NCBI GenBank assembly: GCA_018066125.1
Contig: JAGHSA010000061.1
Location: 1 to 50,136, forward strand
DNA length: 50,136 nt
Reading direction: 5' to 3'
Source: Candidatus Cryptobacteroides onthequi
Lineage (GTDB): Bacteria > Bacteroidota > Bacteroidia > Bacteroidales > UBA932
Shown: positions 1-50,136 of the stretch, piece after piece
Numbering within the stretch: the stretch's first letter is position 1
Layout of the letters: the number at the start of each line of letters is the position of its first letter
Notes under the pieces: model-generated
Seen by the model: only the letters and a program-made list of their open reading frames with translations
The model's database searches: none
What the model was told of the DNA's origin: nothing
Position numbers and translations under genes: made by a program

Positions 1-1
1 T

Positions 2-1243
2 TCTGAAACAAGTGACACGTGGGTGGAACCGCAGACTCCTCTCGAATTCATCAAGGGCAGGGATCAGTTCATCTACCGTACTGACAACAGGGACGGATGG
101 TGGAACCTCTATCTCTGTGACTATTACGGTACTGTACGCCGTCTTACAGAGGTCAATGCCGATGTGAAGTATCTTGCCAATGACGGCAAGTCCGTGTATT
201 ACACTTCTGCAGAGGTGTCTCCTGTGGAGAACCATCTTTTCAGGATTGACATCAACTGGACCAGGACCGGAGCCATCTCACAGGCAAAATTCTCGAAACC
301 TGTGCGCCTTACCACTGAGCAGGGATGGCACAGCATCTCTATCAACAGCAGCTTCACCTCATACATAGACAGCTACAGCTCATTCAATGTCCCTGCTGTC
401 ACCGATCTCTGCGATATGAAGGGCAAGATCATACGCAATATCTCTACGGCTGATGACCCGCTCGCAGGCTATGCTACAGGTGAAGTGCGTTTCGGTACCG
501 TGCCGAGTGCCGATGGCCTCTACAAGAACTATTTCAGACTGTTCCTTCCGAAGGATTTCGATCCGTCGAAGAAATATCCTGTGGTAGTCTATGTCTATGG
601 TGGTCCTCACAGCCAGATGGTCCAGGATACATGGCTTGGAAATGTCCGTATCTGGGAGGAGCTCATGGCGCAGAGAGGCTATATCGTGTATGTTCAGGAC
701 AACAGAGGTACCGGCAACCAGGGGGCCGCTTACGAAAAGGCCATCAACCGGCAGTGCGGACAGGTGGAGATGGAAGACCAGATGGTGGGCGTCAATGCTC
801 TCAAGGCACTGCCGTATGTGGATGCAGAGAGGATTGGAGTCCATGGCTGGAGCTACGGCGGATTCATGACCACCACTCTCATCACCAACCATCCCGAGAC
901 CTTTAAGGTCGCTGTGGCCGGCGGTCCGGTCATCGACTGGAAATGGTATGAGATCATGTACGGCGAGAGATATATGGATACCATGGAAACCAACCCCGAA
1001 GGATTTGCAAAGACCAGTCTGATCAACAAGGCGAAGGACCTCAAGGGCAAGCTTCTGATCTGTCAGGGTGCCATCGATGCCACAGTCGTGTGGGAGCACA
1101 GTCTCAGTTTCATACAGGAGTGCATCGAGAACAATGTGCAGGTCGATTATTTCCCTTATCCGTGCACGGAGCATAACGTGGCCGGCAGATGGCGCGAGCA
1201 TCTGATGCAGAAAGTAACTGATTATTTCGACAATAACCTCTGA
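2..1243 (+). CDS. Dipeptidyl-peptidase IV-type S9 serine peptidase, 3' part only
   Basis: Exopeptidase of the prolyl oligopeptidase clan (S9), expected to be exported and to remove N-terminal dipeptides, typically after proline or alanine. The frame is open to the left edge, so the gene starts outside the window. The GTG at 23 is internal and should not be taken as the start. The first ~150 codons are the end of the beta-propeller (WNLYL and YYTSAE blades). The alpha/beta-hydrolase domain follows from about 'YKNYFRLFLPKDFD'. The nucleophile lies in GWSYGG (Ser codon 851-853). The acidic residue is probably the Asp of QGAIDATV and the histidine that of CTEHNV near the C-terminus. The downstream M20 dipeptidase starts 1 nt after this stop, so the two are probably cotranscribed for peptide breakdown. 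Family assignment is firm; exact specificity is inferred. Confidence 0.93.
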   Translation, partial: SETSDTWVEPQTPLEFIKGRDQFIYRTDNRDGWWNLYLCDYYGTVRRLTEVNADVKYLANDGKSVYYTSAEVSPVENHLFRIDINWTRTGAISQAKFSKPVRLTTEQGWHSISINSSFTSYIDSYSSFNVPAVTDLCDMKGKIIRNISTADDPLAGYATGEVRFGTVPSADGLYKNYFRLFLPKDFDPSKKYPVVVYVYGGPHSQMVQDTWLGNVRIWEELMAQRGYIVYVQDNRGTGNQGAAYEKAINRQCGQVEMEDQMVGVNALKALPYVDAERIGVHGWSYGGFMTTTLITNHPETFKVAVAGGPVIDWKWYEIMYGERYMDTMETNPEGFAKTSLINKAKDLKGKLLICQGAIDATVVWEHSLSFIQECIENNVQVDYFPYPCTEHNVAGRWREHLMQKVTDYFDNNL

Positions 1244-1244
1244 T

Positions 1245-2591
1245 ATGAAAAAGTACATCGAACAGAATAAGGAAAGATTCTTCGAAGAGCTTTTCTCCCT
1301 TCTCAGGATACCTTCCATAAGTGCGAAAAAAGAGCATAAAGGCGACATGGTGCGCTGTGCGGAGCGTCTCGCAGAGCTGCTTCTCGAAGCAGGAGCGGAT
1401 GAGGCCGGCGTCTATCCATCAGATGGCAATCCTGTGGTATTCGGCCAGAAGATCGTAAACCCTGAATGGAAGACCGTACTCATCTACGGCCACTATGATG
1501 TCCAGCCGGCAGAACCTCTCGAGAAATGGAAATCAGATCCGTTCGAGCCGGAAATCCACGACGGAGCCATCTGGGGCAGGGGAGCCAATGACGACAAGGG
1601 ACAGCTCTTCATGCATGTCAAGGCTTTCGAATTCATGGTCCGTACAGGTCAGCTCAGACACAATGTCAAGTTCATGTTCGAGGGCGAGGAGGAGATAGGC
1701 AGTCCGAGCCTCCCGGCGTGGATCAGGGACAACAAGGAGCGCCTTGCTGCTGACATCTGTCTGGTTTCCGATACCACGATGATCTCAGAGAAGGTGCCGT
1801 CTATCAACTGCGGCATGCGTGGACTGGCTTACCTTGAAGTGAAAGTGACCGGTCCGAACAAGGATCTCCACAGCGGTCATTACGGAGGTGCGGTCGCAAA
1901 CCCTATCAATGTCCTCTGCGACATGATTTCTTCATTGATCGATAAGGAAGGACGCATCACGGTGCCTGGTTTCTATGACGATGTCGTCGAGCTGTCAGAC
2001 GCCGACCGTGCACAGCTTTCAAGGGCGCCTTTTGACCTCGAAGAATACAAGGAATTCCTTGATATCGCTGAAGTGAAGGGTGAGAAGGGATATACCACGA
2101 TGGAGCGTACCGGCATTCGTCCATGCCTTGACTGCTGCGGCATATGGGGTGGATATACCGGCGAAGGAGCCAAGACTGTCCTTCCTTCGGAGGCTCACGC
2201 CAAAGTGTCCATGAGGCTTGTGCCGGATCAGACCAGCGAAAAGATCACAGAACTGTTCAAGAAGCATATCCTTTCAATCGCTCCGCCTTACGTGAAGGTG
2301 GAAGTGACCCCATGCGAGGGTGGAGACGGATTCCTCATTCCTATCACCTCCGATGCCTACAAGGCAGCTTCCAAGGCGATGGCAGAGGTATATGGCATCG
2401 AACCGGTGCCGAGCCGTGGAGGTGGAAGCATTGCTGTACTTGCAGAAGTGCAGAAGATTCTCGGCATAGATCCTCTCCTCATGGGATTCGGCCTGGAACG
2501 CGACACTATCCATTCTCCGAACGAAAGCTATCTGCTCAGGCAGCTCTTTGCCGGAATGGAATCTATAGCATTGTTCTACAGATATTATTAA
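1245..2591 (+). CDS. M20 family metallodipeptidase (CNDP/PepV-like)
   Basis: Zinc-dependent peptidase that probably hydrolyses dipeptides in the cytoplasm, since there is no signal peptide. At 448 aa it has the normal length for the M20 dipeptidase/carnosinase group. Visible metal and catalytic motifs are YGHYDVQP (His83, Asp85), RGANDDKG (Asp116), the EGEEEIGS acidic triplet (Glu148-150) and the late IHSPNES histidine. The dimerisation or lid domain lies between, from about residue 205 with LHSGHYGG. The start is the ATG directly after the S9 peptidase stop, which makes a two-gene peptide-degradation unit ending at a hairpin terminator. It could also act on other N-acylated amino acids; the dipeptidase call rests on overall similarity to the CNDP-type subgroup. 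Confidence 0.93.
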   Translation: MKKYIEQNKERFFEELFSLLRIPSISAKKEHKGDMVRCAERLAELLLEAGADEAGVYPSDGNPVVFGQKIVNPEWKTVLIYGHYDVQPAEPLEKWKSDPFEPEIHDGAIWGRGANDDKGQLFMHVKAFEFMVRTGQLRHNVKFMFEGEEEIGSPSLPAWIRDNKERLAADICLVSDTTMISEKVPSINCGMRGLAYLEVKVTGPNKDLHSGHYGGAVANPINVLCDMISSLIDKEGRITVPGFYDDVVELSDADRAQLSRAPFDLEEYKEFLDIAEVKGEKGYTTMERTGIRPCLDCCGIWGGYTGEGAKTVLPSEAHAKVSMRLVPDQTSEKITELFKKHILSIAPPYVKVEVTPCEGGDGFLIPITSDAYKAASKAMAEVYGIEPVPSRGGGSIAVLAEVQKILGIDPLLMGFGLERDTIHSPNESYLLRQLFAGMESIALFYRYY

Positions 2592-2596
2592 AAAAA

Positions 2597-2618
2597 GGAG
2601 GCAGACGCCTCCTTTTTT
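2597..2618. terminator. Bidirectional intrinsic terminator
   Basis: A 6-bp stem GGAGGC/GCCTCC with an AGAC loop is followed by T6. It is preceded by an A-run on the other side, so it can stop both the rightward dipeptidase operon and the leftward efflux operon. It touches the last codon of the outer membrane factor gene. Confidence 0.8.
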
Positions 2619-3991
2619 CATTTCACGGCCGCTTGACTTCTGCAGCCTCCGAGTGCCTTGTACAAGGTGATGAGCCCTTCGATCTCGTCGTAGCGGTCTG
2701 AGACCTGGAGGAGCTCGGCGTTGAGCAGTGATGTCTGGGCTGTCAGGACTTCTAGATAGGTGGCTCCCGAATGGCTCATGAGCTGCTGTGTACTGTGCAC
2801 TGCACTTTCCAGATCTCTGATCTGCTGGATGCGGACATCTGTCTTGCTCCTTGCCGCCTGGTACTTGGCGAGGGCGGTGTTGACCTCGTTCCCTGCCTTG
2901 AGCAGGCTCTTTTCAAAAGCCATTACAGCTTCTTCCTGTCTTGCCCTTGCAGCCTTGAGCCCGGCCTTGTTCCTGCCTGCATTGAAGATGCTTTCGGATG
3001 CGGACACTCCCATTGACAAGAGCATTCCGGCAGGTGTGGTCAGAGCCTTCTCCCATCCGTATGCTCCGGTCAGACGCAGAGATGGATAGAACTGAGAGAC
3101 TGCGAGTGCGGTGTCGTAAAACGCTGATCTCACATCAAGTTCTGCCATCATTACATCCGGCCTGCGGGAGAGCAGCTGCGCCGGCACTCCCAGTCCGATT
3201 TCTGCCGTCACAAGCGACTCGCTCAGTCTCATGCGGTCTATGGACTTTGGAGTGGTGCCGGTCAGAAGTGAGAGGGTGTTCTCGATCTGTCTTATCTGGA
3301 ATTCGAGATCGTATAGCGATGCCTCTATCGAGCAGCTGTTCGCCTCTGTCTGCGATACGGAGGCTTCGTTTACCATTCCGGCCTCCTTCATGGCTTTCAT
3401 GATGCGTACATTCTCCTTCCAGTTTGCTGCTGTGCGTCTTGAAATGTCCAGTTTGGTGTCGAGCATCACCAGAGTGTAGTATGACATGGCGATGCTTGAT
3501 ACAAGCTCGGTTTCCACGCTCTGGCGATATACAAGACTCTTTTCGTAGGCAGCCTGTGCCTTTCTCCTGCCGTTGTAGAGCCGTCCGCTGATATCTGCCT
3601 CCCAGCTTGCCGCAGGGGATATGCCGAATCCGTGAACCATGCCTTCGCCATATCTCACATCACTCTGTGCGAGAGAGAATGACGGCGACAGTGCAAGGGA
3701 TGGAAGGAAGGACAGTCTGGCGGTGTAGAGTGCAGCTTCGGCTTCTGTCACTTTCATGGCTGCGCTGCGGAGGTCGCGGTTGTTTTCCAATCCCTCTCTG
3801 ATGAGAGCCTGGAGTTTTTCATCCATGAAGAATCGGTCCCAGGACAGGTCAGCTATCGAGACGCTGTCATCGCAGGATATGCCATAGAGCTGATCTGTGC
3901 CTGCAAAGGAGGGAGTCTCATATTGGCGGTATGCGCCGCAGCTGCATAGCATGAGACATGCTGCGGCAGTCAGTATCTTGCTTCTATTCAT
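2618..3991 (-). CDS. RND efflux outer membrane factor (TolC/OprM/NodT family lipoprotein)
   Basis: Outer membrane exit duct of a tripartite efflux pump. The chosen start gives MNRSKILTAAACLMLCSC, a lipoprotein signal peptide with Cys18 as the lipidation site. An upstream in-frame extension to 4114 would run through the pump gene and lacks a signal peptide, so it is rejected. The mature protein has two OEP repeats, including LSFLPSLALSP, VSQTEANSCSIEASLYDLE and the LLSRRPDVMMAELDVRSA block typical of the NodT/OprM group, and long helical coiled-coil stretches. At 457 aa it has family length. Its ATG overlaps the 3' end of the RND pump gene by 8 nt, which suggests translational coupling. It is the last gene of adaptor-pump-duct. 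Confidence 0.95.
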   Translation of the reverse strand: MNRSKILTAAACLMLCSCGAYRQYETPSFAGTDQLYGISCDDSVSIADLSWDRFFMDEKLQALIREGLENNRDLRSAAMKVTEAEAALYTARLSFLPSLALSPSFSLAQSDVRYGEGMVHGFGISPAASWEADISGRLYNGRRKAQAAYEKSLVYRQSVETELVSSIAMSYYTLVMLDTKLDISRRTAANWKENVRIMKAMKEAGMVNEASVSQTEANSCSIEASLYDLEFQIRQIENTLSLLTGTTPKSIDRMRLSESLVTAEIGLGVPAQLLSRRPDVMMAELDVRSAFYDTALAVSQFYPSLRLTGAYGWEKALTTPAGMLLSMGVSASESIFNAGRNKAGLKAARARQEEAVMAFEKSLLKAGNEVNTALAKYQAARSKTDVRIQQIRDLESAVHSTQQLMSHSGATYLEVLTAQTSLLNAELLQVSDRYDEIEGLITLYKALGGCRSQAAVK

Positions 3992-6900
3992 CTTCGTCTT
4001 CCGGTTTGATTGGGGTGAGCTTTTCCTGTATGGATTCAAACATGATATAGAGAACAGGGACGAAGAACAGCAGGGCAATGGTTCCGAGGAACATGCCTCC
4101 GACCACTCCTGCACCGAGAGTGTTGTTTCCTATCGATCCCACACCGTCGGCAACCACGAGTGGAAGGAGTCCGAAGATCATGGTAAGCACTGTCATGATG
4201 ATAGGACGGAAACGCTCTCTGGTCGCTTCTACTGCTGATTCTATGAGACCCATGCCTTCGCGCCGCCTTGTCACTGCGTATTCTGTGATGAGGATAGCGG
4301 TCTTGGAAAGGAGACCGATGAGCATGATGAGTCCTGTCTGGAGATAGATGTTGTTCTCAAGCCCCATGGCCCTTGCCAGAAGGAAGCTTCCAAGCAATCC
4401 GACAGGCACGATGAGGAGAACTGCGAACGGCAGAAGGAAACTCTCGTAGAGGGCGCTCAGGATAAGATAGATAAGAGCGAAGCAGAGCACGAAGATGAAC
4501 AGGGTGTTGTTGGTGCTGGCCGCCTCTTCTCTGGTGATGCCTCCGAAATCATATGTGTATCCGACAGGCAGTGTCTCTTTTGCGATCTCGCCTATGGCCT
4601 TAATGGCGTCACCAGATGAGTATCCATCCGCGGCACGTCCGTTGACGGCTATGCTCGGGAACATGTTGAATCGGGAGAGGCTCTCCGGAGCGTATATCTT
4701 TGTGAGAGATACGAACTGACTGATCGGTGCCATCTCTCCGTTGATTCTCACGAATACATTGTTCAGTGTCTGCCGGTCCACGCGGTACTTCGGATCTGCC
4801 TGTACCACGACCTGATAAAGTTTCGTGAATCGGTTGAACTTGGTGGAAAGCGTGCCACCGTAGTAACCATGCAGCACCTCGAGAACCTCATTCGGCGATA
4901 TTCCGGCTCTCTTGCACTTCGCTGCGTCGAGATCCAGTCTGAACTGTGGGAAGTTTGGGTTGAATGATGTGGTTGCGGAGCCGATTTCCGGTCTTTCCCT
5001 CAGGTTGTTGAGGAATGCTGTAGTGATCTGGAAGAGGTCATTGACATCTCCACCCTTGGTGTCCTGGATGAAAAGCTGGAATCCGTTGGTGGCTCCATAT
5101 CCCGGAATCATAGGCTGGGTCGAGGTGAATATCGATGCCTCGTTGATGTTGAGCGCGTATTCCTTGATTCTGGCCATGATGGCAGAGACACTCTGGGATT
5201 TTTCCGTTCTTTTGCTCCAGTCCTTGAGACGGAGTGTGAATGATCCGTGAGACGCACCCTGTCCGGAGATTATGCCGAATCCGGCAGTGTTGTCGTAATC
5301 CCTCACCTCGGGTATCTGCTGGACTATGTCGCGGTCGATACGGTCCATCACCTCCTTGGTATATGAGAGAGAACTTCCGGCGGGTGTGCTGATATCTATG
5401 CGCACAACGCCCATGTCCTCCTGGGGTACGAGTCCTGTCTTCGTGTTTTTGAGGTTGTATGCCAGAAGCACAACGCTTACGACTATCAGCAGCGGTGCCA
5501 TCCACTTGACCTTTATGAATCCCTTGACTCCGGATACGTATTTTCCTGTGACGGCAGCAAATCCCGCCTCGAATGCATCGCTGAAGCGGCCTATCAGTCC
5601 GCGCTTCCCAGCCTTCTCGTCTTTACCGTCATTGTGCGGCTTGATAAGGATGGCGCACAGTGCAGGACTCAGTGTCAAGGCATTGACCGCCGACAATCCC
5701 ACGGACACGGCCATGGTGATACCGAACTGGGTGTAGAAGGCGCCAGATGTTCCTCCGATCATCGAAACCGGGATGAATACCGCCATGAATACGAGCGTAC
5801 TGGTGATGAGCGCCATGGTCACATTGTGCATGGCGTCGACAGATGCCTTCTTGCTTGACTTGTAACCCGCATCGAGTCTGGCGTGGACAGCCTCCACGAC
5901 GATGATCGAGTCATCTACCACCACTCCGATGGAAAGCACGAGTGCGAAGAGGGTAAGGAGGTTTATGCTGAATCCGAAGAATCTGAGGAACATGAATGTT
6001 CCGATGATGGATACGAGCGTGCTTATGAGAGGGATGATCGTGGACCTGAAAGATTTCAGGAACAGAAGCACGATCAGGATCACGAGTATGATGGCCTCGA
6101 TGAGAGTGCGCACCACCTTCTTGATGGAAGCGTAGAGGAAATCGTTGGTATTTGCCAGGACTGTGAATGCCAGGTCAGCAGGGAAGTCCTCTGCTGCGCG
6201 TGCCATGTATTCGTCGATCTTTCTGATGACTTCTGTGGCGTTGGAGCCCGGAGTCTGGTAGATCGAGAAGTTGGCGCCGGGACTCTGGTTGACTTCTCCT
6301 ATGAACTGGTATGTCTGGGTGCCGAGCTCGACATCGGCGACGTCCCTCAGCCTGAGCACCTCTCCGTTGGGCAATGCCTTGATGACGATGTCCTCAAACT
6401 CCTCGGGCTTCTCAAGTCTTCCCTTGTATCTGATGGCATACTCAAATGTCGTCTCGTCAGAATTTTCTCCGAATGATCCTGTTGCGGCTTCAATGTTCTG
6501 CTCGTTGAGGGCATGGGTGATATCGGAAGGCACCAGCTTGTACTGCGCCATGACATCCGGTTTCATCCAGATGCGCATGCCGTAGTCACCTCCGCGGACG
6601 TCGATGTCGCCGACTCCAGGGATTCTCGAGATGGCCGGCACAAGGTTGATCTTGATATAGTTGGCTATGAACACTCTGTCGTATGTGCCGTTCGGGCTGT
6701 ACAGGGCGATCTGCTCCAGGATGTTGTTCTGTCTCTTTCTGACGGTGACACCTACTGTGTTGACCTCAGACGGAAGCTGTCTTGTGGCGCGTGATACGCA
6801 GTTCTGCACATTTACGGCTGCCATGTCCGGGTCTGTGCCCTGCTTGAAATAAACCCTTATGGAGGCGGAGCCGCTGTTGGTGGCGGTGGATTCCATGTAG

Positions 6901-7130
6901 GTCATGTTCTCCACGCCGTTGATTGCCTCCTCGAGTGGGACGATGACGCACTTCTGGACTGTCTCTGCGCTCGCTCCGGTATAGTTGGTCATCACCATCA
7001 CTGTAGGAGGTGCGATGGTCGGGTACCGCTCGATAGGGAGGGAAATCAGTCCCAGGATGCCGCCGAGTACGATCAGTATGGAAATGACTGAAGAAAGAAC
7101 TGGGCGGTCGATGAATGTCTTGATGTTCAT
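3984..7130 (-). CDS. RND efflux pump inner membrane subunit (AcrB/HAE1 family)
   Basis: Proton-driven inner membrane transporter that moves hydrophobic or amphiphilic compounds from periplasm or membrane into the outer duct. At 1048 aa it is full length. It starts MNIKTFIDRPVLSSVISILIV, the standard TM1 opening. TM4 carries the tandem acidic residues in VLSIGVVVDDSIIV needed for proton relay. The usual porter domains (MTNYTGASAETVQ, RRLPS-like RQLPSEVNTVGV) and the C-terminal TM7-12 half are present. It lies 5 nt after the adaptor gene and overlaps the outer membrane factor gene. No regulator gene is adjacent. Substrate range cannot be read from the sequence. Confidence 0.97.
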   Translation of the reverse strand: MNIKTFIDRPVLSSVISILIVLGGILGLISLPIERYPTIAPPTVMVMTNYTGASAETVQKCVIVPLEEAINGVENMTYMESTATNSGSASIRVYFKQGTDPDMAAVNVQNCVSRATRQLPSEVNTVGVTVRKRQNNILEQIALYSPNGTYDRVFIANYIKINLVPAISRIPGVGDIDVRGGDYGMRIWMKPDVMAQYKLVPSDITHALNEQNIEAATGSFGENSDETTFEYAIRYKGRLEKPEEFEDIVIKALPNGEVLRLRDVADVELGTQTYQFIGEVNQSPGANFSIYQTPGSNATEVIRKIDEYMARAAEDFPADLAFTVLANTNDFLYASIKKVVRTLIEAIILVILIVLLFLKSFRSTIIPLISTLVSIIGTFMFLRFFGFSINLLTLFALVLSIGVVVDDSIIVVEAVHARLDAGYKSSKKASVDAMHNVTMALITSTLVFMAVFIPVSMIGGTSGAFYTQFGITMAVSVGLSAVNALTLSPALCAILIKPHNDGKDEKAGKRGLIGRFSDAFEAGFAAVTGKYVSGVKGFIKVKWMAPLLIVVSVVLLAYNLKNTKTGLVPQEDMGVVRIDISTPAGSSLSYTKEVMDRIDRDIVQQIPEVRDYDNTAGFGIISGQGASHGSFTLRLKDWSKRTEKSQSVSAIMARIKEYALNINEASIFTSTQPMIPGYGATNGFQLFIQDTKGGDVNDLFQITTAFLNNLRERPEIGSATTSFNPNFPQFRLDLDAAKCKRAGISPNEVLEVLHGYYGGTLSTKFNRFTKLYQVVVQADPKYRVDRQTLNNVFVRINGEMAPISQFVSLTKIYAPESLSRFNMFPSIAVNGRAADGYSSGDAIKAIGEIAKETLPVGYTYDFGGITREEAASTNNTLFIFVLCFALIYLILSALYESFLLPFAVLLIVPVGLLGSFLLARAMGLENNIYLQTGLIMLIGLLSKTAILITEYAVTRRREGMGLIESAVEATRERFRPIIMTVLTMIFGLLPLVVADGVGSIGNNTLGAGVVGGMFLGTIALLFFVPVLYIMFESIQEKLTPIKPEDEDE

Positions 7131-7135
7131 GACTG

Positions 7136-8248
7136 CTACTCCTTGACTTCTTTGATTTCGACTGGCGAACCTTCTCTGAGAAGACCTACTCCTTCCGTCA
7201 CGATGGTGTCTCCAGGGGCTGCTCCCGACTGGATTACATATTCGCGGCCGTTGCTGATTTCAAACACATCGATGATCTGTGACTTGGCGAGACCGTCCTG
7301 CACCTTGAATATATAGGTCTTGTCCTGAATCTCGTAAGTGGCGGACTGAGGAATCACGATGCAGTTGTCCTGACTGTAAGGGAGTATGACATTTCCGGCT
7401 CCTCCAGAGAGAAGCAGTCTGCTGCTGTTGGGGAATTTGGCGCGGACTGTCACAGCTCCGGTGCTTGGGTCTATGATGCCGGAAATCGCTTCGATGCGTC
7501 CCTTCTCATGGTAGATCGTTCCGTCATTGAGCCTGAGCTCCAGCTCCGGCATGTTGCGCAGGGCATTCTCCAGTGAACCATGCTGTCTGGTTAGCGACAG
7601 TACCTGGCTCTCCGTCATGGAGAAATACACATACATTTCAGAGTTGTCGGATACCGAGGTCAGAGGGGTTGGGTCATTGGAGCCTACGAGAGTGCCGACT
7701 CTGAAAGGCAGAGTGCCCACGACTCCGTCTGCCGGACTTTTCACGACTGTGTATGAGAGGTTGTTGCGGGCATTGACCTCGTTTGCCTGAGCAAGTGCGA
7801 GCTGTGCTTTCTCCTTGGCGAGCGTGGTCTTTGCCATCTGGTATTCATAATCTGAAATGATGTCCTGACTGAAAAGTTTTTCCTTGCTCTCGAGTGTGAG
7901 CGAGGCCGCTTCCACTGCCGCCTTCGCTATGTCGACATTGGCAATGGCAGTCTGGAGCGCTGCCTCGTAAGGCACCTGATCGATGATGAAAAGGGGACTG
8001 CCTTTCCTGACAACAGAGCCCTCTTTGACATAGATGTCCGTGATGTATCCGGACACCTTAGGCCTGATGTCGATGTCCTGCTTTCCCCTGATGGTGGCCG
8101 AATAGATGGTGCTCAACTCTCTTGATGTGGGCTTGAGCACCATCACGTTGTACTTTCTTGTATTCTTGGTTTCGTTCTGTTCCTTACATGCAGTGGCCGC
8201 CATGACGGCGGCCACTGAAAGGATGACCATTACAGTCTTTATTTTCAT
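7136..8248 (-). CDS. RND efflux periplasmic adaptor (membrane fusion lipoprotein)
   Basis: Periplasmic adaptor linking the RND pump to its outer membrane duct. The N-terminus ends in the lipobox AATAC (Cys21), so it is probably anchored in the inner membrane. Recognisable parts are the biotinyl-lipoyl half with SGYITDIYVKEGSVVRKG, an alpha-hairpin rich in A/K/E/Q (about residues 95-165), the second lipoyl half ending SPADGVVGTL, and a beta-barrel and membrane-proximal domain with TGAVTVRAKFPN. At 370 aa it is typical. It begins 30 nt downstream of the kbl stop on the same strand with no terminator seen between them. The efflux operon may therefore be read partly from the kbl promoter, although an internal promoter inside kbl is possible. 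Confidence 0.95.
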   Translation of the reverse strand: MKIKTVMVILSVAAVMAATACKEQNETKNTRKYNVMVLKPTSRELSTIYSATIRGKQDIDIRPKVSGYITDIYVKEGSVVRKGSPLFIIDQVPYEAALQTAIANVDIAKAAVEAASLTLESKEKLFSQDIISDYEYQMAKTTLAKEKAQLALAQANEVNARNNLSYTVVKSPADGVVGTLPFRVGTLVGSNDPTPLTSVSDNSEMYVYFSMTESQVLSLTRQHGSLENALRNMPELELRLNDGTIYHEKGRIEAISGIIDPSTGAVTVRAKFPNSSRLLLSGGAGNVILPYSQDNCIVIPQSATYEIQDKTYIFKVQDGLAKSQIIDVFEISNGREYVIQSGAAPGDTIVTEGVGLLREGSPVEIKEVKE

Positions 8249-8278
8249 CAGTTCGTTTTAATGAATATGATATGTTGC

Positions 8279-9469
8279 CTACTTGATCACGCCGAGTTCC
8301 TTTCCGATCTTGATGAAGGCAGCGATAGCCTTGTCGAGATGCTCCTGCTCATGAGCGGCTGAGAGCTGAACGCGGATGCGGGCCTGTCCCTTTGGAACCA
8401 CTGGATAATAGAATCCTGTGACGAAGATGCCTTCCTCTGCAATCCTTGCAGCGAACTTCTGAGAAAGTGGGGCGTCATAGAGCATGACTGCGCAGATGGC
8501 TGACTGTGTAGGCTTGATGTCGAAACCTGCAGCGATCATCTTGTCGCGGAAATACTCTACATTCTTCTGGAGCTTTGTGTGGAGCTCGTCGCTTTCGTTG
8601 AGTATCTTGAATGTCTCGAGAGCTGCAGCCACGATCATAGGAGGGACTGAATTGGAGAAGAGATATGGACGTGATCTCTGACGGAGCATGTCGATGATCT
8701 CCTTTCGTCCTGTGGTGAATCCGCCTACAGCGCCGCCGAAGGCCTTTCCGAGTGTACCGGTATGGATGTCGATCCTTCCGTAGCAGTCATATTGCTCGGC
8801 TACGCCGCGGCCGGTCTTTCCGACAACGCCTGCAGAGTGGCTTTCGTCAACCATCACGAGAGCATCGTACTTTTCTGCGAGATCGCAGATCTTGTCCATA
8901 GGAGCGACGTTTCCGTCCATTGAGAACACACCGTCAGTCACGATAATGCGGAATCTCTGTGCCTGAGCCTCCTGGAGGCACTTCTCGAGTTCGGCCATGT
9001 CGGCGTTTGCGTAACGGTAGCGCACTGCCTTGCAGAGACGTACTCCGTCGATGATGGATGCGTGGTTGAGGGAGTCGGAGATGATGGCATCCTCAGCGGT
9101 GAGCAGCGGCTCGAACACACCGCCGTTCGCATCGAAGCATGAAGCGTAGAGGATGGTGTCTTCTGTGTGGAAGTACTCGGCGATCTCCTTCTCGAGCTTC
9201 TTGTGCATGTCCTGAGTACCGCAGATGAAACGTACAGATGACATTCCGTATCCACGGATGTCCATCATGTCCTTTGCAGCCTTGATGAGACGTGGGTTGT
9301 CAGCGAGTCCGAGGTAGTTGTTGGCGCAGAAGTTGAGAGCCTTTGAACCATCCTCGAGTGTGATTTCTGCAGACTGTGCAGATGCGATATTTCTTTCTTT
9401 CTTGTAAAGACCTGCCTCTTCGATGGCCTTGAGCTCATCGGCGAGGAAATTCTGGAATTTTCCGTACAT
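8279..9469 (-). CDS. kbl: Glycine C-acetyltransferase (2-amino-3-ketobutyrate CoA ligase)
   Basis: PLP enzyme that cleaves 2-amino-3-ketobutyrate with CoA to glycine and acetyl-CoA, the second step of threonine catabolism. At 396 aa from MYGKFQNF it matches the family length; a 12-residue upstream extension is rejected as non-conserved. PLP-binding Lys242 lies in TGTLGKAFGG, and DESHSAGVVG carries the aspartate and histidine that contact the cofactor. It is divergent from the NAD-dependent threonine dehydrogenase gene, which makes its substrate. A TAAATTTG -7 element lies 34-41 nt upstream of the start. The alternative alpha-oxoamine synthases (BioF, HemA) are less likely given the neighbour and the close match to Kbl. 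Confidence 0.94.
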   Translation of the reverse strand: MYGKFQNFLADELKAIEEAGLYKKERNIASAQSAEITLEDGSKALNFCANNYLGLADNPRLIKAAKDMMDIRGYGMSSVRFICGTQDMHKKLEKEIAEYFHTEDTILYASCFDANGGVFEPLLTAEDAIISDSLNHASIIDGVRLCKAVRYRYANADMAELEKCLQEAQAQRFRIIVTDGVFSMDGNVAPMDKICDLAEKYDALVMVDESHSAGVVGKTGRGVAEQYDCYGRIDIHTGTLGKAFGGAVGGFTTGRKEIIDMLRQRSRPYLFSNSVPPMIVAAALETFKILNESDELHTKLQKNVEYFRDKMIAAGFDIKPTQSAICAVMLYDAPLSQKFAARIAEEGIFVTGFYYPVVPKGQARIRVQLSAAHEQEHLDKAIAAFIKIGKELGVIK

Positions 9470-9502
9470 GAGTGTTATAGATTTTGTGTGTTTTCTATTG
9501 TG

Positions 9503-9510
9503 CAAATTTA
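9503..9510 (-). promoter_or_regulatory. Likely -7 element for kbl
   Basis: TAAATTTG on the minus strand fits Bacteroidota TAnnTTTG and sits about 34 nt before the kbl ATG. No convincing -33 TTG is present at 19-21 nt, so support is partial. Confidence 0.45.
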
Positions 9511-9575
9511 GTGAAAACCTTTCATTTTAACCATTTATAACCTATTTTTTCGATTGTCAGATTTTCCCTTCTCTG

Positions 9576-9607
9576 ATTGTTCTTTTTTGTTTTTTTCGGT
9601 ACATTTG
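9576..9607 (+). promoter_or_regulatory. Promoter for tdh (ATTG, 20 nt, TACATTTG)
   Basis: The -33 box ATTG (9576-9579) and -7 box TACATTTG (9600-9607) are separated by 20 nt, matching the Bacteroidota consensus. This predicts a very short leader before the ATG at 9627. Confidence 0.75.
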
Positions 9608-9626
9608 TGTCTTGCTTACAAAAAAT

Positions 9627-10586
9627 ATGAAAAATGTACTTGTAATCGGCTCAACAGGACAGATCGGTTCTGAGCTGACAATGAAAATCAGACGTGAGAT
9701 TCCGGGATCCACTGTCGTTGCTGGTTTTGTACCCGGAGCTGAACCAAAGGGAGAACTGCTTGAGACAGGCCCTTCAGAAATTGCAAATGTCTGCGATGCG
9801 AAGCAGCTCGCGGCAATCGTTGACAAGTATCAGATCGACACTATTTACAACCTTGCAGCACTGCTTTCCGCCACAGCGGAGAAAAAGCCTCTTCTTGCCT
9901 GGGATATCCAGATGAACGGCCTTCTCAACATCCTTGAGATCGCACGTGAAAAGGGCTGCGCAGTGTTCACCCCGAGCTCAATCGGATCATTCGGACCAAG
10001 CACACCGCATGTGAACACTCCTCAGGATACCATCCAGAGACCGACTTCCATCTATGGCGTTACAAAGGTCGCAACCGAGCTCCTCAGTGACTATTATTTC
10101 CATAAGTATGGCGTAGATACCCGTTCGGTGCGTTTCCCGGGACTTATTTCCTACAAGACACTCCCCGGCGGCGGCACTACCGACTATGCTGTTGAGGTCT
10201 ACTATTCAGCTGTGAAGGGAGAAGAATTCGTATGCCCTATCGGTGCCGGCACCTACATGGACATGATGTACATGCCGGATGCCCTCAAGGCGGCAGTCGA
10301 CATCATGTACGCGGACCCGTCAAGGCTGGTTCACCGCAACTCATTCAATATTGCCTCTATGAGTTTCGAGCCTGAGACACTCTTTGAGTGCATACGCAAG
10401 GAGATTCCTTCACTCAAGGTTCGTTACGAGGTCGATCCTGTAAGACAGGCTATCGCAGACTCATGGCCGGACTGCATGGATGACAGCTGCGCACGCAGCG
10501 AATGGGACTGGAAGCCTTCATTCGACATGGAATCCATGACAAAGGACATGATCCTTCATCTCCGCGAGAAACTGGACCTGAAGTAA
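9627..10586 (+). CDS. tdh: L-threonine 3-dehydrogenase, SDR (epimerase-like) type
   Basis: NAD-dependent oxidation of threonine to 2-amino-3-ketobutyrate. This is the short-chain/epimerase-fold enzyme found in Bacteroidota, not the zinc MDR enzyme of E. coli. The start chosen is MKNVLVIGSTGQIGSEL, which puts the GxxGxxG NAD-binding motif at residues 8-14. A TTG start 15 nt upstream is possible but unnecessary. The catalytic Tyr-Lys pair is in YGVTK. TPSSIGSFGP and the GGGTTDYAVEVYY segment are characteristic of this TDH family. At 319 aa it is full length. It is divergent from kbl, its pathway partner, across a 157-nt promoter region. Glycine produced can enter the glycine cleavage system encoded at 21.8-26.1 kb. 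Confidence 0.93.
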   Translation: MKNVLVIGSTGQIGSELTMKIRREIPGSTVVAGFVPGAEPKGELLETGPSEIANVCDAKQLAAIVDKYQIDTIYNLAALLSATAEKKPLLAWDIQMNGLLNILEIAREKGCAVFTPSSIGSFGPSTPHVNTPQDTIQRPTSIYGVTKVATELLSDYYFHKYGVDTRSVRFPGLISYKTLPGGGTTDYAVEVYYSAVKGEEFVCPIGAGTYMDMMYMPDALKAAVDIMYADPSRLVHRNSFNIASMSFEPETLFECIRKEIPSLKVRYEVDPVRQAIADSWPDCMDDSCARSEWDWKPSFDMESMTKDMILHLREKLDLK

Positions 10587-10629
10587 GCTTCACACCAACC
10601 ACCACCCGAAACCAACATCCCCAAACATC

Positions 10630-12048
10630 ATGACTCTCATAAAATCCATCTCCGGAATCAGAGGTACAATAGGCGGCAGGCCATCTGAATCCCTGACTCC
10701 GATCGACATCGTCAAGTTCACTTACGCTTACAGCGACAAGCTCCGTGAAAGACGTCCGCATCCAGACGGCTCCCGTTACAAGGTAGTTGTAGGCAAGGAT
10801 GCGCGCCTCAGCGGAGAGATGGTCGAGCAGCTTGTCTGCGGCACATTGACCGCATGCGGCATCGATGTGATCAAGGCAGGATTCGCATCCACCCCGACTA
10901 CCGAGATGGCGGTGACATTCGCCGGCGCAGACGGCGGCATCATCCTTACCGCTTCACACAATCCGCGTCAGTGGAACGCGCTCAAGCTTCTCAACGAGAA
11001 GGGTGAGTTCCTCACGGCAAAGGAAGGCCAGGCCATCCTGGATTGCGCGGAACAGGGCGACTTCTCATTCGCGGAGGTCGATCAGCTCGGATCTGTGACA
11101 GAGCACGACTTTACAGATGAACATCTCGATGCAGTCCTCGCGCTTGAGGATGTGGATCTTGAAGCCGTGAAGGCAGCCCATTTCAAGGTTGTCCTGGATG
11201 CAGTCAATTCTGTCGGCGGCGTGATCATGCCGAAGCTCCTCGAGCGTATGGGCGTTGAATGCGTCTGCCTCAATTGCGAGCCGACCGGTGAGTTCGCGCA
11301 CAATCCTGAGCCGCTTCCGAAGAATCTCGTGGATCTCAGCGAAGCTGTAGTGAGGGAGAAGGCTGATTTCGGTATATCTGTGGATCCTGATGTGGACCGC
11401 CTTGCGCTCATCTGCGAGGACGGAGCACCGTTTGTCGAGGAATATACACTTGTCAGTGTTGCCGACTATCTTCTCGAGCAGGCACAGAAGAGGGGAGTAA
11501 GCCCTCTCCGCACCGTATCGAACCTCTCTTCAAGCCGTGCGCTCCGCGACGTGACCGAGGCTCACGGCGGCGAGTATTTCGCATCTGCTGTCGGTGAGGT
11601 GAATGTCACCACAAAGATGCATGAGATCGGTGCGCTCATAGGAGGCGAAGGCAACGGAGGTGTCATATATCCTGCCATCCATGCCGGACGTGACGCCATG
11701 GTCGGTGTAGCTCTCTTCCTCAGCAATCTCGCACACAAGGGCATCAAGGTGACTGAGCTCAAGAAGACATATCCTCAGTACGCTATCGACAAGAACAGGA
11801 TCGAACTCTCAGACAAGACGATGATAGACAGCATCCTTGCAGCCATGAAGGAGCATTTCGCATCTGAGAAGATCAATCTCACCGACGGTGTCAAGATCGA
11901 GTTCGAGGAGAAGAAGCAGTGGGTGCTTCTCCGCCGTTCGAATACGGAGCCTATCATCCGCATCTTCTCCGAGGCACAGACAGAGGCTGAGGCCAAGGCT
12001 CTCTCGGCCAAGGTTATTGCCATCGCTGACAAAATCATCAAAGGCTGA
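10630..12048 (+). CDS. glmM: Phosphohexomutase, GlmM/ManB-type (alpha-D-phosphohexomutase superfamily)
   Basis: Most probably interconverts glucosamine-6-P and glucosamine-1-P for peptidoglycan and lipid A precursors; phosphomannomutase activity is the alternative. The phosphoserine loop TASHNP places Ser109 as the catalytic phosphoserine. The magnesium loop is DPDVDR, the sugar-binding loop is the GGEGNGGVIYP segment, and the phosphate-binding loop is RRSNTEPIIR near the C-terminus. Four-domain architecture and 472 aa are normal. The start MTLIKSISGIRGTIG is the conserved N-terminus. Its TGA overlaps the ATG of the DUF1343 gene by one base, so the two are coupled. It starts 43 nt after tdh in the same direction with no terminator visible. 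Confidence 0.9.
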   Translation: MTLIKSISGIRGTIGGRPSESLTPIDIVKFTYAYSDKLRERRPHPDGSRYKVVVGKDARLSGEMVEQLVCGTLTACGIDVIKAGFASTPTTEMAVTFAGADGGIILTASHNPRQWNALKLLNEKGEFLTAKEGQAILDCAEQGDFSFAEVDQLGSVTEHDFTDEHLDAVLALEDVDLEAVKAAHFKVVLDAVNSVGGVIMPKLLERMGVECVCLNCEPTGEFAHNPEPLPKNLVDLSEAVVREKADFGISVDPDVDRLALICEDGAPFVEEYTLVSVADYLLEQAQKRGVSPLRTVSNLSSSRALRDVTEAHGGEYFASAVGEVNVTTKMHEIGALIGGEGNGGVIYPAIHAGRDAMVGVALFLSNLAHKGIKVTELKKTYPQYAIDKNRIELSDKTMIDSILAAMKEHFASEKINLTDGVKIEFEEKKQWVLLRRSNTEPIIRIFSEAQTEAEAKALSAKVIAIADKIIKG

Positions 12049-13112
12049 TGTTCTCATTCAGGACTACTCCTCTGGAAGACCAGATGGACAAGGCCCTGAT
12101 GGACGGTAAGGTCGGGGTCTTCTGCACTCAGAACAGCTGGGACATCCTGAAAGACAGGTATGTCTTCGACATATTCCGTGAAAGGGGAAACCTTGCAGCT
12201 CTGTTCATGCCTCGCGATCCTGAGCTCACACCTCAGACCAACCACATCGTCTTTGACAAGGATGCTCTTTCCGGACTCAACGCGCTTGTCGTAGAGATCC
12301 AGGATGTCGGTTCCAGATACTTCAACTATACCAGGGACGTTTTCCATCTCATGTCGGTCCTGACCGAGATGGAGGACGCTCCTTCTCTTTATGTGGTCGA
12401 CCATATAAACCCGGCGGGAAGAGTGGTGGAAGGCACCATACCTGTGGTGGATTCCGATCCGTGGGTCCCGAAGGTGGCTCATCGTCACGGACTGACCCTG
12501 GGGGAACTCTGCCATCTGTACTACAATGAGATAGGTGCCAGATATCCGCTGCATATCATCTCCGCGCTTGCAAGCGCTTCGAACAAGACTCTCATGCCGT
12601 GGACAATCGCACCGGCCTCTGACATCCCGGGCATGTTCACATGTCAGATGTACAGCGGCGGGGCATTGTGGAACAACACATCTCTCACCCCGGGCATCGG
12701 CACGGCACGGCCATACGAGTATGTAGGCGCTCCTTTTGTTAACAATGCCGATGTCGCCACCCTGCCTTCTCCGGAGGGAGTCATGCTCAGGCCATGCAAC
12801 TTCATGCCTTCCACCGGCAAGTATGCTGGGGAGCGCTGCCAGGGATTCCAGATCATGCTTGCGCCCGGGGCGGAATACCACTCGCTCCTGCACACCGTGC
12901 TTCTGATGAGATGCTTCAGCTCCAGATATTCCCAGTTCGAGTACGACAGCCAGTTCTTCACGAAGCTTGCAGACCCCGTGATAAAGGCATACCTCCAGGA
13001 AGAGATTACATATGATGTGGTACAGGAGCATGTCAAGCTCGAAGAGCAGAAATGGATAAGAAAGGCGAAAAGATTCACACTCTACGATGATCAGCCTGTC
13101 AGAATGAAGTAA
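12048..13112 (+). CDS. DUF1343/NamZ-like protein without signal peptide
   Basis: Related to the DUF1343 family, whose characterised member NamZ is an exo-beta-N-acetylmuramidase acting on peptidoglycan fragments. Retained landmarks are EIQDVGSRYFNY (residues 83-94), VDHINPAGRVVEG, AHRHGLTLGEL, and the GIGTARPYEYVGAPFV segment that corresponds to the family's GRGTT-PFE-IGAPW region. Two things are unusual. The 354-aa protein starts directly at MFSFRTTPLEDQM with no signal peptide, whereas most homologues are secreted and longer. The segment where the family usually has PEHG reads PRDP (residues 55-58). It is translationally coupled to the GlmM-type gene, suggesting a cytoplasmic cell-wall recycling role or a non-catalytic derivative. 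Family relation is clear; activity is uncertain. Confidence 0.78.
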   Translation: MFSFRTTPLEDQMDKALMDGKVGVFCTQNSWDILKDRYVFDIFRERGNLAALFMPRDPELTPQTNHIVFDKDALSGLNALVVEIQDVGSRYFNYTRDVFHLMSVLTEMEDAPSLYVVDHINPAGRVVEGTIPVVDSDPWVPKVAHRHGLTLGELCHLYYNEIGARYPLHIISALASASNKTLMPWTIAPASDIPGMFTCQMYSGGALWNNTSLTPGIGTARPYEYVGAPFVNNADVATLPSPEGVMLRPCNFMPSTGKYAGERCQGFQIMLAPGAEYHSLLHTVLLMRCFSSRYSQFEYDSQFFTKLADPVIKAYLQEEITYDVVQEHVKLEEQKWIRKAKRFTLYDDQPVRMK

Positions 13113-13128
13113 AAGTGTGCTGTATCGC

Positions 13129-13158
13129 TTGCATTTCTCGAGAAAATGCCTATATTTG
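13129..13158 (+). promoter_or_regulatory. Promoter for L31 (TTG, 19 nt, TATATTTG)
   Basis: TTG at 13129-13131 and TATATTTG at 13151-13158, spaced 19 nt, match the Bacteroidota consensus very well. This fits the strong expression expected of a ribosomal protein gene. Confidence 0.85.
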
Positions 13159-13192
13159 CGGACTGTTTAAACAACTTTAAATATTTAAAGAA

Positions 13193-13444
13193 ATGAAGAA
13201 TGGAATCCATCCCGAAACCTACCGTCTTGTAGCTTTCAAGGATATGTCAAACGATGAGGTTTTCATCACCCGCTCTTGCGCCACCACAAAGGAGACAATT
13301 GAGGTTGACGGTGTTGAGTATCCTGTCGTCAAGGTCGAGATTTCAAACACATCTCACCCTTACTACACTGGCAAAGTCAAGATCGTTGACACCGCCGGTC
13401 GCGTCGACAAATTCTACCAGAGATACAAGACAAGACAGAAGTAA
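13193..13444 (+). CDS. rpmE2: Ribosomal protein bL31, type B (zinc-free)
   Basis: Large-subunit protein at the central protuberance and intersubunit bridge. At 83 aa it begins MKNGIHPETYRLVAFKD and contains SNTSHPYYTGK and KFYQRYK, which are diagnostic for L31. It is the C-minus type B form: the CxxC pairs of zinc-ribbon L31 are absent and only one cysteine (SCATTK) is present. It has its own consensus promoter, an AT-rich leader ending AAAGAA, and a strong terminator, so it is monocistronic. Confidence 0.97.
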   Translation: MKNGIHPETYRLVAFKDMSNDEVFITRSCATTKETIEVDGVEYPVVKVEISNTSHPYYTGKVKIVDTAGRVDKFYQRYKTRQK

Positions 13445-13469
13445 TTTCAGTCTTTCAGATAGGAAAAAA

Positions 13470-13501
13470 GAAGCTCAGACAAGGTCTGGGCTTCTTTCTT
13501 T
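13470..13501 (+). terminator. Intrinsic terminator after L31
   Basis: An 11-bp stem (GAAGCTCAGAC/GTCTGGGCTTC, one G-T pair) with an AAG loop is followed by TTTCTTT. It lies between the convergent L31 and PriA-like genes. Confidence 0.88.
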
Positions 13502-13517
13502 ATATGCATGCGTGAAT

Positions 13518-15494
13518 CTAGAGCGGATCCACATCTATCGTGACATGGCCTGTATATTTCATCTCCTTTTCAAAGCGGGATACACAGTCGAGTATGACGG
13601 ACTTCCTGGATGCCAGTCTGCCGTCGCGCCTGAGGATGATGCGTATGGAACGTCTGGTGCCGCAGTCTTCCTTCCATGCCTCAGGTACCACCGGGCCTGT
13701 CACCTGTACAGGTGCCCCAATCCCGGGAACGGGCTTCAGTGATGCGCACATTGCCTCCATGAGCCTTGCGCTCATGAATTCAAGCCTCTTCGGGCTTTCG
13801 TCTCTTATGACGACATCGACGATCCTGGAGAATGGCGGGAAACCGAACATCTCCCTTTCCGGCAGCAGGAGATCATATGCGGATGCTCCTGTTCCGGCCA
13901 TTTCCTGGAATCCTCTGAATACCTGATGGTCTGAGTTTGCGGTCTGGATGATGAACCTGCCGCTCCGTCCTTCATGGATGCACCTGAGTCTGAAGCGGTC
14001 GAAAAGCTGGAGGGCTTTCTCATCTGCACGGAAATCTTCACCTCCAAGGAGAGTGTCGGCCTGTACCAGAGCCACGAGTCCATACTCGCCGAAATCCTCC
14101 AGGCGGGCCTCTTTCATGTTGAATACCGCCGCATCCGGAATCACGGCTGAAGCGTCTGAGATCAGACTGCTCTTGTCGTTCCAGGTAGTAATCACCATGG
14201 ATCTGCCTCCCTCGACGCCTGTCAGATTCACGGCTTCGATGAGCTTTCGCGATATCTGTCCCACCATGCCGCGCTTGCGCCTCTCAGCTGTGGTGTCGAT
14301 CACTTCCACGCTGACTCCCGATCCTGCGCTGCTTCCCGACATGACATGGCCGTATCTCCCGGAGCAGGCGTTATGGAGGCTTTCAAGTGACGGGGTCGCA
14401 GATCCCAGAACGGTTCGGGCATGATGTATGGTTGCAAGCATGACCGCGGTGTCGCGGGCGTTGTATCGGGGAGCAGGGGAGTCCTGCTTGTATGAAGTGT
14501 CCTGTTCTTCGTCTATGATGATGAGGCCGAGTTCCGTGAATGGGAGAAAGAGCGCCATCCTGGTCCCGAAGATCAGATATGCGCTTCCGGTGCGTATGGC
14601 CTCGGCGACTTTTCTCCTGTGTGCCGCGGTGTCTGCTGATCTGCAGCTAAGGATTTTTTCCTCCGCAATGCCGAAGCGTCGTGCATCGGCTTCCATGTCT
14701 CTGGACTGTGCGTTTTCGGGACTCAGGAAAAGGACGCTTCTTCCCTGCGCAAGTGTCCTGGATGCCAATTCGAGGTATATGTCACGGCGCCCGGCCATGT
14801 CTCCGTGCAGCAGGACAGGCCTGCTGCCGTATGCCAGGATGGATGCGGTCTGCGCATCGACTGTCTCGTCAGGAGCAGGGGGGCAGTGTCCCGTGCTGAC
14901 GTCTGTGTCTGCAGTCTCTGACGGGAGGGCGGTTCTCCGGGCATCCTGCACCGCATTCTCGGCTTCGAGTTTCAGCCTCAGCTCTCCGAGCTCTCTTTTC
15001 AGCCTCTCTGTCACTTCTGCCCTGTGCTTTTTTTCGAGGTCGGCTTCCTTGCCGGCAATGCGTTCCTGCAGTCTTGCGATGCGCATCAGCTTCCTGGCCC
15101 TGGCCTCTTCCTCGCGTTTCTTTGCCATGGCATTGCGGCGCTCGGTCATCTCAGCGGCATGTGTCTCGCTCTGGATCTTTCCGGAAGGGTAAGCCCCTTT
15201 ATAGACCTCTCCCAGCGTGCATAGATAGTAGGATGCAATGAACTTCCAGAGTTCGATCTCGCCGGAGGTGATGCGCTCGAGACCTTTCGCAACACCCTCG
15301 ATAGCCTGGATGCGGCTCGGGTCGATTTCAGGTGTGACATCGGTGGCGATGACCACGGCATCGTGGAGGTGTCCGCTGATGCGCACTTTCACGCGGTCGC
15401 CGACGCATATGCCGGGATCATCCGTGCTGTATGTCGGATTCCAGGCGAGCTTCAGCGGCACTACTACCTGTATGTACCTTTTTTCTGCATCCAT
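13518..15494 (-). CDS. priA: Degenerate PriA-like primosomal protein N' (probable ATPase-dead pseudoenzyme)
   Basis: PriA normally restarts stalled forks as a zinc-containing superfamily 2 helicase of about 730-830 aa. This intact 658-aa frame is clearly PriA-derived. It has the N-terminal 3'-DNA-binding region (residues 1-105), LGLIIIDEEQDTSYKQD (motif II region, 323-338), the RYNARDTAVMLA loop, GSATPSLES (motif III, 364-372), ADTLLGGEDFRADEKALQL, and a C-terminal FGFPPFSRIVDVVIRDE domain. Walker A, normally GVTGSGKT, reads GDMAGRRD at 231-238, without the lysine or threonine. DEEH is DEEQ (328-331). The paired zinc cysteines and the GTQM-KG and Q-GRAGR helicase motifs are missing. A charged, probably coiled-coil segment spans about 112-182. 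ATP hydrolysis and unwinding are very unlikely; a structural or DNA-binding role is an inference. Confidence 0.85.
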   Translation of the reverse strand: MDAEKRYIQVVVPLKLAWNPTYSTDDPGICVGDRVKVRISGHLHDAVVIATDVTPEIDPSRIQAIEGVAKGLERITSGEIELWKFIASYYLCTLGEVYKGAYPSGKIQSETHAAEMTERRNAMAKKREEEARARKLMRIARLQERIAGKEADLEKKHRAEVTERLKRELGELRLKLEAENAVQDARRTALPSETADTDVSTGHCPPAPDETVDAQTASILAYGSRPVLLHGDMAGRRDIYLELASRTLAQGRSVLFLSPENAQSRDMEADARRFGIAEEKILSCRSADTAAHRRKVAEAIRTGSAYLIFGTRMALFLPFTELGLIIIDEEQDTSYKQDSPAPRYNARDTAVMLATIHHARTVLGSATPSLESLHNACSGRYGHVMSGSSAGSGVSVEVIDTTAERRKRGMVGQISRKLIEAVNLTGVEGGRSMVITTWNDKSSLISDASAVIPDAAVFNMKEARLEDFGEYGLVALVQADTLLGGEDFRADEKALQLFDRFRLRCIHEGRSGRFIIQTANSDHQVFRGFQEMAGTGASAYDLLLPEREMFGFPPFSRIVDVVIRDESPKRLEFMSARLMEAMCASLKPVPGIGAPVQVTGPVVPEAWKEDCGTRRSIRIILRRDGRLASRKSVILDCVSRFEKEMKYTGHVTIDVDPL

Positions 15495-15559
15495 TCTTCT
15501 GCTAATTTAAGCCAAATGTCGCCCTGAAGCAAAATAATTGCACTTTTTCTCGGAGAATA

Positions 15560-15590
15560 TTTGCATTTAACCAAAAAATGCCTACCTTTG
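15560..15590 (+). promoter_or_regulatory. Promoter for tRNA-Phe (TTTG, 19 nt, TACCTTTG)
   Basis: TTTG at 15560-15563 and TACCTTTG at 15583-15590 with 19-nt spacing are a full consensus match 15 nt before the mature tRNA. Confidence 0.88.
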
Positions 15591-15605
15591 CAATCCCAAC
15601 GAAAT

Positions 15606-15678
15606 GGTGCTGTAGCTCAGATGGTAGAGCAAAGGACTGAAAATCCTTGTGTCGGCAGTTCGATTCTTCCCAGCACCA
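15606..15678 (+). tRNA. tRNA-Phe (GAA)
   Basis: 73-nt cloverleaf. Acceptor stem GGTGCTG/CAGCACC has discriminator A. The anticodon stem AAGGA/TCCTT encloses loop CTGAAAA with anticodon GAA at 15639-15641. The T arm contains GTTCGATTC. The 3' CCA is not encoded. It has its own promoter and terminator. Confidence 0.97.
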
Positions 15679-15686
15679 CTTCATGA

Positions 15687-15714
15687 GCGAGACCCGAAAC
15701 GGTCTCGCTTTTTT
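15687..15714 (+). terminator. Intrinsic terminator after tRNA-Phe
   Basis: An 8-bp stem GCGAGACC/GGTCTCGC with loop CGAAAC is followed by T6, 9 nt after the tRNA. Confidence 0.88.
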
Positions 15715-15722
15715 CATTTTCA

Positions 15723-16988
15723 TCAGAGGACCATCACTCCGGCCGGAGCCTTGCCCTGCATGAGCAGATCCCTCATGATCTTCATCTGAGGTGCGGTGTG
15801 GGTGTAGAACATCTTGTATCCGTAGCAGAGTGCGTTGAGACCTGATTCTCCCTTGTCCGTGCGGTTGAATCTGTGCTTGGGGCACTCTCCGTGGCAGAGT
15901 GAGAGCACTTCGCACTGACGGCACTGCCGCGGGAGCGAGTTCCTCTTGTCTATGCCGAATGCAATGTTGGCGTCGGACTCCATCATCTCTCTTATGGGCT
16001 TCTCCGCAATGTTGCCGAGTTTCCTTCCGGGATACACGAAATGGTCGCAGGGGTAGAGGTCGCCGTTGTGCTCAATGACGGAATTGCCGCCGCATGTCTC
16101 CGCAAATACACATGTGCCCGGCTGGGCTCCGCACCAGTTCGCCAGTGTCGCATCGAACTGATTGACATAATATGTGCCGACATCATGTCTGACCCACCAG
16201 TCGAATATGTCGCAGAGGAATCTTCCGAATCCGATGTCGCTGACTGACCATCTGGCGATCTGTGCGTCGGGTTCCTGCGGGTCCACGATGTAAGGGCGCC
16301 TGCTCCTGTCCTGTTTTCCCTTGCGGTCAAGGGGGTATTTCACATGCTCCAGGACAGGCATGAACTGCATATAGTGGCTGCCGGTGCTCTTGAGGAACTG
16401 GTATACCTCCAGGCCGCGCCCTTCACTTTCCTTATTCACCGTGCTCATGGTGTTGAACTCCACGCCGTACTGGCGCAGCAGGGTCAGTCCCTTCATGACT
16501 CTGTCGAATGTAGGCACGCCTCCCTTGTCGCGGCGGTATCTGTCATGTATGTCCTTGGGGCCGTCGAGCGAGATTCCGATGAGGAAGTCGTTTTCCCTGA
16601 AGAATGCCGCCCATTCCGGAGTCATGAGGGTGCCGTTGGTCTGAAGCGTATTGTGTACGATCCTGCCGTCGGCATACTTCCTTTCGAATGCCATCGCCTT
16701 GCGGTAGAAATCCAGGCCGAGGACGAGAGGTTCGCCGCCGTGCCAGTTGAAAGTCACTTCGGGTACATCGTTGGCCTGTATATACTCTCTCACCACTGTC
16801 TCAAGCATCTCCTCCGACATCACCGGCTCCCGTCCTCCGTATATGGAACTCTTGTCAAGGTAGTAGCAATAGCTGCAGTCAAGGTTGCACAGTGATCCTG
16901 CCGGCTTCAGCATGATGTTGAATGCCAGGGGGCCGGAAATCTTCTGGGCGTCGCCCAGAGTGAGGGTCTCTTTGAATGTGTCCTTCAT
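15723..16988 (-). CDS. Anaerobic sulfatase-maturating enzyme (radical SAM, SPASM)
   Basis: Oxidises an active-site Cys or Ser of sulfatases to formylglycine under anaerobic conditions. The radical SAM cluster motif CNLDCSYC gives Cys34, Cys38 and Cys41. NWHGGEPLVLGLDFY is the conserved substrate/SAM region. The C-terminal SPASM domain shows the expected cysteines (WCGAQPGTC, ETCGGN, DLYPCDHF, RQCRQCEVLSLCHGECPKHRF) for two auxiliary 4Fe-4S clusters. At 421 aa it has usual length. It is divergent from the GH36 gene. No sulfatase gene lies in the window, so it must serve sulfatases elsewhere. Other SPASM maturases are less likely given the close anSME pattern. Confidence 0.92.
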   Translation of the reverse strand: MKDTFKETLTLGDAQKISGPLAFNIMLKPAGSLCNLDCSYCYYLDKSSIYGGREPVMSEEMLETVVREYIQANDVPEVTFNWHGGEPLVLGLDFYRKAMAFERKYADGRIVHNTLQTNGTLMTPEWAAFFRENDFLIGISLDGPKDIHDRYRRDKGGVPTFDRVMKGLTLLRQYGVEFNTMSTVNKESEGRGLEVYQFLKSTGSHYMQFMPVLEHVKYPLDRKGKQDRSRRPYIVDPQEPDAQIARWSVSDIGFGRFLCDIFDWWVRHDVGTYYVNQFDATLANWCGAQPGTCVFAETCGGNSVIEHNGDLYPCDHFVYPGRKLGNIAEKPIREMMESDANIAFGIDKRNSLPRQCRQCEVLSLCHGECPKHRFNRTDKGESGLNALCYGYKMFYTHTAPQMKIMRDLLMQGKAPAGVMVL

Positions 16989-16995
16989 ACTCTTG

Positions 16996-17003
16996 CAAAT
17001 ATA
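16996..17003 (-). promoter_or_regulatory. Likely -7 element for the sulfatase maturase gene
   Basis: TATATTTG on the minus strand lies 8-15 nt before the start codon, which would imply an almost leaderless transcript. No clear -33 box is seen. Confidence 0.4.
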
Positions 17004-17025
17004 ATCCCTTTCGTGTGAAAATATT

Positions 17026-17033
17026 TATATTTG
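17026..17033 (+). promoter_or_regulatory. Likely -7 element for the GH36 gene
   Basis: TATATTTG lies 18-25 nt before the ATG at 17051. No good TTG is found at the usual spacing, so the match is to the -7 box only. Confidence 0.5.
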
Positions 17034-17050
17034 TCTTAAACTATCTCATC

Positions 17051-19240
17051 ATGAACAGAAATATCCGCACGGTGTCGACAGTCGCGGCGCTTCTCATTTC
17101 GGCAACATGCCTTGCGCGTACCATGAGTTTCGGCAATGCTGATTTCAAGGCGTCGGTTTCACTCCGGCATCACAGACTCGTCGATATCACCCTCACCGAC
17201 ACGCGTACAGGTGCCGTCTCATCCTCTGATGCTCCGGTGTTTGAGTTCTGCATCGATGGCCGGACAGTCAGTTCGTCAGATCCGGTCTGGAACTGGGCAG
17301 GGGAGACAGTCCGTCATCTGTCCAACGGAGGTACCGTCGTGACGTGGCATCTCAGGGGCGGGAAGTTTCTCAAGGGACTGGACCTGTGGTGGGACCGGGA
17401 ATATTTCCAGAGCGGCACCATGCTCAGGGAGCGTCTCCGCTTGTCTTCGAAGTCGGGTCACAGGCTCACAGACCTTGACGGTGCCAATCATTTCATATTC
17501 CCGCAATACACCTTTGATGGAGTCTCTGATGCTTCGGCTCACGAGCTCCGCATTGCTACATTCCGCACTCCGAGGAAGTTTCCGACGCACCATATGAATC
17601 ATCCGGTGCGGATGGATTACGATGTTTCCGATGAGACAGTGTCCGTCAAGGGGCCTTTCCTTACTGTGGATTGCGGTAGATTCAAAGTCCTCAATACATA
17701 CGAGCATGCCTCTCAGGATACGACATTCATGAAGCCTCCGGTCAGAGACGACCTTTCTGGCAATGATGAAGGACAGCTCACAGAAGGCGACCTTGACTAC
17801 ATCAGCAATGACGATCTCTGGTTCATCGCAGCCGAGACCGCCCTGTCGGACGGTAGGCTCACGGTCAGAGACCGTATCCGTCACGGAGGATATCTGGACG
17901 GTGAGACGATCCCGGAAAGCGGCTGTTATGAGACAGTATGGTCAACGACCACCCTTCTACGTGCAGACGATGACGTGAATGCGGTGATAGGTGATTATCT
18001 GTATTCAAAGATCACCGACCATGCCGCTTCAAGGGTGGCAGGTTTCTACTACAATACCTGGGGAATGCAGCGTGCCTCCAAGGACCTTTATTCAGTCATG
18101 AATGAAGAACGCCTCCTTCAGGAGATAGATGCCGCTGCGGAATTGGGAGTCGAGACTTTCGTCATAGATGACGGCTGGCACGTGACCTTCGGCGACTGGA
18201 GGGCAAACCGCGAGAGACTGCCTCACGGGCTGAAACCGCTTGTGGACAGGATGCATTCCTATGGTATCAGACCAGGTATCTGGGTGTCAACATGCGGAGC
18301 AGGCAAGGCTACACAGCGTACTCTCGACCATCCGGACTGGATCATCAGAGACGGGTCTGGAGAACCTGTCAAGGGACAGTGGAAAAACCCTGTATATGAT
18401 ATCGTGGGCCCGTGCTATGACTTGATACTTGCCGACCTCAAGGCACTGACAGACGAGGGCATACGCTTCTTCAAATGGGATGGTGTGAATATGTTCAACA
18501 GCTCTATTGCCGGACTGTACCACGGGGACGAGAGCCGTTCACGCCGCGAGATCATCGACCGGTACAACTACCTCTTTCCGTTCTATATCACCTCACTCAT
18601 GCGTGAGCTCCGCGAATATTGCCCCGATGCTGTCATCGAGATGGATCTCACGGAATCAGACAGGAATATCGTCGGTCTCATGCCTCTCCAGGAAAGCAAG
18701 TTCTATTTCATCAATAATGGCGCCTCCGGATACAATGACTACACCACCAGGCGCAGCCGCAGTGTGCGGAGCGTCATCAATGAGTACGCCGACTTCGTAC
18801 CTCAGGAGATATTTACATATGCGTATTACCCTATCGATGAGGATGGCAGCATGATTTACAATGTGACCTCATCCCTCAGTGCCGGACATGGTTTCTGGGG
18901 CGATCTGCAGATGACGAGTCCTGAGCAGAGGGCTTCGGTGCGTGAACTAGTGATGTCTGCGCGGGAGATTCTTCCTCATGTGTCAGGCCGCCTTGTCGAG
19001 CGGACAGGCGCCATAGATTCCTCTCCTGAGATATATGTCCAGCGCTCACCCGACTCCGGGTACGCCCTTGTCACGGTGTTCAGCCGTGAACCTCTGGATA
19101 CGGTCATACACATCGATCTGCCCGTTGAGAAGATCTCAAGGGTGCAGGGATGTGTCATCGACTCCGCCGGAGTCAGCATTCCGGTCAGGTTCGATGGAAG
19201 GGACGGCTGCTGCGCAGCTTTTGTCACAGGAAAAGAGTAG
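17051..19240 (+). CDS. GH36-type alpha-galactosidase (melibiase), exported
   Basis: Retaining glycosidase of the GH36/GH-D clan that probably removes alpha-galactosyl residues from plant or host glycans. The start MNRNIRTVSTVAALLISATCLA is a signal peptide; the longer frame from 16976 overlaps the divergent gene and is rejected. An N-terminal beta-supersandwich domain runs to about residue 320. The TIM barrel shows NTWGMQR, FVIDDGWHVTFGDW, GIRPGIWVST and the nucleophile in FFKWDGVN (Asp477). The acid/base residue is probably the Asp of the later LTESDRN segment. A small C-terminal beta domain ends the 729-aa protein. It converges with the desulfidase gene, 2 nt apart, with no terminator obvious. 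Alpha-N-acetylgalactosaminidase is the main alternative specificity. Confidence 0.85.
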   Translation: MNRNIRTVSTVAALLISATCLARTMSFGNADFKASVSLRHHRLVDITLTDTRTGAVSSSDAPVFEFCIDGRTVSSSDPVWNWAGETVRHLSNGGTVVTWHLRGGKFLKGLDLWWDREYFQSGTMLRERLRLSSKSGHRLTDLDGANHFIFPQYTFDGVSDASAHELRIATFRTPRKFPTHHMNHPVRMDYDVSDETVSVKGPFLTVDCGRFKVLNTYEHASQDTTFMKPPVRDDLSGNDEGQLTEGDLDYISNDDLWFIAAETALSDGRLTVRDRIRHGGYLDGETIPESGCYETVWSTTTLLRADDDVNAVIGDYLYSKITDHAASRVAGFYYNTWGMQRASKDLYSVMNEERLLQEIDAAAELGVETFVIDDGWHVTFGDWRANRERLPHGLKPLVDRMHSYGIRPGIWVSTCGAGKATQRTLDHPDWIIRDGSGEPVKGQWKNPVYDIVGPCYDLILADLKALTDEGIRFFKWDGVNMFNSSIAGLYHGDESRSRREIIDRYNYLFPFYITSLMRELREYCPDAVIEMDLTESDRNIVGLMPLQESKFYFINNGASGYNDYTTRRSRSVRSVINEYADFVPQEIFTYAYYPIDEDGSMIYNVTSSLSAGHGFWGDLQMTSPEQRASVRELVMSAREILPHVSGRLVERTGAIDSSPEIYVQRSPDSGYALVTVFSREPLDTVIHIDLPVEKISRVQGCVIDSAGVSIPVRFDGRDGCCAAFVTGKE

Positions 19241-19242
19241 GC

Positions 19243-20517
19243 TCAGGCCTTATGTGTCATGATGTCCAGGACGAGTCTGTCTGTCTCGTCCATTCCGACG
19301 GATCCCACTCTGGTCAGATTGTGGATGCTCCGGTCGACATCATCCTCGACAAGGCCCTCGGCGCTGGTGACGGATTTGTTCTGTATGGCAAGCATTGCGC
19401 TCAGCACGGCCGTTGATACTCCACTCGACAGCTTGAGGGCGCAACTCGGCTTGGCGCCGTCGCATACCATTCCGGCGAGGTTGGCCACCATGTTCTTGAC
19501 GCTGTATGCCACCTGGTCGTATCCTCCTCCCATAAGATAAGTGATGCCGCAGCTGCTTCCGGTAGATGCCACGACGCAGCCGCAGAGCGCGCTGAGGCGC
19601 CCGAGGCTCTGCTTGATGTAGATGGCCGTGAGGTGGCTGAGAATCAGCGCTCTGGTGAGTTCCTCCTCCGTATTGTGGTTCTCTTCTGCAAATACGACCA
19701 CCGGCATGGTGGCGGCAATGCCCTGGTTGCCGCTGCCGGAATTGCTCATCACCGGAATCGGAGCTCCGGCCATTCTGGCGTCGCAGGCGCCGCTTGTTGC
19801 GGAAAGTATGTGGCAGAACATGCTGTCTCCCATGATGCCGCGTCCAAGCGGACGGCTCAGCGTCTTTCCCAGCTCGTGGCCGTAGTTGCCTTCCAGGGAT
19901 TTCGCGGCAGCCTGCTCGTTGAGGCGGCGGGCCTCATTTATGAATTCAATGCTCTCGAGAGGTGCAGTGGTCGCGAACTCGTACACCCTTCTGAGGGTCA
20001 GCTCGTCTCTGCATTCCTCCTCCTCTACGGTATCGGCGACCGGGCTGTCTGTGATGACGCCGTCCGGACCTTCGAGGTAGGTGAGTCTCGTATGCTCGTG
20101 TGCGATGACGGCTTTAGCCTTCCTGTCGCCGGCAGTGCATACTGTCTCGATGTAGAGCTTATCGCAGATTCCTTCTTTGAGAGCTATGCCTATGCGGCCC
20201 TCTGCAATGAATCTCTTGCCTTCTGCCACAGCCTCGGGACTGCAGTCTTTCAGGACTTCAAGCCGGTATGAACTTTTCCCTATCAATGCTCCGAGCGCGA
20301 CTGCGATAGGCAGTCCTATCATCCCGGTGCCGGGAATGCCTACGCCCATGGCGTTCTTCAGGATGTTTGCACTGAGCTGGATGTCTATCTTTTCCGGAAC
20401 TGTGCCCAGAGCTTCCGTGGCGTATGCTGTACACAAAGCCACCGCCATCGGCTCCGTGCAGCCTATTGCCGGAACCACTTCGCGTCTTATGAGATTGATG
20501 ATTTCCTGATTATCCAT
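19243..20517 (-). CDS. L-cysteine desulfidase / UPF0597 family protein (CyuA-like)
   Basis: Member of the iron-sulfur serine dehydratase alpha-like UPF0597 family, in which CyuA (YhaM) degrades cysteine to pyruvate, ammonia and sulfide. The start chosen is MDNQEIINLIRREVVPAIGC; ten extra upstream codons are not family-like. Characteristic motifs are AIGCTEP (residues 22-28), GVGIPGTGMIG, CDARMAGAPIPVMSNSGSGNQGI, the CGCVVASTGSSCG pair and VCDGAKPSCALKLSSG, whose cysteines should bind the 4Fe-4S cluster. At 424 aa it has normal length. It has a TATATTTG-type -7 box upstream. It provides sulfide and pyruvate under anaerobic conditions; serine deamination is an alternative activity. Confidence 0.88.
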   Translation of the reverse strand: MDNQEIINLIRREVVPAIGCTEPMAVALCTAYATEALGTVPEKIDIQLSANILKNAMGVGIPGTGMIGLPIAVALGALIGKSSYRLEVLKDCSPEAVAEGKRFIAEGRIGIALKEGICDKLYIETVCTAGDRKAKAVIAHEHTRLTYLEGPDGVITDSPVADTVEEEECRDELTLRRVYEFATTAPLESIEFINEARRLNEQAAAKSLEGNYGHELGKTLSRPLGRGIMGDSMFCHILSATSGACDARMAGAPIPVMSNSGSGNQGIAATMPVVVFAEENHNTEEELTRALILSHLTAIYIKQSLGRLSALCGCVVASTGSSCGITYLMGGGYDQVAYSVKNMVANLAGMVCDGAKPSCALKLSSGVSTAVLSAMLAIQNKSVTSAEGLVEDDVDRSIHNLTRVGSVGMDETDRLVLDIMTHKA

Positions 20518-20535
20518 AATGTCATACCTGTTGTG

Positions 20536-20543
20536 CAAATATA
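20536..20543 (-). promoter_or_regulatory. Likely -7 element for the desulfidase gene
   Basis: TATATTTG on the minus strand lies 19-26 nt before the start codon. The -33 side overlaps the end of the upstream small gene and has no clear TTG. Confidence 0.5.
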
Positions 20544-20565
20544 ACAATTGGATGCGGAATAAGAG

Positions 20566-21033
20566 TTATTTTTTCACGAGTTCAAGGTCTTTCTTGGACA
20601 TGACCTTGGGATCCATGAGCGCCACCTTCTGGAAGAGGAGTATCTGGTTGCCGAGAGAGAGATGCACCTTGTCCTCATGCTTCATCTTCCTCCACCATCT
20701 GTAGAAGCCTACAGGATCATTTTCAAAAGGAATCTTCGCCTTGATGCCTGCACTGTAGCCGGGATAGTCTATTGTGAGCTGAAGACCCATGAAACGCTTG
20801 TAATACTCGGGATCAGCTCTGCGTAGTTTGCTGACAAGAGGGTTGAGGACCTCCAGCTGGTTGACCTGGAGAACTTTCTCCTTGATGATCATCTTGTGGA
20901 TGCGGACAGGGTCGGTATTGAGCCAGTATCCCATCTTCATCGTCACTGGTCCCTCATCGGTGTCAAGGGTCAGCATGTCTGACGAGTCGTACACCTTTTC
21001 CGGGTCGAGAGGGAACAATTCTTCTGATGTCAT
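20566..21033 (-). CDS. Hypothetical protein, 155 aa
   Basis: I do not recognise this family. The protein is soluble, with no signal peptide or membrane segment. Its first half contains an acidic beta-like stretch (DTDEGPVTMKMGYW). The second half has aromatic and basic clusters (YYKRFMGLQLTIDYPGY, GFYRWWRKMKHEDK) and ends in a Lys-rich tail. Codon use resembles neighbouring genes and a TAAATTTG -7 box lies just upstream, so it is probably expressed. It sits 48 nt upstream of the cysteine desulfidase on the same strand and could be cotranscribed with it. The ATG at 21033 is the only reasonable start. Confidence 0.7.
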   Translation of the reverse strand: MTSEELFPLDPEKVYDSSDMLTLDTDEGPVTMKMGYWLNTDPVRIHKMIIKEKVLQVNQLEVLNPLVSKLRRADPEYYKRFMGLQLTIDYPGYSAGIKAKIPFENDPVGFYRWWRKMKHEDKVHLSLGNQILLFQKVALMDPKVMSKKDLELVKK

Positions 21034-21056
21034 CTGCGTGTGTGGATTTATTTAGG

Positions 21057-21064
21057 CAAATTTA
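21057..21064 (-). promoter_or_regulatory. Likely -7 element for the 155-aa hypothetical gene
   Basis: TAAATTTG on the minus strand lies 24-31 nt before the ATG; the -33 box is not convincing. Confidence 0.45.
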
Positions 21065-21143
21065 TCAAAAAATATTTAATTTGCGACTTGTTATAATGAT
21101 AAAATCGTAATACAGCCATTCAAAAAGCCATTATCGTTCGAAA

Positions 21144-21803
21144 ATGCAGGCACAGATCATGATGAAACTCTCGTCATGTTATGACGAACTCGGCTTCCTG
21201 CCGCCTTTCTGCCGGACTGTCGATCTCACTGACCTTGGAGGGACGAACTGCTACTGTGATGCCGAAGCTGCTTCCCGACTCCGTGAGGTCATCTCGGGGC
21301 TGCCTGTGAAAGCCATACACTGGATCGATACTGGGGACTACCATTATCTGTCCCTGTTCTGGCTGGAACGTATCGGCCGTCCTTTCGCCCTGCTGCATCT
21401 GGATCATCATCCGGATGACCAGCCGTGCGCTTTCGGGGGCGACGTCATCAGCTGCGGCAGCTGGGTCGCCGACGCGAAGGGGGCGATCCCCGACATGAGG
21501 TGCTGTGTCACTGTCATGGATGCTTCCACCCTTGTGGACATACCGGAAGGGATGCCGGTCTATGTGTCTCTGGACAAGGATGTCATGTCGAGGGACTATG
21601 CCCGCACCGACTGGGACCAGGGGGAGATGAGCCTTCAGGAAGTGATGGATGTCATATCACATGCACTTGAGGGGCATGAACTGCTGGGTGTCGATATATG
21701 CGGGGAGATCACTGCCGACAAGGGAGCATGTGGAGAAGATGTTGAAATCAATCTCAGGACAGATAAGATTCTATCCGAATTTTTTGTACCTTTACTGAAT
21801 TAA
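21144..21803 (+). CDS. Arginase/ureohydrolase-fold protein, short form
   Basis: Belongs to the arginase-agmatinase-formiminoglutamase fold, which uses a dinuclear Mn centre to hydrolyse guanidino or amidino groups. Counterparts of the metal motifs can be seen: TGDYHYLS for GGDH, LHLDHHPDD for DAHxD, VSLDKDVMS for SxDxDxxDP, and LGVDICGE for the final DxxE. At 219 aa it is shorter than the usual ~300, mainly through a missing N-terminal part and shorter loops, so its substrate may differ from arginine. It ends 18 nt before gcvT in the same direction and may be cotranscribed with the glycine cleavage genes. A role in releasing glycine or related amino acids is speculative. Confidence 0.72.
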   Translation: MQAQIMMKLSSCYDELGFLPPFCRTVDLTDLGGTNCYCDAEAASRLREVISGLPVKAIHWIDTGDYHYLSLFWLERIGRPFALLHLDHHPDDQPCAFGGDVISCGSWVADAKGAIPDMRCCVTVMDASTLVDIPEGMPVYVSLDKDVMSRDYARTDWDQGEMSLQEVMDVISHALEGHELLGVDICGEITADKGACGEDVEINLRTDKILSEFFVPLLN

Positions 21804-21821
21804 TTAACCATTCATAATAAC

Positions 21822-22925
21822 ATGGAAGAAACCCTTCTCAAAACCTGTCTTTATGACAAGCATGTGGCGCTCGGCGCCAAGATGAGTCCCTTCGCTGGCT
21901 TCATCATGCCGATTCAATATTCAAATATCATCAAGGAGCATCTCGCAGTGCGTGAACATGTCGGAATGTTCGATGTGTCCCACATGGGCGAGATCTTTGT
22001 TTCAGGACCCGACGCGGAGAAATTTGTGAACCATATCTTCACAAATGACATTACAGGATATCCTGCAGGCAAGATTCTCTATGGAATGATGTGTTATCCT
22101 GACGGCGGCGTTGTGGATGATCTTCTTGTCTACAGAGAGTTCGAGCCGGAGCACTTCCTTCTGGTCGTAAATGCTGCGAACATCGCCAAGGACTATGAGT
22201 GGATTGTCTCTCACGCCGAAGGATTTGACGTCAAGATCGACAATCAGTCTGACTCCTGGGGCCAGATCGCGATCCAGGGACCTGAGGCCGAGAAGATCGT
22301 CATTGACGTTCTCGGTGAGACAAAGGCTTCAGAGGTGGGATTCTATGAGTTCTATGACAGCCAGTACAAGGGAAGCAGACTTATCGTCAGCCGTACCGGA
22401 TATACCGGAGAGGACGGTTTCGAGGTATATACCACTATCGAGGGTACTCAGGAGATATGGGACCTCTGCATGAATGCAGGTGTCGAGCCATGCGGACTCG
22501 GCTGCCGTGACACTCTCCGCTTCGAGGCGGGACTTCCTCTCTATGGGGATGAGCTTACCGCAGAGATCAGCCCTGTGATGGCCGGTCTGGGCATGTTCTG
22601 CAAACTTGACAAGGAAGAGTTCATCGGAAAGGATGCCCTCGCAGAGCAGAAGGCCAACGGTACTGCAAAGAAGCTCGTCGGCATCGAGATCGCAGACAGG
22701 GCTATCCCGCGCGCAGGCTATCCTGTCGAGACAGAAGACGGCACTGTGGTGGGAGTTGTAACCACCGGATATCACTCGATCTCACTTGACAAGAGCATCT
22801 GCTTTGCCCTTGTTGACAAGAGCGTCTCTGCTCTCGGCACCGCCCTCAGCATCCGCATCCGCACAAGGGTATTCCCGGGAGTGGTAGTGAAGAAGAGATT
22901 CTATCAGACCAGATACAAGAAATAA
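21822..22925 (+). CDS. gcvT: Glycine cleavage system T protein (aminomethyltransferase)
   Basis: Transfers the methylene group from the aminomethyl-lipoyl arm of H protein to tetrahydrofolate, releasing ammonia. At 367 aa it starts MEETLLKTCLYDKHVALGAKM. Recognisable blocks are FAGFIMPIQY, VGMFDVSHMGEI, the folate-binding GYTGEDGFEVY, and RDTLRFEAGLPLYGDEL with the conserved C-terminal glycine-rich barrel. It is first of gcvT-gcvH-gcvPA-gcvPB, with a 27-nt gap to gcvH. No glycine riboswitch fold was recognised upstream; only 18 nt separate it from the arginase-fold gene, whose promoter may drive the set. Confidence 0.96.
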   Translation: MEETLLKTCLYDKHVALGAKMSPFAGFIMPIQYSNIIKEHLAVREHVGMFDVSHMGEIFVSGPDAEKFVNHIFTNDITGYPAGKILYGMMCYPDGGVVDDLLVYREFEPEHFLLVVNAANIAKDYEWIVSHAEGFDVKIDNQSDSWGQIAIQGPEAEKIVIDVLGETKASEVGFYEFYDSQYKGSRLIVSRTGYTGEDGFEVYTTIEGTQEIWDLCMNAGVEPCGLGCRDTLRFEAGLPLYGDELTAEISPVMAGLGMFCKLDKEEFIGKDALAEQKANGTAKKLVGIEIADRAIPRAGYPVETEDGTVVGVVTTGYHSISLDKSICFALVDKSVSALGTALSIRIRTRVFPGVVVKKRFYQTRYKK

Positions 22926-22952
22926 TCAAACTAAAAAACACATATTTACATT

Positions 22953-23330
22953 ATGAGCACAGTAAAAGAAGGACTCCTCTACAGCGAGTCACATGAGTGG
23001 GTTAAAGTTGACGGTCCATTCGCATACGTAGGTATTTCCGATTTCGCACAGGAAGAGATGGGCGACATCACATATGTAGATCTTCCAGACCTTGAGAACG
23101 TAGTCAAGGGTGAGGAATTCGGCGCACTCGAGAGCGTGAAGGCTTCAAGCGACCTCTACGCTCCAGTGACAGGCATCATCGCAGAGCGCAACACAGACCT
23201 TGAGGATCAGCCTGAGGCTCTCAATGAGGACCCATACGGATCATGGATTCTCCGCGTTCACATCACCAACCCTGCAGAGCTCGATGAGCTCATGGATGCA
23301 GCTGCATACGAGGCATATCTTGCAAAGTAA
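22953..23330 (+). CDS. gcvH: Glycine cleavage system H protein
   Basis: Lipoyl carrier that shuttles the aminomethyl group between P, T and L proteins. At 125 aa it starts MSTVKEGLLYSESHEWVKV. The lipoyl lysine is Lys63 in ALESVKASSDLY, within the conserved ES-K-A-SD motif. The ALNEDPYGSWI segment is diagnostic. It is preceded by an A-rich leader of the sort used for translation initiation in Bacteroidota. The stop codon is followed 1 nt later by the gcvPA ATG. The partner L protein (lipoamide dehydrogenase) is not in the window. Confidence 0.97.
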   Translation: MSTVKEGLLYSESHEWVKVDGPFAYVGISDFAQEEMGDITYVDLPDLENVVKGEEFGALESVKASSDLYAPVTGIIAERNTDLEDQPEALNEDPYGSWILRVHITNPAELDELMDAAAYEAYLAK

Positions 23331-23331
23331 C

Positions 23332-24657
23332 ATGACAAAGTTCGCTTATTTCCCTCATACGGAAGAAGACATCCAGGTGATGCTCGAGCGTATAGGCGTC
23401 AAGTCTATGGACGACCTGTACTGCGATGTACCTGCCGAGTTCTTCCACACTGAGGAGTATGACCTTCCGGACGCGATGTCCGAGCAGCAGGTCCGCGAGT
23501 ACTTTGATTCTCTCGTGGCCAAGAACCCGAAGCTCAAGGTTTTCGTGGGAGCAGGAGCATACGATCACTATACTCCTTCTGTTATCCCTTACCTCACATC
23601 CCGTTCAGAGTTCATCACTGCATATACTCCATATCAGTGCGAGATATCCCAGGGTACACTCAGGTATATCTTCGAGTATCAGAGCATGATATGCGCCCTT
23701 ACGGGTATGGATGTATCCAACGCATCCATGTATGACGGACCTACTGCAGCTGCCGAGGCCATGCGCATGTGTCTTGCATGTACCAGAAAGAAGAGCACCG
23801 TTCTCCTTTCAAAGTCACTCCTTCCTACAGTGAGCGGAGTGGTTGAGACCTACGCAAAGTTCTACGGCACCAAGCTGCAGTACATCGACACTGTCGATGG
23901 AATGACATCTCTAGAGAGTCTCAAGTCGCTGCTTGAGAGTGGGGAAGTCGCAGGTGCCATCGTGCCTTCCATCAGCCGTTACGGTGTGATCGAGGACCTC
24001 AGCGGCTTCGCTGACGCTCTCCATGCCGCAGGTGCAATCCTTGTGGAATATTGCGACCCTTCTGCTCTGGCAGTTCTCAAGACTCCTTCAGAGTGGGGTG
24101 CAGACGTGGCAGTCGGTGACGGTCAGAGTCTTGGTATTCCTCTCTGCTATGGCGGTCCTTATGTTGGATTCATGGCAGTGAAGAAGGAGCATATGCGCAA
24201 GATGCCGGGCCGTATCGTCGGCGAGACAAAAGACGGTCAGGGCAGACGTGCATTCGTGCTCACCCTCCAGGCCCGCGAGCAGCATATCCGCAGAGAGAAG
24301 GCTACCAGCAACATCTGTTCGAATGAGTCGCTCATGGCTCTCTGGGTCACCATCTATCTTTCAGTGATGGGACCTCAGGGCATGAAGGAAGTCAATGAAC
24401 AGTCATACGCCGGAGCACACTATCTCTACGATGAGCTCCTCAAGACAGGCAAGTTCGAGAAGGTGTTCGATGCACCTTTCCTCAAGGAGTTTGTCCTCAG
24501 ACCTCTTGTCGATGTCAAGGCACTCCAGACAAAGCTCTATGAGGCCGGCTTCTTCGCCGCTCTCGAGACTGAGGAAGGTTATGTAAGTTTCTGTGTAACT
24601 GAGAAGAGAACCAAGGCTGAGATCGACGCCCTGGTTGCAGCTGTAAAGGAGGCATAG
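23332..24657 (+). CDS. gcvPA: Glycine dehydrogenase (decarboxylating) subunit 1, P protein N-terminal half
   Basis: N-terminal half of the split P protein; with GcvPB it forms the PLP enzyme that decarboxylates glycine and passes the aminomethyl group to lipoyl-H. The start chosen is MTKFAYFPHTEEDIQVML, 1 nt after the gcvH stop; a longer frame from 23200 overlaps gcvH and is rejected. Conserved segments are GAGAYDHYTPSVIPYL, TPYQCEISQGTLRYIFEYQS and RKMPGRIVGETKD, the last near the P-protein interface. At 441 aa it matches the subunit-1 family. The gcvPB ATG follows 2 nt after its stop. The split form contrasts with the fused single gcvP reported for Bacteroides species. Confidence 0.96.
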   Translation: MTKFAYFPHTEEDIQVMLERIGVKSMDDLYCDVPAEFFHTEEYDLPDAMSEQQVREYFDSLVAKNPKLKVFVGAGAYDHYTPSVIPYLTSRSEFITAYTPYQCEISQGTLRYIFEYQSMICALTGMDVSNASMYDGPTAAAEAMRMCLACTRKKSTVLLSKSLLPTVSGVVETYAKFYGTKLQYIDTVDGMTSLESLKSLLESGEVAGAIVPSISRYGVIEDLSGFADALHAAGAILVEYCDPSALAVLKTPSEWGADVAVGDGQSLGIPLCYGGPYVGFMAVKKEHMRKMPGRIVGETKDGQGRRAFVLTLQAREQHIRREKATSNICSNESLMALWVTIYLSVMGPQGMKEVNEQSYAGAHYLYDELLKTGKFEKVFDAPFLKEFVLRPLVDVKALQTKLYEAGFFAALETEEGYVSFCVTEKRTKAEIDALVAAVKEA

Positions 24658-24659
24658 CT

Positions 24660-26063
24660 ATGAGATATTACGACAGACTCATTTTCGAACTTTCGAAGAA
24701 AGGCCGTACAGGCTATTCTCTGCAGGCACCTCAGGTCAAGGCTGAATGCACCATCCCTTCAGGACTTCTCCGTGCAGAGGCTCCGGCACTCCCGGAGGTG
24801 AGCGAAGTGGACGTTGTGCGCCATTACACAAACCTCTCGCAGATGAATTTCGGTGTGGATACCGGTTTCTATCCGCTCGGAAGCTGTACCATGAAGTACA
24901 ATCCGAAGATCAATGAGGAGATGGCAAACCTTGCCGGATTCCAGGGCATACATCCACTTCAGGACGCATCCACAGTGAAGGGCGTCAAGGAAGTCTATGA
25001 TGTCCTCGACAGCTATCTTGCCACCATCACCGGTATGAAGCATTTCACCTTCAAGCCTTGCGCCGGCGCACATGGCGAGCTCACCGGTCTGATGATCATG
25101 CGCTCCTACCATATGTCACGTGGCGACATGGCCCGTACAAAGGTCATCGTTCCAGACAGCGCACACGGCACCAACCCTGCTTCTGCTTCAGTCTGCGGAC
25201 TTGAGATCGTGGTGGTCAAGTCAAATGCCAATGGACTCGTGGACGTCGAGGATCTCAAACCTCTTCTCGGACCGGACATCGCAGGTATCATGATGACCAA
25301 TCCGAATACCTGCGGTCTCTTCGAAAAGGACATCAAGGAAATTGCGGACCTCGTTCACGAGTGCGGCGGTCTCCTTTATTATGACGGAGCCAACATGAAC
25401 CCTCTTCTCGGAGCTGTGCGCCCAGGTGAGATGGGGTTCGATATCATGCACCTCAACCTGCATAAGACCTTCTCGACTCCTCATGGAGGAGGCGGACCTG
25501 GCAGCGGACCTGTCGGTGTGTGCGAGAAGCTCGTTCCTTTCCTCGGTCAGAATGTATCAGGCTTCAACGGTAACTTCGGTGTCATCGTCAGGGCTCTTGC
25601 CTACGTGCTCATGCTCGGCAAGCAGAATCTCAGACTTGCGGGACGTCTTGCAACTCTCAATGCCAATTATATCAAAGAGTCCCTCCGTGATGCCTACAAG
25701 CTCCCAATCGGCAGTGTCTGCAAGCATGAGTTTGTTTTCGACGGACTTATCGATGACGGTTCTGCTACAGGAAAGCCAGGCGCCACTACACTTGACGTGG
25801 CCAAGAGACTTCTCGATTTCGGCTACCATGCACCGACCATCTACTTCCCGCTCCTGTTCCATCAGGCTCTCATGATCGAGCCGACAGAGACGGAGTCCAA
25901 GGAGACGCTGGATGCATTCATCGATGTGATGCATACCATAGCAGCTGAGGCTGCGCAGGATCCGGAGATCCTTCATGCAGCTCCTCACTGTGCTCCTATC
26001 ACACGCCCGGATGAAACGACTGCAGCACGAAATCCTATCCTGAAGTATCAGGATGAGGCATAA
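24660..26063 (+). CDS. gcvPB: Glycine dehydrogenase (decarboxylating) subunit 2, P protein C-terminal half
   Basis: PLP-carrying half of the split P protein. At 467 aa the Schiff-base lysine is Lys269 in LNLHKTFSTPHGGGGPG. Other conserved blocks are FYPLGSCTMKYNPK (residues 70-83), CAGAHGELTGL, DSAHGTNPASA, and TNPNTCGLFE with the adjacent YYDGANMN that contacts PLP. It ends the gcv cluster; a small outer membrane protein gene starts 46 nt later and may be separately expressed. With gcvT and gcvH it completes the glycine cleavage system apart from the L protein. Confidence 0.97.
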   Translation: MRYYDRLIFELSKKGRTGYSLQAPQVKAECTIPSGLLRAEAPALPEVSEVDVVRHYTNLSQMNFGVDTGFYPLGSCTMKYNPKINEEMANLAGFQGIHPLQDASTVKGVKEVYDVLDSYLATITGMKHFTFKPCAGAHGELTGLMIMRSYHMSRGDMARTKVIVPDSAHGTNPASASVCGLEIVVVKSNANGLVDVEDLKPLLGPDIAGIMMTNPNTCGLFEKDIKEIADLVHECGGLLYYDGANMNPLLGAVRPGEMGFDIMHLNLHKTFSTPHGGGGPGSGPVGVCEKLVPFLGQNVSGFNGNFGVIVRALAYVLMLGKQNLRLAGRLATLNANYIKESLRDAYKLPIGSVCKHEFVFDGLIDDGSATGKPGATTLDVAKRLLDFGYHAPTIYFPLLFHQALMIEPTETESKETLDAFIDVMHTIAAEAAQDPEILHAAPHCAPITRPDETTAARNPILKYQDEA

Positions 26064-26109
26064 TTTTGGCAGTGATTACTACACGCAACAAAAACAGTTA
26101 TCATTTATC

Positions 26110-26571
26110 ATGAAAAAAATTATTCTTGCTATCGCTCTTTGCTTTGCAGCAATCAGCATGAATGCTCAGGATTACAACTGGGCAGTGGGTGTGAGAGGCG
26201 GTGGAATGGCTTCTGGTCTTACCGTCAAGAAGGTTCTCAGCGATGCGAATGCATTTGAAGTGAATGTGAATTACTGGTACAATAATGGCGGTATCATCGC
26301 CGGCATGTACGAATGGAGCACTCCAGTCATCGCAGAGGGATTCAACCTCTATTATGGTATCGGTGCACATCTCGGAAGCGGATTCTCCAGGAAGAGCGAC
26401 ACTGATGTAGCTACATTCAAGATCGGTGCAGATGCAGTGGTCGGTCTCGAGTACAAGATTCCGGCAGCTCCTATCGCCATCTCTCTTGATTACCGTCCTT
26501 TCCTCAATGTGATCGACTCTTTTGATCTCGGTCTCTATGATGTAGGTCTCGGCCTCAAGTTCTGCTTCTAG
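26110..26571 (+). CDS. Small outer membrane beta-barrel protein (OmpA-like/PorT-like fold)
   Basis: 153-aa exported protein. The start MKKIILAIALCFAAISMNAQ is a clear signal peptide with the M-x-A-Q cleavage context very common in Bacteroidota; a 19-residue N-terminal extension overlapping gcvPB is rejected. The mature part alternates hydrophobic and polar residues in strands such as YNWAVGVRGGGMASGL, FNLYYGIGAHLGSGF, VVGLEYKIPAAPIAISLDY and LYDVGLGLKFCF. The final F is typical of outer membrane barrels recognised by BamA. It probably forms an eight-stranded barrel. Function is unknown; it could be a structural or adhesion-related barrel. It is followed by a strong terminator. Confidence 0.85.
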   Translation: MKKIILAIALCFAAISMNAQDYNWAVGVRGGGMASGLTVKKVLSDANAFEVNVNYWYNNGGIIAGMYEWSTPVIAEGFNLYYGIGAHLGSGFSRKSDTDVATFKIGADAVVGLEYKIPAAPIAISLDYRPFLNVIDSFDLGLYDVGLGLKFCF

Positions 26572-26589
26572 AATCTTTTGAATATTCAT

Positions 26590-26624
26590 GGCAGCCGGTA
26601 AGTGATTATCGGCTGCCTTTATTT
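26590..26624 (+). terminator. Intrinsic terminator after the small barrel gene
   Basis: An 8-bp stem GGCAGCCG/CGGCTGCC with a 12-nt loop is followed by TTTATTT, 18 nt after the stop codon. It closes the gcv-side transcription unit ahead of the convergent lrgB. Confidence 0.88.
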
Positions 26625-26731
26625 ATCCTCACCCCGGTCCTGAGACTGACAGTGCAGAAAACTTCAGAGATATCCCGACTTATGTGGAAGGCATTGACGG
26701 CAAGGGCGGCACGGGCAGAGCCAGAGTCGGA

Positions 26732-27415
26732 TCAAAGATTTGCCAGAGGGACCACAATGGCAGTGACCACGCCCATCAGAGCTATGCACAGGCCGCTGAC
26801 GGCCCCTTCTGCAGCGCCTTCCTCTATGGCTCTGGCGGTGCCAAGTCCGTGAGACGAGCATCCGAGAGCTGCGCCGCGTGCGAGAGGATCCTTGATGTGA
26901 AGGAGGCCCATGACCGCTGGACCGATCACGTTGCCTGCGAAGCCGCTCAGCACGACAGTTACGGCAGCCAGAGACGGGTTGCCCTTCAGGTTCTGCACAA
27001 TGTCCATCGCGATAGGGGTTGTGACCGATTTCGGTTCAAGCGAGAGAATCATCAGTGGAGAAAGGGAACAGAGCCGGCCTATGGCCATGACGCTGATGAC
27101 GCTCACTATGCTGCCGACGGTCACGGCAGCCGCTATTGCGGCGAAATTCTCTGCCACGATGTCTCTGTGCTCATATAGCTTCACGCCGAGAGCGACAACG
27201 CAGGGGCCGAGGATGAATGATACGATGCGGTTGCTTTCAAGATAAAAGTCACAAGGAATATCGAATGCAAGAAGCACGGCGATGATTGCCGGAATGCATA
27301 TGAAGAGTGGGTGAAGCAGTGCAAGCCCGCTCTTTTTTCTGCACCATACGCCCAGCAGATACGCCCCGAATGTGAGTGCGATCATCACCGGTGTGTTTGC
27401 GATCAGTGATGTCAT
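26732..27415 (-). CDS. lrgB: LrgB family membrane protein
   Basis: Partner of LrgA in the CidAB/LrgAB class, associated with control of murein hydrolase activity, autolysis or small-carboxylate (pyruvate) transport. At 227 aa it is mostly hydrophobic. Conserved stretches are LEPKSVTTPIAMDI (residues ~125-140), GFAGNVIGPAVM and LGCSSHGLGTARAIE, diagnostic of LrgB. Its ATG overlaps the lrgA stop by 4 nt, so the two are translationally coupled. It converges with the small barrel gene; the ~110 nt between terminator and stop codon hold nothing I recognise. Confidence 0.93.
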   Translation of the reverse strand: MTSLIANTPVMIALTFGAYLLGVWCRKKSGLALLHPLFICIPAIIAVLLAFDIPCDFYLESNRIVSFILGPCVVALGVKLYEHRDIVAENFAAIAAAVTVGSIVSVISVMAIGRLCSLSPLMILSLEPKSVTTPIAMDIVQNLKGNPSLAAVTVVLSGFAGNVIGPAVMGLLHIKDPLARGAALGCSSHGLGTARAIEEGAAEGAVSGLCIALMGVVTAIVVPLANL

Positions 27416-27771
27416 CTCCGCCTCCTTGTTTTAAGCTTTATGGTCCACTCTGCAGCCAGTCCCGAGCAGACCATCACTATGACTGTGGTCGATATGAGCA
27501 CTATGACCCAGCCCCAGAAGTTTGTCCTGATGATGCCCCACTCATTCATGATGCCCACGAATGCCGGAATGAAGAATATGGTCATGTTGCCGGTGAGGAA
27601 GTCCGCCACTTCGCGGACGCTCTCGATTTTGACGATGCGCAGGCAGAGTGCGGCGAAAAGCAAGAGCATGCCTGCCACACTGCCGGGGATGAAATGCCGT
27701 ATCATGACGGACACGAACTCTCCCAGTGCGAGGAAACCGAGAATGATAGCTATGCCTCTGATGGTTTTCAT
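27412..27771 (-). CDS. lrgA: LrgA/CidA family holin-like protein
   Basis: Small holin-like inner membrane protein of 119 aa with four predicted membrane spans. The start MKTIRGIAIILGFLALGEF is chosen over a 16-codon extension because the consensus promoter lies inside that extension. The motif FIPGSVAGMLLLF and the following FLTGNMTIFFIPAFVGIM match LrgA. It is the first gene of lrgAB, under a clear Bacteroidota promoter. In other bacteria the pair is induced by overflow metabolites; no regulator gene is adjacent here. Confidence 0.93.
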   Translation of the reverse strand: MKTIRGIAIILGFLALGEFVSVMIRHFIPGSVAGMLLLFAALCLRIVKIESVREVADFLTGNMTIFFIPAFVGIMNEWGIIRTNFWGWVIVLISTTVIVMVCSGLAAEWTIKLKTRRRR

Positions 27772-27788
27772 GTCTTTTAAAGATGGCG

Positions 27789-27819
27789 CAAAGGTAAGTA
27801 GAAACGCCATGATTTGCAA
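27789..27819 (-). promoter_or_regulatory. Promoter for lrgAB (TTG, 20 nt, TACCTTTG)
   Basis: On the minus strand TTG (27819-27817) and TACCTTTG (27796-27789) are spaced 20 nt, 18 nt before the lrgA start. It is one of the best consensus matches in the window. Confidence 0.82.
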
Positions 27820-27847
27820 TGCTGCTCGATATGTCGATTCTTTTAGT

Positions 27848-27855
27848 TACATTTG
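27848..27855 (+). promoter_or_regulatory. Likely -7 element for the acidic paralog pair
   Basis: TACATTTG lies 52-59 nt before the ATG at 27907. The -33 side is weak (CTG at 23 nt). Confidence 0.5.
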
Positions 27856-27906
27856 TGGATAGCGGTCAGCCATCTGGCATAAAAAGGACCGAATGGAATC
27901 GATAAT

Positions 27907-28344
27907 ATGGCATACCGGATCAAGATAGACCTTCCTGACGGATGGAAGCAGAGCTTTGAGCTCATAGAGGATGAGGATGGCAACCAGACCTCCCATCTTG
28001 AGGCTGTGACTTCAAGGGAAAACGAATACGTCGATATATACGTGGGTATTCTTCCTCCCGATACCACTGCGGAAGACGAAGCCATTTTCAATTACGCGGA
28101 TATGATCGGCTGGGACGAATCGGAACCGGTAGGGGAGGACAACAGCCCTCTTGCCGTCACAAAGTTCCAGAAGAAAAAAGCCTATGGCTTCGAAGGTCTC
28201 GTGGAGGACGGCATCCTCCGTGTCATGTGTGTGGAGATCCAGCCGGAGGTGCTTCTGGTCATGAATGTCTGCGCTCCCGACGAGACTGCGGTCGCAAAGA
28301 TGGTAAGATACATAGAGGTCAACATGACCATTTCACAGGAGTAA
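27907..28344 (+). CDS. Small acidic protein, paralog 1 (unknown family)
   Basis: 145-aa soluble acidic protein without signal peptide; I do not recognise the family. It is homologous to the next gene. Shared landmarks in order are LPDGW, a YVDIYVGILP strand, YADM, KKAYGFEGLVEDG, LRVMCVE, and a C-terminal alpha/beta segment ending NMTI. The pattern suggests a compact alpha/beta domain repeated as a tandem gene duplication. It is the first gene of a run with paralog 2, a NUC1 endonuclease and an aldo/keto reductase. Possible roles include binding or restraining the nuclease, but only gene order supports that. Confidence 0.75.
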   Translation: MAYRIKIDLPDGWKQSFELIEDEDGNQTSHLEAVTSRENEYVDIYVGILPPDTTAEDEAIFNYADMIGWDESEPVGEDNSPLAVTKFQKKKAYGFEGLVEDGILRVMCVEIQPEVLLVMNVCAPDETAVAKMVRYIEVNMTISQE

Positions 28345-28362
28345 ATCATAATATACAAGATA

Positions 28363-28791
28363 ATGGCAGTAAACATCACCCTCCCACTCCCTGCAGGATG
28401 GGCATCTGAAGTCGAGATTCTCAATGAGGAAGACACCGAAATCACCCACTACCAGGCATATCTCCCTGATGACAGGGCGCAGAAGGACAAGGCTCTCATC
28501 GACATATTTGTAGGCGTGACCCCTGAAGGTTCGTCGGCAGAGATCGAGGCATTGAACTCTTACGCCGAGATGTTTGATGACGACGATGACGATCCACTCA
28601 CCGTGTGGCCGTTCATGGGCAAGGAGGCATATGGATATGAAGGCCTCTGTGACGACGAGTCGCCAATGCGCTTCATGTGTGTGGAGACAGACCCTGACCT
28701 GCTTGCAATCATCACCGTGGCAGGCTGCAATGACGCCATGCTCGACAAGGCCATAGCCCTTCTCGACACCAAGCTTTCCATCAAGGCATAA
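28363..28791 (+). CDS. Small acidic protein, paralog 2 (unknown family)
   Basis: 142-aa acidic, soluble paralog of the preceding gene, 18 nt downstream. It keeps LPAGW, DIFVGVTP, SYAEMF, GKEAYGYEGL, MRFMCVE and an ending like KLSI. It carries a run of six aspartates around residues 69-75 (FDDDDDDP) where paralog 1 has DESEPVGED. The similarity is clear by eye but well below identity, so the duplication is not recent. Only 3 nt separate its stop from the nuclease start. Function is not known. Confidence 0.76.
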   Translation: MAVNITLPLPAGWASEVEILNEEDTEITHYQAYLPDDRAQKDKALIDIFVGVTPEGSSAEIEALNSYAEMFDDDDDDPLTVWPFMGKEAYGYEGLCDDESPMRFMCVETDPDLLAIITVAGCNDAMLDKAIALLDTKLSIKA

Positions 28792-28794
28792 CCG

Positions 28795-29583
28795 ATGAAG
28801 AAGAAATTGTCTGCGGCTGCAGCTGTCATCCTGCTTGCGGCCTGCTATCTTCTGTTCAACGGCAATGGGCCCGAAGCCCCTCTCCCGGAAGGACAGCTGG
28901 AGATACCGGCACCGTCCGCGGCTGACCATATCGTGGTGCATGAGGCATATACCTCTTCCTACAATACCACAACCCTCATCCCGAACTGGGTTGCCTATGA
29001 ACTCACTGAGGAGGAAACTTATGGCGATGTCGAGCGCGGAGACCGCATGTTCCGCATGGATCCGGACCTTGACACCAGACAGGCAAAGCGTGAGGACTAC
29101 TACAACTCCGGCTGGACGAAAGGTCATATGATACCGGCATCAGATGTGAGATGGAGCGCTTCCGGAATGGATGAGACATTCTATTTCACCAATGTCTGCC
29201 CCCAGAATGAGGTCCTGAATGCAGGCGACTGGGAATATCTCGAGCGCCAGGTACGCCGCTGGGCGCGTGAATTCGGCACTGCATATGTCGTGACAGGTCC
29301 CATAGTGGGAGAAGGGAAGTATGGTAGGATAGGGGATAGAGAAGTGACAGTCCCCGACGCCTTTTTCAAGGCAGTGCTCTGTCCCGACGGACCTACCTAC
29401 CACGCAATAGCATTCGTGATGAACAATGATGATTGCCGCTATTACCTGGACAAGTGCGCCATGAGCATCGACAGTCTCGAAGAGATGACAGGCCTCGACC
29501 TTTTCCCCGCCCTCGAAGACGATATCGAGAATATGATAGAATCCAGGTTCTCATTGAAGGACTGGAATATACGGACAAAATGA
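28795..29583 (+). CDS. DNA/RNA non-specific endonuclease (NUC1 family), exported or lipoprotein
   Basis: Sugar-nonspecific nuclease of the beta-beta-alpha-Me (Serratia nuclease/EndoG) fold, expected to degrade DNA and RNA outside the cytoplasm. At 262 aa it has an N-terminal hydrophobic signal with a possible lipobox LAAC (Cys17). The catalytic region reads GWTKGHMIPASD, so His111 is the general base; the usual DRGH is TKGH here. FTNVCPQNEVLNAGDWEYLE supplies the Mg-binding Asn, and YVVTGPIVG follows. It lies 3 nt after acidic paralog 2 and overlaps the aldo/keto reductase ATG by 4 nt. Nutrient scavenging of nucleic acids is the ordinary explanation. Confidence 0.9.
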   Translation: MKKKLSAAAAVILLAACYLLFNGNGPEAPLPEGQLEIPAPSAADHIVVHEAYTSSYNTTTLIPNWVAYELTEEETYGDVERGDRMFRMDPDLDTRQAKREDYYNSGWTKGHMIPASDVRWSASGMDETFYFTNVCPQNEVLNAGDWEYLERQVRRWAREFGTAYVVTGPIVGEGKYGRIGDREVTVPDAFFKAVLCPDGPTYHAIAFVMNNDDCRYYLDKCAMSIDSLEEMTGLDLFPALEDDIENMIESRFSLKDWNIRTK

Positions 29584-30614
29584 CAAATCCCATCTATTCC
29601 CCATCCCCTGAAAGGTACGACTCCGGCATGAATTACCGCCGTTGCGGCAGGAGCGGCATCCTTCTTCCCGAGATATCCCTTGGCTTATGGCACAATTTCG
29701 GTGATATCGATCCTCTGGCCAGATCGTTCGAGATGGCGCACTATGCCTTCGACCAAGGTATCGTGCATTTCGACCTTGCCAACAATTACGGCCCGTCCTA
29801 CGGCTCAGCCGAGGAGACATTCGGACAGATCATGAAGAAATCCCTCGCCCCATACAGGGACGAACTCTTCATTTCATCCAAGGCGGGCTATGACATGTGG
29901 CCAGGCCCATACGGCAACTGGGGGTCACGAAAGTACCTCATCAGCAGCCTTGACCAGAGTCTGAAGAGGATGAACCTCGACTACGTGGACATCTTCTACA
30001 CCCATCGTTTCGATCCTGAAACTCCTCTCGAGGAGACACTCCAGGCGCTTGTCGACATAGTACGCTCTGGCAGGGCTCTGTATGTGGGCATCTCCAGATA
30101 TCCGCACGAGGCGGCGCAGTTTGCGTACGACTACCTGAAGGAGCGAGACGTGCCATGTCTGCTTTATCAGGGCAAATACAATATCCTTGACCGTGGACCG
30201 GAGAAGTCCGGTGCAGACGGCAGGACTATTCTCCAGATGGCGAAAGATAACGGCGCCGGTTTCATATCTTTCTCCCCATTGGCTCAGGGACTTCTTACCG
30301 ACAGATACCTCAATGGCATTCCGGCGGACTCCAGAATGGCGACGAAGCCTAATCTCAGCAGGGAAGTGCTGACACCGCAGATGCTTGAAGCTCTCCGCAG
30401 ACTTGACGCCATCGCGGCTCAGAGGGGACAGAAGCTTGCCGAGATGGCACTGTCCTGGGTGCTCAAGGATGATATGGTGACCAGCGTGATAATTGGAGCA
30501 AGCTCAGTGGCGCAGATCGAGACAAACCTTCGTGCCGTGAAGAATACACGGTTCTCTGTCGAGGAACTTGCCGCTATCGAAGATGCTGTCAAGGGTGTGG
30601 TGATTACTCTTTGA
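29580..30614 (+). CDS. Aldo/keto reductase, L-glyceraldehyde-3-phosphate reductase (YghZ) type
   Basis: NADPH-dependent carbonyl reductase of the AKR14/K-channel-beta-like group. YghZ homologues reduce L-glyceraldehyde-3-phosphate and methylglyoxal. The start MTNPIYSPSPERYDSGMNYRRCG is the ATG overlapping the nuclease stop by 4 nt. The catalytic tetrad can be placed in FDLANNYGPSYGSAE (Asp, Tyr), SSKAGYDM (Lys) and FYTHRFDPETPLEE (His). The C-terminal SVIIGASSVAQIETNL is the cofactor-phosphate site. At 344 aa it has normal length. Its 3' end overlaps the convergent dtd by 11 nt. Detoxification of reactive carbonyls is the likely role. Confidence 0.9.
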   Translation: MTNPIYSPSPERYDSGMNYRRCGRSGILLPEISLGLWHNFGDIDPLARSFEMAHYAFDQGIVHFDLANNYGPSYGSAEETFGQIMKKSLAPYRDELFISSKAGYDMWPGPYGNWGSRKYLISSLDQSLKRMNLDYVDIFYTHRFDPETPLEETLQALVDIVRSGRALYVGISRYPHEAAQFAYDYLKERDVPCLLYQGKYNILDRGPEKSGADGRTILQMAKDNGAGFISFSPLAQGLLTDRYLNGIPADSRMATKPNLSREVLTPQMLEALRRLDAIAAQRGQKLAEMALSWVLKDDMVTSVIIGASSVAQIETNLRAVKNTRFSVEELAAIEDAVKGVVITL

Positions 30615-31056
30615 GACGGGAGTCGATGATGATGGTCACAGGACCGTCGTTGAGAAGATCGACTTTCATATCTGCACCGAATACACCTTTCAGCACTGGA
30701 CGCCCGGCGTCTGAGCTCAGAAGATCGCAATATCTCTCATAGAGGGGAATCGCCAGTTCGTGGCCGGCTGCACGGATATACGAAGGACGGTTCCCCTTTC
30801 GTGTTGATGCTGTCAGCGTGAATTGGGACACTGCCAGAAGACCTCCGTCTATGTCCACGACGCTGCGGTTCATGACACCGTTCTCATCATCGAAAATGCG
30901 CATGCCCGCAGTTTTCGAAGCAAGCCATTTTGCGTCTTCTTCCGTATCGCCGTTCTCTACCCCGACAAGGACAAGAAGTCCCTGCCCGATCTCGGAAACC
31001 TTATTGCCGTCAATCGTCACCGAGGCGTGACGTACCCTTTGTATCACAAGTCTCAT
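30604..31056 (-). CDS. dtd: D-aminoacyl-tRNA deacylase
   Basis: Hydrolyses D-aminoacyl-tRNAs and mischarged glycyl-tRNA-Ala to protect translation. At 150 aa it starts MRLVIQRVRHASVTIDG. The SQFTL motif (around residues 78-82) and the cross-subunit GP motif in NDGPVTIII are both present; the preceding residue is Asp rather than the more usual Ser. TRKGNRPSY and KGVFGADMKVDLL match the family. It is single copy, divergent from the HIT gene across a 100-nt region with opposing -7 boxes, and overlaps the aldo/keto reductase tail by 11 nt. Confidence 0.96.
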   Translation of the reverse strand: MRLVIQRVRHASVTIDGNKVSEIGQGLLVLVGVENGDTEEDAKWLASKTAGMRIFDDENGVMNRSVVDIDGGLLAVSQFTLTASTRKGNRPSYIRAAGHELAIPLYERYCDLLSSDAGRPVLKGVFGADMKVDLLNDGPVTIIIDSRLKE

Positions 31057-31075
31057 CGATTGCAGATTTAGACTG

Positions 31076-31083
31076 CAAATTTA
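31076..31083 (-). promoter_or_regulatory. Likely -7 element for dtd
   Basis: TAAATTTG on the minus strand lies 20-27 nt before the dtd start. The -33 side is not clear. Confidence 0.5.
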
Positions 31084-31096
31084 GCGAATTAATCCC

Positions 31097-31104
31097 TATA
31101 TTTG
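31097..31104 (+). promoter_or_regulatory. Likely -7 element for the HIT gene
   Basis: TATATTTG sits 53-60 nt before the HIT gene ATG, with a weak CTG 21 nt upstream. It nearly abuts the divergent dtd element, so the two polymerases would compete. Confidence 0.5.
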
Positions 31105-31156
31105 AATCGGTTCCCGTATGGGACCCGGGATTCAGTAAGACTAATACTTTCATAAT

Positions 31157-31573
31157 ATGCCACAGAACTGTTTGTATTGCCAGAACAAGGCAAAACTTGA
31201 TGAATTGATGATAAAGATCGCCGATCTTGATGTTTCCACCGTCTATCTTTTCAAAGAGCAGACACATCCCGGCAGATGTGTTGTCGCATACAAGGATCAT
31301 GTGGGCCAGCAGTTCGAGATCCCTGAGGCCGACTGGGTGAAGTTCATGCTTGACACCAGACGCGTGGCAGTAGCCATAGACAAGGCTTTCCATCCTGCGA
31401 AAATCAATTTCGGAGCATATTCGGATACGTTGAAGCATGCCCACTGGCATCTCTGCCCTAAATATGAAGGAGGACCGGAATGGGGCGGTACCTTCCAGAT
31501 GAATCCCGGTCAGACCTATCTGAGCGAGGAGGAATATGCATCAATGATAGAAAAGATTCGCGCAGAACTGTAG
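31157..31573 (+). CDS. HIT family nucleotide hydrolase/transferase
   Basis: Histidine-triad protein, probably cleaving nucleoside phosphoramidates or dinucleotide polyphosphates in the cytoplasm. At 138 aa the triad is HAHWHL with His94, His96 and His98. The N-terminal CLYCQ pair (Cys5, Cys8) resembles the zinc-binding cysteines of many HIT proteins. GRCVVAYKDHVGQQFEI and the PEWGGTFQMNPGQTYLSEEEY tail match a Bacteroidota/Firmicutes subgroup. It is followed by the tRNA-Cys promoter with no terminator of its own recognised. Confidence 0.92.
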   Translation: MPQNCLYCQNKAKLDELMIKIADLDVSTVYLFKEQTHPGRCVVAYKDHVGQQFEIPEADWVKFMLDTRRVAVAIDKAFHPAKINFGAYSDTLKHAHWHLCPKYEGGPEWGGTFQMNPGQTYLSEEEYASMIEKIRAEL

Positions 31574-31611
31574 AAGGTGTCCAATTATTTCCCTTTTTTG
31601 TGGGTCACCCC

Positions 31612-31641
31612 TTGCAAATTGCCGGAAAATTCATACCTTTG
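31612..31641 (+). promoter_or_regulatory. Promoter for tRNA-Cys (TTG, 19 nt, TACCTTTG)
   Basis: TTG at 31612-31614 and TACCTTTG at 31634-31641 match the consensus. The -7 box and the GCAATCC that follows are nearly identical to those at the tRNA-Phe promoter. Confidence 0.88.
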
Positions 31642-31652
31642 CAATCCAATCT

Positions 31653-31723
31653 GGTGCTTTGGCCGAGAGGTTAGGCACAGGTCTGCAAAACCTGCTAGAG
31701 CGGTTCAATTCCGCTAGGCACCT
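31653..31723 (+). tRNA. tRNA-Cys (GCA)
   Basis: 71-nt cloverleaf. Acceptor GGTGCTT/AGGCACC (one G-T pair) has discriminator T73, typical of tRNA-Cys. The anticodon stem CAGGT/ACCTG encloses loop CTGCAAA with anticodon GCA at 31685-31687, and the T loop GTTCAATTC is present. The CCA is not encoded. Confidence 0.96.
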
Positions 31724-31727
31724 CCCG

Positions 31728-31760
31728 AAGTCCCTTTCAGATATCTGAGAGGGACTTTTC
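31728..31760 (+). terminator. Intrinsic terminator after tRNA-Cys
   Basis: A near-perfect long palindrome centred at 31742/31743 pairs AAGTCCCT with AGGGACTT through TCAGATATCTGA, then TTTTC. Confidence 0.85.
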
Positions 31761-31778
31761 TCATATACGGGGGTGAAC

Positions 31779-31808
31779 AAAAAAGGAGTGCCTGAACGGC
31801 ACTCTTTT
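31779..31808. terminator. Bidirectional terminator before the DUF6515 gene end
   Basis: A 7-bp stem GAGTGCC/GGCACTC with loop TGAAC is flanked by an A-run on the left and T4 on the right. On the minus strand it terminates the Ser-rich protein gene. Confidence 0.8.
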
Positions 31809-31826
31809 CATTGTATGCAGATAAGC

Positions 31827-33200
31827 TTAGTTCATAAGCTGTCCGAGAACTTCGAAGCAAGCCTTTCCGTTGTTGATCACAACTCTGTAGATGGTGTCAT
31901 CCACTTTGTAGTAGTTCTCTCCGCCGAGATTGACGATGTCGTAATCATCCGGGAGTTCTGTGATGACAGCTCCTGCAGGAGGAACGATGGTTACATACTG
32001 TCCGCTCTTGTCGAGGGTGAAGAAGATTCCGTCGTCATAGTAATACTTTGTGTTTGCATCGGCGTAGCTCTGTACGAGACCGAGTCTCTGGGCAAGCTGG
32101 TATGATTCGTCGGCGATCACATTGTTCTTTGCTATGGCAGAATTCTGCTGAGCGATGGTGGCATTGTTCCTTGCAATGATTTCGTTCTGCTCCTGGATGG
32201 TGCGGTTGTTGTCATTGATGGCGTCATATACTCTGTAGACCGTGCTGTAGAATGCGATGTCGCAAAGAACCAGGTCTATGTTGTAGAGAGCTCTGTCAAA
32301 GAGGATACCGTATGGAGGACGGCAGACATGGTAGTAGTTGTCCCAGTATCTGTAGTAGAGTCCGTCGCAGAAGTAGTATTCACGTCCCCAATACCAGTGT
32401 GTGTGGCAGTGTGGAGGGAGAGCGTGGATGTGGTATCCGTAGTAGTGAGGACCATGGTGGTAGAAGCATGCCGGAGCGTGATGGTCGATGAACCCTCTGT
32501 CGCGTGGAGCGATGCGTGGTCCGCCAGCTCTGCGCTCGACCGGTCTGATGGTTCCGCGGTTGTCAAGATGGCTTCCTGCAGGTCGTACTCCTGCATTGCC
32601 TCTCGATGTTCCTCCAGGACGTCCGTTGACTGTGCCGGCAGGGCGGCCTGGTGTGACAGTGCGTGTCTGCACTCCACTGCGGCTGACGCTGCTGCCTGTG
32701 TTGCTGCGGCTGGCAGTACCGGCGCTTCTGTGAGTGCTGGAAGACTGTGCTGCAGTGCTGCGGCTTGCCTGAGGGACGGTGCTTCTGGTCTGAGAACTGC
32801 TGCGTGATACGCTGCCTGAGCTGCGCTGTGTGCCTGATGCAGTGCTTCTGCTGACCTGAGGTGATGAACTTCTGGTCTGAGAGCTGCTGCTTCTGGAAAC
32901 CTGGCTCTGAGAGCCATAGCTTCTTGAAGAGCTGCCGCTGCTGCGAGAGACGGAGCTGCCTCCTGAGACGGAGCCGCTGCTGCGTGAAACAGAACTGCTG
33001 CTGCGTGAAACAGAGCTGCTGCTGTGTGATGGGGAACTGTATGATCCGGAAGACCTGGTAGCTGCTCCTGAAGATCTGCTGGTGCTGCTTGACGATGAAC
33101 TCGTGTGAGACCCGCCGCGAGACTGTGCATAAGAAGTAGCTGGTGCTGCAAGTGCTGTCGCCATTGTGGCGATGATAGCTAATCTCAAAATGTTTTTCAT
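31827..33200 (-). CDS. Secreted Ser/Arg-rich DUF6515-type protein
   Basis: Exported protein of 457 aa from MKNILRLAIIATM (an alternative start lies four codons upstream), with a signal peptide ending near SYAQ. Residues ~30-190 are low complexity, made of degenerate repeats such as SRSSGS, VSRSSSS and QTRS. A basic Gly/Arg/Pro linker follows. Next is a His/Tyr/Trp-rich stretch (FYHHGPHYYGYHIHALP, YYFCDGLYYRYWDNYYHVC). Then comes a short coiled coil with an NN/IA pattern (EIIARNNATIAQQNSAIAKNN). The C-terminal beta domain (YYYDDGIFFTL, YYKVDDTIYRV) resembles DUF6515. It may be a surface or cell-wall-associated protein; the function is unknown. Its serine tract relies on a few codons, giving near-repetitive DNA at 32690-33110. 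Confidence 0.85.
   Translation of the reverse strand: MKNILRLAIIATMATALAAPATSYAQSRGGSHTSSSSSSTSRSSGAATRSSGSYSSPSHSSSSVSRSSSSVSRSSGSVSGGSSVSRSSGSSSRSYGSQSQVSRSSSSQTRSSSPQVSRSTASGTQRSSGSVSRSSSQTRSTVPQASRSTAAQSSSTHRSAGTASRSNTGSSVSRSGVQTRTVTPGRPAGTVNGRPGGTSRGNAGVRPAGSHLDNRGTIRPVERRAGGPRIAPRDRGFIDHHAPACFYHHGPHYYGYHIHALPPHCHTHWYWGREYYFCDGLYYRYWDNYYHVCRPPYGILFDRALYNIDLVLCDIAFYSTVYRVYDAINDNNRTIQEQNEIIARNNATIAQQNSAIAKNNVIADESYQLAQRLGLVQSYADANTKYYYDDGIFFTLDKSGQYVTIVPPAGAVITELPDDYDIVNLGGENYYKVDDTIYRVVINNGKACFEVLGQLMN
32690..33110. repeat. Degenerate Ser-codon repeat tract inside the DUF6515 gene
   Basis: Short, imperfect direct repeats such as CTGCTGCGTGAAACAGA (found twice near 32980-33015) encode SRSSS units. 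The tract could expand or contract by slippage. Confidence 0.7.
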
Positions 33201-33276
33201 ATTCGTCGTCATTTTTGAATTGTTTAAACCTTAGACGCCTTTTGATGGCGATTGTTAAAAGCTCTTTTCAAAAACC

Positions 33277-33308
33277 TTGCAAATACTGTGGCCTTTTAGC
33301 TATTTTTG
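33277..33308 (+). promoter_or_regulatory. Promoter for the GDPD lipoprotein gene (TTG, 21 nt, TATTTTTG)
   Basis: TTG at 33277-33279 and TATTTTTG at 33301-33308 fit the Bacteroidota consensus and place the transcript start just before the ATG at 33326. This supports that start over the longer frame. Confidence 0.75.
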
Positions 33309-33325
33309 TGAAAAATAATACAGAT

Positions 33326-34408
33326 ATGAGACTCCGTAATATCGCATTTTCAGCAATTGTCGCGGCTTCTTTGTACTCTTGCGCGACTGTTCCAGAGACA
33401 ACTTATCCCACAGCTGTGGCCCATCGTGGCTGCTGGGTGAAGGATCTTGTACCGGAAAACTGCCCGGCAGGTGTATATCTTGCCGCGAAGTATGGATTCT
33501 GGGCTGTCGAGTGCGATGTCCATTATACCTCCGACAGTGTGATGGTGCTCATGCACGACGCCACTATCAACCGCACCATGCGTCTCAAGGACGGATACGC
33601 TCCGATTCCGGAAAAGGTGAAGGTGTCCGAAACCACATTCGAGGAGCTCCGTACCAAATATGTGCTGGCTTCAGATGATCCAGAGCTCCGCAAGCCTATC
33701 CCGACATTTGCGGAGGAGCTTGAGGCATGCAAGGCCACAGGCGTCATACCTATGATGCACAGCTCTGTAAGAGAGTCGTACCATCTCGCCCAGGAGGTTC
33801 TGGGTGATGGGTGGATCTGCTTCATGTCTGAAGATGCCAATGGTGCCTATGCCCGCGGCATTTCCGATTGCCTTGTGCTCCTCGATCCAGGACGTGATGA
33901 GGCCGAGAATGTCGTGAAGCGTCTTGCTGCCATAGGAGGAAAGGTGGGCATGTCCACCATGAAGCATGACATGCTCAAGGCTCCATTCATCAATACGATA
34001 CGCGATGCCGGCTATGAGGCTCAGTCTTCCATCTTCCCGACTCCGCACGAGATGGATGCCATCCATGACAGGGCATCGATCATCCTCTCTGATTTTGTCT
34101 GGTTCCCGCGCGACGGCCGCAAGCCTTGCCAGTCGTGGAACAAGAAGGACCGCAAGTTCCTCGAAGGGGAGGAAATCTCATTCGAGGGCGAGGCATATGA
34201 GTTTTCAGGCATGACATTTACCGCCACATTCAAGGGCAGTGTCGAGATCACCCTCAGCGACGGCCGCAGCTATACCATCACTCATGAAGATTACGATACC
34301 GAGACCATGGGGCTGCGTCTTCACAAGACAGCCCCTTCGGTAAAGGTAAAGGCTCTTGCAGATACCGATCTCAAGGGCTGCCACGTGGATGTGTTTGAAA
34401 TCCGATAG
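33326..34408 (+). CDS. Glycerophosphodiester phosphodiesterase family lipoprotein
   Basis: Hydrolyses glycerophosphodiesters to glycerol-3-phosphate and alcohol, outside the cytoplasm. The start MRLRNIAFSAIVAASLYSC has a lipobox ending LYSC. The catalytic and metal motifs of the GDPD TIM barrel are AHRG (His33, Arg34), VECDVHYTSD (Glu, Asp) and LMHDATINRTM (second His). Later PTPHEMDAIHDR and LSDFVWFPR complete the barrel. From about residue 280 a beta-rich tail (FSGMTFTATFKGSVEITLSD) is extra and may be a small accessory domain. At 360 aa it is slightly long. The PfkB kinase gene follows after 12 nt in the same direction. Confidence 0.88.
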   Translation: MRLRNIAFSAIVAASLYSCATVPETTYPTAVAHRGCWVKDLVPENCPAGVYLAAKYGFWAVECDVHYTSDSVMVLMHDATINRTMRLKDGYAPIPEKVKVSETTFEELRTKYVLASDDPELRKPIPTFAEELEACKATGVIPMMHSSVRESYHLAQEVLGDGWICFMSEDANGAYARGISDCLVLLDPGRDEAENVVKRLAAIGGKVGMSTMKHDMLKAPFINTIRDAGYEAQSSIFPTPHEMDAIHDRASIILSDFVWFPRDGRKPCQSWNKKDRKFLEGEEISFEGEAYEFSGMTFTATFKGSVEITLSDGRSYTITHEDYDTETMGLRLHKTAPSVKVKALADTDLKGCHVDVFEIR

Positions 34409-34420
34409 ATCCATAATGCA

Positions 34421-35347
34421 ATGAAAAAGACTGTCGTGGGCATAGGCGAGATCCTCTGGGACTGCTTTCCGGAATACAGACGCCTGGGAGGTGCCGTCAC
34501 CAATTTCGCCATTCATTCATCACGTTTCGGACACGATTCATGGATAGTCAGCGCACTTGGCCGTGACTTCAATGCCGCATTTACGGAGAGTGCTCTCGAA
34601 GGTCTCAATACCGACGGGACACTTCATTATATGCTTGACCGTGTGGACTGTCCTACTGGCGAAGTCCTGGTGCACGCATTCGCTGACGGCCGCAATGAAT
34701 ATGAGATTGCGTACCCTGCGGCCTGGGACAGGATACCTGTGACGGACGGGCTCATGTCTCTGGCGTCACGAACGGATGTCGTCTGCTTCGGCACGTTGGG
34801 GCAGAGAGATGCCGTCAGCCGCGCAGCCATCATGAGATTTCTCATGAATGTTCCTGACAGCTGTATCAGGGTATTCGACATCAACCTCAGACCTCCGTTC
34901 TACACGAAGGAAGTAATAGTCGATTCGCTCGGCATGTGTGATATCCTGAAGATCAATGACGAGGAAGTCGAGGTGGTGCGCCCGATGCTTGATCTCCCTG
35001 AGGGACAGGGAGAAGCCTGCCGTGAATTGATGCGACGCTTCGGACTCGGTATGCTCATTCTCACCGAAGGTGCAAAGGGCAGCACCGTGTATGCCTCCGA
35101 AGGGGAATGGTTCCGTCCGTCTGAGAAAGTTGCGCTTGTGGATGCGGTGGGAGCCGGTGATTCCTTCACGGCCGCATTCATCTCTACACTGACAGGGGAA
35201 GGTGGCGTATCGAAGTCAGGGGGACGGCTCTGCGGCGTGGACAGCGCTATTATCGACCGTGCCCAGAAGGTCGCGACCAGGGTGGCGGCTTTTGTATGCA
35301 CACAGGCCGGGGCAACTCCGGTGATTCCCGACGAACTGAAGGCCTGA
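34421..35347 (+). CDS. PfkB family carbohydrate kinase (fructokinase-like)
   Basis: ATP-dependent sugar kinase of the ribokinase/PfkB family, probably phosphorylating fructose or a related sugar in the cytoplasm. At 308 aa the N-terminal GEILWDCFPEYRRLGGAVTNFA is the fructokinase-like sugar-binding start. The catalytic base is Asp247 in VGAGDSFTAAF, with the anion hole GAGD. LTEGAKGSTVY precedes it and matches the ATP site. It lies between the GDPD gene and the YgjP-like gene with short gaps (12 and 17 nt), so the three are likely cotranscribed. Confidence 0.9.
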   Translation: MKKTVVGIGEILWDCFPEYRRLGGAVTNFAIHSSRFGHDSWIVSALGRDFNAAFTESALEGLNTDGTLHYMLDRVDCPTGEVLVHAFADGRNEYEIAYPAAWDRIPVTDGLMSLASRTDVVCFGTLGQRDAVSRAAIMRFLMNVPDSCIRVFDINLRPPFYTKEVIVDSLGMCDILKINDEEVEVVRPMLDLPEGQGEACRELMRRFGLGMLILTEGAKGSTVYASEGEWFRPSEKVALVDAVGAGDSFTAAFISTLTGEGGVSKSGGRLCGVDSAIIDRAQKVATRVAAFVCTQAGATPVIPDELKA

Positions 35348-35364
35348 CGGCACTCTGGGCATAG

Positions 35365-35985
35365 ATGAGAACAAAGACGATAGAAGTTCCCGGAGTCGGT
35401 GAGGTGACACTGTGCAAAAACCCTCGTGCGCGGCGCTACAGTATCAGCATAACCTCAAAGCTCAAGGTGCGCGTCAACATCCCATGGCTGGGTACTTATC
35501 TGGCGGGGGAGAGACTCGCGCTCTCGAATGCGGAACTCATCGCGCAGCGTATCGAGTCCATGCGTGCCCGTGTGTCTGCCAAGCATGACCGCCCTGAGAA
35601 TGCCGACATCGCGGGTCTCACTCCTGAAGGGCGTGACGCCTATGTCGGACGGCTCAGAAAACAGGCCCATGAAGTGCTTCCGGAGCTCCTTCATCGCTAT
35701 GCCGTACAGATGGGGGTGGAGTACAACCGTCTTTTCATCAAGCATAACCGCTCGAACTGGGGCAGCTGTTCAGTGCGCCGCAACATCAATCTCAACATCA
35801 ATCTGATGCGTCTGCCCGAGGATCTGCGGGCGTACGTCATACTCCACGAACTCTGTCACCTGAGCCAGATGAACCACGGACCGCAGTTCCATGCGCTGCT
35901 GCAGTCGTCGTGCCGCGCATTCATAGCTCCTGACGCCGATGAGACACAGCTGTCCCGCAGGCTCAAGAGGTATATGCTTATCTGA
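35365..35985 (+). CDS. YgjP-like zinc metallopeptidase (DUF45, SprT/M48-related)
   Basis: Predicted zinc metallohydrolase, often annotated as an M48 family peptidase. At 206 aa the zinc site is HELCH (His161, Glu162, His165) with a third ligand probably in MNHGPQFHALL. The preceding SNWGSCS (residues 130-136) and INLNINLMRLPEDLRAYVILHELCHL are diagnostic of the YgjP/DUF45 group. N-terminal beta strands begin with KTIEVPGVGEVTL. No signal peptide, so it acts in the cytoplasm. In other bacteria these genes often neighbour type I restriction systems, but none is present here. It converges with the AspT-type transporter gene, 6 nt apart. Confidence 0.88.
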   Translation: MRTKTIEVPGVGEVTLCKNPRARRYSISITSKLKVRVNIPWLGTYLAGERLALSNAELIAQRIESMRARVSAKHDRPENADIAGLTPEGRDAYVGRLRKQAHEVLPELLHRYAVQMGVEYNRLFIKHNRSNWGSCSVRRNINLNINLMRLPEDLRAYVILHELCHLSQMNHGPQFHALLQSSCRAFIAPDADETQLSRRLKRYMLI

Positions 35986-35991
35986 AACAAT

Positions 35992-37671
35992 CTATACGAA
36001 CAGCAGCATGAGAAGCTGCGCGGAGATGACCCTGACGAACATGGCGAGAGGGTAGACGGTGGCGTAGGCTTCTGATGCCTCCTCGTCGTCGGAATCCGCA
36101 TTGGCATAGGTGAGGGCCATCGGGTTGGCCATTGCGGCGCAGAGCATGCCGGCATTCTGGGCATAGTCGAGACCGCACCAGCGCGATGCGACTATTCCGG
36201 TGATGATCACCGGCACGAATGCGATCAGCAGCGACAGGAGTATCCAGAGCAGGCCCTGCATGCAGAATACGGTGGAGAAGAAGTCCGCTCCCGCACCGAA
36301 GCCCAGACATGCGAGGTAGATGACGATGCCCATCTGGCGCAGCATGAGGCTGGCACTGCGTGTCGCGTAGGTGGAGAGCCTGAACCGCGGCCCGAAGGCT
36401 CCGATGAGGATACCCACCACAATGGGTCCTCCGGCGATACCGAGCTTGATCGGCGTGCTCATGCCGGGGATGAAGAACGGTATGGATCCGATGATGACGC
36501 CGAGCAGCATGCCGATGAAGATGGAGACAAGATTCGGATTGCGGAGGGTCTTCTCCTCGTTTCCGAGGATCTCGCCGACCTTGGCGATGGCGGTGTCGTC
36601 TCCCACGACGGTGAGGCGGTCGCCGAGCTGCAGGCGCAGTCCCGGGTACGCCACGAGCTGGATGCCGGCGCGGCTGACACGGGTGATGTTGATGTTGAAG
36701 GTATTGCGGAGATGGAGGGAGCCGATCTTGACTCCATTGAGCTCCTTGCGGGTCACGAGCACGTGCTTGGACACGAGTCCGCTGCCGTCGATGTTGTCCC
36801 AGTCGATGTCAGGGCGGTTCCAGTCCGTATGCTCCTGCTCTCCGAAGATGACATTGAAGGCCTGAAGATCGTCGCGCCTGAGCACTGCGAGCAGGTGGTC
36901 ATCCTTCTTGAGGACGGTGGTGGATGAAGGGATCATCACCTTGCCGTCGCTCCATACTCTCGAGATGATGATGTGCTTGTCGGTGAGTCCCGCCACGTAC
37001 TTGATGTCGTGGTTGAATATAGCAGGGTTTGATACATGGAACTCAGCAACATAGGTCTCTCCGGCTGGATCGGGATGGTGCTGCTCTCTGCCTCTCATCA
37101 TGAGCTTCAGCACTATCATGCATGCCAGCACTCCGAATACGCCGAAAGGATAAGCAACGGCGCATGCGGTCGCCATGCCGTTGGCGGTCTCTATGTCTTC
37201 CGGATGCACGTCCAGAAGCGCCTGCTGGGCCGCACCGAGCATAGGGGTGTTGGTGGCTGCGCCGCAGAGCAGCCCCATGGCGTCAGGGAAGGAGATGCGT
37301 GTGAAGGCGTATGCGCCTATGGCGAAAAGTGTAGTCAGTACGGTTGCGAGGAAGCCGAGCAGGTTGAGCCTTATGCCGCCCTGCTTGAGTGAGGTGAAGA
37401 ATCCGGGACCGACCTGCACGCCCAGGGCGTACACGAAGAGTATGAGTCCGAAATTCTGCGCGAGCGCTATCATGCTCCAGTTGACCTCGATGCCCATCCT
37501 GTTCACGATATCGCCCAGGATGATGCCGGCGAAGAACACGAAGGTCACGCCCAGGGAGACGCCCTTCACCTTGATCTGGCCGAGAGCCAGACCTGCGGCG
37601 CAGATCATCGAAAGCAGTACCACCACCTGGAGGTACGAGGGCTGTGTGAATATGTCCGTGAACCAGTTCAT
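35992..37671 (-). CDS. AspT/YidE-type transporter with two TrkA-C domains
   Basis: Inner membrane permease of the aspartate:alanine exchanger (AAE) family, which exports or exchanges dicarboxylates or amino acids. At 559 aa from MNWFTDIFTQPSYLQVV. The first membrane block spans about residues 10-180. A cytoplasmic region follows with two RCK_C/TrkA_C-like domains (about 205-370; HVSNPAIFNHDIKYVAGLTDKH and NTFNINITRVSRAGI). The second block of about six spans begins at NLVSIFIGMLLGVIIG. GAATNTPMLGAAQQAL and CAAMANPMALTYANA are the paired conserved signatures of the duplicated permease domain. A -7 box TATCTTTG lies upstream. Substrate is not readable. Confidence 0.9.
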   Translation of the reverse strand: MNWFTDIFTQPSYLQVVVLLSMICAAGLALGQIKVKGVSLGVTFVFFAGIILGDIVNRMGIEVNWSMIALAQNFGLILFVYALGVQVGPGFFTSLKQGGIRLNLLGFLATVLTTLFAIGAYAFTRISFPDAMGLLCGAATNTPMLGAAQQALLDVHPEDIETANGMATACAVAYPFGVFGVLACMIVLKLMMRGREQHHPDPAGETYVAEFHVSNPAIFNHDIKYVAGLTDKHIIISRVWSDGKVMIPSSTTVLKKDDHLLAVLRRDDLQAFNVIFGEQEHTDWNRPDIDWDNIDGSGLVSKHVLVTRKELNGVKIGSLHLRNTFNINITRVSRAGIQLVAYPGLRLQLGDRLTVVGDDTAIAKVGEILGNEEKTLRNPNLVSIFIGMLLGVIIGSIPFFIPGMSTPIKLGIAGGPIVVGILIGAFGPRFRLSTYATRSASLMLRQMGIVIYLACLGFGAGADFFSTVFCMQGLLWILLSLLIAFVPVIITGIVASRWCGLDYAQNAGMLCAAMANPMALTYANADSDDEEASEAYATVYPLAMFVRVISAQLLMLLFV

Positions 37672-37684
37672 GATTTTCGAGCTG

Positions 37685-37692
37685 CAAAGATA
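37685..37692 (-). promoter_or_regulatory. Likely -7 element for the AspT-type gene
   Basis: TATCTTTG on the minus strand lies 14-21 nt before the start codon. No convincing -33 box. Confidence 0.45.
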
Positions 37693-37712
37693 GACATTAA
37701 AAGAAATAACAC

Positions 37713-37720
37713 TACATTTG
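37713..37720 (+). promoter_or_regulatory. Likely -7 element for the transglutaminase gene
   Basis: TACATTTG lies 20-27 nt before the chosen ATG at 37740. The -33 region overlaps the divergent AspT-type promoter and shows no clear TTG. Confidence 0.5.
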
Positions 37721-37739
37721 CATGATAAATATAAGTAGT

Positions 37740-39167
37740 ATGAAAGCAAGGTTTCTGTTGGTTGCCGCACTCGTATGCGGCTGCACATCTGCCCCTCAGT
37801 ATGACTGGAACAGCGATCTCCAGCATCGTCTGGCGACCGATTTCTGCCAGACCAGGCAGGAAGTCAAGGACTATCTCACCCAGTACATTCCCGATGTGAC
37901 CGATGAGCAGATCGATGCATGGACGGCTTCAGGCAAGCTTGAGAACATGGAAATCGACGGACAGACCATGTATTTCGAGTTCGCGGGACGCAACCTCTTC
38001 CGCATCGACCCTCTCGCCAACGCCATCTGGAACGCCGACAAGCCGGAGCAGGCCCTGCCTGACTACAGCGGTTACCAGAACTCCAATATCTCGGCCATCA
38101 TCTCCGGAGCCATTGATGCTGAGAGAGCCGGCGCAGCCCAGCCTGTATACTACGAGCCGAAGACCTACCATGTGACATACAAGGTGGTAGTCGACGCGGA
38201 CGCCGTACCTGCAGGGGAGACTCTCCGCTGCTGGCTTCCTTTCCCGCGCACGGACCTGCCGAGGCAGACTGGCGTGAAGCTCATATCCACCAGCGAGCCT
38301 GAATACACCGCAGCGGCAGAAGGCTCCCGCCACTCGACCATCTACATGGAGAAGAAGGCCGTCAAGGGCCAGCCTACCGTGTTCGAAGAGGTGTTCGAGT
38401 ACACCACGGCCGGTGAATACTACGACCTGAGAGACTATGTCGCTCCGGCATACGACACCACATCCGAGATATGGAAGGAATACACAGCAGAGCAGCCGCC
38501 GCACATCGTCTTCACCGACAGGATGAAGGCATTGTCCGACTCTCTGACAGCGGGCCTCAATGACCCGGTGGCCAAGGCAAGGGCCATCTTCACCTGGGTC
38601 AACGACTGCTTCCCATGGGCAAGCGCGCGTGAGTACTCCACAGTCCCTTGCATACCTGAATACGTCCTCGGCTGCGGCCACGGCGACTGCGGTCAGGTGA
38701 CGCTCCTTCTTATGACTCTCTGCAGGATTGCTGGCATCCCTGCCCACTTCCAGAGCGGATTCGTGATCAAGGAGGGCGGTGAGGCAGGACTCCACGACTG
38801 GTCCGAGCTCTGGTTCGAGGGCCTGGGATGGGTGCCTGTGGACCAGTCGCGTGGACTCTGGGAGGACGCGGTCAGGACCATTCCGTTCACCTGCGACCCT
38901 TCCGAGACGGTCGTGCCTGACAACTACAGGCCTGACTTCCGCTTTGACAGCGCTGCGGATGCAGACTTCAATGACAGATATCTCTGGTTCCACTTCGGAT
39001 CCATCGATACATACAGACTCGTGGTCAACTCCGACTTCGGATGCGCCCTCAGCCCTGAGAAGACCTTCCCGCGCAGCGAGACTGTGGACTTCCAGCGCGG
39101 TGAGGTGGAGTGGAGAGGAGGCAACCTCTACTTCGACCAGTGGCACAGAGAGACTGAGGTAAGATAG
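37740..39167 (+). CDS. Transglutaminase-like domain lipoprotein
   Basis: Exported protein with a papain-like transglutaminase fold, probably a protease or amidase rather than a true crosslinker. The start MKARFLLVAALVCGCTS has a lipobox (Cys15). A slightly earlier ATG at 37722 would lie at the predicted transcript start and is less likely. Residues ~130-225 form a beta domain (YHVTYKVVVDADAVPAGETLRCWLPFP). The catalytic core contains GCGHGDCGQ (Cys317), LHDWSELW (His352) and PVDQSRG (Asp368), giving a complete triad. At 475 aa it is typical of Bacteroidota surface or periplasmic transglutaminase-like proteins. The DMT transporter gene follows after 5 nt. Confidence 0.88.
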   Translation: MKARFLLVAALVCGCTSAPQYDWNSDLQHRLATDFCQTRQEVKDYLTQYIPDVTDEQIDAWTASGKLENMEIDGQTMYFEFAGRNLFRIDPLANAIWNADKPEQALPDYSGYQNSNISAIISGAIDAERAGAAQPVYYEPKTYHVTYKVVVDADAVPAGETLRCWLPFPRTDLPRQTGVKLISTSEPEYTAAAEGSRHSTIYMEKKAVKGQPTVFEEVFEYTTAGEYYDLRDYVAPAYDTTSEIWKEYTAEQPPHIVFTDRMKALSDSLTAGLNDPVAKARAIFTWVNDCFPWASAREYSTVPCIPEYVLGCGHGDCGQVTLLLMTLCRIAGIPAHFQSGFVIKEGGEAGLHDWSELWFEGLGWVPVDQSRGLWEDAVRTIPFTCDPSETVVPDNYRPDFRFDSAADADFNDRYLWFHFGSIDTYRLVVNSDFGCALSPEKTFPRSETVDFQRGEVEWRGGNLYFDQWHRETEVR

Positions 39168-39172
39168 GACAG

Positions 39173-40075
39173 ATGGACAGACGTACCCTCACAGGACACC
39201 TGGCAGCGGCGGGAGCCTATGCCATTTTCGGGCTCAACATCGTCATCAACAAGGACGTGGCCAATTCCGGCGTCGTCACCCCGATAGCGATGTTCACCCT
39301 CCGTGCCGTGGGTGCGACCCTGCTGTTCTGGCTCATCTCATGCTTCCTCCCGAAGGAGAAGGTGCAGGCCGGCGATTTCTGGAAGATTGCGCTGGCGTCG
39401 TTTGTGGGACTCTTCGTGCCGCAGCTGACCTTCCTCAAGGCCATCACCATGGCCACATCGATCGATACCTCGATACTGGGATCTCTGACCCCGGTATTCA
39501 CCATGTTCATTGCGGCGGCGGTCCTCAAGGAGCCGCTGACCCTCAAGAAGATCGCGGGCGTGGCGACCAGCTTTGTCGGCGTCATGCTCCTCATATTCAA
39601 CTCCGTGCATTTCAAGGGCGGGGCAGAGCATACCACCATCATGGGAGTCGTGCTCCTGCTTCTCAATACTCTCAGCTTCGCGACCTATCTGGGAGTGTTC
39701 CGTCCTCTGATCAACCGCTACTCCGTGGTGAGCTTCATGAAGTGGATGTTCCTCTTCAGCATAGTGATGTCGCTGCCGTTCTCCGCACGCGACCTCATGG
39801 CGATGGAGTACGCCGCCATCCCGGCGACGGTGGCATGGGAGATAGGATTTGTAATAGTATTCGCCACATTCGTGGCATATTTCCTCATACCTTGCGGCCA
39901 GAAGAGGATCAGGCCTACGCTTGTGGGCATGTACTCCTATCTGCAGCCTATCATTGCGGTGGTCATAAGCATCATCGCCGGACTCGACCGCTTCACTCCT
40001 GTCAAGGTGCTCGCTGCGGTGCTGGTGTTCGGCGGCGTCATCATCGTGAACCGCTCCAGGGCTGCCAAGGCATGA
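39173..40075 (+). CDS. EamA/DMT superfamily permease
   Basis: Ten-span inner membrane drug/metabolite transporter of 300 aa with the internal duplication of two EamA units. The first runs from LTGHLAAAGAYAIFGLNIVINK to about LLIFNSVH; the second begins TTIMGVVLLLLNTLSFATYL and ends LAAVLVFGGVIIVNRSR. TSIDTSILGSLTPVFTMFIAA is the typical end of the first unit. It is likely an exporter of an amino acid or small metabolite; substrate cannot be assigned. Translation probably follows from the transglutaminase gene 5 nt upstream. The thioesterase gene follows after 37 nt. Confidence 0.9.
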   Translation: MDRRTLTGHLAAAGAYAIFGLNIVINKDVANSGVVTPIAMFTLRAVGATLLFWLISCFLPKEKVQAGDFWKIALASFVGLFVPQLTFLKAITMATSIDTSILGSLTPVFTMFIAAAVLKEPLTLKKIAGVATSFVGVMLLIFNSVHFKGGAEHTTIMGVVLLLLNTLSFATYLGVFRPLINRYSVVSFMKWMFLFSIVMSLPFSARDLMAMEYAAIPATVAWEIGFVIVFATFVAYFLIPCGQKRIRPTLVGMYSYLQPIIAVVISIIAGLDRFTPVKVLAAVLVFGGVIIVNRSRAAKA

Positions 40076-40112
40076 TATGATTGTGTAACTGTGGACCTAA
40101 CTGAAAAAGAAA

Positions 40113-40877
40113 ATGGTAAACGACCTTTATCTAGACGGCAAGAAATTCTCAAGGGACCTCGACATCCCTTGCTACATGGTGGACAAGTCGTACGTCCTCA
40201 AGCCGAACTCATTCATGGACATATGCCAGGAGATGGCTCTCGAAGGAGCCGACAAGCTCGGATTCGGCTACAACAAGATCTTCCCAATGAATCTCGCGTG
40301 GGTGGTGTCCAGGATGCATTTCCACTTCGACAAGCATCCAAGATGGCGCGATGAGGCCAAGATCACCACTTGGCACAAGGGCATCAACGGACTATTCTAT
40401 GTGCGTGACTATGAGATGAGGGTGGGAGGCGAGCTCTATGCCACAGCCACCAGTTCATGGGTCATCATCAACCTCGAGACCCGCGCCATGGAACGCCCTG
40501 AGACCATGTGTGTCATCGCAGACCCTACACCGCAGGACGAGTCCCATGCCATCGAGGCACTGGCTCCGAAGGTCAGGATGCCTAGGGGAGTAGAGGTGAA
40601 GAAGGTGCGCGACCATCTCGCAGCATACTCCGATCTCGACATCAACGGGCATGTGAATAACACCCGCTATCTCGCATGGGCAATGGACTGCATCGAGCCC
40701 GAGGTGGCAGGAGTGAAGCCGGTGAAGGATGTCTACATCAACTTCTCCAAGGAAGTTCACGAGGGTGATACCGTGCAGCTCATGATGGCTGTCGAAAACA
40801 AAGAAGACAGTCTGGCATATACGATTGAAGGCATCGTGGATGACCACTCCGCCTTCATCGTCAAGATAGTATTCTAA
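40113..40877 (+). CDS. Acyl-ACP thioesterase (double hotdog fold)
   Basis: Releases fatty acids from acyl carrier protein in the cytoplasm. At 254 aa it has two hotdog modules: the first around YMVDKSYVLKPNSFMDICQEMA to the mid-protein TATSSWVIINLETRAMERPE, and the second from about residue 165. The second carries the signature DLDINGHVNNTRYLAWAMDC with the conserved Asn and His. The start MVNDLYLDGKKFSRDLD follows an A-rich leader. Its stop is followed by a terminator that runs into the 3' end of the convergent NagX-type gene. In anaerobic Bacteroidota such enzymes can set free fatty acid or phospholipid composition; chain length is unknown. Confidence 0.9.
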   Translation: MVNDLYLDGKKFSRDLDIPCYMVDKSYVLKPNSFMDICQEMALEGADKLGFGYNKIFPMNLAWVVSRMHFHFDKHPRWRDEAKITTWHKGINGLFYVRDYEMRVGGELYATATSSWVIINLETRAMERPETMCVIADPTPQDESHAIEALAPKVRMPRGVEVKKVRDHLAAYSDLDINGHVNNTRYLAWAMDCIEPEVAGVKPVKDVYINFSKEVHEGDTVQLMMAVENKEDSLAYTIEGIVDDHSAFIVKIVF

Positions 40878-40887
40878 GTCTTCAGAA

Positions 40888-40919
40888 AAGTCTTCCTAGA
40901 TCTTCAGGAAGACTTTTTT
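40888..40919 (+). terminator. Terminator for the thioesterase unit, inside the convergent coding end
   Basis: A 10-bp stem AAGTCTTCCT/AGGAAGACTT with an 8-nt loop is followed by a T-run. From 40896 onward it overlaps the last codons of the minus-strand NagX-type gene, so the FLKI-stop coding end also forms the hairpin. Confidence 0.82.
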
Positions 40920-42008
40920 CTTGTAAAGGAAGTAAAGGAAGAGCCATCCGAGCATGAAATATCCGACTGCGAGGATGAGCTTTCCGACAGGCTCTGGGCA
41001 GAGACCAGCGAGTCCGGAGAAGAAGAACTTGTTGATGGAACCGAAGCCTATGATTCTCTGGGCCATGTAGATGGTGATGGAGTTCATTCCGACCACCTTG
41101 AAGAATGTGGTCCACCTGTTCCAGCCCTTCACGTCGATGATCCAGTAGAAGATCGCGAACATGGCGAGAGAATATGAGCCGACCACGAGAACGAAGGAAC
41201 TTGTCCATATCTGTTTGATGACAGGGAAGTCAAGGCTCCAGATAAGACCGGTGACAAGCATAAGGGCAGCTGCACCGAGCATCCACAGAGTCTTCTTGTT
41301 TCCAGACATCTTCTCTTCAGGTATTCTTGCGAATTCACCTGTGAACATGCCCAGCATGGCTGTGACTATACCCGGGATGTTGCTGAGTATGCCTTCCGGA
41401 TCCATAAGCCCGTCGAAATATGGAAGGTGGGAGGGAATGAGCATCCTGTCGACATATCCGGCGAGGTTGCCGTCAACCGAGTGCCATACGGCCTGAGGAA
41501 AATCCGGGGCAGGGAAGAAACGGAGCAGCAGCCAGTAGCCAACCAGCAGCGCTGCGGCTATGACAGCACGTGCGGCAGGTTTGAAATTGATGAAAAGCAA
41601 TGCAGCGAACATCCATGAAATGCCGATCCTGGACAATACGCTGCAATAGCGTACATGTGCAAGGTCAAGATTGAGCAGACCGTTGTAGATCAGTCCGAAC
41701 AGGATCAGGAGAAGTCCCCTGACAATGATCTTCCTGTATATCTGGCTCCGTCCAGCGCCGTTTGCCATCTGTTTCGCATAAGAGAACGGCCACGAGATGC
41801 CGGCGATGAAGAGGAACAGAGGGAATATCGTGTCGTGGTGCCTGAGCCCTTCCCATGATACATGCGACATCTGCGTCGCAAGCCAGCAGCGGTCGCCGCC
41901 GGGGAACAGGTTGCACAGGGCAGTGATGACACCGGCCATACCCATGATGAACATCATGTCAAATCCTCTCAGGGTGTCGAGAGAGAGGAGTCTTTTGTTC
42001 TCTTCCAT
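40896..42008 (-). CDS. NagX/HGSNAT-like membrane acyltransferase (DUF5009)
   Basis: Multi-span membrane protein of the COG4299 group, related to heparan-alpha-glucosaminide N-acetyltransferase, which uses acetyl-CoA to acetylate glucosamine across a membrane. At 370 aa the start MEENKRLLSLDTLRGFDMMFIMGMAG is the conserved opening. HHDTIFPLFLFIAGISWPFS, YNGLLNLDLAHVRYCSVLSRIGISW and DPEGILSNIPGIVTAMLGMFTGE match the family. About ten spans are expected. It starts 2 nt after the heparinase gene stop. Pairing with a heparinase-type lyase suggests processing of glucosamine-containing glycans; direct substrate evidence is absent. Confidence 0.87.
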   Translation of the reverse strand: MEENKRLLSLDTLRGFDMMFIMGMAGVITALCNLFPGGDRCWLATQMSHVSWEGLRHHDTIFPLFLFIAGISWPFSYAKQMANGAGRSQIYRKIIVRGLLLILFGLIYNGLLNLDLAHVRYCSVLSRIGISWMFAALLFINFKPAARAVIAAALLVGYWLLLRFFPAPDFPQAVWHSVDGNLAGYVDRMLIPSHLPYFDGLMDPEGILSNIPGIVTAMLGMFTGEFARIPEEKMSGNKKTLWMLGAAALMLVTGLIWSLDFPVIKQIWTSSFVLVVGSYSLAMFAIFYWIIDVKGWNRWTTFFKVVGMNSITIYMAQRIIGFGSINKFFFSGLAGLCPEPVGKLILAVGYFMLGWLFLYFLYKKKVFLKI

Positions 42009-42010
42009 AT

Positions 42011-43897
42011 CTATATCTTCTTGAGTGTTGTTGTATATGCGGCGCCTGCTTCTGCAGGGGTCTCTGATTCGAAGCCGACTACCCATACAGGCGCAGGATA
42101 CGGCGCTTCGCCCTGCGGTATGATGCCTTCGTAGTCGCGGCAGTTGCCTGACCATATGCGGTAGGTGACCTTCTCCGAGCTTTGTGTGGCGAGTTTCATC
42201 TCTATGCCTCCTGCGCGCAGGATGATGCCGTCCTCTGTGAGTTCAGGCTCGGACGGTGTGACCATGGACCATCTGACCGAGGCTTTTTCTCCGCCAGACT
42301 GGAAAATGTCTGTGATGCGCAGATGATCGGAATCGGCAATCACGATCTCGCGCTTCACTGACTTGAATGTCTCGCCGAATACGCTTGTCATGTCAAGTGT
42401 GCCGCCCTTCATGCCAGTGGTGTCCCATACTTGCTCGAGGGTTGCGAATCCATTCACCAGGTGATCCCGGTCGTTGACGGTCACTGTGCTGTGGAATCGG
42501 TTGTTGATGCGGCAGAGACGCCATCTCAGCGATTCCTGATTCATGGCCCAGTATTCTCCTCCGTTGGCCCATGTCAGGTTCTCCACTTCTGCGTAGCTCT
42601 GGCATACCATATCCATAGACCATCTCTGACCATAGGCGTCATAGACGAATGAACCGGCATCCATGTGGGCATGGTTCTCGGCTGCCGTGCCTCCCTTGAT
42701 GCCGAGATACAGGTCCCGGGAGCCCCAGCCTGTCCTGGTCATCACTACAGGCGTGCCGCCCTGGCCGCTGTATGTAAGGGTCTCGGGTGCCTTGATCTGT
42801 GCAGGGTCGATCTTGAGGGCGTACTTGATGAAGACGGGGAGAAGTCTGCAGTTGTAGCCGCGCTCCCGGAGAAGCTCCAGCTCGCTGAACAGCAGGTCCT
42901 TCTTTCCGAATCGTGCGGCGAAATACCAGAGCCCGGGATCAGGACTGATATTGTCTCCGTTGTCGGAGTAGTTGAAACACTTGCCTGCGTTGCCCCGGGT
43001 GAAGACGTAGTAGTCCATGGTGCGGTCGAAGCCCTGTATGTCACTGGCTCCGAAATCAGTCCCGAAGGCCTTCTCGAGCTCTGTGTTGAGCAGTATCTGG
43101 AACTGTGTGCCGTAACTCCAGTATCCAGGACCTTCGCGATAGGCACCGTCAGGGGAGTAGCCGGTCTCTACACACGGGCGGTTCGATGTGACGGCGTCAT
43201 TCACGGAGCCCAAGGCATCTTCCGGCCATACGTCCGCAAATGCGATTGCGGCAGCCGCCACGCCTCCGTTGCAGACCTGGTTCCAGTTGTTTATGCTGCT
43301 GTAGAACCAAGCACTCTTGCGCGTGTCGAACACATATGCCTTGACAGCCTTCTCCGCCAGTGCGCGAGTCTCGGGCTGCAGCGAGTCATAGAGCCAGTCG
43401 TAGCCGAAAGAGACCGCGGCTCCCATCTCTCCTGTGTCGAGATAGTGCGAAGGGTTCCAGTCGGCAAAGGAGCAGACACTCTGCATGTCTGCCTCGGCGC
43501 GCTCGAGATACTTCCTGTCCCCTGTGAAACGGTACGCGTATGCGCATGCCGCAATCCTGTTGAGTGCGGCACGTGACACATGGAGGATGCGCTTGTTGGA
43601 TATGTCTTTCTTGTAGATGATCGGATCTGCCGTGAGGCTGGCATCCGCCGCAGCCATCACACTTCTGTGTATGAGGACGATAGGGGTATCCATACCCTTG
43701 CCGATGTCGCGTTTCACGGCTTTGAATACAGCCTTGAAATCCTTTGCATCCATCACGAGCCTTGGATGGCTTCGCTGCCCAAGCTGCGTGATGTCGGCGG
43801 TGTCCACAGATGTCTTTTCTGCCGGTGCCCTGCCGCATGAAAGGATGATCAGCATGCACAGTACAGCCTGTGCGGTTCTTTTGATGATACTGTTCAT
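42011..43897 (-). CDS. Heparinase II/III family polysaccharide lyase-like lipoprotein
   Basis: Probable periplasmic lyase or related enzyme acting on uronic-acid polysaccharides. The start MNSIIKRTAQAVLCMLIILSCG has a lipobox LSC. The N-terminal alpha/alpha-toroid begins around SHPRLVMDAKDF and includes AYAYRFTGDRKYLERAE, FGYDWLYDSL and NNWNQVCNGG (Asn and neighbouring residues near the active site). The C-terminal Hepar_II_III beta-sandwich has GGTAAENHAHMDAGSFVYDAYGQRWSMDM, with a conserved His pair. At 628 aa it is normal. Its ATG overlaps the YitT stop by 4 nt, and NagX follows after 2 nt. Heparin, heparan, alginate or other uronates are possible targets. Confidence 0.88.
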   Translation of the reverse strand: MNSIIKRTAQAVLCMLIILSCGRAPAEKTSVDTADITQLGQRSHPRLVMDAKDFKAVFKAVKRDIGKGMDTPIVLIHRSVMAAADASLTADPIIYKKDISNKRILHVSRAALNRIAACAYAYRFTGDRKYLERAEADMQSVCSFADWNPSHYLDTGEMGAAVSFGYDWLYDSLQPETRALAEKAVKAYVFDTRKSAWFYSSINNWNQVCNGGVAAAAIAFADVWPEDALGSVNDAVTSNRPCVETGYSPDGAYREGPGYWSYGTQFQILLNTELEKAFGTDFGASDIQGFDRTMDYYVFTRGNAGKCFNYSDNGDNISPDPGLWYFAARFGKKDLLFSELELLRERGYNCRLLPVFIKYALKIDPAQIKAPETLTYSGQGGTPVVMTRTGWGSRDLYLGIKGGTAAENHAHMDAGSFVYDAYGQRWSMDMVCQSYAEVENLTWANGGEYWAMNQESLRWRLCRINNRFHSTVTVNDRDHLVNGFATLEQVWDTTGMKGGTLDMTSVFGETFKSVKREIVIADSDHLRITDIFQSGGEKASVRWSMVTPSEPELTEDGIILRAGGIEMKLATQSSEKVTYRIWSGNCRDYEGIIPQGEAPYPAPVWVVGFESETPAEAGAAYTTTLKKI

Positions 43898-44901
43898 GAT
43901 TTGTATTCTGTGTCTGTATGGCGTGCATCCACGCCTGTGGTGATCTCTGTCATCTTGTGGTGCTTGAACCATGTTCCATATACCTCGCTCACGTTGCCGG
44001 CTGTGATGAATGCCTTGACCTGGTTGCGCTTCAGGAACGCCATCAGGTCTGAAAACTCATCCTGTGTCAGCAGGGCCTGGATTTCCTTCTTTGCTTCGCA
44101 TGTGTAGCCTCCGGTGACATCGTAGAGGCTGCAGCCGCGTACAAGGTCGCGGGTGATGAACTGGCGTACAAGCTCTGAATCCTCAATGCGGTCGGGAATG
44201 ACGCATACGCGTTTGCGCTTGTTGATGCCTGCGGTGAAATAGTCGATCACCAGACCATTGATCCAGGTGCCGATCAGACCGATCACCACCATCCTGAAAG
44301 GATTGATGGCAAATCCGGTGCAGCAGATCACACCTCCGGCAACCGCCACAGACGTGCCTATGTCGAAATGGCATTTGTCACTCAGTATTCTTGCCACGAT
44401 GTCAAGACCTCCGGTTGAGGCGTTGATGTTGAAAAGGATAGCCTGTGATGCTCCAAGCAGAAGCACGAAACAGCACAGGTCGAACCATGGGTCTCCCATC
44501 ACGGACATTGTGCCGGTAGTCTGGCTCATTACCGCGAATCTTTCCCATGGCGCCACCTTGTCCAGCAGGCCGGTGAGGGGACCGAGAAGCAGGGCGCAGT
44601 AGACGGTCTTCGCTCCGAAATCCTTGTCCACGAGGAAGTATGCCAGGATCAGGAGCATGATGTTGATCACCAGAATGCTTGTCGAGAGCTTGAGGGTGAT
44701 GCCCACAGCAGCTGCGAGGTTCACAAGCACGATGCAGAATCCCGACAGCGTGCCCACGACGAGCTTTCCCGGTACCTGGAAATAATAGATGGCGGCAGCA
44801 GCCACAAGCATGCCTGCTGTCATGATGATGAGTTCCTTCCAGAACTGCCAGGTGCACAATGCTGCGGCAGCTTCATGGATGTTTGTCTTGAGGCTCTTCA
44901 T
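43894..44901 (-). CDS. YitT family membrane protein (DUF161 plus DUF2179)
   Basis: Inner membrane protein of the widespread YitT family, of unknown transport role. At 335 aa it has a N-terminal hydrophobic half with five to six spans (ELIIMTAGMLVAAAAIYYFQVPGKLV, GGLDIVARILSDK). GGLDIVARILSDKCHFDIGTSVAVAG is the family signature. The soluble DUF2179 domain lies at the C-terminus (GCSLYDVTGGYTCEAKKEIQALLTQDEF). It opens a three-gene minus-strand operon with the heparinase-type lyase and NagX. The 173-nt region between it and the divergent Omp85 gene carries the Omp85 promoter. Confidence 0.9.
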   Translation of the reverse strand: MKSLKTNIHEAAAALCTWQFWKELIIMTAGMLVAAAAIYYFQVPGKLVVGTLSGFCIVLVNLAAAVGITLKLSTSILVINIMLLILAYFLVDKDFGAKTVYCALLLGPLTGLLDKVAPWERFAVMSQTTGTMSVMGDPWFDLCCFVLLLGASQAILFNINASTGGLDIVARILSDKCHFDIGTSVAVAGGVICCTGFAINPFRMVVIGLIGTWINGLVIDYFTAGINKRKRVCVIPDRIEDSELVRQFITRDLVRGCSLYDVTGGYTCEAKKEIQALLTQDEFSDLMAFLKRNQVKAFITAGNVSEVYGTWFKHHKMTEITTGVDARHTDTEYKS

Positions 44902-45024
44902 TTTGTCTGTAAGCGAGTGTTTGGTCAGTCAGTGATATATCAATGCAATTTAGTCACATTCTTTGATTGCGCCAAGGGATGATTCTGATATTTTGATACA
45001 GTACCGCGCTGTTTGGACGTGAAT

Positions 45025-45056
45025 TTTCCTCAAATACCGGAAATTCCATATATTTG
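45025..45056 (+). promoter_or_regulatory. Promoter for the Omp85-like gene (TTTC, 20 nt, TATATTTG)
   Basis: TATATTTG at 45049-45056 with a near-consensus TTTC at 45025-45028. It gives a short leader before the ATG at 45075 and excludes the frame opening at 45054. Confidence 0.6.
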
Positions 45057-45074
45057 TGTCCAAATCACTGGAAT

Positions 45075-46424
45075 ATGAAAAGATCAATCATTCTTGCAGC
45101 GCTGATGCTTTGCGCGGCTGTCTCAGCCAGGGCCCAGAAAGAAGACATCATCAAGACCGGCTACAATTTCGGACCTCTTCCTGCCATCGCATACGATGCG
45201 GACAAGGGTTTCCAGTATGGCGCCATTCTCCAGATATACAACTATGGCGACGGACACAACTATCCAAACTACGACCACTATACCTATCTGGAGTACTCCC
45301 GCTTCACAAAGGGATCGCAGCTCATCCAGGTCCAGCATGACAACAAGGAACTCATTCCAGGCATAAGATGGAGCTCTTCTCTCCGCATAAGCCTGGACAA
45401 GGCGCTTGACTTCTACGGATTCAACGGATACCAGTCATACTACGCCAACTCCAGGATGGAGGCTGGCAATGACGGGCTTGCCTTTGGCTTCTCGCCATTC
45501 TATAGGATGATGAAGAATGAGTACAGCATCAAGTCCGATCTCCTTGGAAAGATCAACGACAATCTCCAGTGGGGGTTCGGAGTGTTTGCGCGCTACTTCC
45601 AGACTGGAGACATAGATTATGCAAGTGTCAACAAGGGCAAGGATGAGGCTGTGATGTTCCCTGGAGAGATCCCGACCCTTTTCAGCATCTACAAGAAATA
45701 TGGCATCATCTCCGAAGAAGAGGCAGACGGCGGATTCTCATCAGGTTTCCGTACCGGACTGGTGTATGATACCCGAGACAAGGAGGGAGCTCCTACCCGT
45801 GGAATATGGGCCGAGGGACACTTTACTGCTTCACTTCCGTACATCTCAAAGATTCCTTATTACCGTTACTCATTCACATGGAGACAGTATTTCCCTGTCA
45901 TCGGCAATGACGTGCTCACATTTGCGTACAGACTCAACTATGAGGGAAATATCGGCAAGAAGGTTCCATTCTATGCGCTCCCTTACATCACATCTCTCGG
46001 AAGCAAGTGTGACTTCGACGGCATGGGAGGATACAGGTCTGCACGAGGCATCATGCGTACCCGCGTGGTCGGTCTCGACATGATGGCCTATACTGTGGAA
46101 TTCAGATGGCGTCCTATCCGCTTCCAGATGCTCAACCAGAACTTCGGCATCGGCCTGAGCGTATTCAGCGACGGCTGCATGGCTACCAGATGTCTTGACA
46201 TGAAAACACTCTCGTTCGTCTCTGCCACACCGGTCCCTGTATTCGGACAGGATAAGGAGACGCTGCACTCGGCAGTCGGCTCAGGACTCCGTTTCATCAT
46301 GAATGAGAACTTCATCGTGGCAGCCGAGTATGGCATTCCTGTCACTCATTTCATGAAGAACAGCCCTCTGTACAACCAGGACGGCACAGGTGCCTTCTAC
46401 ATCAACCTGGGATATACATTCTAG
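45075..46424 (+). CDS. BamA/TamA-type (Omp85) outer membrane barrel without POTRA domains
   Basis: Exported outer membrane beta-barrel of 449 aa. The start MKRSIILAALMLCAAVSARA is a signal peptide. The mature protein goes almost directly into strand repeats (FQYGAILQIYNYGDG, YTYLEYSRFT) with no room for POTRA domains. Late motifs typical of the surface-antigen/Omp85 C-terminal barrel are SSGFRTGLVYDTRDKEGAPTRG, YRLNYEGNIG, LGGYRS-like GMGGYRSARG and the terminal INLGYTF ending in Phe. It may assist insertion or secretion, or be a barrel recruited for another job. It converges with the LRR protein gene (20 nt apart, no clear terminator). Confidence 0.85.
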   Translation: MKRSIILAALMLCAAVSARAQKEDIIKTGYNFGPLPAIAYDADKGFQYGAILQIYNYGDGHNYPNYDHYTYLEYSRFTKGSQLIQVQHDNKELIPGIRWSSSLRISLDKALDFYGFNGYQSYYANSRMEAGNDGLAFGFSPFYRMMKNEYSIKSDLLGKINDNLQWGFGVFARYFQTGDIDYASVNKGKDEAVMFPGEIPTLFSIYKKYGIISEEEADGGFSSGFRTGLVYDTRDKEGAPTRGIWAEGHFTASLPYISKIPYYRYSFTWRQYFPVIGNDVLTFAYRLNYEGNIGKKVPFYALPYITSLGSKCDFDGMGGYRSARGIMRTRVVGLDMMAYTVEFRWRPIRFQMLNQNFGIGLSVFSDGCMATRCLDMKTLSFVSATPVPVFGQDKETLHSAVGSGLRFIMNENFIVAAEYGIPVTHFMKNSPLYNQDGTGAFYINLGYTF

Positions 46425-46444
46425 AAAGCTGCTTTCTGCTCCTT

Positions 46445-49400
46445 TCAGAATCCTTTGATGTTGGATGCGACAGCGGACCATTCCGGATGGTTCCGGTATG
46501 CTGCCAGTGCAGCTTTAGGTACATGGAAGGTGATGACAGTATTGCCGGGATCAAAGAATAGGAAGTCGACTTTCGGAGGAACAGTATTCATCAGGTAGAT
46601 GTCAAATGCAGCAGCATTGTCGGGGTTGCCGTAGAAGTCGGCTTGGATGTCGGTGATGCTGGATGGGAGGGTCACCGTTTTCAGTTTTGGAGCGCCGACG
46701 AATGAACGGAGTCCTATTGTGGTCAGGCCATTCTTGAATTCTATGTCCTGGATGGTTCTGTTGTATACACAGAAGTTCGGGTCGAGTTCTGACAGAGAGC
46801 TTGGAAGAACGACAGTATCTATTTTTACATCATAGAGTTCAGAAACCGTCTTTACGCCTTCTGGTACATCGATACGGCTCTGGCGGTAGTCGCCCAGGGC
46901 ATTGAAAGGATATTCATCGAGGCTTGACGGCAGGAAATCCAGAGATCTGATGTCGCAGCCGGCGAAAGCGCCGATCCCTATTCTGCGAATGTTCTGAGGT
47001 ATGATGATATTGTCCGATGAAAGAGATTCGTCAAACCTGCAGCAGCCAAGCGGAATCTCTGTCATGGATGGGGAGAAAGTGATCTTGTGCAGCTCGTGAC
47101 AGGATTCGAATGCTCCGTCACCTACTTTCGTGACATTTGATGGCAATACGACTTCCTGTATCCTGTCGCTGTGATAGAATGCTCCGGAGCCTATGGTCTT
47201 GATATGGGAGGGAATATTCAGAGTCCATGGGGTACCGATCGGTCCTCTGTGATCTATAGGGTTACCGCCGGAAATGTAACTGTCAGCAAAACACCCGGCA
47301 GGGATCTCTGTCATACCCAGAGGAATCTCGATCAAGTGGCGAAGTTGCATGTTGCGGAATGCTTGTTCGCCGAAAACAATTGCTGGGTTGTCATATGTGA
47401 CATCGTAGACAGGATATAGATTCAATGGCCCATCCATGTATCTGACGTTGGGACCAAGGTAAAGGGCGACTATCTTGTAGTTGTCTGGGATCTTGTTCCT
47501 GAATGTCTTGCTCTCGACGATGCCGTCGTTGCAGTACAGCTCCACAATGGCGTCTCCGATGGATGATGTGATAGTGTTGAATGCATCTGATGGGACATCG
47601 ACCAGATAGATGGGGCCTTCGTGGCCATACCATTTCACACCGGAGCCCAAGTAGTCGGGACCACCGCTGAATGTCACCTTTCTGTATGGGCGGAGGTCAA
47701 CTGTCGGCAGAGGGTAGTCCGCGGGTCTCTCGTGGTCGCAGAAGAACCATTGGTATCCGAAGTTGATTTCATCGACGGTCGGCATGACGATATCTTTCAG
47801 CATCGGTGTATAGGAGAATGCATAGTCAGGGATGCTCTTGAGGTCAGATGGGAATCTGACCTTTTGTAGCTTCCGGCAGTATCCGAACAGACCGATAGCG
47901 TCACTCAGGTCTATCCCGTCATGGAAATCAACTGACTCAAGATCATCCCATACGCAGAACAGAGGCCCGTGTATCTCCTTGACAGATGCCGGGAGGGTCA
48001 GGTTCTTTGGCCTCCATGCACCGTTGAACAGACCTCCGTACACAAAGGTGACGTCGCTGCCGTAATCATTTATTGCCAGACTCACTGCCTTTGTGCTCAT
48101 CCAGTTGGTGATATCTATACCGTGGGATGAACGCAGGAGATTGGAGTATATGGTGTCGATGACTACCGGCAGACGCACCTCTCCATCTACATAGAAGCAT
48201 TCCTGCAGGCCGACTACACCGTCTTCTGTCTCCATCTGGGACATGTCGAGGAAGGTGGCGTTGATCATCTGTGCTGCCAGCTGGAGCTCTTCGTGTGTCA
48301 TCTTTCCCTTGATGGTGACTTTAGGAATCATATGGAGGTAGTCCACCCAGTATGCTCCGTCTCCATGCTCGATGGTGATCGCGTCGGTGAATGGATCCTG
48401 ATTGACGGTCACATTCTTGTATGCGGTGTTGTCGGCGTTGCTCACCTTCAGCGTTGCACTCCTGGGTCTCGGTGTCATGTTGGCGTCGACAGAGATCGTG
48501 ACGGTATGCGGCGCTATGGATTTTGTGCCGACTACACGGATCCAGCTCTCTCCGCCAGGGATGGTGGCGCTTCCGACGCCGTCAGCCATATAATTGAGAA
48601 TGTACGTGCCTCCGGTGGACTGCACCCTGATATCATTGGCGTCCATGGAGAAGTATTTGTCCCCTGGCACTCCATCGCCGTTCATGTCCAGATACTGGAG
48701 GAAGTCAGGGACTGTGCCGTACTGATTCATGAGGTTGTTTGTGATTCCTACCGGGTCGATGGTGTAGCGGTAGCTTTCGTAGCCATGGCCGCTGGAGCTT
48801 CCGCCAGATGCTATGTCTGCAGAAATCTTGGAATACAGCTCGCTGAGCTCGCCTTCGCTGCGCCCTGACTGAAGCATCACGGATACGGCTGCGAGTATGG
48901 CGTCTCCCGAAGCTGCCCCGGCAAGGTCCAGCTTCTCAAATCCCTCTGTGGTTCCTGTGATTCTGAACACGGACAGAACTTCGCTTTCCGCCTGCTTCTT
49001 GGCTTCTTTGAAGTCAGTGCCCTGTCTGATGAGTCTGCGGATGCGTTCATAGGAAAGGGTAGTGAGTATGTTGACATTGTCAGCGCCTTTCTTTGATAGG
49101 TCTGTGATGGATCTCAGTGTGATAGGCGCATCTGAGATGCGGCCGGTGCACTCGTTGAAGTAGTAGCCCTGAGCGATGATTTCGGCATATTTCGATTCGA
49201 TCTCGCTGCCGATCTCGTAGTCTCCGAGGTCGTTGGTGGTGACGGTGGAGTAGCTCTTGCCCGTCGGGTTGAGCTGGTCATCGAGTGCCTGTATGGCGAT
49301 GGTCGATCCCTGGATGAACGGTCCCTTCTGGATGCTGCCCTTGGCTGAGTAGGTGGCATGATCATCTTCTTCCTTCCCCTCAGGTGATGTGCAGCCCGTG

Positions 49401-49468
49401 AAGATGGCAGACGCAGTCAGATACAGTCCGGCCGAGAGGATGCTTATGAATGAGATATGTTTCATCAT
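46445..49468 (-). CDS. Large surface lipoprotein: BACON-like domain plus LRR_5 (BspA-type) repeats
   Basis: Probable cell-surface lipoprotein of 1007 aa. The signal peptide ends in the lipobox FTGC (about Cys26). A starting ATG one codon downstream (49465) is equally possible. Residues ~40-120 form a carboxypeptidase-regulatory-like beta domain (SIQKGPFIQGSTIAIQALD). A helical segment follows, then a BACON-like domain (about 290-375; WIRVVGTKSIAPHTVTISVDAN, SATLKVSNAD). The C-terminal half is BspA-type leucine-rich repeats (LKSIPDYAFSYTPMLKDIVMP, KTIGSGAFYHSDRIQEVVLPSNV, TTIGLRSFVGAPKLKTVTLPSSI). Such proteins mediate adhesion or glycan contact. A DMNGDGVPGD calcium-loop-like motif precedes the BACON region. 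Confidence 0.88.
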   Translation of the reverse strand: MMKHISFISILSAGLYLTASAIFTGCTSPEGKEEDDHATYSAKGSIQKGPFIQGSTIAIQALDDQLNPTGKSYSTVTTNDLGDYEIGSEIESKYAEIIAQGYYFNECTGRISDAPITLRSITDLSKKGADNVNILTTLSYERIRRLIRQGTDFKEAKKQAESEVLSVFRITGTTEGFEKLDLAGAASGDAILAAVSVMLQSGRSEGELSELYSKISADIASGGSSSGHGYESYRYTIDPVGITNNLMNQYGTVPDFLQYLDMNGDGVPGDKYFSMDANDIRVQSTGGTYILNYMADGVGSATIPGGESWIRVVGTKSIAPHTVTISVDANMTPRPRSATLKVSNADNTAYKNVTVNQDPFTDAITIEHGDGAYWVDYLHMIPKVTIKGKMTHEELQLAAQMINATFLDMSQMETEDGVVGLQECFYVDGEVRLPVVIDTIYSNLLRSSHGIDITNWMSTKAVSLAINDYGSDVTFVYGGLFNGAWRPKNLTLPASVKEIHGPLFCVWDDLESVDFHDGIDLSDAIGLFGYCRKLQKVRFPSDLKSIPDYAFSYTPMLKDIVMPTVDEINFGYQWFFCDHERPADYPLPTVDLRPYRKVTFSGGPDYLGSGVKWYGHEGPIYLVDVPSDAFNTITSSIGDAIVELYCNDGIVESKTFRNKIPDNYKIVALYLGPNVRYMDGPLNLYPVYDVTYDNPAIVFGEQAFRNMQLRHLIEIPLGMTEIPAGCFADSYISGGNPIDHRGPIGTPWTLNIPSHIKTIGSGAFYHSDRIQEVVLPSNVTKVGDGAFESCHELHKITFSPSMTEIPLGCCRFDESLSSDNIIIPQNIRRIGIGAFAGCDIRSLDFLPSSLDEYPFNALGDYRQSRIDVPEGVKTVSELYDVKIDTVVLPSSLSELDPNFCVYNRTIQDIEFKNGLTTIGLRSFVGAPKLKTVTLPSSITDIQADFYGNPDNAAAFDIYLMNTVPPKVDFLFFDPGNTVITFHVPKAALAAYRNHPEWSAVASNIKGF

Positions 49469-49488
49469 ACGATATCGATATTTTTATT

Positions 49489-49496
49489 CAAATGTA
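49489..49496 (-). promoter_or_regulatory. Likely -7 element for the LRR lipoprotein gene
   Basis: TACATTTG on the minus strand lies 21-28 nt before the start, with CTG (49518-49516) 19 nt further upstream as an imperfect -33 box. Confidence 0.6.
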
Positions 49497-49589
49497 GGAA
49501 ATTTTACTTTGGCATCAGTATTTGACTCGGAAAGGAATGCATTATCTGATTTATTTTCTCTTTTGTATGTATCTTCTCTTTGGTCACGA

Positions 49590-49643
49590 CTGATCCAGAG
49601 CACCCCCGCTACAGGTGCCTGTGAGGCAGGTTATCTGGATCAG
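49590..49643. repeat. 54-bp inverted-repeat element, copy 1
   Basis: Perfect 10-bp ends CTGATCCAGA / TCTGGATCAG around a 34-nt centre containing GCAC...GTGC and ACAGG/CCTGT. It matches copy 2 (49663-49716) at 41 of 54 positions without gaps; starts are 73 nt apart. Confidence 0.88.
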
Positions 49644-49662
49644 CAGGGCCAATAGCTAGGCC

Positions 49663-49716
49663 TTGATTCAGAGCACCCTCATTACAGTGTGCTGTAAGGC
49701 AGGTCAGCAGGATCAG
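49663..49716. repeat. 54-bp inverted-repeat element, copy 2
   Basis: Same length as copy 1, with GAGCACCC, TTACAG-like centre and GGCAGGT conserved. Its ends (TTGATTCAGA / GGATCAG) pair less well. The internal GCAC/GTGC pair is retained although the sequence between differs. Confidence 0.85.
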
Positions 49717-49861
49717 TGATGACCAGATACTGTGGGAAGACAATACTTCAGATGTCACTCCGACCCTTGGACAAGGCAGCTGCTCCGGGCAATGTCTCGG
49801 ATTTCAGCCGCTGCTCCAAGTCGCCGCGTGACTTCCCATCTCCGTCTCTTTTGTCGTGCCC

Positions 49862-50065
49862 AGAATAGCCGAGTTTATCGCGATTTCCCGTCTGAATCTA
49901 TTGTTCAGCTCGCAGATAGCCGCGATTATGCCAATTTCTCGTCTGAAATCGCAGTCTCAGCTCAGAACAGACGTGTATATGGTGAATTTTCGTCTGAAAC
50001 GTGCTTCCTGCTCTCAAACAGACGAGGTTTTGCCATATTCACGTCTGAAACTGCCGCCGCCCGAT
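49862..50065. repeat. Tandem array of four 51-bp units
   Basis: GTCTGAA recurs at 49890, 49941, 49992 and 50043, exactly 51 nt apart each time. Around it each unit has an AT-rich middle and, in units 3 and 4, an inverted CAGACG...CGTCTG pair 17 nt apart. Other positions are diverged. The plus strand is open through all units and reads a 17-residue motif of the form NRRVYGEFSSE, with variants DSRDYANFSSE and NRRGFAIFTSE. The minus strand has stops in units 1 and 2. It may be a degenerate coding repeat or a non-coding repeat with a hairpin core. Confidence 0.88.
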
Positions 50066-50077
50066 AGCGACGGAGGT

Positions 50078-50131
50078 AAAGCCCCTGCGGCGGGCATTGC
50101 GGAGCTATTCTCTGCCCGCAAAGGGGCTTTT
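50078..50131 (+). terminator. Large hairpin at the window edge, possible terminator
   Basis: AAAGCCCCT pairs with AGGGGCTTT and, further in, GCGGGC with GCCCGC, with a small internal bulge and an 18-nt loop. A short T-run follows. It may end a transcript that crosses the 51-bp array. Confidence 0.65.
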
Positions 50132-50136
50132 CCGAA

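Follow-up and report, generated by a model that had tools for sequence, protein, structure and literature searches.

The job of PriA is to find abandoned replication forks, and the locus studied here raises the question of what such a protein is kept for once its motor has been lost. In the window (the whole 50,136-nucleotide stretch analyzed, a contig of Candidatus Cryptobacteroides onthequi), a priA-like gene lies at 13518–15494 on the minus strand, a strand that an earlier note on this DNA had not given. As that note claimed, the frame is intact: it opens with an ATG at 15494 and runs for 658 codons plus a stop, and the PriA models match it in this single frame. A tRNA-Phe gene lies directly upstream (15606–15679, plus strand).

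Judged by its profile matches, the window protein is a PriA relative beyond chance. Its best NCBIfam match was a PriA model (2.7e-70), TIGR00595 matched at 9.1e-56 with 189.5 bits against a cut-off of 230.35, and PF17764, the 3' DNA-binding domain, matched at 6.8e-13; none of the PriA models listed for the protein reached its curated cut-off. Modeling the structure, a check proposed in the earlier note, gave the overall PriA fold, with a pLDDT of 93.6 and a match to fork-bound PriA over 540 residues. Every relative found was less than 50% identical to the window protein, the closest being a canonical copy (L086, 48%).

Read from its N terminus (all features on the minus strand), the protein retains the 3' DNA-binding domain (residues 9–103, 15186–15470), in which P13, W18, P20, Y22, W83, Y89 and Y90 are present in 97–100% of 134 motor-dead copies. 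A charged helical hairpin (residues 104–188, 14931–15185) is placed by the model and the alignment at the position of the winged-helix domain. Walker A is degenerate and reads GDMAGRRD (residues 231–238, 14781–14804), exactly as had been reported, with Arg236 at the position of the lysine in canonical copies. Column conservation marks GTRMALFLP (residues 310–318, 14541–14567), which we take to be motif Ib, as largely retained, and also the motif II remnant with the loop that follows it, IDEEQDTSYKQDSPAPRYNARDTA (residues 327–350, 14445–14516). The K336–R347 stretch is presumably the aromatic-rich loop of lobe 1; E330, P342 and R347 are found in 100% of the dead copies (n = 134) and K336 in 98%. 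Further retained segments are GSATPSLES (residues 364–372, 14379–14405), of which dead copies keep the PSLE part, AERRKRGM (residues 403–410, 14265–14288; E404, K407 and G409 at 99–100%), DFRADEKA (residues 487–494, 14013–14036), FPPFSR of the C-terminal domain (residues 552–557, 13824–13841) and the C-terminal DVDPL (residues 654–658, 13521–13535).

Where canonical relatives have their cysteine-rich zinc module, the window protein passes directly from residue 437 to residue 438 (14181–14186); its row (L006) has an alignment gap there and 0 of 8 cysteines. In motif VI, the canonical QFRGRCGRR type has given way to the remnant RFRLRCIHE (residues 500–508, 13971–13997). The translation contains no CxxC, no GTQM..KG and no QxxGRAGR, and its motif II reads DEEQ. 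Every PriA landmark quoted in the earlier note is present in the translation, and the absence it had described of the eight zinc cysteines and of GTQM-KG and Q-GRAGR held up in the alignment. Set against canonical PriA (E. coli 8fak and 6dcr, and 4nl4), the window protein thus lacks the ATPase motifs and the zinc module and has a helical hairpin at the winged-helix position. Judged by these motifs, the death of its motor is close to certain.

Two points of the earlier note call for revision. DEEQ, listed as a lesion, is also found in PriA copies whose Walker A is intact (for example L037–L041), which rules it out as a defect in itself; because DEEQDTSY was one of the peptides used to seed the contig scan, DEEQ is over-represented in the 31 loci found by it. 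The charged coiled coil had been suggested as a possible new interaction surface, but canonical relatives have a similar charged stretch at the hairpin position, and its presence in several canonical copies of the same genus rules out the coiled coil (residues ~104–188) as a feature of dead copies.

The window genome, a 75-contig draft of 2.96 Mb and 85% completeness, was searched for the second, canonical priA that might accompany such a gene, and no PriA over the cut-off was found. Its other PriA-profile matches were a 732-aa frame on contig C2 and two proteins that exceed the cut-offs of their own families, RecG and Mfd. Across the order, the PriA cut-off was exceeded in 194 of 199 genomes, a set made up of the window's and 198 with a completeness of 95% or more; among the matches listed, the PriA matches start at profile position 1 or 2, the Walker A site. 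Below the cut-off were the window genome, G055, G491, G554 and G553. In G055, G491 and G554, order members that are 95–96% complete, PriA-profile matches were only weak and fell in other helicase-length frames. We abandoned the cut-off as a test for the motor, since 25 of 26 dead copies in a second genus (g77, below) exceed it, as does G018 (L032), dead by motif, once its pieces are summed. Counts over the cut-off therefore do not show an intact motor, and our motif calls rest on aligned sequences.

Within the genus, 400 genomes were surveyed, drawn from a larger group. The PriA model was matched over its cut-off in 205 and the window protein at E values up to 0.001 in 357, so that at least 152 genomes match it with nothing over the cut-off, some of these matches being contig-edge pieces. 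The remaining 43 of the 400 had no match to the window protein; only 5 of these are among the 150 genomes with a completeness of 90% or more and a contamination of 5% or less, and we therefore do not claim complete loss of PriA in the 43.

We aligned 189 PriA loci, almost all of them from this genus: 137 were motor-dead (no Walker lysine and 0 of 8 zinc cysteines), 40 canonical and 12 intermediate, proportions that are not a survey because the loci were chosen towards the dead form. The dead set includes the window gene, L036 (which repeats the L102 sequence), L177 (a contig-edge fragment) and L214 (which has unknown letters); the intermediates include L030, a contig-edge copy with its zinc cysteines; and the canonical set includes the named records L037–L039 and L153, from a contaminated bin. 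At each of the 189 loci PriA homology was confined to one frame (frames longer than 90 aa), and eight of the frames reach a contig or stretch end. Dead copies have a median length of 560 aa, some being only 472–490 aa. Fifteen further loci comprised 5 dead copies, 2 canonical copies, 7 contig-edge pieces and 1 split canonical copy. The last (L279, G366:C13:35800-38800) has Walker A and the zinc pairs but is split over two frames, by either a fresh frameshift or a sequencing error. One genome, G376, holds both a dead copy (L118) and the canonical L153; it is marked as 5% contaminated, which makes a mixed bin likely.

Gene order was compared for 11 dead and 9 canonical loci, in one of which (canonical L236) gene calling had missed the PriA. 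Only dead L232 has clusters c2, c4 and c6, ParA- and ParB-like as judged by eye, which are found beside priA in several canonical loci; dead L225 and L229 share only c1 with canonical neighborhoods. The window gene's lineage is located elsewhere, and its orthology therefore rests on its sequence and on the tree.

If these genes were drifting, their dN/dS should approach 1. We chose 41 non-overlapping close pairs and obtained a whole-gene YN00 value for 28. The 22 dead pairs ranged from 0.043 to 0.214 (median 0.09), far from 1, three pairs with intermediates from 0.114 to 0.163, and three canonical pairs from 0.034 to 0.083; constraint on dead copies is thus strong, if perhaps looser than on canonical copies, for which there are few pairs. 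The earlier note had called for this comparison in close relatives, and the window gene has no relative close enough for it: against its nearest copies it is saturated (NG86 dS about 2.1–2.2, dN 0.57–0.68), so that selection is demonstrated for the clade and for the retained columns and not for a close pair of the window gene. Purifying selection tells us that a function exists, not which one.

The retained columns tell which parts are constrained. Leaving out canonical L034, L039 and L153 and dead L036, L177 and L214, 202 columns were at least 90% conserved in 37 canonical copies; in the dead copies (n = 134), 77 of these remained at 85% or more, 74 had fallen to 40% or less and 51 lay between. 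Most losses fall in Walker A, motifs V and VI, the stretch just before motif V and the cysteine-rich module. Kept columns lie, in the N-terminal part and lobe 1, in the 3' binding domain, GTR..FLP, the K336–R347 loop and PSLE, and further on in E404/K407/G409/G412/S415, DFRxDE, E546–R557 and the terminal VDP, with a mean retention of 96% across dead copies. When the two sets were defined without the window protein, it retained 73 of the 74 columns in the kept set and 15 of the 76 in the lost set. On the evidence of these alignments, then, the nucleotide-binding and arginine-finger motifs and the zinc module are gone, and the 3' domain, the loop, parts of both helicase lobes and the C-terminal domain are under strong purifying selection in the clade. 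With the PriA fold in the model, this bears out the suggestion in the earlier note that selection kept the scaffold while the ATPase was lost.

Did this happen once? Dead and canonical states were fixed by motif before any tree was built. With motif columns removed, the 186-row PriA tree requires three changes of state, and starred branches force three; on a mixture-model tree of 62 rows, five are required, of which two are forced. Support for the deep branches of the PriA tree is weak, with a value of 81 in the 186-row tree for the window protein's clade of 114 rows; in a 40-row tree the window protein belongs to 10 dead rows that form a starred set (99/97). A single dead clade was rejected on the PriA tree with 40 rows, which were picked after the 186-row tree was known (p-AU 0.00295), and on a tree of 30 genomes built from mfd, a gene found on a different contig from the priA-like gene in the window genome (p-AU 2e-7). 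The mfd tree omits four genomes without a full PriA, and its three outgroup genomes were called canonical by model match, not by motif. In it, dead G018 and G027 fall inside the canonical group, apart from G000, and canonical G013 is sister to dead G008 (100/100); the latter placement conflicts with the PriA tree and could reflect extra losses, gene transfer or mixed bins. The two p-AU tests reject one common origin for all dead copies.

A second Bacteroidales genus, g77, extends the pattern. PriA was found in all 26 of its genomes searched, four of them single-contig and 99% complete (L295, L296 and L313–L336). The full-length copies (n = 25, 818–879 aa) lack the Walker A GKT and the canonical-type motif VI arginines. 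All 26 copies, one a contig-edge fragment, keep the eight zinc cysteines. The P.xH.R loop, PSxE, DFR/NFR, PP.xR and the DVDP-type end are mostly kept, and the region from motif II to the loop is as in the window family in most copies. Of the kept columns that the window family shares with the canonical outgroup L039 (n = 59), 43 are conserved at 80% or more in g77, as against 3 of the lost columns that have a residue in the window protein (n = 27). Five close pairs gave dN/dS values of 0.042–0.244 by YN00 or NG86. Both PriA forms are without a motor, but the zinc module is kept in g77 and lost in the window's genus; for this reason, and because the families differ, we take motor loss in g77 to be separate.

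The fate of the zinc module was followed with PF18319, a profile of 27 positions, in 101 genomes, the window's and 100 others with a completeness of at least 95%. It matched in 66, in frames of 646–1133 aa except in G366 with its split gene, and nowhere in the other 35, some of which (such as G021 and G179) yielded no PriA or have it at a contig edge; this pattern gives no sign that the module has moved to another gene. Among controls, Deinobacterium chartae and Thermus composti matched, whereas the window genome did not; the actinobacterial control Corynebacterium glutamicum and Caulobacter had no match either, and the Caulobacter result indicates that so short a profile can miss the module. 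Three intermediates (L115, L209 and L218) have an intact Walker A GKT, no zinc cysteines and partly eroded motifs V and VI. The reverse state, Walker A lost and zinc cysteines kept, was absent from the 189 loci except for the contig-edge L030, whose Walker region is cut off. In the window's genus, therefore, the zinc module was lost first or together with the motor. In E. coli this module is described as the PriB docking site and as framing the single-strand pore (PMC10175261), so that losing it speaks against an E. coli-type primosome assembly and implies either a different assembly surface or a different job.

We consider it probable, from sequence, that the window gene is its genome's priA turned into an ATP-independent restart factor, with fork recognition and loading as its presumed tasks. 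The PriA-like protein would recognize abandoned forks or D-loops by shape and hold the junction; in E. coli PriA, a junction role is described for a lobe-1 loop and for the 3' domain (PMC10175261). On forks whose lagging arm is already single-stranded, the protein would let DciA or some other loader put the replicative helicase in place without unwinding; unwinding, if any, would be left to another enzyme such as RecG. DciA has been reported to load DnaB in Caulobacter (PMC9825169). In 61 genomes, 31 dead (G077 and G288 with intermediate PriA) and 30 taken as canonical, DciA was matched in 60 and RecG exceeded its cut-off in 60, the exceptions (G151 and G189) both belonging to the canonical group. 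A loader and another fork motor are thus at hand in both groups, and neither search revealed a gain in the dead group that would compensate for the lost motor. More broadly, and only tentatively, we propose that PriA in Bacteroidales may have become a pure fork-recognition platform several times over, in the window's genus also without the zinc module, with the retained surfaces of the loop, lobe 2 and C-terminal domain serving as docking sites for a different partner or loader.

Other explanations must be weighed against this platform. An assembly or sequencing error, or a mis-binned contig, has a negligible chance of being right: the genome is a draft, but the same lesions occur in more than 100 separate genomes, and g77, also dead, has its four single-contig genomes. 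Canonical motifs in relatives had been named in the earlier note as a pointer to such error, and canonical copies do exist in the genus, yet more than 100 dead ones there share the lesions, which excludes it. It is highly improbable that the motor or zinc module is encoded separately, or that a canonical PriA lies elsewhere and the window gene is a spare paralogue. The window genome is 85% complete and G376 carries both forms, though in a contaminated bin and with its canonical copy near the tree base; the window genome has no PriA over the cut-off and no PF18319 match, and PF18319 either has no match (35 of 101 genomes) or, G366 aside, matches within the long frames noted above.

That motor-dead PriA is instead a relic on its way to loss is very improbable. 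The shortest dead copies, the split canonical gene of G366 and dead-pair dN/dS values somewhat above those of the three canonical pairs could be read in this way, but a median dN/dS of 0.09, a single homologous frame at each of 189 loci and the 96% retention of kept columns speak for maintenance. Genome, frame, dN/dS and PF18319 tests thus reject or disfavor a pseudogene, a split gene, a hidden canonical copy and an assembly error. An unlikely alternative, with more in its favor, is that the protein has left restart for another job, for example as a structural or regulatory junction binder, with restart done by something else or dispensable. The motor and the E. coli PriB-docking module have both been lost, the latter being the strongest point against the platform, and the 43 genomes without a match may include true losses. 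However, the E. coli protein is described as binding DNA through parts that hold many of the retained columns, g77 keeps largely the same columns, DciA and RecG are present in both groups, and incompleteness can explain the 5 of 150 good genomes without a match.

Actinobacterial PriA is annotated as lacking helicase motifs and is regarded as motorless too. The precedent for the present form is the Deinococcus radiodurans pseudohelicase, whose Walker A and B are degenerate, with Lys to Arg at the Walker lysine, and which in assays had no measurable ATPase and negligible unwinding but kept ssDNA and fork binding, with evidence for a DnaB interaction (Lopper et al. 2015, PMC4504706). The window protein, known from its sequence, shares the degenerate Walker A and the lysine replacement (Arg236) with this type but not the zinc module; motifs V and VI and the whole cysteine-rich module are gone as well. 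Unlike the Deinococcus type, it belongs to a genus with several losses and surviving intermediates. What is new here is the loss of the zinc module, the repeated losses and the intermediates, and we found no report of a motorless PriA in Bacteroidales in the titles and abstract openings of the open-access papers that our literature searches listed. If the broader platform reading is true, restart in this genus would run without the PriA motor and without the surface on which the known E. coli primosome assembles. The genus offers a natural test of which PriA parts are really needed, a series from canonical copies through those with the zinc module lost and Walker A intact to fully motorless ones, and the retained residues are a selection-written list of what PriA needs without DNA unwinding. 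The E. coli primosome-assembly model does not predict that PriA can shed the zinc module and keep its other parts.

In the 114-row clade that contains the window protein, arginine occupies the Walker lysine column in 104 of 113 rows (the repeat L036 left out), and the G231–Y240 stretch has 8 residues in 94 of 114 rows, compared with 11 in 40 of 40 canonical copies. Lys to Arg at this site is the Deinococcus-Thermus state and in E. coli abolishes the ATPase (PMC4504706). In the dead copies, an arginine at the old Walker lysine might sit in the empty phosphate pocket and hold lobe 1 in one shape. In a separate 29-row clade, the column has lysine in 14 rows and arginine in 11.
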